Made by a program: the position numbers and the translations under genes. The notes under the pieces are model-generated. The model searched no databases, was not told the origin of the DNA, and worked only from the letters and a program-made list of their open reading frames with translations. Below are positions 1-39,706 of a DNA stretch of 39,706 nt, in pieces (position 1 is the first letter of the stretch; every line of letters starts with the position of its first letter). Source of the stretch: a virus; IMG/VR virus record IMGVR_UViG_3300049847_000168, positions 1 through 39,706 of that record; one strand, 5' to 3'.

Positions 1-178
1 CGTGACGCGACAGGATGTCGTACGCCTCGGTCTTACCGGCGCGTTCAACGGCCTTTGACTGGCCTTTGATGGTGGTGGTTTGGCACCACGGTTGCGCACG
101 GGACAGCTTTTGCTGGTACAGCACCCGTATGTTGTCGGTGTACTGCTGCACCATGTTTTCGGTGATTTGAAAGCTCAC
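1..178 (-). CDS. Major capsid protein, N-terminal fragment (left window end)
   Basis: This is the first 59 codons of the coat gene, running off the left end of the window; the complete copy is at 38794-39684. It starts at GTG (178-176), preceded by a strong GAGGAG ribosome-binding site 8 bases upstream. Compared with the complete copy, this version changes codon 9 from Val to Met and codon 17 from Met to Ile. Once the genome is closed into a circle this is the same gene, not a second one. The two amino-acid changes may reflect a mixed phage population. Confidence 0.9.
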   Translation of the reverse strand, partial: MSFQITENMVQQYTDNIRVLYQQKLSRAQPWCQTTTIKGQSKAVERAGKTEAYDILSRH

Positions 179-200
179 GTATGAGGCTCCTCAAAAGGGG
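1..200. repeat. Left copy of 200-bp terminal overlap
   Basis: This stretch is repeated at 39507-39706 in the same orientation. Aligning the two copies base by base gives 198 matches and two differences: T128 against C39634, and T154 against C39660. It lies inside the 5' part of the major capsid gene. A repeat that ends exactly at both window ends is best explained as the overlap of a circular or concatemeric assembly, so the unit genome is about 39,506 bp. A true T7-like direct terminal repeat is possible, but such repeats are normally identical and seldom lie in the coat gene. Confidence 0.93.
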
Positions 201-201
201 A

Positions 202-231
202 AACAAAGGTTTCGCCTCGTGAGGGTGTCAA
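202..231 (-). promoter_or_regulatory. Possible weak promoter ahead of the capsid gene
   Basis: The 183-bp gap 179-361 separates the coat gene from the upstream small gene and has no ORF I can support. On the minus strand it has a perfect -35-like TTGACA (231-226), then, 18 bases on, only a poor -10-like TTTGTT (207-202). A bulged 6-bp hairpin (CTGCCGG/CCGCAG) lies further upstream at about 268-283. A dedicated promoter for the highly expressed coat gene would make sense, but the -10 match is weak and the call is tentative. Confidence 0.25.
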
Positions 232-361
232 TCTTGTGATTGGCCTCAAACGACTGAGCGTGATCTGCCGGCTACCGCAGGCGCTCGGGCTTTACGAAGG
301 GGTGTCGGTTCGCCAGTTCCGGCCCTGAACTATTCTTACTCGGAATGAATAGGCATTGCAA

Positions 362-586
362 TCATGCCCGTGACGACATCATTGCGACTTCTTGTTCCAG
401 GTCGGCCACTCGCTTCTTGGTGACCAGCACAATGGTCTTCGCGCCATTCGCCCATTTAGGGGCCCAGCGGGCTGAATTAGCGATGGAGACATGCTCTTGG
501 GCGATGGCGAGGCGGCGACGTGCTGCTGCGATCTCAACCTGTACTTCCCATGCCTGACTTCTGAAGCGTTGGCTGCCGTTGTTCAT
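362..586 (-). CDS. Small coiled-coil-like protein, unknown function
   Basis: This 74-residue protein starts at ATG 586-584, with a GAGGA ribosome-binding site 4 bases upstream, and overlaps the stop of the preceding Fn3-like gene by ATGA. A longer reading of the same frame up to 790 is less likely, because it has no comparable start signal and runs through the upstream gene. The protein is rich in Ala, Arg, Glu and Val with heptad-like spacing, including EIAAARRRLAIAQEH near the start and KKRVADLEQEV near the end, so it is probably helical. It is the last gene before the coat gene, which suggests a structural or assembly role, but I recognise no family. Confidence 0.6.
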   Translation of the reverse strand: MNNGSQRFRSQAWEVQVEIAAARRRLAIAQEHVSIANSARWAPKWANGAKTIVLVTKKRVADLEQEVAMMSSRA

Positions 587-972
587 GGTGTCCTCAATGT
601 GGCCTTGCACGCGCCGCCGGGGTCTGGCGTACATGCGCCAAGGGTGAGTTTTCGCCTGAGCTGTGGCGCATTCGGCAACGGCGCCGAGTCGGTCACCGTC
701 CGCTGTACCTCGTTGCTGTAATCGCTCTCGCGCAATTCCGGTAGACCGTACTCGTCGTAGAAGGCTGCGATTGTCGTCACAGCGCACCACCAGTCGCCGG
801 GGGCCAAGATATTTGGATCGAACTGCTGCACACCGGGCAACAGGGTAAATGCCACGCTGTAGCCGTCTTCGCGTGGCGCCGGTGTTTGTGCGCAGTAGAC
901 ATTGGCGCCAGCATCAACAAAAGGCGCCGGCTGCACACTTAGGAGCCAAGTGATTAGCGCCGCCGCGCTCAC
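583..972 (-). CDS. Putative secreted Fn3-like protein B
   Basis: This is a 129-residue protein. The likely start is GTG at 972-970, which overlaps the stop of the previous gene as GTGA and gives tight translational coupling. The N-terminus (AALITWLLSV followed by small residues) resembles a signal sequence or short membrane segment. The core pattern, with GDWWCAVT at residues 59-66 and ESDYSNEVQ at 82-90, matches the G-x-W/Y-x-F/C-A-V-T ... ES-x-YSNE signature of small fibronectin-III-like domains. Four cysteines (27, 63, 114, 121) could form disulfides outside the cytoplasm. The Fn3 call rests on the motif alone. Its neighbour at 969-1439 looks related, so the two are probably an ancient tandem pair. 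Function is unknown. Confidence 0.6.
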   Translation of the reverse strand: MSAAALITWLLSVQPAPFVDAGANVYCAQTPAPREDGYSVAFTLLPGVQQFDPNILAPGDWWCAVTTIAAFYDEYGLPELRESDYSNEVQRTVTDSAPLPNAPQLRRKLTLGACTPDPGGACKATLRTP

Positions 973-1439
973 GGCTTCACGAGTGCCGCGCAGATCGATC
1001 CCGGCGCATCAACACCAGCCACGACGATGCACTGCCCAAGTGTGATGACGCGGACACCTTGCACTGGCGCATTACTTGGGATGCCGACCAGCAGCGTGAC
1101 GCCAGCGGGGATGGTCTCGTTGGACACGAGGCTTTCAAAGCCGGGCTTGACGACCTGCGTAACGACGCAATTCCACGTGTGGTCGCCGACGGTGCCAGTC
1201 CTAGTGATCGTGACGCTCGTGGCCGTGGCCGGCGCGGTCACCAGGGTCGTGAACGTGCCCACGACACCAGTACCGCAGCGAATGTTAAAGCCCGTGGTAT
1301 CGCCAGTCGGGATCGCCGATCCGTCAGTCTTCGTGGTCGCCGGCGTCCAGCTCACTACGTCGATCACTGGTACTGTAGCCGCGATCGCGCCTGCGCTTAG
1401 CAAGAGCAGCCCGGCCAAGATTCCTTTCAGTCCCGTCAT
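969..1439 (-). CDS. Putative secreted Fn3-like protein A
   Basis: This is a 156-residue protein. I place the start at ATG 1439-1437 because it gives a clean signal peptide (charged start, then GILAGLLLLSAGAIA, Ala-rich cleavage region) and has GGGGA about 8 bases upstream. An earlier ATG at 1475 would add 12 residues ahead of the hydrophobic stretch. The mature part has SWTPATTKTDGSAIP and later TWNCVV and ESLVSNE, the pattern of compact fibronectin-III/Ig-like domains found in phage virion and secreted proteins. It is followed by the similar gene at 583-972 with GTGA coupling. Export to the periplasm or cell surface is inferred, and the role is unknown; an envelope or decoration role is possible. 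Confidence 0.65.
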   Translation of the reverse strand: MTGLKGILAGLLLLSAGAIAATVPVIDVVSWTPATTKTDGSAIPTGDTTGFNIRCGTGVVGTFTTLVTAPATATSVTITRTGTVGDHTWNCVVTQVVKPGFESLVSNETIPAGVTLLVGIPSNAPVQGVRVITLGQCIVVAGVDAPGSICAALVKP

Positions 1440-1515
1440 ATCTTGTCCCCATGTGCGATGAAGTTCTGCGGACATATCCGCGTGCTTTTAGCCAGTCTTC
1501 GAGCTTGTAGCGCAC

Positions 1516-2025
1516 TCACTTCGCAGTCAAATGCAGTGCTGGCATCAGGTCGGTGAGATGTTCATGGTTGAGCACCTGCGCCACGAGTACGAATGCGATC
1601 AGGCCAGCGATGATGATGAGTCCGGCGCGCGAGTTGGCGAACCGCTGTAACCAGTGCAGCGCCTTACCAACAGTGGTGTCAGTAGCGGCTTGGTGTGCGA
1701 TCTCGGCACGTTCCCGCACGCCGCCGAGTTCCCCTGCTGACTTGATTACGATGTCGGTAATGGTCTCGATGTTGCCGCTCATCTGTGAGAGAGAGTCAGC
1801 GATACCGGGTAACTGCTTTAGCTGCTCAGTGTGCAGATCGAGACCTGCTTTGGACGCTTCTCCGATCGCATGAATCTGATGCTTCAGCGGCTCAATGCGT
1901 GAGTCGAGTAGGCTGCAAAAGTCCGCGCGGTCTGTCACTAGTATGTCGCCTCTGGGCGCGGAGATGCCTGGTGCCGTCAATGCTGCGTGCTCATGGTTCT
2001 CTCCGCAATGATTGCACAATGCCAT
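1516..2025 (-). CDS. Putative C-terminal-anchored membrane protein
   Basis: This 169-residue protein has a CNHCGENHEH start, so a small metal site is possible. A long helical, probably coiled-coil middle (residues about 35-125) follows. One transmembrane segment lies near the C-terminus (about 134-153: AGLIIIAGLIAFVLVAQVL), followed by a short tail. It sits just after the scaffold gene and before two secreted proteins. With no recognisable holin or spanin in the genome, this is one of the few late membrane proteins that could take part in lysis. The single-span, tail-anchored layout is not a known holin signature, so that remains speculation. It could equally be a virion or envelope protein. 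Confidence 0.65.
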   Translation of the reverse strand: MALCNHCGENHEHAALTAPGISAPRGDILVTDRADFCSLLDSRIEPLKHQIHAIGEASKAGLDLHTEQLKQLPGIADSLSQMSGNIETITDIVIKSAGELGGVRERAEIAHQAATDTTVGKALHWLQRFANSRAGLIIIAGLIAFVLVAQVLNHEHLTDLMPALHLTAK

Positions 2026-2037
2026 GACGCCAAGGGA

Positions 2038-3000
2038 TTAGCCTAACGAGATGATCTGGGGTCCTACGCTACGGCCCGTCGATCGAGTGCCGTTTCGGTT
2101 GTAGTACGCGGTGACGCGCGCGACGGTCGCCTTGTGTTCTGGGTGATTCTCGTCCCAGTAGGCGGGAGAGTTGCGTAGTTTGTCAACGTCCTCCCCGCTG
2201 GCGGTCATCATGGTGGCGGCGAGGCTACGGTCTTCGCCCATTTCGGCGCCGACCTTGGCGAGGAACTGGACCAGTTGGGCATCGTTACCGTAGCGCTGGA
2301 GCAGGTCATTCGCCTGCGCTTCGTTATCGCAGAAGCCGGTGAGCGCCTGCCAGCAGCGCATGGAGCCGCGTTGGAATTCGGCTGGGCTGGTCCACACCTT
2401 CTCCAGTGCGGCCTTGGCCTGCTCGAAGGTCTGCTCGTTCTTGTCTGAGGCGACGCCAACGACGCTCTCGATCAGTTCACCGAGTACGGTATCGAGCTGG
2501 GGCTGGGTGAGGCCGATGCCATGCATCTTGGCGATGAAGTCCTTGAACTCGGCGTTGTCCTTGATGGCGGCCGGGTCAAGTTGATCCTTGAAGGCTTCCG
2601 GGATGGTGATCGTGTAGTCGTCTGGCGTTGCGGGCGCACCGACTGCTCCTGCGCCCAGCTTCTTTTCGAGGGCGACGTAGGCGTTACTGACCTTCGCGAG
2701 TGTGGCTGCCGGGTCCAGTTTCTTCGCATCTCCCTCACCGGCGAATACCCGGTGTTTCTCGGGGACTATCGCGAAGGGATCGGCCGGGCCGGGCGGGGCA
2801 GTGGCCTGCTCGGTGGCAAGGGCTTTCCCCTGGGCAATGATCGAGAGGGTCGGGGCAGCGGGCGTCGACTCGGGGGTAGGTGTCGCCTTAACCTCGGCGG
2901 CGATGGCCGTGCTGGTGCCGGTGAACGATGGCTTATCGCCGGCAATTCCGTCTGAGTCACCGCGTAACGACGGATCACGGGGAAGGACTGCTTCTGACAT
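2038..3000 (-). CDS. Scaffolding protein
   Basis: This 320-residue protein probably directs procapsid assembly and is lost before DNA packaging. The N-terminal ~100 residues are a low-complexity Pro/Ala/Thr stretch. From about residue 120 on the protein is highly charged and helical, with the region DLLQRYGNDAQLVQFLAKVG typical of podovirus scaffolds, and it ends in a short basic tail. Position supports this: it follows the portal and the Bbp19-like gene and precedes the coat gene by five small genes. No protease motif is visible. Family assignment rests on composition, the helical motif and gene order. Confidence 0.8.
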   Translation of the reverse strand: MSEAVLPRDPSLRGDSDGIAGDKPSFTGTSTAIAAEVKATPTPESTPAAPTLSIIAQGKALATEQATAPPGPADPFAIVPEKHRVFAGEGDAKKLDPAATLAKVSNAYVALEKKLGAGAVGAPATPDDYTITIPEAFKDQLDPAAIKDNAEFKDFIAKMHGIGLTQPQLDTVLGELIESVVGVASDKNEQTFEQAKAALEKVWTSPAEFQRGSMRCWQALTGFCDNEAQANDLLQRYGNDAQLVQFLAKVGAEMGEDRSLAATMMTASGEDVDKLRNSPAYWDENHPEHKATVARVTAYYNRNGTRSTGRSVGPQIISLG

Positions 3001-3008
3001 GGGTATTC

Positions 3009-3305
3009 CTAGAACTGCTCGTCGTCGGTGAAGCTTGCCTCATCGGCGGGGGGTTCGTCACCATATTTCCCATACACGATGAGACCCTTGATGTGCCCGA
3101 TCAGGGAATGCTGCCCCATGGCGTAGTCGGTTTTGCGTTGACCGTCCGGGCCGAGATGGAACGGGATGCGAGAGGCGAACCGGGCATCCAGATAATTGAT
3201 CACCTGTTCACCGAGCGGGTTGTCGAAAACTCTGGCAAAGAGGTTGGCGCGTTCCTGCTTGTCACTCAGCAGCAGTTGCAGGTCTGGCGTCCGGCCTTGC
3301 GGCAT
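3009..3305 (-). CDS. Bbp19-like small morphogenesis protein
   Basis: This 98-residue protein has the layout of the Bbp19 family of BPP-1-like phages: an early FxNPxG-type segment (VFDNPLGEQVINYL, residues 26-39), a phenylalanine-containing turn (SRIPFHL), then GQHSLIGHIKGLI (64-76) and an acidic tail. These proteins are found beside scaffold and portal genes in several podoviruses; their exact role is not settled, and an assembly or head-completion factor is likely. The gene starts two bases after the stop of the upstream 58-residue gene (TAACGATG), so the two are probably co-translated. I rely on pattern memory, not on a database match. Confidence 0.65.
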   Translation of the reverse strand: MPQGRTPDLQLLLSDKQERANLFARVFDNPLGEQVINYLDARFASRIPFHLGPDGQRKTDYAMGQHSLIGHIKGLIVYGKYGDEPPADEASFTDDEQF

Positions 3306-3307
3306 CG

Positions 3308-3484
3308 TTATTTCTTCTTGGTCATACGAATGAGGGTGATGGCGAGGCGGGATTGCTGCCCGGTCTTGCCCTTGTCGTGTTTGTGTTCGTTGGCAAACTC
3401 ACTGGTCGACTCACCTGCCGCCTTGGCTTTGGCGCGCAGGGCGCCGGGATGCTTGATGGCTGACTTGATGAAGTCGGTTTTCAT
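3308..3484 (-). CDS. Small basic protein (58 aa), conserved phage type
   Basis: This short gene fills the gap between the 66-residue gene and the Bbp19-like gene. ATG (3484-3482) overlaps the upstream TGA as ATGA, and TAA (3310-3308) lies two bases before the next ATG. The product begins MKTDFIKSAIKHPGALRAKA and ends KTGQQSRLAITLIRMTKKK. The opening 'FIKSAIKHPGALR' and the closing 'KTGQ..RLA.TL..M.KK' recur in small phage proteins of unknown role. The strong positive charge suggests nucleic-acid or scaffold contact. Confidence that it is real comes from the perfect overlaps on both sides and the recognisable ends. Confidence 0.75.
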   Translation of the reverse strand: MKTDFIKSAIKHPGALRAKAKAAGESTSEFANEHKHDKGKTGQQSRLAITLIRMTKKK

Positions 3485-3681
3485 GGTTTCAGTACCGCTG
3501 AGGCGGCGCGCGCAGCGAGGAGTGTTTTGAGGTTTTCCACATACTGACCACCAAAATGGACACTCAACGGCGAAGTCAGTCCGGCACGGATGTCCGCCAG
3601 TTCTTCCCTCTCCAATTCATCGATGCGATCTTGCAGCCAATTGATCAGCACCCTTCTGGCCTCTTTCTTTTCAGTGTCCAT
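3481..3681 (-). CDS. Small helical protein, unknown
   Basis: This 66-residue protein starts MDTEKKEARRVLINWLQDRI with a continuing amphipathic helix (DELEREELADI), then a short loop and a second Ala/Leu-rich helix. It overlaps the next gene by ATGA and starts 9 bases after the stop of the 105-residue gene upstream. It sits in the portal-to-scaffold interval, where small virion-assembly factors are common. I do not recognise the family. Coupling to both neighbours and plausible composition support a real gene. Confidence 0.65.
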   Translation of the reverse strand: MDTEKKEARRVLINWLQDRIDELEREELADIRAGLTSPLSVHFGGQYVENLKTLLAARAASAVLKP

Positions 3682-3690
3682 GGCCCGCGC

Positions 3691-4008
3691 TTAGTTCTCG
3701 ATGGTCATCTTGTAGTCGAGCGAGACGCCTGCTTGTAGGGCGACCAGCTCGACGATCCATTCTTCACCTTCGACGACGGCGACGTTGGTGTTGACCTGCG
3801 CGGCGTTGTAGGTGACCTGATCGGCGAAGGCGCCGCCGGGGACCGTGCGTTTACGGGTCTTGATGGTATTCGAGGCATCGGCGCGCGCCGTAGAGAGTCT
3901 GGCGTTAACCGAGCCGCGCGGGATCATCAGCGGTGGACTCTGATACGCCCCCGCGGCGCCGGATACAGCGAACGGAAAAGCGAAGGTGCCGGCGATCGTC
4001 TGGGCCAT
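3691..4008 (-). CDS. Small putative virion protein, unknown
   Basis: This 105-residue protein is poor in Cys and charged residues and rich in Ala, Val, Thr and Asn, consistent with a beta-structured virion component. Examples of its segments are AGAYQSPPLMIPRGSVNARL and NTNVAVVEGEEWIVELVAL. It lies immediately downstream of the portal gene, separated by 27 bases. Position is compatible with a head-completion, head-fibre or decoration protein, but there is no family match I can name. Confidence 0.6.
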   Translation of the reverse strand: MAQTIAGTFAFPFAVSGAAGAYQSPPLMIPRGSVNARLSTARADASNTIKTRKRTVPGGAFADQVTYNAAQVNTNVAVVEGEEWIVELVALQAGVSLDYKMTIEN

Positions 4009-4035
4009 AGCGGATTCCTTGGGTAACGGGGCGGA

Positions 4036-5790
4036 TTATGCCGGAACGGACCCCTGCGGGGGTGAGCCTTGCAGGGCGGCGATGGCGTCGTTGGGGTTTA
4101 CCTTCTTGCCGGCTGCTTTTGCCATACCCTGTGCGAGCTGATCTTGGACCATCGCTTGTTGTTGGGCGGCTTGTTCAGCGGCTTGCTGCTTGGCGCGGGC
4201 GTCTCGCATCGCCATGACCTTGTCGAGGTCATTGAAGGTTTTGCGGGGAACGCCTCTGGCGTCGCCGAGGGTTCGTTGGATGATATCCCAGTCATAGTTA
4301 TCCAGTACCTCAGGGACGATCTGGGCCATTTGCAGCACGTCGGCGATCTGGCCTTGGATGGCGGTGACATCTTCGAGCTGTTGCGAGCGGGCTTGGGGAG
4401 AGATGTACTTGACCGCGAAGTTTGCGCCTTTGAGCGAATCCGGGGGTTCGCCGAAGATGCCGGCGCGGAATCCCAGATAGAAGCAGCGGATGACCATGAC
4501 GGACAGCCACTCGCTTTGCATGCGGCCGTAGAGCGGGCCGTTCTGCTGGCGGATGAGAGCGACGCGGGCATGGATTTCGGTGGCGGTCATTTGCGGGCCG
4601 TCGCGCGGCTGCAACTGATCGGCCATCATGATTTTGCGGATGGTGGTCTGGAGCTGTTCGATCCGCTCTGTGGAGAGTGAGAAGTTCGCCCCCGAGGTCA
4701 GCGATTCGATGGACTGCTGATCGGCGACGGGGATGATGGCCCGGCCCTTTATTTTGATGTTGCGCGGGTTGACGACGCCGTCATCGATGACTTTCCACAG
4801 GCCGCCGACAGCGATCTCGGTGGCTGCCATGTCGAGGCGTTTCAGTTCGTTCAGTTGCCGCGCTGAGGGCAGGGCATCGAATACCGGGCCGACGCCGTAG
4901 TGCGAGTTGGCGAGGCGCGACAGGCGCGGCACCATGCACGGGAATTCGTCGAAGCCGGATTCGTAGATGATGAAGTTGCGGCCGGTCTCGAACAGCACCG
5001 ATCGGAACGGCTTGTTCTTAGATAGTCTGGCTTGCGTGCCGCCGACCACTTGCAGGCCGGGTCGCGGCTCGATGGCGTGACAGAGGTCGATGAGCGCGTT
5101 GGGGTCGGTATCGAGTTTCGATCTGACGTGTTCGCTGATCTTGCCGCCGCGCTGCTGGGCGATCTGCGCGACCTGTGCCGCGGTCATTCTGAACTTGCGA
5201 TAGACCGTATCGATGCGGCCGTCGGCGCGGGTCGATGAGATGTAGCACTGGCCGATGGGAAACGAGGTGAAGCAGAAGCCGCCGCCGTTATCTTGATCGA
5301 CATCGACGAAGAGGACGAACCATCCTGCGGTGAGGTCTTTGAGGCAGTCCGGTGTTTCCGAGTCGAAGTTCGATGAGTGAATTTCGAGGTGGAGGATATC
5401 GGCTGCGGCCTCCAGCCACTTACGGGCCTGATCGTCGGCGTTGAAGACGGACAGTTCGAACCAGCGCGCGCTGGACGGCACTGAGCCGAGCTGCGTCTGG
5501 GCGGCGAAGATGTTCGCGGCATCGGTGAGGGTGTCATCGACGATGAGTGATTTTCGGTTCATGGCCGAGACGGCCTGCCCGATCACGTTATCGGTCTGGA
5601 ATCCTTCGCCGCGGGTTGGATAGGTGTGATCGAAGCATTCGCGGTAGATGGTCTCGTGCGGAGCGCGGGCAGTAACGAGCTGCTGGAGGTTTCGATTCAG
5701 GATCATGCCGAGGGCATCGTCCTGGCTATCCATGGCGCGGCCTGGCGGCGGGTTACTCGGCGTGTCTGCGGAGAACGTGGCTTGAGCCAT
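4036..5790 (-). CDS. Portal (head-to-tail connector) protein
   Basis: This 584-residue protein forms the dodecameric vertex through which DNA enters and leaves the capsid. Length and sequence fit the podoviral head-tail connector family (T7 gp8-like): an N-terminal helical region with YRECFDHTYPTR (residues about 49-60), a central wing, a stem/crown region with PSARQLNELKRLD, and RDGPQMTATEIHARVALIRQ (about 398-417), which is very characteristic of this family. The C-terminus (about 535-584) is a Gln/Ala-rich helix that would line the crown or barrel. The start ATG overlaps the preceding gene's stop as TAATG. It is the first large gene of the leftward virion block. Confidence 0.92.
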   Translation of the reverse strand: MAQATFSADTPSNPPPGRAMDSQDDALGMILNRNLQQLVTARAPHETIYRECFDHTYPTRGEGFQTDNVIGQAVSAMNRKSLIVDDTLTDAANIFAAQTQLGSVPSSARWFELSVFNADDQARKWLEAAADILHLEIHSSNFDSETPDCLKDLTAGWFVLFVDVDQDNGGGFCFTSFPIGQCYISSTRADGRIDTVYRKFRMTAAQVAQIAQQRGGKISEHVRSKLDTDPNALIDLCHAIEPRPGLQVVGGTQARLSKNKPFRSVLFETGRNFIIYESGFDEFPCMVPRLSRLANSHYGVGPVFDALPSARQLNELKRLDMAATEIAVGGLWKVIDDGVVNPRNIKIKGRAIIPVADQQSIESLTSGANFSLSTERIEQLQTTIRKIMMADQLQPRDGPQMTATEIHARVALIRQQNGPLYGRMQSEWLSVMVIRCFYLGFRAGIFGEPPDSLKGANFAVKYISPQARSQQLEDVTAIQGQIADVLQMAQIVPEVLDNYDWDIIQRTLGDARGVPRKTFNDLDKVMAMRDARAKQQAAEQAAQQQAMVQDQLAQGMAKAAGKKVNPNDAIAALQGSPPQGSVPA

Positions 5791-6173
5791 TAGAATCTGA
5801 TCGAGCCGATACTGGGAACGGGCATGGTGCCTGACTTCGACGGCGATCCGTAGTAGGAGCCGATGAGGCCGTTGATCGCCGAGCCGACGACGGTGTTAGA
5901 GGTACCGCCGGGTCCCTGGTATGCGTACATGCTTTGGGTCGGCGTACCGCTGGCATAGGTACCCACTGAAGGCGCTCCGTAAGCGAAGGCGGCGACGCCG
6001 AGTCTACCGGTGCGGCGGCGCTGATTCATTTCGGCGAGGTTCTGGTTCGTATCCTGGACTGTGGACACGTCGGCCTGATAGCGGGCAGCGCTTTCTTCGG
6101 CCTTCTGCTCTATGAAGGCTTTTTTTGCTTTCTTCTGAGATTTTTTGCCGGTGAAGGCGTCGAACAGCCCCAT
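5790..6173 (-). CDS. Small virion-associated protein upstream of portal
   Basis: This 127-residue protein has a lysine-rich N-terminus (FTGKKSQKKAKKAFIEQKAE), a helical segment to about residue 55, then a Gly/Ser/Tyr-rich, probably flexible tail ending GSIRF. It overlaps the portal gene by one base (TAATG), so the two are translationally coupled. A helical basic start plus a Gly-rich tail suits a minor structural or DNA-binding protein, but I recognise no family. Confidence in the gene is good; function is unknown. Confidence 0.65.
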   Translation of the reverse strand: MGLFDAFTGKKSQKKAKKAFIEQKAEESAARYQADVSTVQDTNQNLAEMNQRRRTGRLGVAAFAYGAPSVGTYASGTPTQSMYAYQGPGGTSNTVVGSAINGLIGSYYGSPSKSGTMPVPSIGSIRF

Positions 6174-6179
6174 AGCGTC

Positions 6180-6620
6180 TTACTCGGTCGCGCCGACGTA
6201 CCAGCCTTCGCTTGTGAGTACCCGTCCCTTGAATTTCATCGCAGCGAGTTCGGCGAGTGACTTCCCTTCGATCTCGGGGGTGACGCCTTGCTTAAGCCTT
6301 TCGATGAGGGCGCGGGCGCGAGCTTCTGGCGAGTTCGCGATTTCCGCCTTATCGGCTTCAGGGGAGGCTTTCCGCGCGGCGCGGGCATCGATGACGAGGT
6401 CTTCGAGTTCGCCGATCTGGTTACCGAGGGTAGCGATGCGCTCATAGGCTGCCTCCAGTCTGGCGCGCAGTTCATCGGCTTCGGAGACGGGTTTCGCTTC
6501 AGGCTCGGCAGCCGGCGGGGAAGCGGGTGATTCGTCACCGGGATCGGCGTCTGTGGTGTTACCGGTGAGGGCGTCCACTTCGTCGACCTCTACATCCGCT
6601 GCCTTCTTGCCTGCTGCCAT
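6180..6620 (-). CDS. Acidic Ala/Pro/Glu-rich protein, unknown
   Basis: This 146-residue protein begins MAAGKKAADVEVDEVDALTG. A disordered acidic Pro/Ala/Glu stretch extends to about residue 50, followed by a predicted coiled coil (residues about 50-85, with ELRARLEAAYERIATLGNQI), and a C-terminal folded-looking part ending FKGRVLTSEGWYVGATE. Phage proteins of this layout are sometimes minor virion or assembly factors. It starts a run of closely spaced genes leading to the portal, 53 bases downstream of the paralogous pair at 6674-7106. Confidence 0.6.
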   Translation of the reverse strand: MAAGKKAADVEVDEVDALTGNTTDADPGDESPASPPAAEPEAKPVSEADELRARLEAAYERIATLGNQIGELEDLVIDARAARKASPEADKAEIANSPEARARALIERLKQGVTPEIEGKSLAELAAMKFKGRVLTSEGWYVGATE

Positions 6621-6673
6621 GGTTGTCTCCGGTTAGGAATTAGAGCGGTGGCAGTACAGCACAGGGAAGCGCG

Positions 6674-6910
6674 TCAGGCAATATCGGCGTCCGGTCGGTA
6701 TCTGGGGTTTCCGTTACCGACGTGGGTAGAGATGTAGCCGCTTTGGCCAGAGACCTTCGTAACAGTCTCGCCTTTCGGAATCAGTGAGAACTCAAGGAAG
6801 GAGATCAGTCTGCGGATGCCTGCTGGGTCGGTGAGCAGGGCGCTAACCTCGATCGCGTTGTCGCTATCCACCTTGATCTGGAACCAGCTTTCAGAGACCT
6901 CGGCAGTCAT
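6674..6910 (-). CDS. Small protein, paralogue of the adjacent upstream gene
   Basis: This 78-residue protein starts at ATG 6910-6908, preceded by AGAAGG about 9 bases upstream; an ATG 18 bases earlier lacks such a site. The core W-F-x-I-K ... I-E-VSALL-x-DP-x-GIRRLISFLE-x-SL matches the product of 6891-7106 (WFSVKIHEHGGIDVSAEMYD... VRRLITLLEQVL) position by position, so the two genes are a diverged tandem duplication. They overlap by 20 bases. The fold is probably two strands followed by a helix. Function is unknown. Confidence 0.6.
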   Translation of the reverse strand: MTAEVSESWFQIKVDSDNAIEVSALLTDPAGIRRLISFLEFSLIPKGETVTKVSGQSGYISTHVGNGNPRYRPDADIA

Positions 6911-7106
6911 TCGGCGTGACCTTCTCATGTACTGAACTGAGCGTTGTGGTATTTGGCTGAGTCGGGGCGCCTACAAGCGGACACAAGACCTGCTCCAAGA
7001 GCGTGATCAGTCTGCGAACGGTGCTCGCGTCATACATCTCGGCAGAAACATCAATGCCGCCGTGCTCATGAATCTTTACTGAGAACCATCCGTATTCACT
7101 GGCCAC
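6891..7106 (-). CDS. Small protein, paralogue of the adjacent downstream gene
   Basis: This 71-residue protein begins MASEYGWFSVKIHEHGGIDVS and continues VRRLITLLEQVLCPL. The same strand-strand-helix core occurs in the gene at 6674-6910, which it overlaps by 20 bases. The sequence upstream of the start, AAGGAG followed by TTTTGAGTGGCC, gives a usable ribosome-binding site about 12 bases away. It is the first gene of the long leftward block and borders the non-coding island. Such a position would suit early-to-late regulation or head assembly, but nothing in the sequence decides this. Confidence 0.55.
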   Translation of the reverse strand: MASEYGWFSVKIHEHGGIDVSAEMYDASTVRRLITLLEQVLCPLVGAPTQPNTTTLSSVHEKVTPNDCRGL

Positions 7107-7641
7107 TCAAAACTCCTTCGCGTGACACAGAATTGGGCTCTGGCCATGCACCCAGGGGCCACCGGGGTCTAATCGGTTCAATCGAATATTCAAAAAACCT
7201 GGAACGACCTGCGGTGCCGGACCAGATTCGACTTCCTAGAGGAGCGGAGCGACGATTTTTCTTGCATCCCCTGATTCTTTTTGGACCGTTTTACATTCTC
7301 TGTCAAGCACTTTTTTTCTATTCTAAGCAAGATTTAACAAATACCTCCCAGCACGGCAACGCAGGTTATAAGAACCGTCTACGGGTATGGATGTTTAGTC
7401 TAACCAGCAACCATCCTACCTCCTCCCTCATCGCTAAGTCTCCTACTCCCAACGCAGGCAAAACACTGAAGCTACATGGCATACATGTGAGCCAAATGTC
7501 TCAAAAGCTATATAGCCTTCAATGGATTTTTTTTGGCTGGAGAGAGACGTGGTATTCCGCAGATCAAGCCCCTGCCCGCGAATCCGGGGTATCCCGGTCT
7601 GTCGCTGACGGAAAGAGGACCCACTTTGAAACGACCTACCT
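7107..7641. other. Non-coding AT-rich island between leftward genes
   Basis: These 535 bp have no gene I can support. The longest open frame (plus strand, 7133-7669) gives an implausible protein. Base composition is clearly more AT-rich than the flanks between about 7250 and 7535. The stretch holds T-tracts at 7256-7260, 7278-7282, 7289-7292 and 7311-7317, spaced close to whole helical turns, and an 8-T tract at 7527-7534. It also has a minus-strand TTGACA at 7306-7301 without a clear -10, and several dyads listed separately. It lies just upstream of the leftward late block, so it probably contains the late promoter, regulator sites or a replication origin. Which of these cannot be decided by eye. 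Confidence 0.6.
7471..7492. promoter_or_regulatory. Inverted repeat, possible operator
   Basis: The arms GCTACATG and CATGTGAGC are complementary except for one extra base (G), separated by GCATA. A second dyad, the perfect 10-bp palindrome GCTATATAGC, lies at 7507-7516, with an 8-T tract from 7527. Closely spaced dyads in a non-coding AT-rich region upstream of a gene block are typical of repressor, activator or origin-binding sites. No protein partner can be assigned. Confidence 0.4.
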
Positions 7642-7656
7642 TTATATGGAGGTCGT
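7631..7656. terminator. Hairpin at the 3' end of the small leftward gene
   Basis: ACGACCT at 7631-7637 pairs with AGGTCGT at 7650-7656, and an inner CC/GG can extend the stem around an AT-rich loop. The stop codon of the leftward gene 7642-7923 lies inside the hairpin. Read leftward, the stem is followed by TTTC, not a full U-run. It may be a weak terminator that ends the short leftward transcript, or a stabilising 3' structure. Confidence 0.35.
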
Positions 7657-7923
7657 GGTCGCATTGTAGTTGTGGTAGATGCGACGACCGAGGCGCAGGC
7701 TGCATCCTGGCTGCCTGACTATGCGATAGACGCCATGATTGGTTGTGATAGTCGTCGATGCAGATTCGCGCCTACGCTCAGCGATAGCCAGCTGCTTGCT
7801 ACGCCAGCGGCTTGGTTGAGCGATAGCGCGGTCATCATCAAGCGACCAACTCATTTGGTGAGTCAGCGCTTCGTTGAACTGGCGGTCGTTGAGCATGCGA
7901 GCACGAGCGTGTTGACGCTTCAT
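7642..7923 (-). CDS. Small basic protein, unknown
   Basis: This frame encodes 93 residues from ATG at 7923, or 84 from an internal ATG (residue 10). The sequence is basic with many Arg and Thr; the start LNDRQFNEALTHQMSWSL and the end VYRIVRQPGCSLRLGRRIY look protein-like. Neither start has a convincing ribosome-binding site, so the gene is uncertain. It follows the 85-residue gene 7941-8198 on the same strand with a 17-base gap and ends in a hairpin. The pair sits between the early promoter region and the AT-rich island, where regulators are common. Confidence 0.4.
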   Translation of the reverse strand: MKRQHARARMLNDRQFNEALTHQMSWSLDDDRAIAQPSRWRSKQLAIAERRRESASTTITTNHGVYRIVRQPGCSLRLGRRIYHNYNATTTSI

Positions 7924-7940
7924 GCTGGCGATACCACTGG

Positions 7941-8198
7941 CTAGTACCTCTCAGGCTTGGCAGCACGCGGCGCCTTGTGAGTACGGACAACTAGCGCAGC
8001 GCGGGAGCGCATGACCGCTTGCTCCCTCCTCCCATAGTGAATTCTGGCTGGCTTGTTGAGTGTAGAGGTTTTGGCGACAGATTTGGTGTTGGTGAGATTC
8101 GACATCCTATCTGGATGCCTTCGCACCATCTCGGCCAGCCATTCTCGCTGCCGTGCCTTCTTGATCGTTCGATCTACAGCAGGATCACGCTTGCCCAT
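7941..8198 (-). CDS. Small very basic protein, unknown
   Basis: This 85-residue protein starts at ATG 8198, with an AGGT site about 9 bases upstream (CAGGTAATCAAC). An in-frame start at 8279 would run through the early promoter region and is less likely. The product opens MGKRDPAVDRTIKKARQREW and stays rich in Lys and Arg throughout, so nucleic-acid binding is plausible. It is transcribed leftward, divergently from the early block that begins at 8317. Divergent placement next to the early promoter is typical of regulatory proteins, but no helix-turn-helix is evident. Confidence 0.45.
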   Translation of the reverse strand: MGKRDPAVDRTIKKARQREWLAEMVRRHPDRMSNLTNTKSVAKTSTLNKPARIHYGRREQAVMRSRAALVVRTHKAPRAAKPERY

Positions 8199-8252
8199 GT
8201 TGATTACCTGCTGAGTGCCGACGAACGGTAGTAAAAAGAGGATGAACGGTCG

Positions 8253-8294
8253 TTGACACGTGTTGTCACGTACTGACATTGAGTTATTCTGACA
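8253..8294 (+). promoter_or_regulatory. Early promoter region with TGACA repeats
   Basis: The 118-bp gap between the divergent genes at 8198 and 8317 has TTGTCA (8263-8268), then 16 bases, then TATTCT (8285-8290), a fair sigma-70-type promoter for the rightward early block. TGACA occurs three times (8254-8258, 8274-8278, 8290-8294), and the first copy forms an inverted repeat with TGTCA (TGACA-CGTGT-TGTCA, 8254-8268). These repeats may be regulator sites overlapping the promoter. The assignment is from consensus match and position only. Confidence 0.5.
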
Positions 8295-8316
8295 TCACAT
8301 CCACCGGAGAGCAAGC

Positions 8317-8517
8317 ATGACTAAGGCAACCACCAAGCACGTAGAGAAGACAATCAAGGCTTTCGTAGACGGCATCGTCAACGCCGACTACGTAGCCAGA
8401 GTCCTGACCGCTGAGCATCGCGCAGCGCTCAGGGAAGCAGACAAAGCGGCGCTGGTGCAGTTGATGAACACGCACTGCCGCTACCAAGTCGATTTCACCC
8501 GGATGGTGGCGCGCTAA
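8317..8517 (+). CDS. First early gene, small helical protein, unknown
   Basis: This 66-residue protein starts at ATG 8317 behind GGAGA 8 bases upstream. The sequence (KHVEKTIKAFVDGIVNADYV, then LTAEHRAALREADKAALVQLM) suggests an all-helical, mildly basic protein. As the first gene after the early promoter it is likely to be among the first expressed on infection, a position often held by host-takeover or anti-defence factors. No family is recognised, so that is positional inference only. Confidence 0.65.
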   Translation: MTKATTKHVEKTIKAFVDGIVNADYVARVLTAEHRAALREADKAALVQLMNTHCRYQVDFTRMVAR

Positions 8518-8558
8518 GCGCCACTTCGACGTAAATCAAAACAACTGAGGAACGAAGC

Positions 8559-8795
8559 ATGAAAGCAACCATCGTTGAGAGGGGCAACGGTCTGCCAAAC
8601 AAGGGCGACCGTGTATGGGACGCCGACTCTGGCGACGTGTATCGCATCGTCAGCCACGGGCGCATCCAGACTGACAGGCTGGACGGCAACTATTACGTAG
8701 CGCAGGTGCGCTGCGTCGGATCGATCCACGACATGAGTGATCGCGCCGTCGACGCGCTGTCTGACTGTGCCGTCGAACTGAGGGACGAAGCATGA
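8559..8795 (+). CDS. Small early protein, unknown
   Basis: This 78-residue protein has a GAGG ribosome-binding site about 8 bases before ATG 8559. The first half, with NKGDRVWDADSGDVYRIVS, reads like a small beta-barrel, SH3- or KOW-like, and the rest is RLDGNYYVAQVRCVGSIHDM and an acidic C-terminus. This is only a pattern impression. The end overlaps the next gene by ATGA. It belongs to the early cassette of unknown genes. Confidence 0.6.
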   Translation: MKATIVERGNGLPNKGDRVWDADSGDVYRIVSHGRIQTDRLDGNYYVAQVRCVGSIHDMSDRAVDALSDCAVELRDEA

Positions 8796-9100
8796 TCAAG
8801 ATTCACACACAGCTGCACGTCGGTATTCACCGCGCCCGAGAAATGAGCGGCGTTGTCTACACGTGCCCGCAACGCAACCCTTCGCCACGTTCCCTGTTGC
8901 TGGCGGTTAAGCGACTCAACGCGATTCGCGCTAGCAACGTGCGCAGTTACGGCACGCTTGGCGCTGGCAGGTCATGGATCACTGTCTACGGCGTGCGCCT
9001 TGCCGACGAGCATGTGGAGACAACGGACGACGCACTGTACGCGCTGCGCGAACTCGGTGAAGAGGCTAGCGAGCGCGAACTAGAAGGGGCTGACGCATGA
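8792..9100 (+). CDS. Small early protein, unknown
   Basis: This 102-residue protein starts inside the stop of the preceding gene (ATGA) and overlaps the following one in the same way. It has a short N-terminal strand region (IHTQLHVGIH), a helix around RSLLLAVKRLNAIRAS, strands with GRSWITVYGVRL, and an acidic helical C-terminus. The alternation of strands and helices suggests a compact alpha/beta fold. No recognised family. Confidence 0.6.
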   Translation: MIKIHTQLHVGIHRAREMSGVVYTCPQRNPSPRSLLLAVKRLNAIRASNVRSYGTLGAGRSWITVYGVRLADEHVETTDDALYALRELGEEASERELEGADA

Positions 9101-9522
9101 ACGTCAAACAACTACTTGCAGATACCGCAAAACAAGTCTCAATCGTGGCCGTACGCGCAGCTGCCGAGATGAACGGCAGTTATTTCTTTAGCGCTGGTGC
9201 AATGCGATTCTTCAAGTCGCGGCTGTCTGATTCAGCATTCTGGAATCATGACAAGACAGTCGCGTACTTCGTGACTAGCGAACAGGGACCGTATGGCGAT
9301 CGCGCTTACAACGTCCGCATGTGGAGAAACGGCACTGGCAACATCTCGACGGTCGGCGAGTTTCAAGCCTACGCCACGCGTCACCAAGCCTTGGCAGCCA
9401 TCTGCGCCATTCTCAGCGCTCGCACGCGATGGCAATCAACCATCTGTGGCAGGACATCACGCCTAAGTTTGTCCAGCTGTACGCCGACTCATTCACCACC
9501 AAGGAACCGAAATGAACACTGA
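9097..9522 (+). CDS. Early protein, unknown, possible C-terminal frameshift
   Basis: As read this protein has 141 residues and opens with a helix (VKQLLADTAKQVSIVAVRAA). The middle, with VAYFVTSEQGPYGDRAYNVRMW, looks like a normal folded protein. The last 35 residues, from about 9418, are Ser/Thr/Arg-rich and unlike the rest. The frame one base back, in contrast, encodes AMAINHLWQDITPKFVQLY and ends at 9515 just before the next gene. Either a one-base error or a real frameshift changes the C-terminus, or a short separate gene (ATG 9429) overlaps here. The start overlaps the previous stop by ATGA. Confidence 0.55.
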   Translation: MNVKQLLADTAKQVSIVAVRAAAEMNGSYFFSAGAMRFFKSRLSDSAFWNHDKTVAYFVTSEQGPYGDRAYNVRMWRNGTGNISTVGEFQAYATRHQALAAICAILSARTRWQSTICGRTSRLSLSSCTPTHSPPRNRNEH

Positions 9523-9793
9523 ATACATGTCCGACACTGAATTACGCTCACAACTAACATATGAGCGTGTTGTCCCTTCTGAAGAAACCAAGCGTGGATG
9601 GTCTGCGATCGCGACAGCCGCCTATTCGCGCGATGACAACTTTACCGGCACCCGGTATTCCGTTTGGTGCGCGCTGCCGGTTGGCTGCGGGATGGAAATG
9701 GGGGCGTACAAGACGCTGCAAGTCAACGCCATCGGCCTAGTGCTGCATTACTGGCTTGGTGATTACACGCCAGCCGTGCGGAGGTATCTGTGA
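9512..9793 (+). CDS. Small early protein with repeated MNTE start module
   Basis: This 93-residue protein has an AAGGA site upstream of ATG 9512. The first 32 bases of the leader and start (9503-9534) are repeated exactly at 10019-10050 ahead of another gene, so the products share MNTEYMS and then diverge. The rest (YSRDDNFTGTRYSVWCALPVG ... LVLHYWLGDY) looks beta-rich. Function is unknown. Confidence 0.6.
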   Translation: MNTEYMSDTELRSQLTYERVVPSEETKRGWSAIATAAYSRDDNFTGTRYSVWCALPVGCGMEMGAYKTLQVNAIGLVLHYWLGDYTPAVRRYL

Positions 9794-10038
9794 TGGCTAC
9801 TTTCCTCGATCACCCCATCACCTTTGAGCACATGGAGTCTGGCTATTGGCACATTCGCGGCTACGGTCCGTGCAATTGGGCGCAGCCGCCATACTGGCCT
9901 TGTAGCGAGGAAACGTTGCGGGCCCATGCGTTTCCAGAAGCGTGTGAGGAATTCATCCGATGCGTTTTGGATTCTCGACCTGATTCATGGAGCGACGCAT
10001 CCACTACGAATGCTTGGAGGAACCGAAATGAACACTGA
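9793..10038 (+). CDS. Small early protein, unknown
   Basis: This 81-residue protein is taken from ATG 9793, which overlaps the previous stop as TGATG; a GTG three bases upstream is an alternative. It is rich in aromatic residues, with MESGYWHIRGYGPCNWAQPP and YWPCSEETLRAHAFPEACEE, and three cysteines at moderate spacing. Its end overlaps the next gene by 11 bases. No family recognised. Confidence 0.55.
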   Translation: MATFLDHPITFEHMESGYWHIRGYGPCNWAQPPYWPCSEETLRAHAFPEACEEFIRCVLDSRPDSWSDASTTNAWRNRNEH

Positions 10039-10228
10039 ATACATGTCCGAACCGGAATTACGATCGACGCTCGCGAAAGAAGAACTGTACTTCGCCGAGT
10101 GCGTGTTTAACAAACGCACCGCGCTGCAAAATGCTGTTGGCATCGGCGATGCCGTGCGCGATCTGCATGAATCACGGCAACGACTGCACGCACTCTTTGA
10201 TGCGATTCGCGAAAGGGAGTCTGCATGA
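10028..10228 (+). CDS. Small helical early protein, repeated start module
   Basis: This 66-residue protein begins with the same leader and first codons as the gene at 9512 (exact 32-bp repeat, 10019-10050) and has a near-perfect GGAGG site 7 bases upstream. The rest (LRSTLAKEELYFAECVFNKR ... DAVRDLHESRQRLHALFDAI) is predicted helical, in contrast to the 9512 product. The frame is also open upstream, but the strong site and the repeat fix the start here. It overlaps the next gene by ATGA. Confidence 0.65.
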   Translation: MNTEYMSEPELRSTLAKEELYFAECVFNKRTALQNAVGIGDAVRDLHESRQRLHALFDAIRERESA

Positions 10229-10482
10229 ACACTGAAAAACCGTTCGATCTAAACGCTTTCATGTACGCCGAAAACGCAGAAACTCGCCGTCAGCTCAATG
10301 CTCGTCCAGCGGCCCAACCTGCACACGGCACTGGCGACCAAGTAACCCTGCGCGACACACCCTTTCGCGGCGTAATCACCATGCGCGAAGGCGCCAAGTA
10401 CCGAGTACACCTCACTCACATTCGCGGCGTGCAGCTGTTACAGCCGATTCGCGTTACGGGAACGAAGGAGGACTTCGAATGA
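10225..10482 (+). CDS. Small early protein, unknown
   Basis: This 85-residue protein starts MNTEKPFDLNAFMYAENAET. It shares MNTE with the two genes at 9512 and 10028, although its leader is otherwise different. The C-terminal half, VTLRDTPFRGVITMREGAKY, then VHLTHIRGVQLLQPIRVTG, looks like a small beta domain. Start and stop both overlap neighbours by four bases. Unknown function. Confidence 0.6.
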   Translation: MNTEKPFDLNAFMYAENAETRRQLNARPAAQPAHGTGDQVTLRDTPFRGVITMREGAKYRVHLTHIRGVQLLQPIRVTGTKEDFE

Positions 10483-10772
10483 TCCGCGACCACGACGGCT
10501 ATTACCGATTTCACGATGACGAGAACAACGTGCCTGCGTGGCCGAAATCAAATCGCAGGATAATCCTGGCGCCCGTGTGGGGACCAGACCCATATGAATC
10601 AGATCACGAAAAAGGCACCCGCCTAGACATTCGCCCACCAGCTGACAGGCTGCGATCGGTGCTGGAATTGAAAAGGCCACAATTTGTTTGGGATCGCGGG
10701 CAAGTAAATCACGCCGTCGAACGCGACCTGCGCGCCATCGACAAACAGTTAGATGAGGAATCGAAGAAATGA
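10479..10772 (+). CDS. Small charged early protein, unknown
   Basis: This 97-residue protein starts MIRDHDGYYRFHDDENNVPAW and is rich in Asp, Arg, Pro and Trp, with a helical C-terminus (VERDLRAIDKQLDEESKK). It is coupled to both neighbours by four-base overlaps, with AGGAGG just upstream of the ATG. The composition does not point to a family. Confidence 0.6.
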   Translation: MIRDHDGYYRFHDDENNVPAWPKSNRRIILAPVWGPDPYESDHEKGTRLDIRPPADRLRSVLELKRPQFVWDRGQVNHAVERDLRAIDKQLDEESKK

Positions 10773-10963
10773 ACCACACCCAAAACGCACGTAGAGCATT
10801 CCAGAGAATGGACCTTGCCGTAAACATCATGTCCGCTCGGCGAGGTTTGTTTATGTCAGGGAAAAAAGATTTGAGAGTTGCTGAAAGCAACCTTGAATCA
10901 GCATGGCGCGCCTTGCGCGTTGCGAATCACTATGCGCGCTTGTTCGATGAGGTGCGGCCATGA
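10769..10963 (+). CDS. Small helical early protein, unknown
   Basis: This 64-residue protein appears all-helical and basic: NARRAFQRMDLAVNIMSARR, KDLRVAESNLESAWRALRVA, NHYARLFDEV. It overlaps the preceding and following genes by ATGA. Small helical basic proteins in early phage regions often bind host proteins or nucleic acid, but this one has no recognised motif. Confidence 0.6.
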   Translation: MNHTQNARRAFQRMDLAVNIMSARRGLFMSGKKDLRVAESNLESAWRALRVANHYARLFDEVRP

Positions 10964-11073
10964 CAGAGCAAACGTTCTACGCGATCCTTTCCGGGATTCT
11001 GGCTGCGGCGGGTGTTGGCCTAACTGTCGCAGGCGCGGTGTTTTTCGCGTGGCAGGTGTGGAGGTCCAGATGA
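10960..11073 (+). CDS. Tiny single-span membrane protein (37 aa)
   Basis: ATG 10960 overlaps the previous TGA and the stop (11071-11073) overlaps the next ATG, so the frame is exactly embedded between coupled genes. The product begins MTEQTFYAILSGIL and continues through a Gly/Ala/Val transmembrane segment (about residues 7-31) to a short basic tail WQVWRSR. The layout (short outside end, one span, positive inside end) suits an inner-membrane peptide. Roles such as superinfection exclusion or a lysis accessory are conceivable but unsupported. Confidence 0.65.
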   Translation: MTEQTFYAILSGILAAAGVGLTVAGAVFFAWQVWRSR

Positions 11074-11537
11074 GCCGATCAAACTACATTGAAGACATCG
11101 ACGAAGCCGCATCAGCGCTATGGCAAGGCGCCGTTGCGCGCGCAGTGCGAGGCAAGCGCGGCCAAGCATTCCTGCGCGAGTTGCTGGCGGAACTGGACGC
11201 CATGCCAAACAAGCGGTTGATTGATATCAAGCTTGAGAATGCGGAGGGCGAACATTGCGCATTCGGCGTGATGTGCGCCAAGCGCGGCATTGACATGCGC
11301 GACGAACACGACGCTGATGATGAAGACGACACGGGCGACATGCCTGACTGGTTAGCAGGCATGTTCAACATTGCGCCATCTCTAGCCGCTGAGATCATGT
11401 TTCAAAACGACGAGATCACCAGCGGACCCAGAGCGCCGTTGGTGGGCTGTTCGCAATTGGGTAGCAGCGAGGATCAAATGCTAGCGATTGACCTTTTCTG
11501 CGGGCTAGGCGGCTGGACCGAGGGGCTGGGGCTATGA
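11070..11537 (+). CDS. Early protein fused to a C5-cytosine methyltransferase start
   Basis: This 155-residue protein has two parts. The first (to about residue 115) looks like a common phage protein type: VRGKRGQAFLRELLAEL, a CAFGV segment, an acidic stretch and NIAPSLAAEIMFQND. The native C-terminus then seems lost. The last 19 residues, MLAIDLFCGLGGWTEGLGL, match motif I of DNA C5-cytosine methyltransferases (AIDLFCG-x-GG), the S-adenosylmethionine-binding start, but the enzyme stops there. The methyltransferase part has its own ATG (11478) and AGGA site. This is a truncated remnant without catalytic motifs, so methylation activity is not expected. Confidence 0.7.
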   Translation: MSRSNYIEDIDEAASALWQGAVARAVRGKRGQAFLRELLAELDAMPNKRLIDIKLENAEGEHCAFGVMCAKRGIDMRDEHDADDEDDTGDMPDWLAGMFNIAPSLAAEIMFQNDEITSGPRAPLVGCSQLGSSEDQMLAIDLFCGLGGWTEGLGL

Positions 11538-11917
11538 GCAAAGAAAACGAAGACACCTCAACTACCAACTTCACCGGCTACAGCTTACAAGCCCGGGTGA
11601 CAACGTCTAATGCGTGCATATCCGTAGGCCCGTTGCATCTGGATGGTGTACTTCGCACGCTCGCATTTCGCGAGCTTCGCGACGCGCTTGGACTGCCAGG
11701 GCTGGAGCGCCACGGGATGTATGACAGTAATGCAAGGCATGAGCTTGTAGGTCTGATGTCTTATGCAACCGCTGAAGCGCTGCGTTGGGCGTTGCATGCA
11801 CAGGACGCGTACGGACACTTAGAAACGCGGCTGATTGAGCACGAAGTTGAGATCAGCACGCGAAAGGTTGTCATTGGCGATTTAAAAGGCAGTGCCAGGT
11901 CGGGGCTATTCCCATGA
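11534..11917 (+). CDS. Early protein, unknown
   Basis: This 127-residue protein overlaps the preceding stop by ATGA. Features are a polar start, SACISVGPLHLDG-like strands, and two helical regions, HELVGLMSYATAEALRWALH (about 70-90) and HLETRLIEHEVEISTRKVVI (about 95-115). It ends GLFP just before the next ATG. The latter half looks like a helical oligomerisation region. No recognised family, and the function is unknown. Confidence 0.6.
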   Translation: MSKENEDTSTTNFTGYSLQARVTTSNACISVGPLHLDGVLRTLAFRELRDALGLPGLERHGMYDSNARHELVGLMSYATAEALRWALHAQDAYGHLETRLIEHEVEISTRKVVIGDLKGSARSGLFP

Positions 11918-12153
11918 GCGACGAAGGCTTTTCGCAATTTTCCAGCGCAGCCCCGCACACCATGAACATCACACCAGAACCCATGTCTGTGAACAAAGAA
12001 CGCCGCAAAGTGGAGTATCAAATGCGTAGACCAATCGATGCATACCAACGCGCACAGCTGCGCAACGGCGCGATCATGATGATGGTGCTAGGCAGTGCGA
12101 TTGTGTGCGTGCTGTCGTTTGCGATGTGGTTTGCTAAGGGGCTGGGGCTATGA
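11914..12153 (+). CDS. Small C-terminal-anchored membrane protein
   Basis: This 79-residue protein has a polar first half with KERRKVEYQMRRPIDAYQRA, then one transmembrane segment (about residues 52-76: AIMMMVLGSAIVCVLSFAM), ending FAKGLGL. The final 16 bases, GGGGCTGGGGCTATGA, are identical to the end of the methyltransferase-remnant gene (11522-11537). Orientation with a basic cytoplasmic side is likely. Possible inner-membrane exclusion or lysis accessory; no family is recognised. Confidence 0.65.
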   Translation: MSDEGFSQFSSAAPHTMNITPEPMSVNKERRKVEYQMRRPIDAYQRAQLRNGAIMMMVLGSAIVCVLSFAMWFAKGLGL

Positions 12154-12470
12154 CGGACGAAGACGAAGGCTACAAGCACGTGCCTATTAAGCGCGTGCCG
12201 CTGACACGGGAACGCCTCGACGAACTGGGATTTAAACCCTGGCGCGCATCTGAATATGGTTTTGTCTGCACCTTCCGTCGCGAGCATGAGCTTCAAGCGT
12301 GGTTGGCGTATGACGAGGACGGCAATCGCATCCCCATCCACTGGCGCGATAGCGGCCTGGAGGCTGACCCGATCACCAGCACGGATGGTGTCATTGCCTA
12401 CGCGCTGAATCGCTGGCCCGGCTGCACACTGTGGGTGGCTTCAAAAAATGAGATGAGGGTGACGGTATGA
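12150..12470 (+). CDS. Small early protein, unknown
   Basis: This 106-residue protein begins MTDEDEGYKHVPIKRVPLTR. The body has LDELGFKPWRASEYGFVCTF and LQAWLAYDEDGNRIPIHW, and near the end the stretch WPGCTLWVASKNEMRVTV. It overlaps neighbours by ATGA at both ends. The aromatic, strand-like content suggests a compact fold. Unknown function. Confidence 0.6.
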   Translation: MTDEDEGYKHVPIKRVPLTRERLDELGFKPWRASEYGFVCTFRREHELQAWLAYDEDGNRIPIHWRDSGLEADPITSTDGVIAYALNRWPGCTLWVASKNEMRVTV

Positions 12471-12724
12471 ACCTAACGTTCGTCGTTTATCAAGGACTAA
12501 CGCTCGAGGTGAAGGCTGGTAATGATCGCGTAGGATTTATTTTCCCTTGGGATTGGCGCTGGGTATACGAACCGATCAGCACGGTCTTTTTTGGCAAAGA
12601 ATTTGCGAAGGCCATAGCAAATAAGCTCGCCGAACTCGATGCGCTGCGCAGACCGCACCCGGACCGCGCCGGCGTGTTCGAGATGATTGCGCCATGGGCG
12701 AAGTCGAAAAACCGTGCGCTATAG
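12467..12724 (+). CDS. Small early protein, unknown
   Basis: This 85-residue protein opens with strands (LTFVVYQGLTLEVKAG), then FIFPWDWRWVYEPIS, and ends in a helix (EFAKAIANKLAELDALRR) followed by a basic tail. It is the last of the small unknown genes before the primase, whose start codon probably lies inside its 3' end. No family recognised. Confidence 0.6.
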   Translation: MNLTFVVYQGLTLEVKAGNDRVGFIFPWDWRWVYEPISTVFFGKEFAKAIANKLAELDALRRPHPDRAGVFEMIAPWAKSKNRAL

Positions 12725-13754
12725 AGACCTCGCCGCACGCATGGACGCGCAGGCGTGGACCTCTGCGCTGTTGTCCCTTGGTGCGCTAGATGATGCGACG
12801 GTAGAGGCGGGCCGACGTGGTAGCCCGTGCCCGTTCGCGCACTGCGGCGGGACGGATCGGTTCATGTACGATAACCGCCGCGGTAGAGGAAACTGGATGT
12901 GTCGCCACGGCCAGTCGCACTTCGGTAAGTCGGCGATGGCGGGTGATGGTTTCGATCTGTTGATGGGTGTTTTCGAGGTTGATTTTCGAGGCGCGTGCGA
13001 TCTGTTGGAACAATGGCTCGGCGGCGAGATATCCAGACCGCGACAGCCTCGCCAAGTACCACCCAAACAACAGCCATCGATCCTCACGCCACGCGCCGCG
13101 AAGATGATTCGCACATCCTGCCCCGCCGAAGATTGCACCCCCGTCGTTTCCTACCTTCGCTCTCGCCACATCTGGCCTCTCACAACAGCATGCTCACTCA
13201 GAGCGCACGTGTCGGTGCCGTACTACTCGGCTGTTGGGTCTGACATCGGGCACTACCCCGCGATGCTCGCGTCTGCCGTCGATATCCAGGGTGCGCCGGT
13301 CACTGCGCACGTGACTTATCTGTCGCCAGAAGGAGACAAAGTGAACCTCGGTGAGGGGATGCCTTCCCGAAAGATGCTCGGCCCGGTGGGTGGCCATGAG
13401 GGCGTGTCTGTGCGCCTCACGCCACTACCCCGCGTGCTTGCCTTGGGCGGCGTGCTGGGCATCGCCGAGGGGCTGGAGACGGCGCTGTCGGCCTCGTTAC
13501 TCAACCTCGGAATGCCCGTCTGGGCAGCGCTGAACACGGCCCTGTTGTCCACATTCGTGCCACCGGATACTATCCGGAAGTTGATCATATTTGCCGACAA
13601 TGACGTTGCCGGGATGAAGGCGGCATGGAAGCTGCGAGATCGGGTCAATTTACCCTGCGAACTGAGGGTTCCAGGGTCCGCTCACAAGGACTTCAATGAC
13701 CAGCTACGGGCCAGTAAATCACCCCACAAAAAGACCCCAAACCTACCCAACTAA
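12714..13754 (+). CDS. Primase with zinc ribbon and toprim domain
   Basis: The start is uncertain: GTG 12714 gives 346 residues, ATG 12741 gives 337, and neither has a clear ribosome-binding site. An N-terminal zinc-ribbon-like region (about residues 39-69) has C39PFAHCGGTDRF, then WMCRHGQSH, with C63 and H65 or H69 as possible ligands; the usual second C-x2-C is altered. A toprim domain follows at about 245-310: acidic GIAEGLETA (E252/E255) and FADNDVAG (D295/D297). Together these mark a small primase of the P4-alpha/T7 N-terminal type that makes primers for replication. There is no helicase domain; the separate SF2 helicase follows. Host polymerase must extend the primers. Confidence 0.85.
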   Translation: MRYRDLAARMDAQAWTSALLSLGALDDATVEAGRRGSPCPFAHCGGTDRFMYDNRRGRGNWMCRHGQSHFGKSAMAGDGFDLLMGVFEVDFRGACDLLEQWLGGEISRPRQPRQVPPKQQPSILTPRAAKMIRTSCPAEDCTPVVSYLRSRHIWPLTTACSLRAHVSVPYYSAVGSDIGHYPAMLASAVDIQGAPVTAHVTYLSPEGDKVNLGEGMPSRKMLGPVGGHEGVSVRLTPLPRVLALGGVLGIAEGLETALSASLLNLGMPVWAALNTALLSTFVPPDTIRKLIIFADNDVAGMKAAWKLRDRVNLPCELRVPGSAHKDFNDQLRASKSPHKKTPNLPN

Positions 13755-13811
13755 CCCCCCGAAAACCCCTTAAAAATAGTACGTGAACGATGCGTCAACG
13801 CGTGGCATCAT

Positions 13812-15401
13812 ATGCAAATAGAAAGTCAACAATTGGGGTTTGCTGCCGTGTGGGCATCCATCGCTAGCGGGACCGCGCCGCAGATGCGGCCGAACCAAGC
13901 GCTCGCCTTAGAGGCGATAGATGCGCATAGGGCCAGCGGCGTGAAGTCGGCCATATTGGTGTCGCCTACGGGTTCAGGCAAGACGGTAGTGGCCGCCGAA
14001 CTTATGCGAAGGGAAGCCGCCGAGCATCGACGCGTACTGTTTCTGGCGCCTCGCCGCGAGCTGGTGCACCAGTGCTGCGCTAAGCTGGCCGACGTGAGCG
14101 TTCCCCATGGCGTCATTATGGCCGGCACGCCGGGTGAGCTGGTACGCAGCTACGAACCGGTGCAGGTTGCCTCCGTCGACACGCTGCACGCTCGCTCGCG
14201 CAACGTCGAACTACTTCCCTACTACGATCTGGTTATTTTTGACGAAGCGCACCTGAGCCTCGCTGCGACTCGGGAGGACTTGCTGGGGAGGCTTCGCCCC
14301 GGCTTCCTACTCGGTCTCACCGCCACCCCTGCCCGCAAGGACGGGCGTGCCCTGGGTAACTTGTACGAGCGGCTGATCTGCACTGCCGACGTGAAGGAGC
14401 TGACGACGCAGGGCTACCTCGTGCCCGCCAAGTACTACGCACCGAGCGTCCCTGATCTGAAGCGTATGCGCGTCCGCAAAGGTGACTACGTCGAGGCGGA
14501 TATGGAAGACGCCATGAATCAGCCGCAGATCGTGGGCGACGTGGTGAATACGTGGCTGAAACGTGCTGGAGATCGCCGCACGGTCGTGTTCGGCGTGTCC
14601 ATCAAACATTCGCTGGCCCTGTGTGAGGCGCTGCTACGCGCTGGCGTGACGGCTGAACACGTCGATGCTGAAACCTCTGCCTTCGAGCGCGAGGCGATCT
14701 TTGCCCGCTTCCGTAGCGGCGCGACGCAGGTACTGACGAACTGCTTTCTGGCTTCGTACGGGTTCGACTTGCCCGAACTGTCCTGCGTGGTACTTGCACG
14801 GCCGACGAAAAGCACGGTGCTGTACCTGCAAATGGTGGGACGTGGCCTACGTACCGCCGACGGCAAGACTGACTGCATCGTGCTGGATCACGGCGGGTGT
14901 GTCGCCGAGCACGGTCTGGCTGCCGATGAGCGTATCTGGAGTCTCGACGGCGAGCGCGGCGTGGTGATGAAGGAGCCGCGCGAGAAGAAGGCCAAGAAGG
15001 ACGGCGACGGACTGATCCTCTGCGAGGAATGCAGCTGTACCTACGATCCACGCGTCGTGGCGCTCGCCCGCGGCGGCATGCACCGCATGACCATCGCCTG
15101 CCCCGAGTGCGGACACTCGCCGAAGTCGCTACCGCAGAACGTGCGCGTACTCACCGGGGAGTTGGTCGAGGTAGGCGCACTGGGTGAGACGCGGCCGATT
15201 GCTCAGATGAAAGATGAGTACAGAGAACTGATGGGGTTAGCGCTACAACGCGGCTACAAGGAAGGCTTTGCCGGCGTGAAGTACAAGGAGTGGTACGGCA
15301 CGTGGCCACCCTGGGACTGGAAGCGCTTACCACCGCTCAGCCCGTCGATGGCGGTGGTGCGGAAGGTCAAGGCTGGGTTTCGATCAATGGAAAGGGCGTG
15401 A
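13812..15401 (+). CDS. SF2 DEAH-type helicase with zinc ribbon
   Basis: This 529-residue ATPase has Walker A SPTGSGKT (51-58), Walker B DEAH (144-147), motif III TAT (170-172) and motif VI QMVGRGLR, the set of a superfamily 2 helicase. Near the C-terminus, LCEECSCTYDPR and ACPECGHSPKS supply four cysteines in a zinc ribbon. It probably unwinds DNA at the phage origin or forks, or remodels recombination intermediates. A 57-bp gap separates it from the primase, the first break in the overlapping chain, and there is no obvious ribosome-binding site before ATG 13812. It is coupled to the next gene at TGATG. Confidence 0.9.
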   Translation: MQIESQQLGFAAVWASIASGTAPQMRPNQALALEAIDAHRASGVKSAILVSPTGSGKTVVAAELMRREAAEHRRVLFLAPRRELVHQCCAKLADVSVPHGVIMAGTPGELVRSYEPVQVASVDTLHARSRNVELLPYYDLVIFDEAHLSLAATREDLLGRLRPGFLLGLTATPARKDGRALGNLYERLICTADVKELTTQGYLVPAKYYAPSVPDLKRMRVRKGDYVEADMEDAMNQPQIVGDVVNTWLKRAGDRRTVVFGVSIKHSLALCEALLRAGVTAEHVDAETSAFEREAIFARFRSGATQVLTNCFLASYGFDLPELSCVVLARPTKSTVLYLQMVGRGLRTADGKTDCIVLDHGGCVAEHGLAADERIWSLDGERGVVMKEPREKKAKKDGDGLILCEECSCTYDPRVVALARGGMHRMTIACPECGHSPKSLPQNVRVLTGELVEVGALGETRPIAQMKDEYRELMGLALQRGYKEGFAGVKYKEWYGTWPPWDWKRLPPLSPSMAVVRKVKAGFRSMERA

Positions 15402-15598
15402 TGATCGACATCATCCGCGACATCTACGTAGCCCGCCGTCTCAGTGACCGCGCCCTGTACTGCGGGATCACGACGCCCACGATTCGCGCTGAACGCCAGC
15501 GAGCGCGGATCAACCAGCTTGGATTGGCTGACAAGCCGTTCAAGCGTGGGGAGACGTGGGCACAGGCTTTTGAACGCTGGCATGGGGATAGGTTATGA
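15401..15598 (+). CDS. Small basic protein, possible DNA-binding
   Basis: This 65-residue protein is taken from ATG 15401, overlapping the helicase stop by one base; GTG 15398 is an alternative. It begins MIDIIRDIYVARRLSDRALY and continues CGITTPTIRAERQRARINQL, a helical and basic sequence with a helix-turn-helix-like rhythm. It overlaps the next gene by ATGA. It may assist the helicase or regulate, but no family is recognised. Confidence 0.6.
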   Translation: MIDIIRDIYVARRLSDRALYCGITTPTIRAERQRARINQLGLADKPFKRGETWAQAFERWHGDRL

Positions 15599-16041
15599 GC
15601 GGGGAGAAGTTGACCCTTGCCAAGTTGCTGGAGGCAAAACAGATTCTTGAAGCGAACGAGATAACTGACTTTGAGAACCTTCCGCCAGAACAGCTTGAGC
15701 GTCTGCATCGCGCGGCAACAGCATTTGCATGGCTTGCTGATGCGATCGATAGCGGATTTTTAGATTCGGAGAACGGACGCGTGAGCTACTTCGAAAATCC
15801 AGATACTGAAAGGATGGCGCTCGAATGGGTTGCCGCCAAACCGCTGAGTAGGACGATTGAACAGTATTTAGGGTCCGATACGAGATTGCTTTTTCATCCA
15901 CTACTGACTGAAGGCAATGGAGCGTGTGAGGTTGTTTCCATAGTTTTGGATACCGCCTCGCCGCAGCTTCTGGAAAAAGTGCTGAAAGGCATGAACAAAA
16001 AATTGGAGCAAGACAATGCGTCGCAAGACAACCTCGCGTAA
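15595..16041 (+). CDS. Early protein with capsid-like helix segment
   Basis: This 148-residue protein is mostly helical. Residues 6-23, LTLAKLLEAKQILEANEI, closely match residues 147-164 of the major capsid protein (LTLAKLLTAKQILDQNEV, 13 of 18 identical), though the codons differ. Beyond this segment the two proteins do not look alike. The rest includes LERLHRAATAFAWLADAIDS and an acidic C-terminus. Chance, an ancient duplication, or mimicry of the coat are all possible. The gene is coupled by ATGA to the previous gene. Confidence 0.65.
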   Translation: MSGEKLTLAKLLEAKQILEANEITDFENLPPEQLERLHRAATAFAWLADAIDSGFLDSENGRVSYFENPDTERMALEWVAAKPLSRTIEQYLGSDTRLLFHPLLTEGNGACEVVSIVLDTASPQLLEKVLKGMNKKLEQDNASQDNLA

Positions 16042-16384
16042 CCCGGCTTACCCGGACCTGTATCCGCCCGAGTACGCGGCCACGGCGATCGCTGCCTACG
16101 AGGATGGGGAGATGGTTATTCCCTATCCGCACGTGCAGCAGGCTGCTCGCCAGCGCCGCCACTACGAGCAGTGGGCAACGCTATGGCTGGGGCCTGCGGG
16201 TGAAGCACGGCCCGATCCGCGACGGTTGAAGGGCATTCTGCGACAGCTGGAATTCAGGCTGAAGGTGAACCCGCCCGCCGTGGTGATCCGCAAGACATCG
16301 TCAGCGCCACGGGTGCGGCTGATCCGCGCTGCGCTGGAGGCGCGACTGGCTAATCGGAAGGAGGCTAGCCATGAGCCAGCGTAA
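16016..16384 (+). CDS. Small basic protein, unknown
   Basis: This 122-residue protein starts at ATG 16016 behind GGAG (8 bases upstream), overlapping the previous gene's end by 26 bases. It is rich in Arg and Pro, opening MRRKTTSRNPAYPDLYPPEY, then HVQQAARQRRHYEQWATLWL, and a basic C-terminal half (RLKGILRQLEFRLK). Such composition fits a DNA- or RNA-associated protein in the replication module. The family is unknown. Confidence 0.6.
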   Translation: MRRKTTSRNPAYPDLYPPEYAATAIAAYEDGEMVIPYPHVQQAARQRRHYEQWATLWLGPAGEARPDPRRLKGILRQLEFRLKVNPPAVVIRKTSSAPRVRLIRAALEARLANRKEASHEPA

Positions 16385-16784
16385 TGTTGGAATAGGAGTG
16401 CTTATCAAAGGGCTGTCCAGCAATGAAGAGACCGTGCGGGCTATTCAGTCATCGATTGGCAAACGAATTAGCGACGTTGTCGTTATCAACGAAAACCTTC
16501 TGATCAGCTTCGAGGACGGAACAAAGCTCAATGTTTTTGATGGAGGTCAGTCTTGCTGCGAGCATCGATACATGACCGTCGACGACGATCTTTCTACTCA
16601 CATCGGCGAGCGGTTTCTGTCTGCCCGGACCGTTAGCGCGCCAGATGTTGTGGACGACGATTTGGAGACGCACGAGGTCGAGTTTCTGGAGATCACAACA
16701 GATAAGGACAGCTTCAAGATCGCGAACCACAACGAGCACAACGGTTACTACGGCGGGTTTGATATTGAGGCGAAACTGGCCTAA
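16371..16784 (+). CDS. DUF7448-like protein
   Basis: This 137-residue protein resembles a conserved phage/bacterial family (I believe DUF7448). Its hallmarks are present: ISFEDGTKLNVFDGGQSCCE (residues 46-65), RYMTVDDDLS, an EVEFLEITT strand, and HNEHNGYYGGFDIEAKL near the end. The family's function is not known to me; its conserved Cys pair and the HNEHNGYYGG signature suggest a ligand or metal pocket. The 3' end overlaps the convergent VRR-NUC gene by four bases (16781-16784). Confidence 0.75.
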   Translation: MSQRNVGIGVLIKGLSSNEETVRAIQSSIGKRISDVVVINENLLISFEDGTKLNVFDGGQSCCEHRYMTVDDDLSTHIGERFLSARTVSAPDVVDDDLETHEVEFLEITTDKDSFKIANHNEHNGYYGGFDIEAKLA

Positions 16785-17053
16785 CGCGCCGCCCCGATCA
16801 CTTGCAGTGCATCCATCACGCTGTGCACCGTGGCCACCTTCCCGTTCCAGGCCCGGTGCCAGATTTTTTGCAGGTCGTTGAGCGAGCAGTTCATCATCTT
16901 CACTTCGAGCAGGTAGTTCGCCCCGTGGTATCCGACCAGCAGATCAGGGCAGCCGCCGCCAACGGCCTGCAACAACTGAACGGTGGCGCCTACCTTGCGC
17001 AGGTCGTAGACGATCTCAGCTTGGTTCGCGTCAACCTTGGCTGCTGTTCTCAT
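16781..17053 (-). CDS. VRR-NUC-type nuclease
   Basis: This 90-residue protein has the compact PD-(D/E)XK nuclease core of phage VRR-NUC proteins: GGGCPDLLVGYHG (residues 32-44, catalytic P36-D37) and LLEVK (48-52, E50 and K52). Preceding residues 12-30 form the usual helix and strand (EIVYDLRKVGATVQLL). Such proteins cleave branched or structured DNA in vitro, and a replication/recombination role is likely. It is the only gene on the minus strand inside the rightward early block. It reads away from the exonuclease gene across a shared upstream region, with AGGTGA about 5 bases before its ATG. Confidence 0.85.
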   Translation of the reverse strand: MRTAAKVDANQAEIVYDLRKVGATVQLLQAVGGGCPDLLVGYHGANYLLEVKMMNCSLNDLQKIWHRAWNGKVATVHSVMDALQVIGAAR

Positions 17054-17072
17054 CAGTCACCTCAAATAGTTG

Positions 17073-17120
17073 TTGACAGCAATTGACACCATTGCTAGAT
17101 TCGTTGCTACCAATTGACAC
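17073..17120 (+). promoter_or_regulatory. Promoter and operator-like repeats for the recombination genes
   Basis: TTGACA (17073-17078), a 17-base spacer, and TAGATT (17096-17101) form a good sigma-70-type promoter for the 17139-20223 genes. The same region has CAATTGACAC twice (17080-17089 and 17111-17120) and TTGCTA twice (17092-17097, 17104-17109), arranged outside-in around the -10, as expected for a repressor/activator site. The divergent VRR-NUC gene starts on the other side, so the region probably controls both. Confidence 0.6.
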
Positions 17121-17138
17121 AACACAAGAGGCAGCAAC

Positions 17139-17333
17139 ATGGCACCGTTCATCGCAGAGTCCGTTCTCTACCAACTCATCGACGCCAAAGGATTCCTTGA
17201 GTCTCTGGTCAGGGACATCATCTGGCTCGATACCAACCACGAGGCAGCGGCGCGCCGCAAGATCGTGGCAGCACTCAGCGCTATTGACCGAGCATCGAAC
17301 TCGGTTCGCCTCGATCTCAAGGTGACCTCATGA
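17139..17333 (+). CDS. Small early protein, unknown
   Basis: This 64-residue protein starts at ATG 17139 with GAGG 8 bases upstream, and its stop overlaps the exonuclease start (ATGA). The sequence (FIAESVLYQLIDAKGFLESL, then RDIIWLDTNHEAAARRKIVA) is helical and modestly basic. It might be an accessory to the nuclease that follows; no family known. Confidence 0.6.
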   Translation: MAPFIAESVLYQLIDAKGFLESLVRDIIWLDTNHEAAARRKIVAALSAIDRASNSVRLDLKVTS

Positions 17334-18217
17334 CTACCGTTCAACAGTACTACGCTGACGACGTGATCGAAGGCGCCCCGCCGCTGTTGAGCGCGTCCAT
17401 CGCCAAGATTCTGGTCAACCAAAGCCCCGCGCACGCCTACCTCGCGCATCCTAAGCTCGGTGGCAGGCCGAATCGACCGTCGCCATCCATGAACAATGGC
17501 ACGCTCCATCACGCCATGCTGTTCGACGGCTGGGACGGGATCGACGTGATTCAAGCCAACGACTACCGCACCAAGGCAGCACAGGAAGCGCGTGACGCCT
17601 CGCGTGCGGCGGGGCGAGTGCCGGTACTCGACAAGGAGGTGGAGCAGTTGCACGTCGCCAAGCTTGCCCACTTCAACCAGCTCAAGGCGCTTGGGCTTAC
17701 GCCCACTGGTGGACAGGCTGGCGAGATCGTCACTTGGAAGGAAGTGGCAGCCGACGGGACTCCAGTGCGCTGCAAGGCCATGCTCGACTACAGCTGGGTT
17801 AACCGCTTTCTCGAATGGAAAACCATAAAGGCGGCTGACCCTGACTCGTGCGTACGTGCCGCATGGAAGCTCGGCTACGACATCCAGACCTACGCCTACA
17901 TCAGGTCCTTGGAGTCCAAGCCGAATCCGGTTCGTCCAATGGAATCCATGGCCGGACGGATTGGTTGCGCTATCGCCTTCGCTGAGATCGAGCCGCCCTA
18001 CGCGGTGACGGCATTCAAGCCGAGTGCATCGTTCATCGAGAGCGGACGCCGCCGCTGGGAACGCGCAGTAAACCTCTGGGCCGCGTGCCTGAAGTCTGGC
18101 AACTGGCCCAACTACCAACAACTCGAAGGCGGCAAGTTAGGCGTGCTCGACCTGCCCAGCTACGCCATCGCCGAACTTGGACTCTATGACGAGGACGAAC
18201 CCAATGAGAACGTTTGA
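17330..18217 (+). CDS. RecE-like PD-(D/E)XK exonuclease
   Basis: This 295-residue protein matches phage RecE-type exonucleases (DUF3799/PDDEXK superfamily). An N-terminal motif, GTLHHAML (residues 57-64), is the usual G-x2-H-H start, and the catalytic core is VRCKAMLDYSW (D153) followed by LEWKTIKAADP (E162, K164), then YDIQTYAY. It resects double-stranded DNA to leave a 3' strand for annealing. With the ATPase downstream it forms a recombination pair. It overlaps its neighbours by ATGA upstream and by 14 bases downstream. Confidence 0.9.
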   Translation: MTTVQQYYADDVIEGAPPLLSASIAKILVNQSPAHAYLAHPKLGGRPNRPSPSMNNGTLHHAMLFDGWDGIDVIQANDYRTKAAQEARDASRAAGRVPVLDKEVEQLHVAKLAHFNQLKALGLTPTGGQAGEIVTWKEVAADGTPVRCKAMLDYSWVNRFLEWKTIKAADPDSCVRAAWKLGYDIQTYAYIRSLESKPNPVRPMESMAGRIGCAIAFAEIEPPYAVTAFKPSASFIESGRRRWERAVNLWAACLKSGNWPNYQQLEGGKLGVLDLPSYAIAELGLYDEDEPNENV

Positions 18218-19430
18218 AGACGCGCCTGCGATCAGGCAACAGACGCACGCCATGCTCGGCCTGTGCGGCCCCTCGGGATCAGGCAAGACCTTCTCTGCCT
18301 TGCGCATGGCAACCGGCATTCAGAGCGTGTGCGGCGGTGAGATATTCTTCATCGATACCGAGAACGACCGCGCCCTGCACTACGCTGACCGGTTCAAGTT
18401 TCGCCACGTACCGTTCCGGGCGCCGTTCCGCTCGGTCGACTACCTTGCCGCCATCGAACACTGCGCCGGCAAGGGTGCGGGCGTGATCATCATCGACTCC
18501 ATGTCGCACGAACACGATGGCGAGGGTGGCGTTCTGGAGCAGCACGACGATGCCGTGGATCGCATGGCTAAGGGTGACAGCGCCCGTGCCAAGCGTGTCG
18601 ATCAGATCGCGTGGGGCTCAGCCAAGAAGGGTCGCAAGATACTGCTCAACGCCCTGAGCACTCGCATCGGCTGCCACATCATCATGTGCTTTCGCGCGAA
18701 GGAGAAGCTCAAGATAGAATCTGGCAAGGAGCCTACCCATCTCGGCTACATGCCCATCGGTGGCGAAGAAATCATCTTCGAACTGACCGCCAAGATGCTG
18801 CTGCTACCCGGTGCTGACGGTGTGCCGACGTGGATCAGCGATTACATCGGCGAGAAGGCGATCATGAAGTTGCCGATTGCCTTTCGCGAGATGCCCTGCT
18901 TTCGCCCTGGCCAAGTACTCAGTGAGGAGACTGGCCAGATGGTGGCGCGCTGGGCTAAGGGTGATGACGTGGCAACTCCCGGAGTTATCTCTGTGCCACT
19001 AACGGCTTCCCAAACCAGCGGCAAGGTTGTAGTGGTGGACACGAAACCGCCTTTACGCAGCACTGATCTGGCCGTTCAGCCCTTCCTAGACCTGCTCGCC
19101 GGCTATACCAAGTGCAGCACCAAGGCAGAGTTCGATGCCCTTGAGAAGCAGCGTGCTGCGATCTGGAAGGACTGCGACAAGGCCCGCCAGAAGCGTCTCA
19201 AGGAGGTTTCGCTACTGGCCGACGAGCGCTGCAAGGCTGTCGAGTCTGAGGTACTGGATGCCACGCAGGTCTCGTTGATCTTGGATCGCGCCGAGCACCT
19301 TGGCTGCAAGGATGAATTGGTCGCCGAGTTCGGCCCGATCAGCATCATCAAGGCGACCAGCTTTCAGGCTGTAGCCGATTGGCTTACCGAGCGCAGCGCT
19401 GAGATCGAGAACGAGGCGGAGGCGTACTAA
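18204..19430 (+). CDS. Sak4-like RecA-fold recombination ATPase
   Basis: This 408-residue protein starts at ATG 18204, preceded by a GAGGA site, inside the end of the exonuclease gene. Walker A GPSGSGKT (22-29) and Walker B VIIIDS (94-99), with FIDTEN between them, mark the RecA/AAA fold of Sak4-type phage single-strand annealing/recombination ATPases. The C-terminal ~150 residues are helical and variable (KAEFDALEKQRAAIWKDCDK). The pairing with a RecE-like exonuclease is the standard arrangement. It probably coats or anneals single strands during replication and repair. Confidence 0.82.
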   Translation: MRTFEDAPAIRQQTHAMLGLCGPSGSGKTFSALRMATGIQSVCGGEIFFIDTENDRALHYADRFKFRHVPFRAPFRSVDYLAAIEHCAGKGAGVIIIDSMSHEHDGEGGVLEQHDDAVDRMAKGDSARAKRVDQIAWGSAKKGRKILLNALSTRIGCHIIMCFRAKEKLKIESGKEPTHLGYMPIGGEEIIFELTAKMLLLPGADGVPTWISDYIGEKAIMKLPIAFREMPCFRPGQVLSEETGQMVARWAKGDDVATPGVISVPLTASQTSGKVVVVDTKPPLRSTDLAVQPFLDLLAGYTKCSTKAEFDALEKQRAAIWKDCDKARQKRLKEVSLLADERCKAVESEVLDATQVSLILDRAEHLGCKDELVAEFGPISIIKATSFQAVADWLTERSAEIENEAEAY

Positions 19431-19852
19431 TGGACAAGCTATGCGTTGATTGTCGGTGGCGCGCATGGTACGGGCTATGCTTGCGTCCCGTGAAAAAGTA
19501 CGACGTTGTCTTGGGCGAGAGAACGGAGCAGCTGAAGAAGGATTGCTACCAAGAAAGAAGCCACATCCTCGACGCATGCGGACATGAAGCCAAGTACTTC
19601 GAGGAGAAACCGAAGGCGGCCGGGCTGGACGGTTTCGCGCGGATGTCGGCGGGTCCGGCCAAACAGGCCGCTATTGGCCCGGTCAAGTTTCAGCGCGTCA
19701 ATGCAGATGGTACCGCGCTGGAGTGGGTGACTGTTGTGAGCGATAACAAGCCGTCCAGCGGGCAACTTGAACGTGCCCGTATATGGGCAGGGGTTGCCTT
19801 GGTCGGACTTGTTGCTGCTGTCGTGTGGCTCGTTGTGGTGATTCGATCATGA
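19430..19852 (+). CDS. Cys-rich protein with C-terminal membrane span
   Basis: This 140-residue protein has an N-terminal Cys-rich part (CVDCR at residues 5-9, C17, C39, C50) that looks like a metal-binding knuckle. The middle is soluble, and one transmembrane segment lies near the C-terminus (about 116-137: GVALVGLVAAVVWLVVVI) with a final Arg-Ser. Start and stop are coupled to neighbours. The domain would face the cytoplasm and bind metal, with unknown role. It is too late in the early block to be an obvious lysis gene. Confidence 0.65.
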   Translation: MDKLCVDCRWRAWYGLCLRPVKKYDVVLGERTEQLKKDCYQERSHILDACGHEAKYFEEKPKAAGLDGFARMSAGPAKQAAIGPVKFQRVNADGTALEWVTVVSDNKPSSGQLERARIWAGVALVGLVAAVVWLVVVIRS

Positions 19853-20223
19853 TCGACAAACGTAAGCGAATGATCGAGCGCCCCTATAGCAAGCAGGTCG
19901 TCGAGCATCAGCCTGAGGTTGAGCGTGAGCAGCGCACTGAGCGCAAGCCTAGCGGCAACTACAATCACGAAATCTCCGAAGCATTACGCCACGCCAACGC
20001 AGCTTTCCTAATGGTTGGCCAGCCCGATTCCCCATCTGAACGCTCGCTAGCTAATCAGGCTCGCAGTTCTATTCACGAGGCCATCGCGGCACTGACTGAA
20101 GCTCAGGGGTTGCCGAAGTTCATGGAGCTGTCCAAGCATCACCCGCTCACGCCGAATGGGTGGTATGTGCCTGATCGCAGCAAGGCGTTGAAGCGACCGG
20201 GAGACACCAAGCTGCTCAAATGA
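19849..20223 (+). CDS. Last early gene, unknown
   Basis: This 124-residue protein starts at ATG 19849, overlapping the previous stop by ATGA. It begins MIDKRKRMIERPYSKQVVEH and has helical stretches HEISEALRHANAAFLMVG and RSSIHEAIAALTEAQGLP, ending in a basic tail. Its 3' end overlaps the convergent tail gene by 8 bases (20216-20223). Function unknown. Confidence 0.6.
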   Translation: MIDKRKRMIERPYSKQVVEHQPEVEREQRTERKPSGNYNHEISEALRHANAAFLMVGQPDSPSERSLANQARSSIHEAIAALTEAQGLPKFMELSKHHPLTPNGWYVPDRSKALKRPGDTKLLK

Positions 20224-21061
20224 GCCCGGCGCGCCGCCTAAATGCGCGCCTGTGGAACAACGGGATTCCCTTAGACGCTGACTCAAAGCCGCCCCCGCGC
20301 TCGGTCGTGCGTCCTTCGATGTCCCACAACTGAGTACCGCTCACCGTAACGGGCACCGGGCCACCTATCGCGCCCATGTCGAAGCCTATTGAGTCCTCTG
20401 CCCCCATCGGGTAGTCCCAGATCAGGTTCTCATCGTGGCAGTGCAGGTCTCGGCCACGGGACCACTTCAGCGCTACGTCATCGGTGAGCCGGCAGTTGAA
20501 TACCCGGAAGCGGTCGATCAATCCCTGAAGCGGGTTATTCAGGGCAGTGTTGTTGCCGATGTAGCTGGGGAAGGTGTTGTTGACAACGTAGTCACCGGCC
20601 GCGCTGGCCGTTCCCACAGCACCTTGACCTATGCCGCCCGCCATCATCTCGCCGTTGTGCCACCCAAAGCTCGCGGTGTTGAACGTCAGATCGATCTTGT
20701 GGCTGATAAGAAAGTGATGGAACTCAGCCGCGCTCTCAGGCGCCGATCGAGAGAACCCAGGGTGCAGATCGAACGGCAATTGGTAGGTCAGGTTCTGCGT
20801 GGTGAAGGGCGTCGTCATCACGATGCAGGGGCGACCAGTGGAGTCGACGGTAGTTAGACCGAGTGACATCTCGAAGATGGTGATCCCGGACGTGTTCTGG
20901 ATACTGCACACCCGAACCCCGGTGTCACGCATCTGCATGACGACCTCGAACGTGATCCAGTCAACCAGCGTTAGCGGGCTGAGTCTGACGTAGTCACTGA
21001 CGTTGAACCCGACAGCTAAGCCGGTAGAGGGGACAGCGAGATTCCCGATGCCGCGCGGCAT
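20216..21061 (-). CDS. Tail/receptor protein with LamG-like fold
   Basis: This 281-residue, beta-rich protein resembles concanavalin A/LamG sandwiches found in phage tail tips. Signals are WITFEVVMQMRDTGVRVCSI, GITIFEMSLGLTTVDSTGRP, FHHFLISHKIDLTF, GWHNGEMMAGG and GLIDRFRVFNCRLTDDVALKW, the last being the typical LamG closing strand. It lies at the end of the tail module, after the fibre and a 172-residue partner, so a role in binding the host surface is likely. No catalytic residues are evident. Confidence 0.65.
   Translation of the reverse strand: MPRGIGNLAVPSTGLAVGFNVSDYVRLSPLTLVDWITFEVVMQMRDTGVRVCSIQNTSGITIFEMSLGLTTVDSTGRPCIVMTTPFTTQNLTYQLPFDLHPGFSRSAPESAAEFHHFLISHKIDLTFNTASFGWHNGEMMAGGIGQGAVGTASAAGDYVVNNTFPSYIGNNTALNNPLQGLIDRFRVFNCRLTDDVALKWSRGRDLHCHDENLIWDYPMGAEDSIGFDMGAIGGPVPVTVSGTQLWDIEGRTTERGGGFESASKGIPLFHRRAFRRRAGLI
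20228..20250. terminator. GC-rich hairpin at the convergence point
   Basis: GGCGCGC at 20228-20234 pairs perfectly with GCGCGCC at 20244-20250 around a 9-base loop. It lies just beyond the stop of the last early gene, inside the C-terminal codons of the convergent tail gene. It lacks a U-run on either side, so it is not a classic rho-independent terminator, but it could slow transcription from both directions. Confidence 0.4.
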
Positions 21062-21064
21062 GGC

Positions 21065-21583
21065 TTAGTACTGCCCATCCCATCCAGTGATTCCAATCGA
21101 TACCGACGAGATCTGTGCGCCGGTGGAGTGGGTTAGGAACAGCCCGATCTTTTTGATGTGCGGCACGTCAGCGCCAAGGATGGATGCTACCGATCTGCGC
21201 TTGATGGCGTAGGTCAAGCTGGCCGTGGCTAGATCGATCTGGATGGATCGCACCAGCCATGCGGCAGCGCGTTTCCGCTGATCGCTCAGGAACGTGATGG
21301 TCTGGTCTGCGTTGCCAAGTTCCGACGGGAAGCTGGAGCCGTCATCAAGGTCAGAAAACGCCCACAGCTCAATTGACTTGTTGACCGTGGGCACTGTGCC
21401 GTTGAGGGTGATCTTGCCTGAGATCGCCAGGTCTCTCGCCAGCCCTGACGCGACGATGGCCGACACGTCCAAGAGCGCAGTCTGCGCGCCGAACAGCAGG
21501 GTCGACGAACTGGCCAAGTTAGTGGCCGACGTGAAGGTGAACGCTGACCACGCGCTCGGCGGCAGGACATTGAGGACACCCAT
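21065..21583 (-). CDS. Tail-fibre-associated beta protein
   Basis: This 172-residue, beta-rich protein begins MGVLNVLPPSAWSAFTFTSA and includes KSIELWAFSDLDDGSSFPSE and WLVRSIQIDLATASLTYAIK; its end, ISSVSIGITGWDGQY, closes a sandwich-like fold. The start has a strong AGGAG site. It sits between the T7-type fibre and the LamG-like protein, so a co-structural fibre or tip component is likely. I do not recognise a family. Confidence 0.6.
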   Translation of the reverse strand: MGVLNVLPPSAWSAFTFTSATNLASSSTLLFGAQTALLDVSAIVASGLARDLAISGKITLNGTVPTVNKSIELWAFSDLDDGSSFPSELGNADQTITFLSDQRKRAAAWLVRSIQIDLATASLTYAIKRRSVASILGADVPHIKKIGLFLTHSTGAQISSVSIGITGWDGQY

Positions 21584-21592
21584 GCGGTTCTC

Positions 21593-22636
21593 CTAGGAAA
21601 GTTCGACCAATGTGAGGTACGAGTAGTTGGCTTTGATCGTCTGCCCGTTTCCATTGTGCTTGATCGAGCAGGTTTCGCCGCCCGCCAGTGACAACAAGCA
21701 CGAAGGGATGTCAGCCGTCATCTCGTTGGTGCCGCTGCTGGCGTAGTCGATGGCAACGCCCTGCGTTTCCTTTGCGGCCCCACGAAAGAGGAACAGGTTG
21801 CTGCCAGTGCCAGCACCAATCGGATTGATGTCAACGTGGGCAGTAACCAGCAAGTCGCACCCTGCGCCGCCGGCGGTGTAGATGCCGCCACTCATGGTCC
21901 CTCGTGTGAGCGTGTTGGTGGAAGCCAGCGTGTTGAAGTTGAGCAGGACATCGCCAGCGCCGAGCGTCTGGTCACCCGATAGCTTGTACTTGGCTTGGCC
22001 CACCTTGTAGCCGTCCAGTACCCAGCCGGTTTCGTTGGAGTTGACCGTTACGACCTGTCCTGTCTTTCCGACGTAGGTGCCACCTGGTCCATCGACGAGA
22101 TTGAGCAGGCCGACCACGGCAGGGCCGCCGCCCCCGGGACTGCCAACGGCCTCGATGGCGTTCTCTGCCACGTTGACGCGCAGGTACAGCCCGCCCCTTC
22201 CGACGTAGCTGGCGAAGGTATCTCTCAGCGAGGTGAAGGCCAGCAGGCTCCCGTTCGGCAATCCAGGCGGCTGTCCACCGATGAGAAGTCCGTTGAGGTA
22301 GCCGTTGTCTTGCAGCGCACGCCACAGTTCGTCGATGTCGAAGTTGAGTTGGCTGGCAAGGAAGTCGCCGAGCGTCTGGTAGTCGACGTTGCGCTGTAGC
22401 GGCGTGGCGCGGTCGATGGTGACTGACTGGCCGGCTACCGGTGCCACCGCCAGCGTGACGTTACCGCCTGTTGGATTGTTCAGCCCGCTGATCGAGTAGT
22501 CAGCCGGGTAGTTCTTGAGTACGTCGTTGACCTTCACCACGATCGAGGCGTTGCTGGTAGCCTTGAAGGTGTAGGGAAATACCAGCGAGCCGCTGTAGGT
22601 GTAGCTGTTGTGCGGAATCTGTATCGATACGGTCAT
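21593..22636 (-). CDS. T7-type tail fibre protein
   Basis: This 347-residue protein has at residues 1-~110 the N-terminal anchor of T7 gp17-like fibres, with FPYTFKATSNASIVVKVNDV, YSISGLNN, ATPLQRNVDY and QLNFDIDELWRAL (the last about 93-105). This part docks on the tail. The remainder has Gly-rich turns and beta segments, and residues about 230-340 look like a small receptor domain. The short length compared with T7 gp17 (553) and the two partner genes downstream suggest receptor specificity is split over several proteins. The start overlaps the terminase stop by ATGA. Confidence 0.88.
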   Translation of the reverse strand: MTVSIQIPHNSYTYSGSLVFPYTFKATSNASIVVKVNDVLKNYPADYSISGLNNPTGGNVTLAVAPVAGQSVTIDRATPLQRNVDYQTLGDFLASQLNFDIDELWRALQDNGYLNGLLIGGQPPGLPNGSLLAFTSLRDTFASYVGRGGLYLRVNVAENAIEAVGSPGGGGPAVVGLLNLVDGPGGTYVGKTGQVVTVNSNETGWVLDGYKVGQAKYKLSGDQTLGAGDVLLNFNTLASTNTLTRGTMSGGIYTAGGAGCDLLVTAHVDINPIGAGTGSNLFLFRGAAKETQGVAIDYASSGTNEMTADIPSCLLSLAGGETCSIKHNGNGQTIKANYSYLTLVELS

Positions 22637-24336
22637 GCCCAGTCCACCTCAGCTAGCATCTCGCCATTGAACCAACCGGGGCGCCATTCTTGACGTGCCG
22701 GTTCCGCTGAGCGCTGATCAGGATCACCAGTGCTGACCTCTGGCCTGAACAGGCGCTCAGGCGTCGTCGAGATCGCACCAGCCAAGGAGTCAAGGTAGTC
22801 GTCCTTCTGGTTGCGCTTACCAGGGCGCCAGTCCCTCATCTCGTCGATCGCCGAGCCTGCCAGTACAGACCGGTGTGCGAACAGCATGCGAGAGGTGAGC
22901 GGCCCTTCCACGGCATCCAGAATCCGCTTGCTCTTGTTCTCCACGGCGCGCTCCACCTTCACGCCACAACGGATACCGCGTTGACGCAGTACGGCGCGTA
23001 GTGACGACGGGGCGAACTCGCCAATGCCGTTCGTTTCCACCACCACGGCGGGCAAGTGTAATTCCTTGATCAGGCTGGCGAGCTGCGATACCTGCCCGCC
23101 GATGATCTCGATAGCCTTCTCATCGAACTGCGCCACCTCACCGGTGAGCGATACGGCGCGGTGCCAGTACCGGCGGCCCATGGCGTCCTGTAGCACCACG
23201 GCGACAGCGCTCACGTCTGAGTTCTGCTTGGCGCTGGATGGATCCCATCGGGCTGAGGCGCCAACGATCTGCGTGTCGCCCAGCCACATGCTTGTTTCGC
23301 CATTGGCAGTCGTGAGGCGCACTTCAGTCTCATACGGCACCAGCATTGACGGTGGTAGCCGGGCATTGCTGAGCGTCGTCGCGACCAGCTGGTACTGGCT
23401 ATCCCATGCCCCGTAGGTCGCGCAGCCCTGCCGCTTGAACTTGATCTCTTTGCGGGTGAAGCGCTCAGGCCAGGCGTTGTCGGTGCACAGGTCGAGGTGA
23501 ATGCCGGGCGGTTCCTCGAACACGACCTTGTTATCGACGATGCGGTAGTCAACGTTCTCGATCAGTACCTGAGCGTGCTTGCCGATCCCGCCGAGTACCC
23601 ACAGGCCATCAGGCCCCAGTTCCCACGGGATGACGAACTCGGTCTTGGTATCCACCCAGTCCACATACCGCACTGACTTGCCGAACAGGGGGATGCTCAG
23701 CTCTGCCGCGCCGCCCGCTACTTCCTCGTCGTAGACGGAGTGTTCGGTGTGCGGGGTGCCGATGTAGGTCTTGCAGCCGTCCGGCAAGAGGATGTGCGTG
23801 GATTCACCGATGCGCTGGCGGAGCAGTTCTCGCGCCTCGGCATTGCCTACGTTGCGCGGCACCTCAACGTCGTCGAAGTCGCAGGCGTCAGCACGGGCAC
23901 CGACTGCGTTGGAAGCTACGCCCACCGCGTGGATGCTGGGATTACGAGCGTCCTGTGATCTCTCCACCCAGAACATGAATGCGCCAGCCGAACGTTTGCG
24001 CACCATGCCTTGGCAGAGCGGGTGTTGCCGCATGATGTGCAGTACGTCGCGGGTCAGCCGGCTCGCCATTTCGTCATCGACTGACCAGATGATCGAGCGG
24101 CGCCAGTAGTCGCGGTACAGCTGCCACGCCTTGTACAGCGCGTAGAGCGTGGACTTCCCGGCCGAGCGGAAGACGCGCAGCACCCTCACGCGCGAATCGC
24201 ACGACTCCAGCCACTGGCAGATACGCACGTGGATCATCGGCGGCTCCCAGCCCTGAAGCTCTGCCCAGATCAGGTAGAACGTCAAGAAGCTGACCTTCTT
24301 CGGCTCGGGCAGCGGCGGGGAGAGATCGCTCATCAT
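22633..24336 (-). CDS. Large terminase subunit, T7 gp19-like
   Basis: This 567-residue packaging motor has an ATPase domain with a Walker A-like RSAGKST (57-63) and Walker B CDFDDVE (152-158), of the podoviral type. The nuclease domain has DPSSAKQNSDVSAVAVVL (about 370-390), the strand VVVETNG (about 435-441) and DDYLDSLAGAI near the end. It translocates DNA into the prohead and makes the genome ends. It is coupled to the small subunit by ATGA. The Walker A has Arg-Ser-Ala in place of the usual Gly-rich pattern, as in T7-like terminases. Confidence 0.92.
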   Translation of the reverse strand: MMSDLSPPLPEPKKVSFLTFYLIWAELQGWEPPMIHVRICQWLESCDSRVRVLRVFRSAGKSTLYALYKAWQLYRDYWRRSIIWSVDDEMASRLTRDVLHIMRQHPLCQGMVRKRSAGAFMFWVERSQDARNPSIHAVGVASNAVGARADACDFDDVEVPRNVGNAEARELLRQRIGESTHILLPDGCKTYIGTPHTEHSVYDEEVAGGAAELSIPLFGKSVRYVDWVDTKTEFVIPWELGPDGLWVLGGIGKHAQVLIENVDYRIVDNKVVFEEPPGIHLDLCTDNAWPERFTRKEIKFKRQGCATYGAWDSQYQLVATTLSNARLPPSMLVPYETEVRLTTANGETSMWLGDTQIVGASARWDPSSAKQNSDVSAVAVVLQDAMGRRYWHRAVSLTGEVAQFDEKAIEIIGGQVSQLASLIKELHLPAVVVETNGIGEFAPSSLRAVLRQRGIRCGVKVERAVENKSKRILDAVEGPLTSRMLFAHRSVLAGSAIDEMRDWRPGKRNQKDDYLDSLAGAISTTPERLFRPEVSTGDPDQRSAEPARQEWRPGWFNGEMLAEVDWA

Positions 24337-24668
24337 TGGGTGCTAACTACCTTCAGACCTTCCAGCCGCTTGGTGAGTAGGCGACCTTGTTCCTCGAACT
24401 TGTCGTACTTGAGTTGTTGCTTCTCGCGGTAGCCGACACTAGCCGGGCTGAGTATCCCTCGCTCGATGACCACCTGAATGCGATTGACGAGCGAGACCAT
24501 GGCGCTGGCAGATGCGCGGGCCGCGGCGCGGGCGTTGCGCGTCTCCTTGTCCATCTGGCCGATACGCTCCCCGGCGCCCTCCCACTGATCGGGATCGCAC
24601 TCCTCCAGCAGCGCATCGACGAGACGCTCTTCAAGACTACGCAGTTGATCGAGCTGTTTCGGGGTCAT
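24333..24668 (-). CDS. Putative small terminase subunit
   Basis: This 111-residue helical protein begins MTPKQLDQLRSLEERLVDAL and includes a basic run KETRNARAAARASASAMVSL and a C-terminal helix (LLTKRLEGLKVVST). Size, helical content and position directly before the large subunit (ATGA) support the small, DNA-recognising subunit. No classic helix-turn-helix is visible, so the assignment rests on context. Its start overlaps the ejected-protein gene upstream by four bases. Confidence 0.75.
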   Translation of the reverse strand: MTPKQLDQLRSLEERLVDALLEECDPDQWEGAGERIGQMDKETRNARAAARASASAMVSLVNRIQVVIERGILSPASVGYREKQQLKYDKFEEQGRLLTKRLEGLKVVSTQ

Positions 24669-27130
24669 TGGAATGCTTCCTCAAGACGTGGCGCCTCGGC
24701 GTCCGACAGCGGCGCGCCGGGCGGCAACCAATAGCTTTGCTTGTTCTGCTTCTCGGTCTGACTCTTGATCCGATTCAGGTAGCCGGGCTGCAAGTATTCC
24801 TGAATGTCATGTAACACGAGATGATCCATCAGTCCCTTCGACCACCACAAGTTTACGAGCGGGGCGTTGTTGCGAGCAAAGCGAAAGGCGGCCCCCTCTT
24901 TGGCTGGCAAGTTCTCCATGAACGTCTTGTTGCTGGAGCCAGCGTTAAGCATCGAACCTAGACTCGCCACCGTGTCGAATTGCGGACCCAGCAACGACAA
25001 GGCAGCCCGACCCTTGCCAGTGTTCGGGTCTGATCCAAGTAGCTGCGAGATCGAATCCGCAAGCGGGCCACCAGCACCGCCGCGGACGAAGGCATTCGCC
25101 CAGAACTTGGCATTGCCCATCGGCTTGGGGTTTCTCTGATTCGCCAGTTCGGCCAGCTGGATCGATACAGCACCAAGGATGGTAAGCGACGTGGCCAGCC
25201 CGGCGCCGTACTTCACCGCTGAAGCCTTGTCGCCCATGCGCCACATGTCTATCGCGCGCCCGAGATGGCGAGTGATCATCGAGAAGGGGAAGGCTTTGAA
25301 CAGGGCCATAGCACGCAATAGTTCGCCTTGAAACGAACCCGGCGTCGTGCCTCTGGTCAGCGCTGCCTCGGTGTAGAGATCAGGGGCGAGTGAGGCGAAC
25401 TTGCTCTCGTCAGCCGTGATGGCAAGGAAGCGGGTGACGGCGCGATCTACGTCACCTACAGGGAAGCCGGTCACCGCCCGCAATGAATCACGGGTAAGGA
25501 TCGCGGTGCTTCCGTACATGTCTGGCGTGGCCGCTTGCCATACCGCGAAGTCCTTCTCAGTCACACCGGCGAGTTGTAGGTGCTTTCGATCCAATTCATC
25601 CATGGCTTCCCACGCGCCACGAGACAGCTTGCCCATAGAAGCAGCGAGGTTCAGTGATGCGGCTTTGCGTAGCGCCTGCGTCCAGTCGACAACGAGACCC
25701 AGCTTCATGGTGGTATGCGCAACCTTGGAGGTCCAGCCGTAACCAAGGTTGTTCTCGACGAAGCGATTCATCCCGGCCATGGCGGTTTCGCCGATGAACC
25801 CGGCACGGTTCAGATATTCGGTGTTAGCTTTGCCAAGTACCTGAAAGGCCCTGATGCCGGATGTCAGTATCGGTATGCGATTGAACCCAGTCGTATGAAA
25901 GTAGGTGCCGATGTCCTGAATAGAGTTGAGCAGGGTTGAGCCAAGATGGGCGCCTACTTCGAGGTTGCGCCACCCGCGAAGGAAACGCGCCACGTTCTCA
26001 TCACCCTTGAGCGGTACGTTGGTCTTTCCCGTCAGCGAGTCGAACATGTGCTGCGTGGATACGCCGACGACTGGCGGGCCGACGCGGTCGAAGTCGCCGG
26101 CCTTGACGGCCCTCTGGTGCAGCGTCTCATACAGGCCGTGCGGGTCGGGTCCCATCTGTTCGAGCAGCGTGATATCACGGGCGAGCCGCGCGACGTGCGA
26201 TTGCATGGCGTAGAACAGCCCGCCGTGGCCGAACTCGTTCATCTGGTCAGCCCACGCGTCACCGTCCTTGAAGTGCAACTCACGATGCTTGGTGGCACTG
26301 CGCGTAGCCAGGGTGCCACGGAACTGGCGTTCACCCGGCTCAAACTTGTTCAGGCCGTCGGTGGACAGCGTTTCGAACGACTCGCGCAGCATCTCGCGCA
26401 TGCGGTCATCGGTCATCAGCGCACCATCCTCATCGACGTAGAGCGCGCGATTGAGACGGTTGAGCGTTGTTTCCACCCACTTGTCGACGCCTGCGCGCAC
26501 CATCTTCACGGCATCGTGCATCTGCGGGATGTAGCCGTAGCCGAGTTTGCGAACATCGCCACCTGCCCGGTTAATGCGTTGCCGCATGTCCTCCATGCCG
26601 CGTAGCCAGACATCGACAGCCGCCTTGGCCTCGACGTTGCCCGTTTTCTTGCCGAACACCTCGTTGGCGAAGTCACGCGCGAACTTGGCATCTTCGACGA
26701 AGCCGAACCACTTGCCATCGGATGAGTTCAGCGCCTTGAACATCTGGCCGAAGTACTCGTTGATGGTGCCGTGAACTGCCTTGCGAACATCTGCCAAGAA
26801 CTGGCCGACAGCGTTGAAGTCCTTGATGTGCGTCAGCGACTGAATCTCGTTGATGCGATCAGAGACCCGCGCGTCGGCACTGGCAGCCAGTAATGTCCGC
26901 CGCATCTTCTCTGACGACTCGTGCACCAGCTCAGCGGCAGACCTGTGGGCCGCTGCCTCTAACCGCTGCTGACGTGTCAACCCCTGCCACACCTGCCGGT
27001 CACTGGCCGCCAGCGTGCGCATGTTGCGAATGATGCGTTGCTGTAATTCAGTACCTTCGCCACGTCGCAGCGGCCGCCCGATAGCCTTCTCGACAGCGGC
27101 AATGCACTTGGTACGCATCGGCTTAGCCAT
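24665..27130 (-). CDS. Large internal virion (ejection) protein
   Basis: This 821-residue protein occupies the place of the T7 gp16-type large internal core protein. It begins basic (MRTKCIAAVEKAIGRPLRRG) and is highly helical through its length, with hydrophobic patches that could enter the membrane, such as YGAGLATSLTILGAVSIQLA (about 652-671). Residues about 470-560 have many aromatic residues. It probably helps form the channel that carries DNA across the envelope. No lysozyme or transglycosylase motif was seen, unlike T7 gp16. It overlaps the gene upstream by eight bases. Confidence 0.7.
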   Translation of the reverse strand: MAKPMRTKCIAAVEKAIGRPLRRGEGTELQQRIIRNMRTLAASDRQVWQGLTRQQRLEAAAHRSAAELVHESSEKMRRTLLAASADARVSDRINEIQSLTHIKDFNAVGQFLADVRKAVHGTINEYFGQMFKALNSSDGKWFGFVEDAKFARDFANEVFGKKTGNVEAKAAVDVWLRGMEDMRQRINRAGGDVRKLGYGYIPQMHDAVKMVRAGVDKWVETTLNRLNRALYVDEDGALMTDDRMREMLRESFETLSTDGLNKFEPGERQFRGTLATRSATKHRELHFKDGDAWADQMNEFGHGGLFYAMQSHVARLARDITLLEQMGPDPHGLYETLHQRAVKAGDFDRVGPPVVGVSTQHMFDSLTGKTNVPLKGDENVARFLRGWRNLEVGAHLGSTLLNSIQDIGTYFHTTGFNRIPILTSGIRAFQVLGKANTEYLNRAGFIGETAMAGMNRFVENNLGYGWTSKVAHTTMKLGLVVDWTQALRKAASLNLAASMGKLSRGAWEAMDELDRKHLQLAGVTEKDFAVWQAATPDMYGSTAILTRDSLRAVTGFPVGDVDRAVTRFLAITADESKFASLAPDLYTEAALTRGTTPGSFQGELLRAMALFKAFPFSMITRHLGRAIDMWRMGDKASAVKYGAGLATSLTILGAVSIQLAELANQRNPKPMGNAKFWANAFVRGGAGGPLADSISQLLGSDPNTGKGRAALSLLGPQFDTVASLGSMLNAGSSNKTFMENLPAKEGAAFRFARNNAPLVNLWWSKGLMDHLVLHDIQEYLQPGYLNRIKSQTEKQNKQSYWLPPGAPLSDAEAPRLEEAFQ

Positions 27131-29051
27131 CTAGCGTCCCCCCTTGGAGAATGCAGTCTGCCGCTGCGGCGAACATCTGTGAGTCGTTCACGGTATCCAA
27201 GTGATCCTGCATGAGATGTTCTACGGCTTGAGCGATGGGTACTTTCCCTTGGCCAGTGTCGATTTCCAGGTCTGGATGAGATTCGGCGAGAGCGCGTAGC
27301 TGTCCGATCTCTGGCGGTTCTGGTGGCGGCTTCACTTCGGCCTTTGACTGCTCGGCAGGCTTGGCAGTCTCGGCTTGAGCGGCCGGTTTGGTCTTGTCAC
27401 CGAATACGATTACCTGCGGTTCTCTGAAAACGTTCTCAAGCGTTTTCTTGCCAAACGTCTCCTTCCCATGCCTGTATTCATCGTATTGAGGAACATCTTT
27501 CCAATTCACGATCAGGCCATCGTGCCCTTTCTGCTTCACCAAAGCCTGTAATTGACTCGTCATTTCCTGCAACCTTTCCGGAGGGAGACCATGTGGATTG
27601 GGGAATTCCCAGCCGGCTTCCTTGGTTAAAGTCCTCCACTGATCATCACTACGGATCACCAATGGATCCGATAGCGGAGCGTGAACCGCTTCCTGTTTAG
27701 GGCCGTACCGGCTAGCCGCTTCCTTCGAGAGCGTGTAGTAACGAGCTTCGCCTGCTATGGGGATGCCATGGCTGCCAGACGAGTACACATTCGGATCGAG
27801 ACGATCTGCACGACCGAAGCCGCGGTAGACGGTTGTTGGAATGTCGGTCGGCCATTTAGACGAGATTGGAGCCGCCGGCGCTGCTTCTGGCGTGGCTTTC
27901 GACGTCTCCTGCGCCCGCTCCTTCGCCTTCTCTGACTGTCTGAACACATCCATGGCTGATGGATTGTCCTTGGCAGTACCAAGCTCTCGAAGAATCTGCG
28001 CGCTGAGATCGTCCTTGGCTACAGGGGAGCCATCCACAGGGACGACATCTCTCGTCTCCCCATGATTAAGAAGGGCATCCAACTCACTACGGGGCGGCAA
28101 GGTCGCATCTTCCTTGACCTGCGCCGCCAGTCCCTTCCTAACGCGATCAGCCGCTTCAGTGAGCCGCACCTCGCTAACCGGCGTGTCGGGATGCACCGAC
28201 ATCGGTTCTCCAGCCAGCGCGGCGTCGATAGCGCTCTCGTTCATGTCGCGCGCGCGCTGGGCTTGGAACGGGTCTTCGGGTAAGAGCTGCCCTTCAGTCC
28301 GGGCATTCTCAAGGTTGAGCGTCTGGGCAGCGGCCCGCACGTCAGGATTGAGCGTAACGCCTTTGTGCAATGCCGCGATCCCACCACCCAGGATGGCATT
28401 GATGCTCATCGAGACCGGGTCGAATACGGTGTACTGATCGGCCAGATGGTTGAGGTTGTCCTTCTCCAAGATGGTCTTGGTGATGGCGCGCTGACTGACA
28501 TCGAGAGCGACGTTGGCGCCTGCTCCCTTGAGCGCCCTGACTGCGAGGCTGCCGGTGAACGAGGCTGGCAGCTTGAGTCCTGCTGCCGATGCAGCACCGG
28601 CCACTAAGCCGGTTCCTAGGACTGCTGGCGTGCTACCACCGGCCATCGTGACATCGTGTTCTTGGCCTATCGTTTCGTGAGCAACAACACCCGCGATCCC
28701 GCCGCCCAGCGCAGCCTCAGTTCCAAGCGAGGACAACCCACCGATCACGCTCGTCGCGATGCCCACATCTTCAGGCTTCGGCTTTATTGACTCAGCCGAG
28801 TCATCGAGCTGTTTGGCGAAGTCGTAGTAGAACGCAGCGTCGTGCGGTTTCTCTTCGAAGCCACCGGCAATGATGTTGACGTTCCTAGCCATCTTCAGCG
28901 CTGCAACAGCCGGATAGCGCCAGATGTTGTCGGCGATCCCTTTGAACGGGTCATGCCACGGGCCGGGCGTTTCTGGCGGCGGCGAGTTGCGCACCGAGTC
29001 TTCGTAGGAGACCTGCTCGGCGTGAGGGTCTAGGTCGTTCCAACTTGACAT
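27123..29051 (-). CDS. Internal virion protein with ADP-ribosyltransferase-like domain
   Basis: This 642-residue protein lies between two core proteins and is probably packaged and ejected with the DNA. The N-terminal ~95-230 is Gly/Ala-rich and hydrophobic (SVIGGLSSLG, GGGIAGVVAHETIG), suited to membrane insertion. Residues about 405-552 match the ADP-ribosyltransferase-like layout of phage polyvalent proteins: TVYRG (R410), ARYYTLSKEAASRYG (436-450), SDPLVI (461-466), GHDGLIV (509-515) and PQVIVFGDKTK (545-555). R410 and S442 could be the first two catalytic positions; I cannot assign the third acidic one with confidence. The linker (380-400) is disordered. NAD-dependent host modification is possible but not shown. 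Confidence 0.72.
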   Translation of the reverse strand: MSSWNDLDPHAEQVSYEDSVRNSPPPETPGPWHDPFKGIADNIWRYPAVAALKMARNVNIIAGGFEEKPHDAAFYYDFAKQLDDSAESIKPKPEDVGIATSVIGGLSSLGTEAALGGGIAGVVAHETIGQEHDVTMAGGSTPAVLGTGLVAGAASAAGLKLPASFTGSLAVRALKGAGANVALDVSQRAITKTILEKDNLNHLADQYTVFDPVSMSINAILGGGIAALHKGVTLNPDVRAAAQTLNLENARTEGQLLPEDPFQAQRARDMNESAIDAALAGEPMSVHPDTPVSEVRLTEAADRVRKGLAAQVKEDATLPPRSELDALLNHGETRDVVPVDGSPVAKDDLSAQILRELGTAKDNPSAMDVFRQSEKAKERAQETSKATPEAAPAAPISSKWPTDIPTTVYRGFGRADRLDPNVYSSGSHGIPIAGEARYYTLSKEAASRYGPKQEAVHAPLSDPLVIRSDDQWRTLTKEAGWEFPNPHGLPPERLQEMTSQLQALVKQKGHDGLIVNWKDVPQYDEYRHGKETFGKKTLENVFREPQVIVFGDKTKPAAQAETAKPAEQSKAEVKPPPEPPEIGQLRALAESHPDLEIDTGQGKVPIAQAVEHLMQDHLDTVNDSQMFAAAADCILQGGTLDG

Positions 29052-31123
29052 TACTGGCCCATCGCCGACGGTAACTCTGGCGCCACGAAGCCAGTCGGAT
29101 ACTGAGCCTTGGTTCCACGTGGAACATGCTTGCCGATCTGATTGAAGTCGAGCCAGAAGCGGCCGCCGCCAGAAACCTCCATCACCCCGCCACCGGCATG
29201 GATGTTGTAGCGCCCGTCATCCCCAGACAGGCGCGCATCGTGAATCGACTGAACGACCTGTTCAGGACTGATGGCGTGCACACCTTTGGCAGTTCTGAGC
29301 ACCAGTTGCCCACCACCAGCCATGGCCTTGATGTCATCGGGCGTGATGGCTGATAGGTGATCCTTGAACTCACCATCGCTCATCCCGTAAGGCTTCACCG
29401 TCTTGCCGTTGTGATCGATGATGCCACCCGTGACGATGTCGATGGCTTGAGTTAGCGCCGCGTTCTCGCTGACGCCTTCCTGTTGTAGCCCTGCCCACAC
29501 GCCGAGAGTAGCGTTGGTTACCGCGTCCATGCTCGCCTTCGTGGTGTAGGCCCCTTTGAGCTGATCGAGGATTTTCTTGGCCTTGTCGCCGCCGGCCACC
29601 AGCGAATTATCGGTGCCGCTCTTTTCCAGCTTGCGCCGCATGGCGTCGACACCAGCGAAGTAGAGTTTTCCGCCACGCGTCCCGGCATGCGCCATGACCA
29701 TCACGCCCATGGCAACGGAGTGGTCGCCCTTGTTCCGAGCAATCAGTTTCCCCGTCTCGGATATCTGCTGCGGCGACGCGGCTACCAGCGGTGCGAGATA
29801 CTCGGCGCGATCAGCCGGCTCAAGGGCCGAAGCGCGATCCGCCAGCACCTTGGCTTGATCGCCGGTCATGAGCGGCGCCACGTCACCCTTCCACGCAGAA
29901 GCGGACTGTGACTGGGCGATCATGCCGGGGAGTGCCTGCTTGATCGTGCTGCCAGAGGTGAAGTCGATTTGCGCTGGTTCAAACAGGCCGTTCAGCGCCG
30001 CACCCTTCACCGGGTCTTCAATCGACAGCTTCAGATTGCTATCGACCAGTTTCTCGACCTTGTTCACCTGAGCCAGAGTCTGCGGCGTTGGGTTGGCGTT
30101 GTACGCGGCCCGCGTGGCTTGCAGGTAACCGAGCTGCGCAGGGATCGGGCGGCTGGTGACAGCGCCGTTCTCGCGGGCGTCGTTGATAGCTGCCTTGAAC
30201 GGCTCCTCGTAGAGGCTTCCCTTCAGCGTGTCCTGAATGTGATTCACCCAGTCCGCCGACCGGGCGCCGAGCTGTGGCACCTGCGTTATCGCAAGGCTGT
30301 AAGTGGCGGCCTGATGGGCTTCGAGCCGCATCGCCGCATTGATCCGCTTCGATTCCTCTACCTCGGCGTGATTCTTGATCTGTGCCGCGTAGTTATCGAG
30401 GTAGTTGAGTTGCTGCTGGCGCTGCGTCGGGTCAAGGTCCGGCAGGAACTTAGGGTCAGCCAGTCGCTTCGATGCTGCGGTGTTGGCTGCCAGATCGAAT
30501 CGGCCAGACTCCGTTACCGCCAGCGCCTGATCGCGCGCAATGGTCTCCTTGGTGTGCTGGAGCAGCGCGCCTCGCTGAATCTCATCCATGGCCGAGTTCG
30601 GGCCAAGCGTATCCAGCGCCGACTTGAGCTGACCGAGGAGTCTAGGGTTACGCGTCGCCTGTTCAGCCTGAGCGATTAGGTTGGCCGAGATGTCATTCCG
30701 ATCCTGCTCGTAGATGGCGCGCTGAAGGTTGTTGGCGAGACGACCTGTATCGTCCTGCGCCTGAGCAGCAACAATGGCTCGATGCTCCTCAGAAACCGCA
30801 TCTACTGCGCCGTCGATGATCGACTTGGACGTATCCCTGAATTGCTGAACAGCATCGGCCTTGGAGATAGTCCCGCTTCTAATCCCCTCCTTGGTGGCAT
30901 CGTGAGCTGCGGTCAGCGCATCACTGATTTGACCGGTGGCGGTAATGGCGGCGGCGCGATCGGCAGAGTCACGGACCTTGGCGGCCTGGCGCTGATGAAC
31001 CTCCCCGATCTTGTTAGCAAGTTCAGTGAACGCCGGGCCAATGGTGGCCTGCTCAGGCACCTGAACGCTATTAGGCGTCCCGGCTACCCGACTACCGAAG
31101 TTGCCAGCAGGAATGACAGCCAT
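29051..31123 (-). CDS. Middle internal virion protein
   Basis: This 690-residue, mostly helical protein (EVHQRQAAKVRDSADRAAAI, then long Ala/Gln/Asp-rich repeats) sits in the T7 gp15 position between the small core protein and the next. It ends in a beta segment (GGGVMEVSGGGRFWLDFNQI, about 648-667), followed by a basic tail. It is likely a component of the internal core that is ejected into the cell. The stop overlaps the next start by one base. No enzymatic domain recognised. Confidence 0.72.
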   Translation of the reverse strand: MAVIPAGNFGSRVAGTPNSVQVPEQATIGPAFTELANKIGEVHQRQAAKVRDSADRAAAITATGQISDALTAAHDATKEGIRSGTISKADAVQQFRDTSKSIIDGAVDAVSEEHRAIVAAQAQDDTGRLANNLQRAIYEQDRNDISANLIAQAEQATRNPRLLGQLKSALDTLGPNSAMDEIQRGALLQHTKETIARDQALAVTESGRFDLAANTAASKRLADPKFLPDLDPTQRQQQLNYLDNYAAQIKNHAEVEESKRINAAMRLEAHQAATYSLAITQVPQLGARSADWVNHIQDTLKGSLYEEPFKAAINDARENGAVTSRPIPAQLGYLQATRAAYNANPTPQTLAQVNKVEKLVDSNLKLSIEDPVKGAALNGLFEPAQIDFTSGSTIKQALPGMIAQSQSASAWKGDVAPLMTGDQAKVLADRASALEPADRAEYLAPLVAASPQQISETGKLIARNKGDHSVAMGVMVMAHAGTRGGKLYFAGVDAMRRKLEKSGTDNSLVAGGDKAKKILDQLKGAYTTKASMDAVTNATLGVWAGLQQEGVSENAALTQAIDIVTGGIIDHNGKTVKPYGMSDGEFKDHLSAITPDDIKAMAGGGQLVLRTAKGVHAISPEQVVQSIHDARLSGDDGRYNIHAGGGVMEVSGGGRFWLDFNQIGKHVPRGTKAQYPTGFVAPELPSAMGQ

Positions 31124-31743
31124 CAGGCATATCCCGAGTACGTATTAGGATTGGCGGCACCGCCTGAACTACTACGGGTCGGCGAGGGATTATTGGTTAC
31201 GCTCACAGGGTTTCTCTTTGTGAACCATCCGTTCTGACTAGCCGATTCGTATGCCTGACCAGCCTGACTCATCCACGTTGCGAGACCGCCTACCCGCGCC
31301 TGTGCCTTGAGCGACTCCTCATTCAACTTGGTCTGCGATGTTGTGGCGATGTTTTCCAGTGATCCTCGAAGAATCACTTGTGCCGCATCGCTATTGATGT
31401 CCCGATGCTCCTGAGAAATCATGTCAACGGGCGTCCCTGAGTTCACATCGACGCCAGCATCTGCGTAAGCAGATTGCGTGCTGGATACCAGTTCGTCACC
31501 CTGCCGCTTGATGATGTCGGCTGTTTTCAGCGTATCAATCATCCGCTGAGCGTTTTGGTACTTTGCGTATCGGCGGGTTAGCTTGGCGGTTTTCTGAACC
31601 TGGTGGAATTGGATCGCCGACCCAATCATCTTCAGGACACCCTGAATCGCCAGGGATATCCAATCTCCGCTACCTCCTTGTCCTTGCCCGCCGGCGCTGC
31701 TGCTACTGTCCCCGCCGGAAGCGGCAGTGGTCGATGTCGCCAT
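31123..31743 (-). CDS. Small internal virion protein, T7 gp14-like
   Basis: This 206-residue protein opens with a Ser/Gly-rich low-complexity stretch, then a helical part (LAIQGVLKMIGSAIQFHQVQ and KYQNAQRMIDTLKTADIIKR), a segment ADAGVDVNSGTPVDMISQEH with the 'SAYADAGVDVNSGTPVDM' motif common in such core proteins, and a flexible end. This is the smallest of the three internal proteins and the first after the tail nozzle, as in T7. It probably inserts into the outer membrane first. Overlap of one base with the next gene. Confidence 0.78.
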   Translation of the reverse strand: MATSTTAASGGDSSSSAGGQGQGGSGDWISLAIQGVLKMIGSAIQFHQVQKTAKLTRRYAKYQNAQRMIDTLKTADIIKRQGDELVSSTQSAYADAGVDVNSGTPVDMISQEHRDINSDAAQVILRGSLENIATTSQTKLNEESLKAQARVGGLATWMSQAGQAYESASQNGWFTKRNPVSVTNNPSPTRSSSGGAANPNTYSGYA

Positions 31744-31755
31744 CTGATCTACTCG

Positions 31756-34254
31756 CTAGTTAGCCTGCACTTCGCGCACCACTGCCAGCACGTGCCATGG
31801 CATGGATTCGTATTGTGCGATCGTGATTTCGTTCTTGCCAATATTCCAGCCGTTCACGCTGGCCAACTTGATGCCAGTGAACATCGGCACCCTGATATCC
31901 AGCTTGCCCGGCCCGAAGTCGGTGAACGGGATTGTCTGCAATCGCGCTTCCCTGTCCAGCACTGTACAGCCAAGGCTCTTAAGCAGGCTGATGTAGATGC
32001 GTCCGGTCTTCATTGCCGTGCCTTGCGCTGTGCCTGCCTGCGTCTGGAACTCAGGCGTCAGTAGCGTTACCTGCGGTGGGACATTGAACGGGATGCCGAT
32101 CATCGTGCGCTTACTGGTGCGCGATAGCGGCGGGGTGAGCACTGCGGTGGCAATGGTGAAGTTGCCCATGCTCACGCCATCGGCGATAACTGCCACGGTC
32201 TTGGCTTCGAGCGCTCCCAGACCGGTGAACGATGACTGACCTGATCCGTTGTCAACGGTGACGCCGCAGTCCACGACAGTGCCGTACACGTCAGGGGCTA
32301 CTGTCGGCGGTGAAGCGTTCGGGTTAACCGCCACCGGATAGTCAGGCGCGAACGTGTGGTCGAACCTTTCCACGTAGCGCACGGACACACCGTTCACGTA
32401 CCGGCGCACCAGCAGCCACACCTGATCGTAGGTGCCCTGCGGGATGACAGCCATGCACTCGACAAAGCCGTCGGTGTAGTGGTGCGAGAAGGCCAGCACT
32501 GTCTTGGCGTCGGGGTCTATGGTGCACGAGATGAATGAGCCGTCGTTCAGCCATGCCCAAATGAGTTGATCCGGCTCGTTCTGGTAGATGAGCCCGGCCA
32601 CACCCGAGGCAGTGATGTGCTCTGCGATTGCCGTCAGGTCGTCGCCGCGGTACCGGTCGCCGTAGTTGGCATCGCTCTGGTAGTCCATGGAGCGGATGCG
32701 AAGGCCAGACCGCTGCACGAACACTGCTTGTGTGCCGACGAAGATCGGTCGTACCGTTCTGGTGCCATGACGCGACTCGCGCCGAATGGACGGCGGCGAT
32801 GTCGGCGTGATGGTTCTGCCGGGAGGCGCCTGCAACGAGTACTCGCCGCCGAAGGTGTAGACCAGTAGCCCCCGGAACGGCTGAAGAAACGTGATCTGGT
32901 TGGTTTCCTCGCTCGATATCGTGTACTCCCATGAGTCGGAGTCGAGTACGCCCTTCGTGAAGTCGAGCGGATTGCCGAGTCTCGACGCCCAGATGGTTTG
33001 CGGGAATCGAGTGGTGCCAGCCATCAGAAGCCGTTGTTCGTAGAACGTCCCCGTCGTCGGGAAGCCTAGCGACGTGCTGAACGCAGGGGCTTCGAGGGTC
33101 CACGACAGGGGCGGCGCCGCCACCAGTACGGATGTCGTCGTCACGCCGGTGGGCACGGTGTAGATGATCCCATTCACCACGCTGGCGCTGAGCAGACTGG
33201 TGATCTTGACCATTCCGCCGTTGAAGCGCAGGAAGCTGCCGACATCGGTCGATCGCCATGCGTCCTGAGTGATGCCCCACGATCCAGCCACCAGCGTCAA
33301 TGAGGTGAAGTCACTGGTGGTAACGGCAGTGCACTGCGTTGCGTTGACGAAGGTGAGCCCTGCCTGTCCCGCGTCCGCGTAGATAATCTTGCCGGTATCC
33401 CCAGCTACGAACACCGCCGCACTGGCGTTAATGGTGATGGCGCCGGTCTTGGCGGTAAGGGTCAGCGTCGCGCCACGTGTCTGTGATGCCGCTACCGTCA
33501 CCGCCGTACCTGCGGGCGTCTGCGCGCTGGCCTTGATGAACGCCTGTGGTGACACGTCCATGTACCAGTTGCCGGAGGCAATCGAGGTCGACGAGAACGT
33601 TGTGATGACCTGGGCGGTAACAACCGTCGTCGACGTGTATCCGGTGATCGTGGCGATGCCCTTCGCGTCGGTGCGCACGATGTTTCGGCCCACGTCGCAG
33701 GGCAGAAAGGCAGCCGCCGCAGCGGTTACCGTGATGGCGCCAGAAGTGGCCGACAGCGTTAGGCTTGTTGCCGGAGCAAACCCCGTCTCATCGAACGGCG
33801 CCGTCACGTAGGGGATCGGAACCAGTTCCCAAGCGGTCGCGCCGAAGAACTTCAGGCGCTGGGGCGTTACCTGCGGGTGAAACACGTAGAGCGTGTCACC
33901 GGACTGGGTATAGTCGAGCGTCTCGACCTGATTCTCGGTGTATGGACTGACCAGTTCCACACCGGTGTAGACGCCATCGATGGCGAAGATGCGGACATAC
34001 AGATCGCCCCATTCAAGGATGTACGCCTGCGTCGCGGACAGCACGAACGGCATCAGTCGTGCTTTCTTCGTTCCCGAGTTCTTGGCTGCCTGAACGAACA
34101 GCGTGCCAGGTCGACGCTTCAGACTGCCCTGAATCGTGGGATAGGCATTGATGATCGACTTGGCGCCCTGCCGGTACTGCTGGGCGTCAGTGCGGCTCAG
34201 TAGCCGAGGCGATATCTCACCTGAGACAAAGCTGGTCTGGTTGTCTCTGTACAC
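31756..34254 (-). CDS. Tail nozzle (tail tubular B-like) protein with domain repeats
   Basis: This 832-residue protein is the distal tail tube. Start MYRDNQTSFVSGEISPRLLS and AKSIINAYPTIQGSLKRRPG (31-50) are the hallmark of nozzle proteins in BPP-1- and phiKMV-like phages. Inside are two similar beta units, residues about 164-231 and 262-328, both with the pattern LTL-x-A-x-SGAIT-x4-A ... VT ... G-x-W; a third, weaker one follows. They look inserted between the nozzle's core strands. The C-terminal half (FPQTIWASRLGNPLDF to RDNQ-type end) is the conserved part. It attaches to the adaptor encoded just upstream (one base apart). Confidence 0.88.
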   Translation of the reverse strand: MYRDNQTSFVSGEISPRLLSRTDAQQYRQGAKSIINAYPTIQGSLKRRPGTLFVQAAKNSGTKKARLMPFVLSATQAYILEWGDLYVRIFAIDGVYTGVELVSPYTENQVETLDYTQSGDTLYVFHPQVTPQRLKFFGATAWELVPIPYVTAPFDETGFAPATSLTLSATSGAITVTAAAAAFLPCDVGRNIVRTDAKGIATITGYTSTTVVTAQVITTFSSTSIASGNWYMDVSPQAFIKASAQTPAGTAVTVAASQTRGATLTLTAKTGAITINASAAVFVAGDTGKIIYADAGQAGLTFVNATQCTAVTTSDFTSLTLVAGSWGITQDAWRSTDVGSFLRFNGGMVKITSLLSASVVNGIIYTVPTGVTTTSVLVAAPPLSWTLEAPAFSTSLGFPTTGTFYEQRLLMAGTTRFPQTIWASRLGNPLDFTKGVLDSDSWEYTISSEETNQITFLQPFRGLLVYTFGGEYSLQAPPGRTITPTSPPSIRRESRHGTRTVRPIFVGTQAVFVQRSGLRIRSMDYQSDANYGDRYRGDDLTAIAEHITASGVAGLIYQNEPDQLIWAWLNDGSFISCTIDPDAKTVLAFSHHYTDGFVECMAVIPQGTYDQVWLLVRRYVNGVSVRYVERFDHTFAPDYPVAVNPNASPPTVAPDVYGTVVDCGVTVDNGSGQSSFTGLGALEAKTVAVIADGVSMGNFTIATAVLTPPLSRTSKRTMIGIPFNVPPQVTLLTPEFQTQAGTAQGTAMKTGRIYISLLKSLGCTVLDREARLQTIPFTDFGPGKLDIRVPMFTGIKLASVNGWNIGKNEITIAQYESMPWHVLAVVREVQAN

Positions 34255-35157
34255 CTACCAACCCCGCCATGCCCACGACGAACTCGACGCGCGGGCGCGC
34301 TGAAGGGCGTAGTCGCCGAAGACTTCTGGCGGTGCATCAGATGAATCGACGTGATGCGCCCGAACGAGCAGTGGCCGCAGCGTCGATTCGAGCAGCCCTG
34401 CCAGCGATTCGGCCTGCGTCTGCGGGTATGCGAGCGCTCTTGCCATACACATCGTCACGCAGTAGGTGAGGTACTGTGACCACGTCGCTTCGTTGGTGTT
34501 GTAGAACGTGTACACCAGATAGATCGGCGTCTCGTCGGCGAGAATCTTCTCCGACTCGTACTCGTAGTCGATAGGCACGTCCTCCTTGCGCCCCACCCGA
34601 TTGATGGTTAGCAGGTCACCGGGCATGGTGTACTGAAAGTTCCAGTCGAACAGTGGCGCCGTGGAGTCAGGGTTAAGCACTGCGCGCTTGGTGCAAGATC
34701 GCCACTTATGCTGCGACTGGACATAGCTCACCACCAACGGGTACAAGTTCGCCGCGGATCGCGCCCGGTCGCTGTCGTCGTTGAGCGTGTTGATCGTCTG
34801 GTCACCGATCATCAGCAATGCGTTCGAACAGATTGCTACGGCGCTGGATGAGAAGGCGACGGACTGTGACGCTGTGGCCCCCGAGGTGACAGCATCGATG
34901 AAGTCGGTCGGATCGCACCCTGCGGCAGTGCAGTGAAACGCGAGATCGCCGACCGTATTGGTGTCAACGATGGTTAACGCAATCGCGTACAACCCGTTGG
35001 CGATCTCAGTGACGGTACCAGTCGGAGCCGCGAATGCAGCACCAGCCTTGCTGATCGTCACTGTTACCGTCTTGCCCGTCGCGCCAGTGATGTGATCCGA
35101 CGACAGCACCATCAAGAAGGTGCGCGTGTACAGACTCTGCTTAGGGTAGCTAGCCAT
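34255..35157 (-). CDS. Tail adaptor (tail tubular A-like) with extra N-terminal domain
   Basis: This 300-residue protein combines two parts. Residues about 98-300 are the gp11-like adaptor that joins portal and nozzle: AICSNALLMIGDQTINTLND, AANLYPLVVSYVQSQHKWRS and FDWNFQYTMPGDLLTINRVG. Residues 1-97 are a separate beta domain (TVTVTISKAGAAFAAPTGTV, EIANGLYAIALTIVDT), resembling the start of the 288-residue fibre-like protein at 35377-36243 and common in phage tail/base proteins. The fusion is unusual for a compact adaptor. The start overlaps the previous stop by one base. Confidence 0.83.
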   Translation of the reverse strand: MASYPKQSLYTRTFLMVLSSDHITGATGKTVTVTISKAGAAFAAPTGTVTEIANGLYAIALTIVDTNTVGDLAFHCTAAGCDPTDFIDAVTSGATASQSVAFSSSAVAICSNALLMIGDQTINTLNDDSDRARSAANLYPLVVSYVQSQHKWRSCTKRAVLNPDSTAPLFDWNFQYTMPGDLLTINRVGRKEDVPIDYEYESEKILADETPIYLVYTFYNTNEATWSQYLTYCVTMCMARALAYPQTQAESLAGLLESTLRPLLVRAHHVDSSDAPPEVFGDYALQRARASSSSWAWRGW

Positions 35158-35375
35158 TACTCAGAACCCTTGATGATCTGACGATCCCCTACTTTGGCGC
35201 CCAGCATCGACAGCGTTCGCCTGAACACGAACCCGAGCGTTGGCGGCGGCGGCGTGATGCCTCGGTATCGCCACACCAATTGCGTACGATCCCCCAAGTC
35301 GATGCTCGCATTCGGTACCGGCAGGATACCAACCAACATCGCTGAAGCACGCTTGTCTCGTGTATCAATTGCCAT
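35157..35375 (-). CDS. Short conserved virion-type protein (72 aa)
   Basis: The product begins MAIDTRDKRASAMLVGILPV and contains DLGDRTQLVWRYRGITPPPP. The opening MAIDTRDKRAS and a later 'DR...YRGI' are often seen in very short proteins encoded between tail genes of phages. It sits between the adaptor and the fibre-like gene, with one-base spacing on both sides. Function is unknown; a minor virion or assembly part is probable. Confidence 0.72.
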   Translation of the reverse strand: MAIDTRDKRASAMLVGILPVPNASIDLGDRTQLVWRYRGITPPPPTLGFVFRRTLSMLGAKVGDRQIIKGSE

Positions 35376-35376
35376 C

Positions 35377-36243
35377 CTAGAGCCACTTCGCCCGGATGAA
35401 CGTGGTGCCGTCGTCAGACGATGCGCTGGTCCCGATATTGGCTGAATCGCCGTCGTTGCGCAGCGTTGCTGTCGATGAAGTCTGCGTGAACTTGTTGCGG
35501 ATGAAGGCGAACACGAACGAGAGCTTGCTGGCGGGCGGCGCGTTGGCAGCAGGAATAGAAGTCACTTCAGCATTCGCAGTCGTGAAGAAGTCGGTCAGTG
35601 TCGTCACCGTCGGGATCACAGCACCGGTGTGCGTAACGCCTTGAAGCACGACCTTGCCACTGCCGTCGATGGCCAGTGATGAGAAGTTCGTCGGCAGCGT
35701 GAACGTCGCCATGCGCGAGGTGATCGTGGCGTCGAGCTGGCCACCGAGATCGCGTGCGGTCTGCGTTGTGCCAGCTACCTTGATGATGTCGCGGCGCCCG
35801 TTCGCGTCGATGCTGTCTAGGTTCCAGTTGGTCGGCGGCGCCAGCGAATTCACGCCCGTGATGAATGCCGCTGCCGAATCCGGATTGACTGCGGTGAGCT
35901 GCACCTCAATCGGCATCGGCACCATGTTCGTGGCGCCCTTGAGATGGAACGCACAGGACTTGGCGCCAGCAGCAATGGCAGCGTTTGGCGGGCAGAACTG
36001 ATACCACCCCGGCATGTTGGTGGCGTCGATTTCCTTGAAGCCTGACGACGTGAACGTGCCGACCGTCATCGTGACCAACGTGATGGCCGTGGCCGTGGTG
36101 TCGGTATCGCGGTGATAGTAGGCCGTCAGGGAGGCGCTGTTGAACACGAGGCCGGTCAGACCGGCGCCAGTCGTACTCGACGAATCCCGGATGAAGACCT
36201 GCCAGATTTCCGAGGTGGCACCAGCTAGTTTATTGAGCTTCAT
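35377..36243 (-). CDS. Fibre-like beta protein with modular N-terminus
   Basis: This 288-residue, beta-rich protein has at residues 1-~125 a domain that looks like the extra domain on the adaptor (LTGLVFNSASLTAYYHRDTD, MPGWYQFCPPNAAIAAG, SCAFHLKGATNMVPMPIEVQ). The C-terminal half has LRNDGDSANIGTSASSDDGT and ends in IRAKWL, a short conserved tail seen in tail-associated phage proteins. It overlaps the beta-helix gene by four bases. A side-fibre or tail-decoration role is likely. Confidence 0.72.
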   Translation of the reverse strand: MKLNKLAGATSEIWQVFIRDSSSTTGAGLTGLVFNSASLTAYYHRDTDTTATAITLVTMTVGTFTSSGFKEIDATNMPGWYQFCPPNAAIAAGAKSCAFHLKGATNMVPMPIEVQLTAVNPDSAAAFITGVNSLAPPTNWNLDSIDANGRRDIIKVAGTTQTARDLGGQLDATITSRMATFTLPTNFSSLAIDGSGKVVLQGVTHTGAVIPTVTTLTDFFTTANAEVTSIPAANAPPASKLSFVFAFIRNKFTQTSSTATLRNDGDSANIGTSASSDDGTTFIRAKWL

Positions 36244-37649
36244 GTGCCTTCCAGATTAGGAATGAATGCCAGACCGGCACCGCCCGCCGGGTCTTGGTGC
36301 CTGAACGTGCCAATATCGGCGAAACCAGTGCTGCCAGTCAGCCCGTTCAGCGTACCCGGGAAGCCGACACTACGACACGCTGCGCCTCCACCGGCGGTGT
36401 TATTCAATGAGAAGTCGTTGCTGGCGCCATCGGTCGTGTTGCCACTACCACCAGTGAACGGATCGGCCGAGAGCGACACGTTCGTACCGGACAGCGTCCA
36501 GTTCGTGCCGTTGCCGCCGGTGTTGGACCACAGGGCGTTGTGATGGATTTGAACTGGAGAAACGCCGGCAGTTTGGCTAGCGCTGCGGTTGATGCCTACG
36601 CCACCATTCTTCGCGATGATGTTGTTGGCTATATCAACGGAGGCCGTACCGCTGGAGGCAGTATTTGCTAAGTTGAGCCCGTCTCCAACATTGTTGTAGA
36701 TGACGCAACCACGAATAAGCGTGAACTCGTTCTGGTTTCTGACACCATGGCTGCTTGCGCCCGTGTTGTTAGCAATGACACTGTTTAGCAGCACCAACCG
36801 GTTTTGAACAAAGACAGCCGTTTTAGGGTTGGCGTGAATCCAACAATCGACGATTTCTATCAGCGCATTGGAGCCGGATTCAACCGCCCCGTTGGTGCCG
36901 ATGCAGTTTGTTACCTCACAACCATAAAGTAGCAATGCTGCCGAACTGGTAACACCTTTTGCGGTTCCCGACGACGCGTTCTTAAATACGACATTCCTAA
37001 ACTGGCCGTAGTTATGCGCATTGTTCAGACAAACGACATTCGCGTTGTTGTTCCCGTCAATGACGAAGTTGTGCCATGCGGGGGAGCTAACCGACATATT
37101 TAACATGGTGATGCCGGCGCTGGCTTGCAGGGTGTACTTCCCGCCGTCTCCGCGCGTAGATGCGTAGCCCTCTAACCGTGACTGGAGCGAGTTCGCTACT
37201 GTGGGCGGTGTAAGCCCGGTGCCTATTGTCTCGGTCGCTTCAGCCTTGCAGTAGGTGTACATGCTATCGACGGTCATCAGCGCCAAGGCTGTTGCCACCG
37301 TGGCAAGCGCCCCGCCAATCTTCAGCGTCACGCCAGTACTGGCACCTAGCCCGGTGGCCGCGTCAACAACGATGGTTGTGTTGTTGGTCCGGCTGACGAT
37401 CTGTCGCCAGACTTGTGCGAGCGAGCCTGTGCCACCAGATACGCTAATGAGATTGCCCACCACGTCCACGCCGAAGTTGGCTGTGGCGCTGGTGATCGTG
37501 GTGGTGCCAGCCGTTACACCGTCGGTGACGGAGTACTGCGGGGCATTCTGTTGCGACCAGTCCGTGCCGCCAGTTGAATAGCCGCCACCATTGGTATCAT
37601 TGCCGCTGGTCGGCCGTACCTCTAGCGTGGTGCCTGCTGCGAAGGCCAT
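36240..37649 (-). CDS. Right-handed beta-helix protein, possible tailspike
   Basis: This 469-residue protein has regular short strands with asparagine and glycine turns: FVIDGNNNANVVCLNNAHNY, LLLYGCEVTNCIGTNGAVES, LVLLNSVIANNTGASSHGVR and DIANNIIAKNGGVG. This layout is characteristic of right-handed parallel beta-helix proteins such as tailspikes and pectate lyases. Residues 1-~120 form a different head domain. No catalytic Asp/Glu pair can be chosen by eye. Placed between capsid and tail adaptor, it may be a capsid- or tail-attached spike that binds or cuts surface polysaccharide. Confidence 0.78.
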   Translation of the reverse strand: MAFAAGTTLEVRPTSGNDTNGGGYSTGGTDWSQQNAPQYSVTDGVTAGTTTITSATANFGVDVVGNLISVSGGTGSLAQVWRQIVSRTNNTTIVVDAATGLGASTGVTLKIGGALATVATALALMTVDSMYTYCKAEATETIGTGLTPPTVANSLQSRLEGYASTRGDGGKYTLQASAGITMLNMSVSSPAWHNFVIDGNNNANVVCLNNAHNYGQFRNVVFKNASSGTAKGVTSSAALLLYGCEVTNCIGTNGAVESGSNALIEIVDCWIHANPKTAVFVQNRLVLLNSVIANNTGASSHGVRNQNEFTLIRGCVIYNNVGDGLNLANTASSGTASVDIANNIIAKNGGVGINRSASQTAGVSPVQIHHNALWSNTGGNGTNWTLSGTNVSLSADPFTGGSGNTTDGASNDFSLNNTAGGGAACRSVGFPGTLNGLTGSTGFADIGTFRHQDPAGGAGLAFIPNLEGT

Positions 37650-37650
37650 C

Positions 37651-37968
37651 TCAGCGCGGCGTTACTGCCAGCGCGAGGAAGGTATTCAATTTCGCATTCG
37701 AGGTCGCCTCATAGTCAGTGATCAGCTCTTGGGCGCGCGTGATGATGTTCGTCATGTTCGCGCCGGTCACGATCGGCCTCCCGTCCGTTTGGGCACCATC
37801 TGAGAATACGTCCGTGCTGGTATTGGGGATTACTGCTGAAAGCGATTGCGCGTTCCAGATACTCACCAGCTCCTTGGCTGCAATGTAGGCGCCATACATC
37901 CGCTCGGCGTATGCCCTGCCCATTGTGTTCTCGAAGGCAATTGCTTGTGGGTTGGTGATAAGCGCCAT
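37651..37968 (-). CDS. Small virion-module protein, unknown
   Basis: This 105-residue protein begins MALITNPQAIAFENTMGRAY and has helical parts AERMYGAYIAAKELVSIWNA and MTNIITRAQELITDYEA. It ends one base before the beta-helix start. It is the first gene after the terminator that follows the coat and cement genes. Probably a minor structural or head-completion protein; no family recognised. Confidence 0.65.
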   Translation of the reverse strand: MALITNPQAIAFENTMGRAYAERMYGAYIAAKELVSIWNAQSLSAVIPNTSTDVFSDGAQTDGRPIVTGANMTNIITRAQELITDYEATSNAKLNTFLALAVTPR

Positions 37969-37985
37969 GCTGGTCTCCTGAACAA

Positions 37986-38020
37986 GAAAAAGCCCCGGAT
38001 GGTGATTAGCCGGCCGGGGT
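37986..38020 (-). terminator. Rho-independent terminator after the capsid genes
   Basis: Read on the minus strand, CCCCGG (38019-38014) pairs with CCGGGG (37998-37993) across a 15-base loop, and A-T/G-T pairs can extend the stem. It is followed at once by CTTTTTC. This is a good intrinsic terminator in the 84-bp gap after the cement gene. It would lower transcription of tail genes relative to the capsid genes, a common way to match protein needs. Confidence 0.8.
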
Positions 38021-38052
38021 TAGGTCCCACATCTCAACGCACCAACGGAGAC

Positions 38053-38763
38053 TTAATCCTGTGCGAACACCCCGCGGAACTGGATGAACTGGGCCGCGGC
38101 ACTGTTAGCGCCCGCCAAGGTCAGCAGCAACGTGGTGTCATCCAAGGGGATCGTCGCGCTCGTCTGGAAGCCGTTGGCGAAGTTACCGAGATCGGTACTC
38201 ACCTCGTAACTGTTACCCGTCACCGTGACCGTCACTGCCGCGTTGGTCGCGGTTGCGGCGGCGCTCAGCGTGATGGTCCGTGCGACGTAGTCGATACCGG
38301 TTACCGTGGTGTTGGCCGTGATACCGGTACCAGAGGTCAGCACCGAACCGATCAGCACTGCGCCGATACCCTTGACGTTAGCCAAGGTTGCCGAGCCGCT
38401 GGTCACGTCCGCCACAAACGTCGGCTGGAAGTCGGCCGCCACGGGGACAGCAGAACCGGCGGCGTTGCTGGCTGTTGCCGCCAGATACCGAGCGCCGTTC
38501 TGCGGATCGCCGAGCGCCAGGGTCTGCGCGGCGGTACCTGCACCCCACTGGAGCTTACTCAGATGCCCGACGAGTCGGGATTTGAGCGGCAGCTTGGCCA
38601 CGATCAGTTTGTCACCGATGACCGCCGCCGCTGGCAGCGTCATGACGGCTTCGATGATGCGCAAGCGGCCTTGCAGTTTGTTGACCCGCGCGCGGTTGTA
38701 GAGCGGCTGGCCACCCAACGGCGCGTTGAGCGGCGTGATCAGATCAGAGTAAAAAAGAGCCAT
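38053..38763 (-). CDS. Bbp16-like capsid cement protein with inserted domain
   Basis: This 236-residue protein has outer parts (MALFYSDLITPLNAPLGGQP, RLRIIEAVMTLPAAA, GDKLIVAKLP, and the end TLLLTLAGANSAAAQFIQFR) that recall the cement protein of BPP-1-like phages, which stabilises the coat shell. Residues about 117-183 (SGSATLANVKGIGAVLIGS, SGTGITANTTVTGIDY, ARTITLSAAATATN) look like a separate Ig-like or adhesion domain of a type often inserted in virion proteins. It follows the coat gene by 30 bases and precedes the terminator, consistent with equimolar expression. Confidence 0.7.
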   Translation of the reverse strand: MALFYSDLITPLNAPLGGQPLYNRARVNKLQGRLRIIEAVMTLPAAAVIGDKLIVAKLPLKSRLVGHLSKLQWGAGTAAQTLALGDPQNGARYLAATASNAAGSAVPVAADFQPTFVADVTSGSATLANVKGIGAVLIGSVLTSGTGITANTTVTGIDYVARTITLSAAATATNAAVTVTVTGNSYEVSTDLGNFANGFQTSATIPLDDTTLLLTLAGANSAAAQFIQFRGVFAQD

Positions 38764-38793
38764 AGTCGATATCTCCTGTTTGCGTGTCTCGGA

Positions 38794-39684
38794 TTACGAG
38801 CAGGCAATTTCCACAACGCCTTCGTCCTCAAGCCGGGCTGCACCCACGGCCATGCGCAGGTAAACCTGCACCGCGTAGTTCTTGCCGGGCAGCGGATCGA
38901 TGCCGGTGACGATGTCCTGCCCCACGCCGAAGCCCACGCACGACCGTGACCACGCGATGGCGTAGCCGGTGGTGGCGTTTGCGTCCGAGAACAGCCGTTC
39001 TGTGCGGACGAAGCGGAAGCCGAGGAAGGTGTTGATAGCGCCCTGTGCCAGAGCCTTGACCGTGTTGTAGTCGATCGACTTCAGTTCGGTGGTGCCGTAG
39101 AGCGAGGTGAGCATCGCCGAGTTGACGAACATGACCCGCTGCGACGCTTCCGTCGTGCTCTGGCCGTCCATCGCCATGCTCATGTCGTCGTCGACTTCGT
39201 TCTGGTCGAGAATCTGCTTGGCGGTCAGCAGTTTCGCCAGGGTGAGGTTCGACGCAGATGCGGCGATCTTCTGCGATGCGGGCAGGGTAATGGTGCCGGT
39301 GTTGGTCCGGACCGGTCCCCGAGCTGCCTGCAAGATGATGTCGTCTTTGGCACGGTTCAGCGCCATCATGCCGATCTTTGGATAGGCGCTCTTGGGATCA
39401 GAGAGCAGCCTGACTTCATCGAGTTCGTCGACGAGTTCAGCCCAGCCCTTGTCCTGGAGGTCGATCCAGCGCCGCGAGTGTGGCGTTTCAACGTATTTGG
39501 TATCGGCGTGACGCGACAGGATGTCGTACGCCTCGGTCTTACCGGCGCGTTCAACGGCCTTTGACTGGCCTTTGATGGTGGTGGTTTGGCACCACGGTTG
39601 CGCACGGGACAGCTTTTGCTGGTACAGCACCCGCATGTTGTCGGTGTACTGCTGCACCACGTTTTCGGTGATTTGAAAGCTCAC
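38794..39684 (-). CDS. Major capsid protein (complete copy)
   Basis: This 296-residue coat protein looks like the Phage_capsid_2 family. Clear segments are VVQQYTDNMRVLYQQKLSRA (9-28), the E-loop-like region EAYDILSRHADTKYVETPHS (51-70), LQDKGWAELVDELDEVRLLS (76-95) and LTLAKLLTAKQILDQNEV (147-164), the spine helix expected for an HK97 fold. It starts at GTG 39684-39682 behind GAGGAG. The 5' 178 bases are repeated, with two amino-acid changes, at the left window end. No delta-domain or protease is evident; scaffold is separate. Confidence 0.9.
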   Translation of the reverse strand: MSFQITENVVQQYTDNMRVLYQQKLSRAQPWCQTTTIKGQSKAVERAGKTEAYDILSRHADTKYVETPHSRRWIDLQDKGWAELVDELDEVRLLSDPKSAYPKIGMMALNRAKDDIILQAARGPVRTNTGTITLPASQKIAASASNLTLAKLLTAKQILDQNEVDDDMSMAMDGQSTTEASQRVMFVNSAMLTSLYGTTELKSIDYNTVKALAQGAINTFLGFRFVRTERLFSDANATTGYAIAWSRSCVGFGVGQDIVTGIDPLPGKNYAVQVYLRMAVGAARLEDEGVVEIACS

Positions 39685-39706
39685 GTATGAGGCTCCTCAA
39701 AAGGGG
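39507..39706. repeat. Right copy of 200-bp terminal overlap
   Basis: This is identical to 1-200 except C39634 (T128) and C39660 (T154). Both differences fall in the capsid reading frame and change the protein: Met17 against Ile, and Val9 against Met, right copy first. It shows the window is a closed unit of about 39,506 bp. Confidence 0.93.

What the first reader, a model, noticed from the sequence alone, without database searches (positions are those of the whole stretch)
27396..27839. ADP-ribosyltransferase-like domain inside a likely ejected virion protein
Residues about 405-552 of the 642-residue core protein carry, in order, TVYRG, ARYYTLSKEAASRYG, SDPLVI, GHDGLIV and PQVIVFGDKTK. This layout occurs in ADP-ribosyltransferase domains of phage polyvalent proteins. 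The gene sits between T7 gp15- and gp16-like core genes, so the enzyme would enter the cell with the DNA, much as T4 Alt does. A ready-made effector on a BPP-1/T7-type core would modify host targets before any phage gene is expressed. The identity of the third catalytic residue is uncertain, so activity is not certain.
Basis: partly seen in the sequence, partly recalled or inferred. Interest (0 to 1): 0.75.

Follow-up and report, generated by a model that had tools for sequence, protein, structure and literature searches.

The report
ADP-ribosyltransferase-fold cargo in phage ejection protein
A short-tailed phage has an enzyme-like domain of the NAD-using ADP-ribosyltransferase type built into the middle of a protein it probably ejects into the bacterium with its DNA, and related phages swap different enzymes, some of them toxin-like, into the same place.

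Summary
Window 27396-27839 (minus strand) is residues 405-552 of a 642-aa ORF and contains the motifs quoted. Alone, the domain misses every Pfam, NCBIfam and PHROG ART model. However, its four IMG/VR relatives all lie in giant proteins, and profile comparison with canonical ART-PolyVal domains gives 97.9% (shuffled maximum 4.1%). AlphaFold models match the anti-CRISPR ADP-ribosyltransferase AcrIF11 and PARPs best. It is a divergent ART-PolyVal-like domain. Likely active-site residues are R410 (R,R,R,H,R) and invariant Y438, near the H-Y-[EDQ] class; S442 is not conserved. No conserved acidic third residue was found (Gln546 or Leu/Ile by register), so activity is open.

The carrier is the epsilon15 gp16 equivalent: conserved head (77-265) and tail (585-638), ART between. 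In relatives the same interval holds canonical ART-PolyVal (6 of 52 proteins), SLT (14), Zeta-toxin kinase (5), ddrB-ParB (2), or almost nothing. The ejected-effector reading is supported by anatomy; virion presence, cytoplasmic delivery and catalysis are untested. New variant of a known kind: polyvalent ARTs were described in 2017; the exchangeable slot in epsilon15-type phages looks undescribed.

The parts
27123..29051 (-). 642-aa gp16-type ejection protein carrying the ART-like domain
   Evidence: ORF; residues 75-254 hit phrog_1145 (2e-10), 111-230 hit phrog_14422 (1e-10); same families hit by epsilon15 gp16, phiV10 gp19 and BcepC6B gp16
28257..28823 (-). conserved head segment of the epsilon15 gp16 family, residues 77-265
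   Evidence: HMM built from 9 relatives without the window: E 6e-22; best shuffle 0.095
27396..27839 (-). ART-PolyVal-like domain, residues 405-552 (R410, Y438, W472, W481, H510-D511, F542, Q546)
   Evidence: hhalign to canonical ART-PolyVal 97.9% (family) and 95.0% (window alone), shuffles at most 4.1%; AF2 plus Foldseek; GC 0.529 against 0.606 in the N-terminal part of the gene
27138..27299 (-). conserved C-terminal tail segment of the gp16 family, residues 585-638
   Evidence: tail HMM built without the window: domain E 5e-5; best shuffled sequence E 0.3
24665..27130 (-). epsilon15 gp17-type virion structural protein, directly downstream, overlapping by 8 bases
   Evidence: phrog_684 E 6e-175; 112 phage records
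29051..31123 (-). 690-aa protein in the epsilon15 gp15 position
   Evidence: synteny; weak similarity to BUCT711 and phiV10 gp15-type proteins, E 4e-5 and 2e-4 in a 13-protein search
31123..31743 (-). internal virion protein (epsilon15 gp14 position)
   Evidence: phrog_418 internal virion protein, E 4e-13
31756..34254 (-). tail (nozzle-type) protein upstream in the same late block
   Evidence: phrog_376 tail protein, E 1e-162

Best explanation
The 642-aa protein is the epsilon15 gp16-type ejection (core) protein of a short-tailed phage. A conserved head (77-265) and a conserved tail (585-638) carry it in the virion. Between them, joined by Pro/Ala-rich linkers, sits an interchangeable cargo, here a divergent ADP-ribosyltransferase domain of the ART-PolyVal type. 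On infection the protein leaves the capsid with gp15/gp17-type proteins and the DNA. The ART domain then binds host NAD+ through R410 and Y438 and mono-ADP-ribosylates a host or defence target before phage genes are expressed. Shown by sequence and structure prediction: the ART-type fold, the gp16-family frame, and the recurrent occupation of the slot by ARTs and other enzymes. Inferred: packaging, ejection, exposure to the cytoplasm, catalysis and target.
For: Fold: hhalign 97.9% against shuffled maximum 4.1%; two of four relatives hit PF18760 ART-PolyVal independently and colinearly, E 0.004-0.005, below its curated cut-off; AF2 pTM 0.72 and 0.74 with ART-like strand order; best PDB match AcrIF11 6kyf (E 0.03 for the window model, 8e-4 with probability 1.00 for the L015 model), then mostly PARP catalytic domains; best viral match a large polyvalent protein, E 1e-6. 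Frame: head and tail HMMs, PHROGs, synteny. Slot: canonical ART-PolyVal above cut-off in gp16-type proteins L036, L060, L065, L093, plus weaker hits in L058, L041, L084; alternatives SLT 14, Zeta_toxin 5, ddrB-ParB 2 of 52. Relatives of the window's own ART subfamily lie in 1,894-3,986-aa ORFs, of which L014 and L016 carry named polyvalent-protein domains. Lower GC than surroundings fits a swapped module.
Against: The window protein itself hits no ART model in Pfam or NCBIfam. No acidic residue is conserved at the expected third catalytic position, and TM-scores to PDB ARTs are low (query-normalised 0.37-0.39 for 6kyf). No proteomics exist for this phage. The epsilon15 gp16 product is placed in the tail/injection device by a paper that cites earlier genetics (PMC12391199), not by data seen here. 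SLT cargo in the same slot acts in the periplasm, so the slot alone does not prove cytoplasmic delivery.
Confidence: 0.7

Rival explanations
1. The domain is an ART fold that has lost transferase activity. It binds NAD+ or ADP-ribose (decoy or sensor of NAD-based defence) or serves only as a structural spacer in the ejection protein.
For: No conserved acidic residue at strand 5 in the five family members, where most canonical relatives keep E or D; strand-1 residue varies R/H.
Against: Y438, G434, the WRxLTxEAGWxFPNP block, GHD and F542/Q546 are invariant across 36-47% identity, which suggests a selected function. Q is an allowed third residue of the H-Y-[EDQ] clade (PMC9503650), and human mono-ARTs with H-Y-I or H-Y-L are active by substrate-assisted catalysis (PMC9189837).
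Confidence: 0.25
2. The ART works late, inside the producing cell (for example on assembly or host takeover), and being next to virion genes reflects late transcription only.
For: No virion proteomics here; late-operon position alone does not prove packaging.
Against: It is fused in frame to head and tail segments conserved in the epsilon15 gp16 family and sits between gp15- and gp17-type genes.
Confidence: 0.1
3. Chance motif resemblance: not an ART fold.
For: No direct library hit for the window protein.
Against: Shuffle and reversal controls, independent PF18760 hits, and Foldseek ART matches for two models.
Confidence: 0.03

Closest known systems
ART-PolyVal (Pfam PF18760), ADP-ribosyltransferases of phage and plasmid polyvalent proteins (Iyer et al. 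2017, PMC5512222)
   Same: Order and register of motifs: [VL]Y[HR]G, G-x-[YF]-x(3)...A...Y, NP, G[HYF]D[GA], F-x3-Q; present in virion-linked phage proteins; profile match 97.9%
   Different: R instead of H in strand 1 in 4 of 5 members; no conserved acidic strand-5 residue; family-specific RSDxxWRALTxEAGWEFPNPFG block; below the Pfam cut-off; carrier is a 642-aa ejection protein, not a giant polyvalent protein
AcrIF11 (PDB 6kyf), anti-CRISPR ADP-ribosyltransferase
   Same: Best structural match of both models; phage-borne small ART using H, Y and D/E (H20, Y46, D146/E147 in the Pae2 homologue; PMC12421852)
   Different: Stand-alone protein, not fused to a virion component; has the acidic residues; sequence identity only 12-17%
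T4 Alt
   Same: Proposed logic: ART packaged in the virion and injected with DNA
   Different: Alt is of the Alt/VIP2 R-S-E clade (PMC5512222); the R-S-E residues are not conserved here
epsilon15 / phiV10 / BcepC6B gp16 ejection protein family (phrog_1145, phrog_14422)
   Same: Head and tail segments and gene order
   Different: Those have no ART; BcepC6B has an SLT transglycosylase, phiV10 and epsilon15 have an unassigned middle part

Membership tests
ART-PolyVal (PF18760) | Score above Pfam gathering cut-off (31.2 bits) | tested here: not met
   Window: no hit; L015 18.1 and L016 18.4 bits
ART-PolyVal (PF18760) | Homology by profile comparison above controls | tested here: met
   97.9% family, 95.0% window alone; shuffles at most 4.1%
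ART-PolyVal (PF18760) | Histidine in strand 1 | tested here: not met
   R410; R,R,R,H,R across the subfamily. Arg also occurs in gp16-slot ARTs L058 and L084
ART-PolyVal (PF18760) | Tyrosine in strand 2 | tested here: met
   Y438 invariant in 5 of 5
ART-PolyVal (PF18760) | Acidic residue in strand 5 | tested here: not met
   Gln (AF2 strand register) or Leu/Ile (motif register); no conserved D/E
ART superfamily fold | Structural match to solved ARTs | tested here: met
   6kyf, PARP4, PARP2 and tankyrase dominate the top of the lists; E 0.03 and 8e-4 for 6kyf; modest TM-scores
ART superfamily fold | NAD-dependent transferase activity | not testable with these tools
   Needs a bench assay
epsilon15 gp16-type ejection protein | Conserved head and tail segments | tested here: met
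   E 6e-22 and 5e-5 with HMMs built without the window
epsilon15 gp16-type ejection protein | Position between gp15- and gp17-type genes | tested here: met
   the gp15 neighbour is supported mainly by synteny
epsilon15 gp16-type ejection protein | Present in virion and ejected | not testable with these tools
   No proteomics for this phage
T4 Alt (R-S-E clade) | R-S-E active site | tested here: not met
   R410 present, S442 not conserved (S/T/T/D/T), no conserved E

The most novel reading that the evidence does not exclude
The gp16 protein of epsilon15/BPP-1-type podophages is a delivery chassis with a standard head and tail and an exchangeable effector bay. Different phages load it with ARTs, Zeta-type kinases, ParB-like or cell-wall enzymes, and here with a glutamate-less ART subfamily (R-Y-[Q/L]) that has its own conserved recognition block.
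Probability: 0.6. Interest if true: 0.7.

Novelty: new variant of a known kind. Interest (0 to 1): 0.58.

Why it matters
Injected ARTs are known mainly from T4-like myoviruses and giant polyvalent proteins; a 2022 survey found ARTs in only about 3% of podoviruses (PMC9503650). A compact 640-aa ejection protein with a defined cargo slot makes the question of what short-tailed phages inject besides DNA testable in well-studied systems such as epsilon15 and phiV10. It also offers a natural catalogue of candidate early-acting effectors, since the interval between head and tail can be read out of any related genome.

Tried and rejected
(1) Direct hmmscan (Pfam, NCBIfam, PHROGs) and phmmer or hmmsearch against PDB sequences: no ART hit for the window domain. 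(2) tblastn of the domain against phages and plasmids: none. (3) Two genome-contig scans found no relative, so the subfamily was seen only in IMG/VR. (4) R-S-E reading with S442: rejected, not conserved. (5) Naming the third catalytic residue: two registers remain. (6) LIMEstone1 ORF173 gave only E 0.3 by tblastn but is a convincing ART by alignment. (7) Searches for relatives of the whole 642-aa or 821-aa protein as single sequences in IMG/VR found nothing; the alignment-based search did.

Full report
OBSERVATION. The ORF 27123-29051 on the minus strand encodes 642 aa; residues 405-552 correspond to 27396-27839 and contain the quoted motifs in the quoted order. The window is a 39.7-kb IMG/VR virus record with a T7-type terminase (phrog_38), a head-tail adaptor, tail proteins, an internal virion protein and a phrog_684 virion protein on the minus strand, and primase, helicase and exonuclease VIII-like genes on the plus strand.

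WHAT THE DOMAIN IS. Alone it hits nothing convincing in Pfam, NCBIfam, PHROGs or PDB sequences. Iterated searches of IMG/VR found four relatives at 36-47% identity, each inside a very large ORF of 3307, 2184, 1894 or 3986 aa. L014 and L016 also carry large-polyvalent-protein domains; L013 and L016 carry GNAT domains, and L016 has a separate canonical ART-PolyVal domain at 3e-29. Two relatives, L015 and L016, match PF18760 ART-PolyVal weakly but colinearly (E 0.0048 and 0.0039). I built a reference set of 11 ART-PolyVal-type domains: ten YHG-motif domains from phages and L016, plus the LIMEstone1 protein. hhalign of the five-member family gave 97.9% and score 79.5; the window sequence alone 95.0% and 50.4; 200 column shuffles at most 21.1 and 4.1%; the reversed alignment 14.3. 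Leaving out L015, L016 and the LIMEstone1 protein still gave 96.1%. These are pairwise probabilities, not database-wide ones, so the shuffles are the relevant yardstick.

STRUCTURE. AlphaFold2 on the five-sequence alignment gave pLDDT 73.7, pTM 0.72 for the window domain and 78.3, 0.74 for L015. Strands appear at the YRG motif, at RYY, before and at the NP motif, at DGLIV and at QVIV, the order expected for an ART. Foldseek against the PDB put AcrIF11 (6kyf) first both times, E 0.031 and 8.1e-4, followed mostly by PARP catalytic domains. Against viral models the best match is a large polyvalent protein, E 1.1e-6, and many further matches are annotated PolyVal ADP-ribosyltransferase. TM-scores to PDB entries are modest, so this is a fold assignment and not a close relation.

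ACTIVE SITE. Across the five members R410 is R,R,R,H,R; Y438 is invariant; S442 is S,T,T,D,T; Y449 is Y,Y,Y,F,F. The R/H alternation at strand 1 with an invariant strand-2 tyrosine fits the H-Y-[EDQ] clade (clade name from PMC9503650) rather than R-S-E. No acidic residue is conserved near strand 5. If QVIV is strand 5 (AF2), the third residue is invariant Gln546. If F-x3-Q is matched to the F-x-P-x-Q motif of canonical members, it is Leu/Ile. Both are compatible with known mono-ADP-ribosylating enzymes: Q is in the clade definition, and H-Y-I and H-Y-L human mono-ARTs act by substrate-assisted catalysis (PMC9189837). Both are also compatible with loss of activity. The block RSDxxWRxLTxEAGWxFPNP is almost invariant and absent from canonical members; I infer a role in target or substrate recognition.

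THE CARRIER. The downstream 821-aa gene is the epsilon15 gp17-type protein found in 112 phage records. In the relatives read, the gene before it is the epsilon15 gp16-type protein (in phiVC8 it is a different family). HMMs made from nine relatives without the window find the head at residues 77-265 (E 6e-22) and a tail at 585-638 (E 5e-5), with all shuffles insignificant. The ART therefore lies between two family-wide segments. YeP5 (430 aa) and L087, L094, L096 (about 423 aa) have head and tail and little between, so the middle is dispensable in evolution. GC of the ART segment is 0.529 against 0.606 for the part before it, in the lowest 2.3% of 444-nt windows of the late block, consistent with a module acquired from elsewhere.

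THE SLOT IN OTHER PHAGES. A gp17-guided survey of IMG/VR (best 80 loci, chosen by similarity to the window's gp17) gave 52 slot proteins, the window's included, for a Pfam scan: SLT in 14, ART-PolyVal in 6, Zeta_toxin in 5, ddrB-ParB in 2 at E<0.001. ART-PolyVal is above its cut-off in L036, L060, L065 and L093, and weaker in L058, L041 and L084. In L036, L060 and L093 the ART sits between recognisable head and tail. L058 and L084 also have R in strand 1. Since canonical and divergent ARTs both occur here, ARTs have probably entered this slot more than once. Of the cultured phages examined, the ten scanned with Pfam had no ART in the slot; the eleventh, Tyrion, has the phiV10-type length and was not scanned.

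MECHANISM. Most likely a pre-made early effector: packaged as part of the gp16-type core protein, ejected, and acting on a host or defence target with host NAD+ before phage transcription. Packaging, ejection, compartment and chemistry are inferred from family knowledge. Epsilon15 gp15 and gp17/16 are assigned to the packaging/injection device in PMC12391199, citing Guichard et al. 2013. The periplasm cannot be excluded as the working compartment because SLT enzymes occupy the same slot.

NOVELTY. ARTs in virion-linked polyvalent proteins were described by Iyer et al. (PMC5512222), and zeta-type kinases and DdrB-like ParB domains are listed there too. A full-text search of open literature combining ejection proteins, polyvalent proteins, podoviruses and ADP-ribosylation brought up no paper whose title or abstract describes the epsilon15 gp16 slot as an exchangeable effector bay; subscription papers could not be searched. 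I rate it a new variant of a known kind.

Noticed in passing
L030, L084, L089 (gp16-type ORFs; Zeta_toxin in 5 of 52 surveyed): Zeta_toxin kinase domains occupy the same slot of the gp16-type ejection protein in related phages, which suggests injection of a cell-wall-precursor kinase.
   Followed up: partly
L021:2941-3399 (Dickeya phage LIMEstone1 ORF173, CCD57734.1): A 152-aa protein annotated as a confirmed structural protein of unknown function is a compact ART-PolyVal-like domain; virion presence is stated in the record.
   Followed up: partly
L065:2-1879 and 4154-4750: gp16-type gene appears split: head plus ART in one ORF, the family tail in another, with unrelated ORFs between.
   Followed up: no
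PDB 9k3a chain B (cyanophage A4 pre-ejectosome): Ranks second or third in Foldseek for both ART models (probability 0.51); this ejectosome protein may contain an ART-like domain.
   Followed up: no
L019:7001-7414 and L020:5001-5408: Two other genomes of about 39 kb (Limnohabitans phage DC33, labelled Inoviridae in its record; podovirus isolate ctEw122) carry YHGT-type ART domains in giant late proteins.
   Followed up: no
L016:12210-12731 and 7986-8456: The 3986-aa polyvalent protein holds both a canonical ART-PolyVal domain and a member of the window's divergent subfamily.
   Followed up: partly
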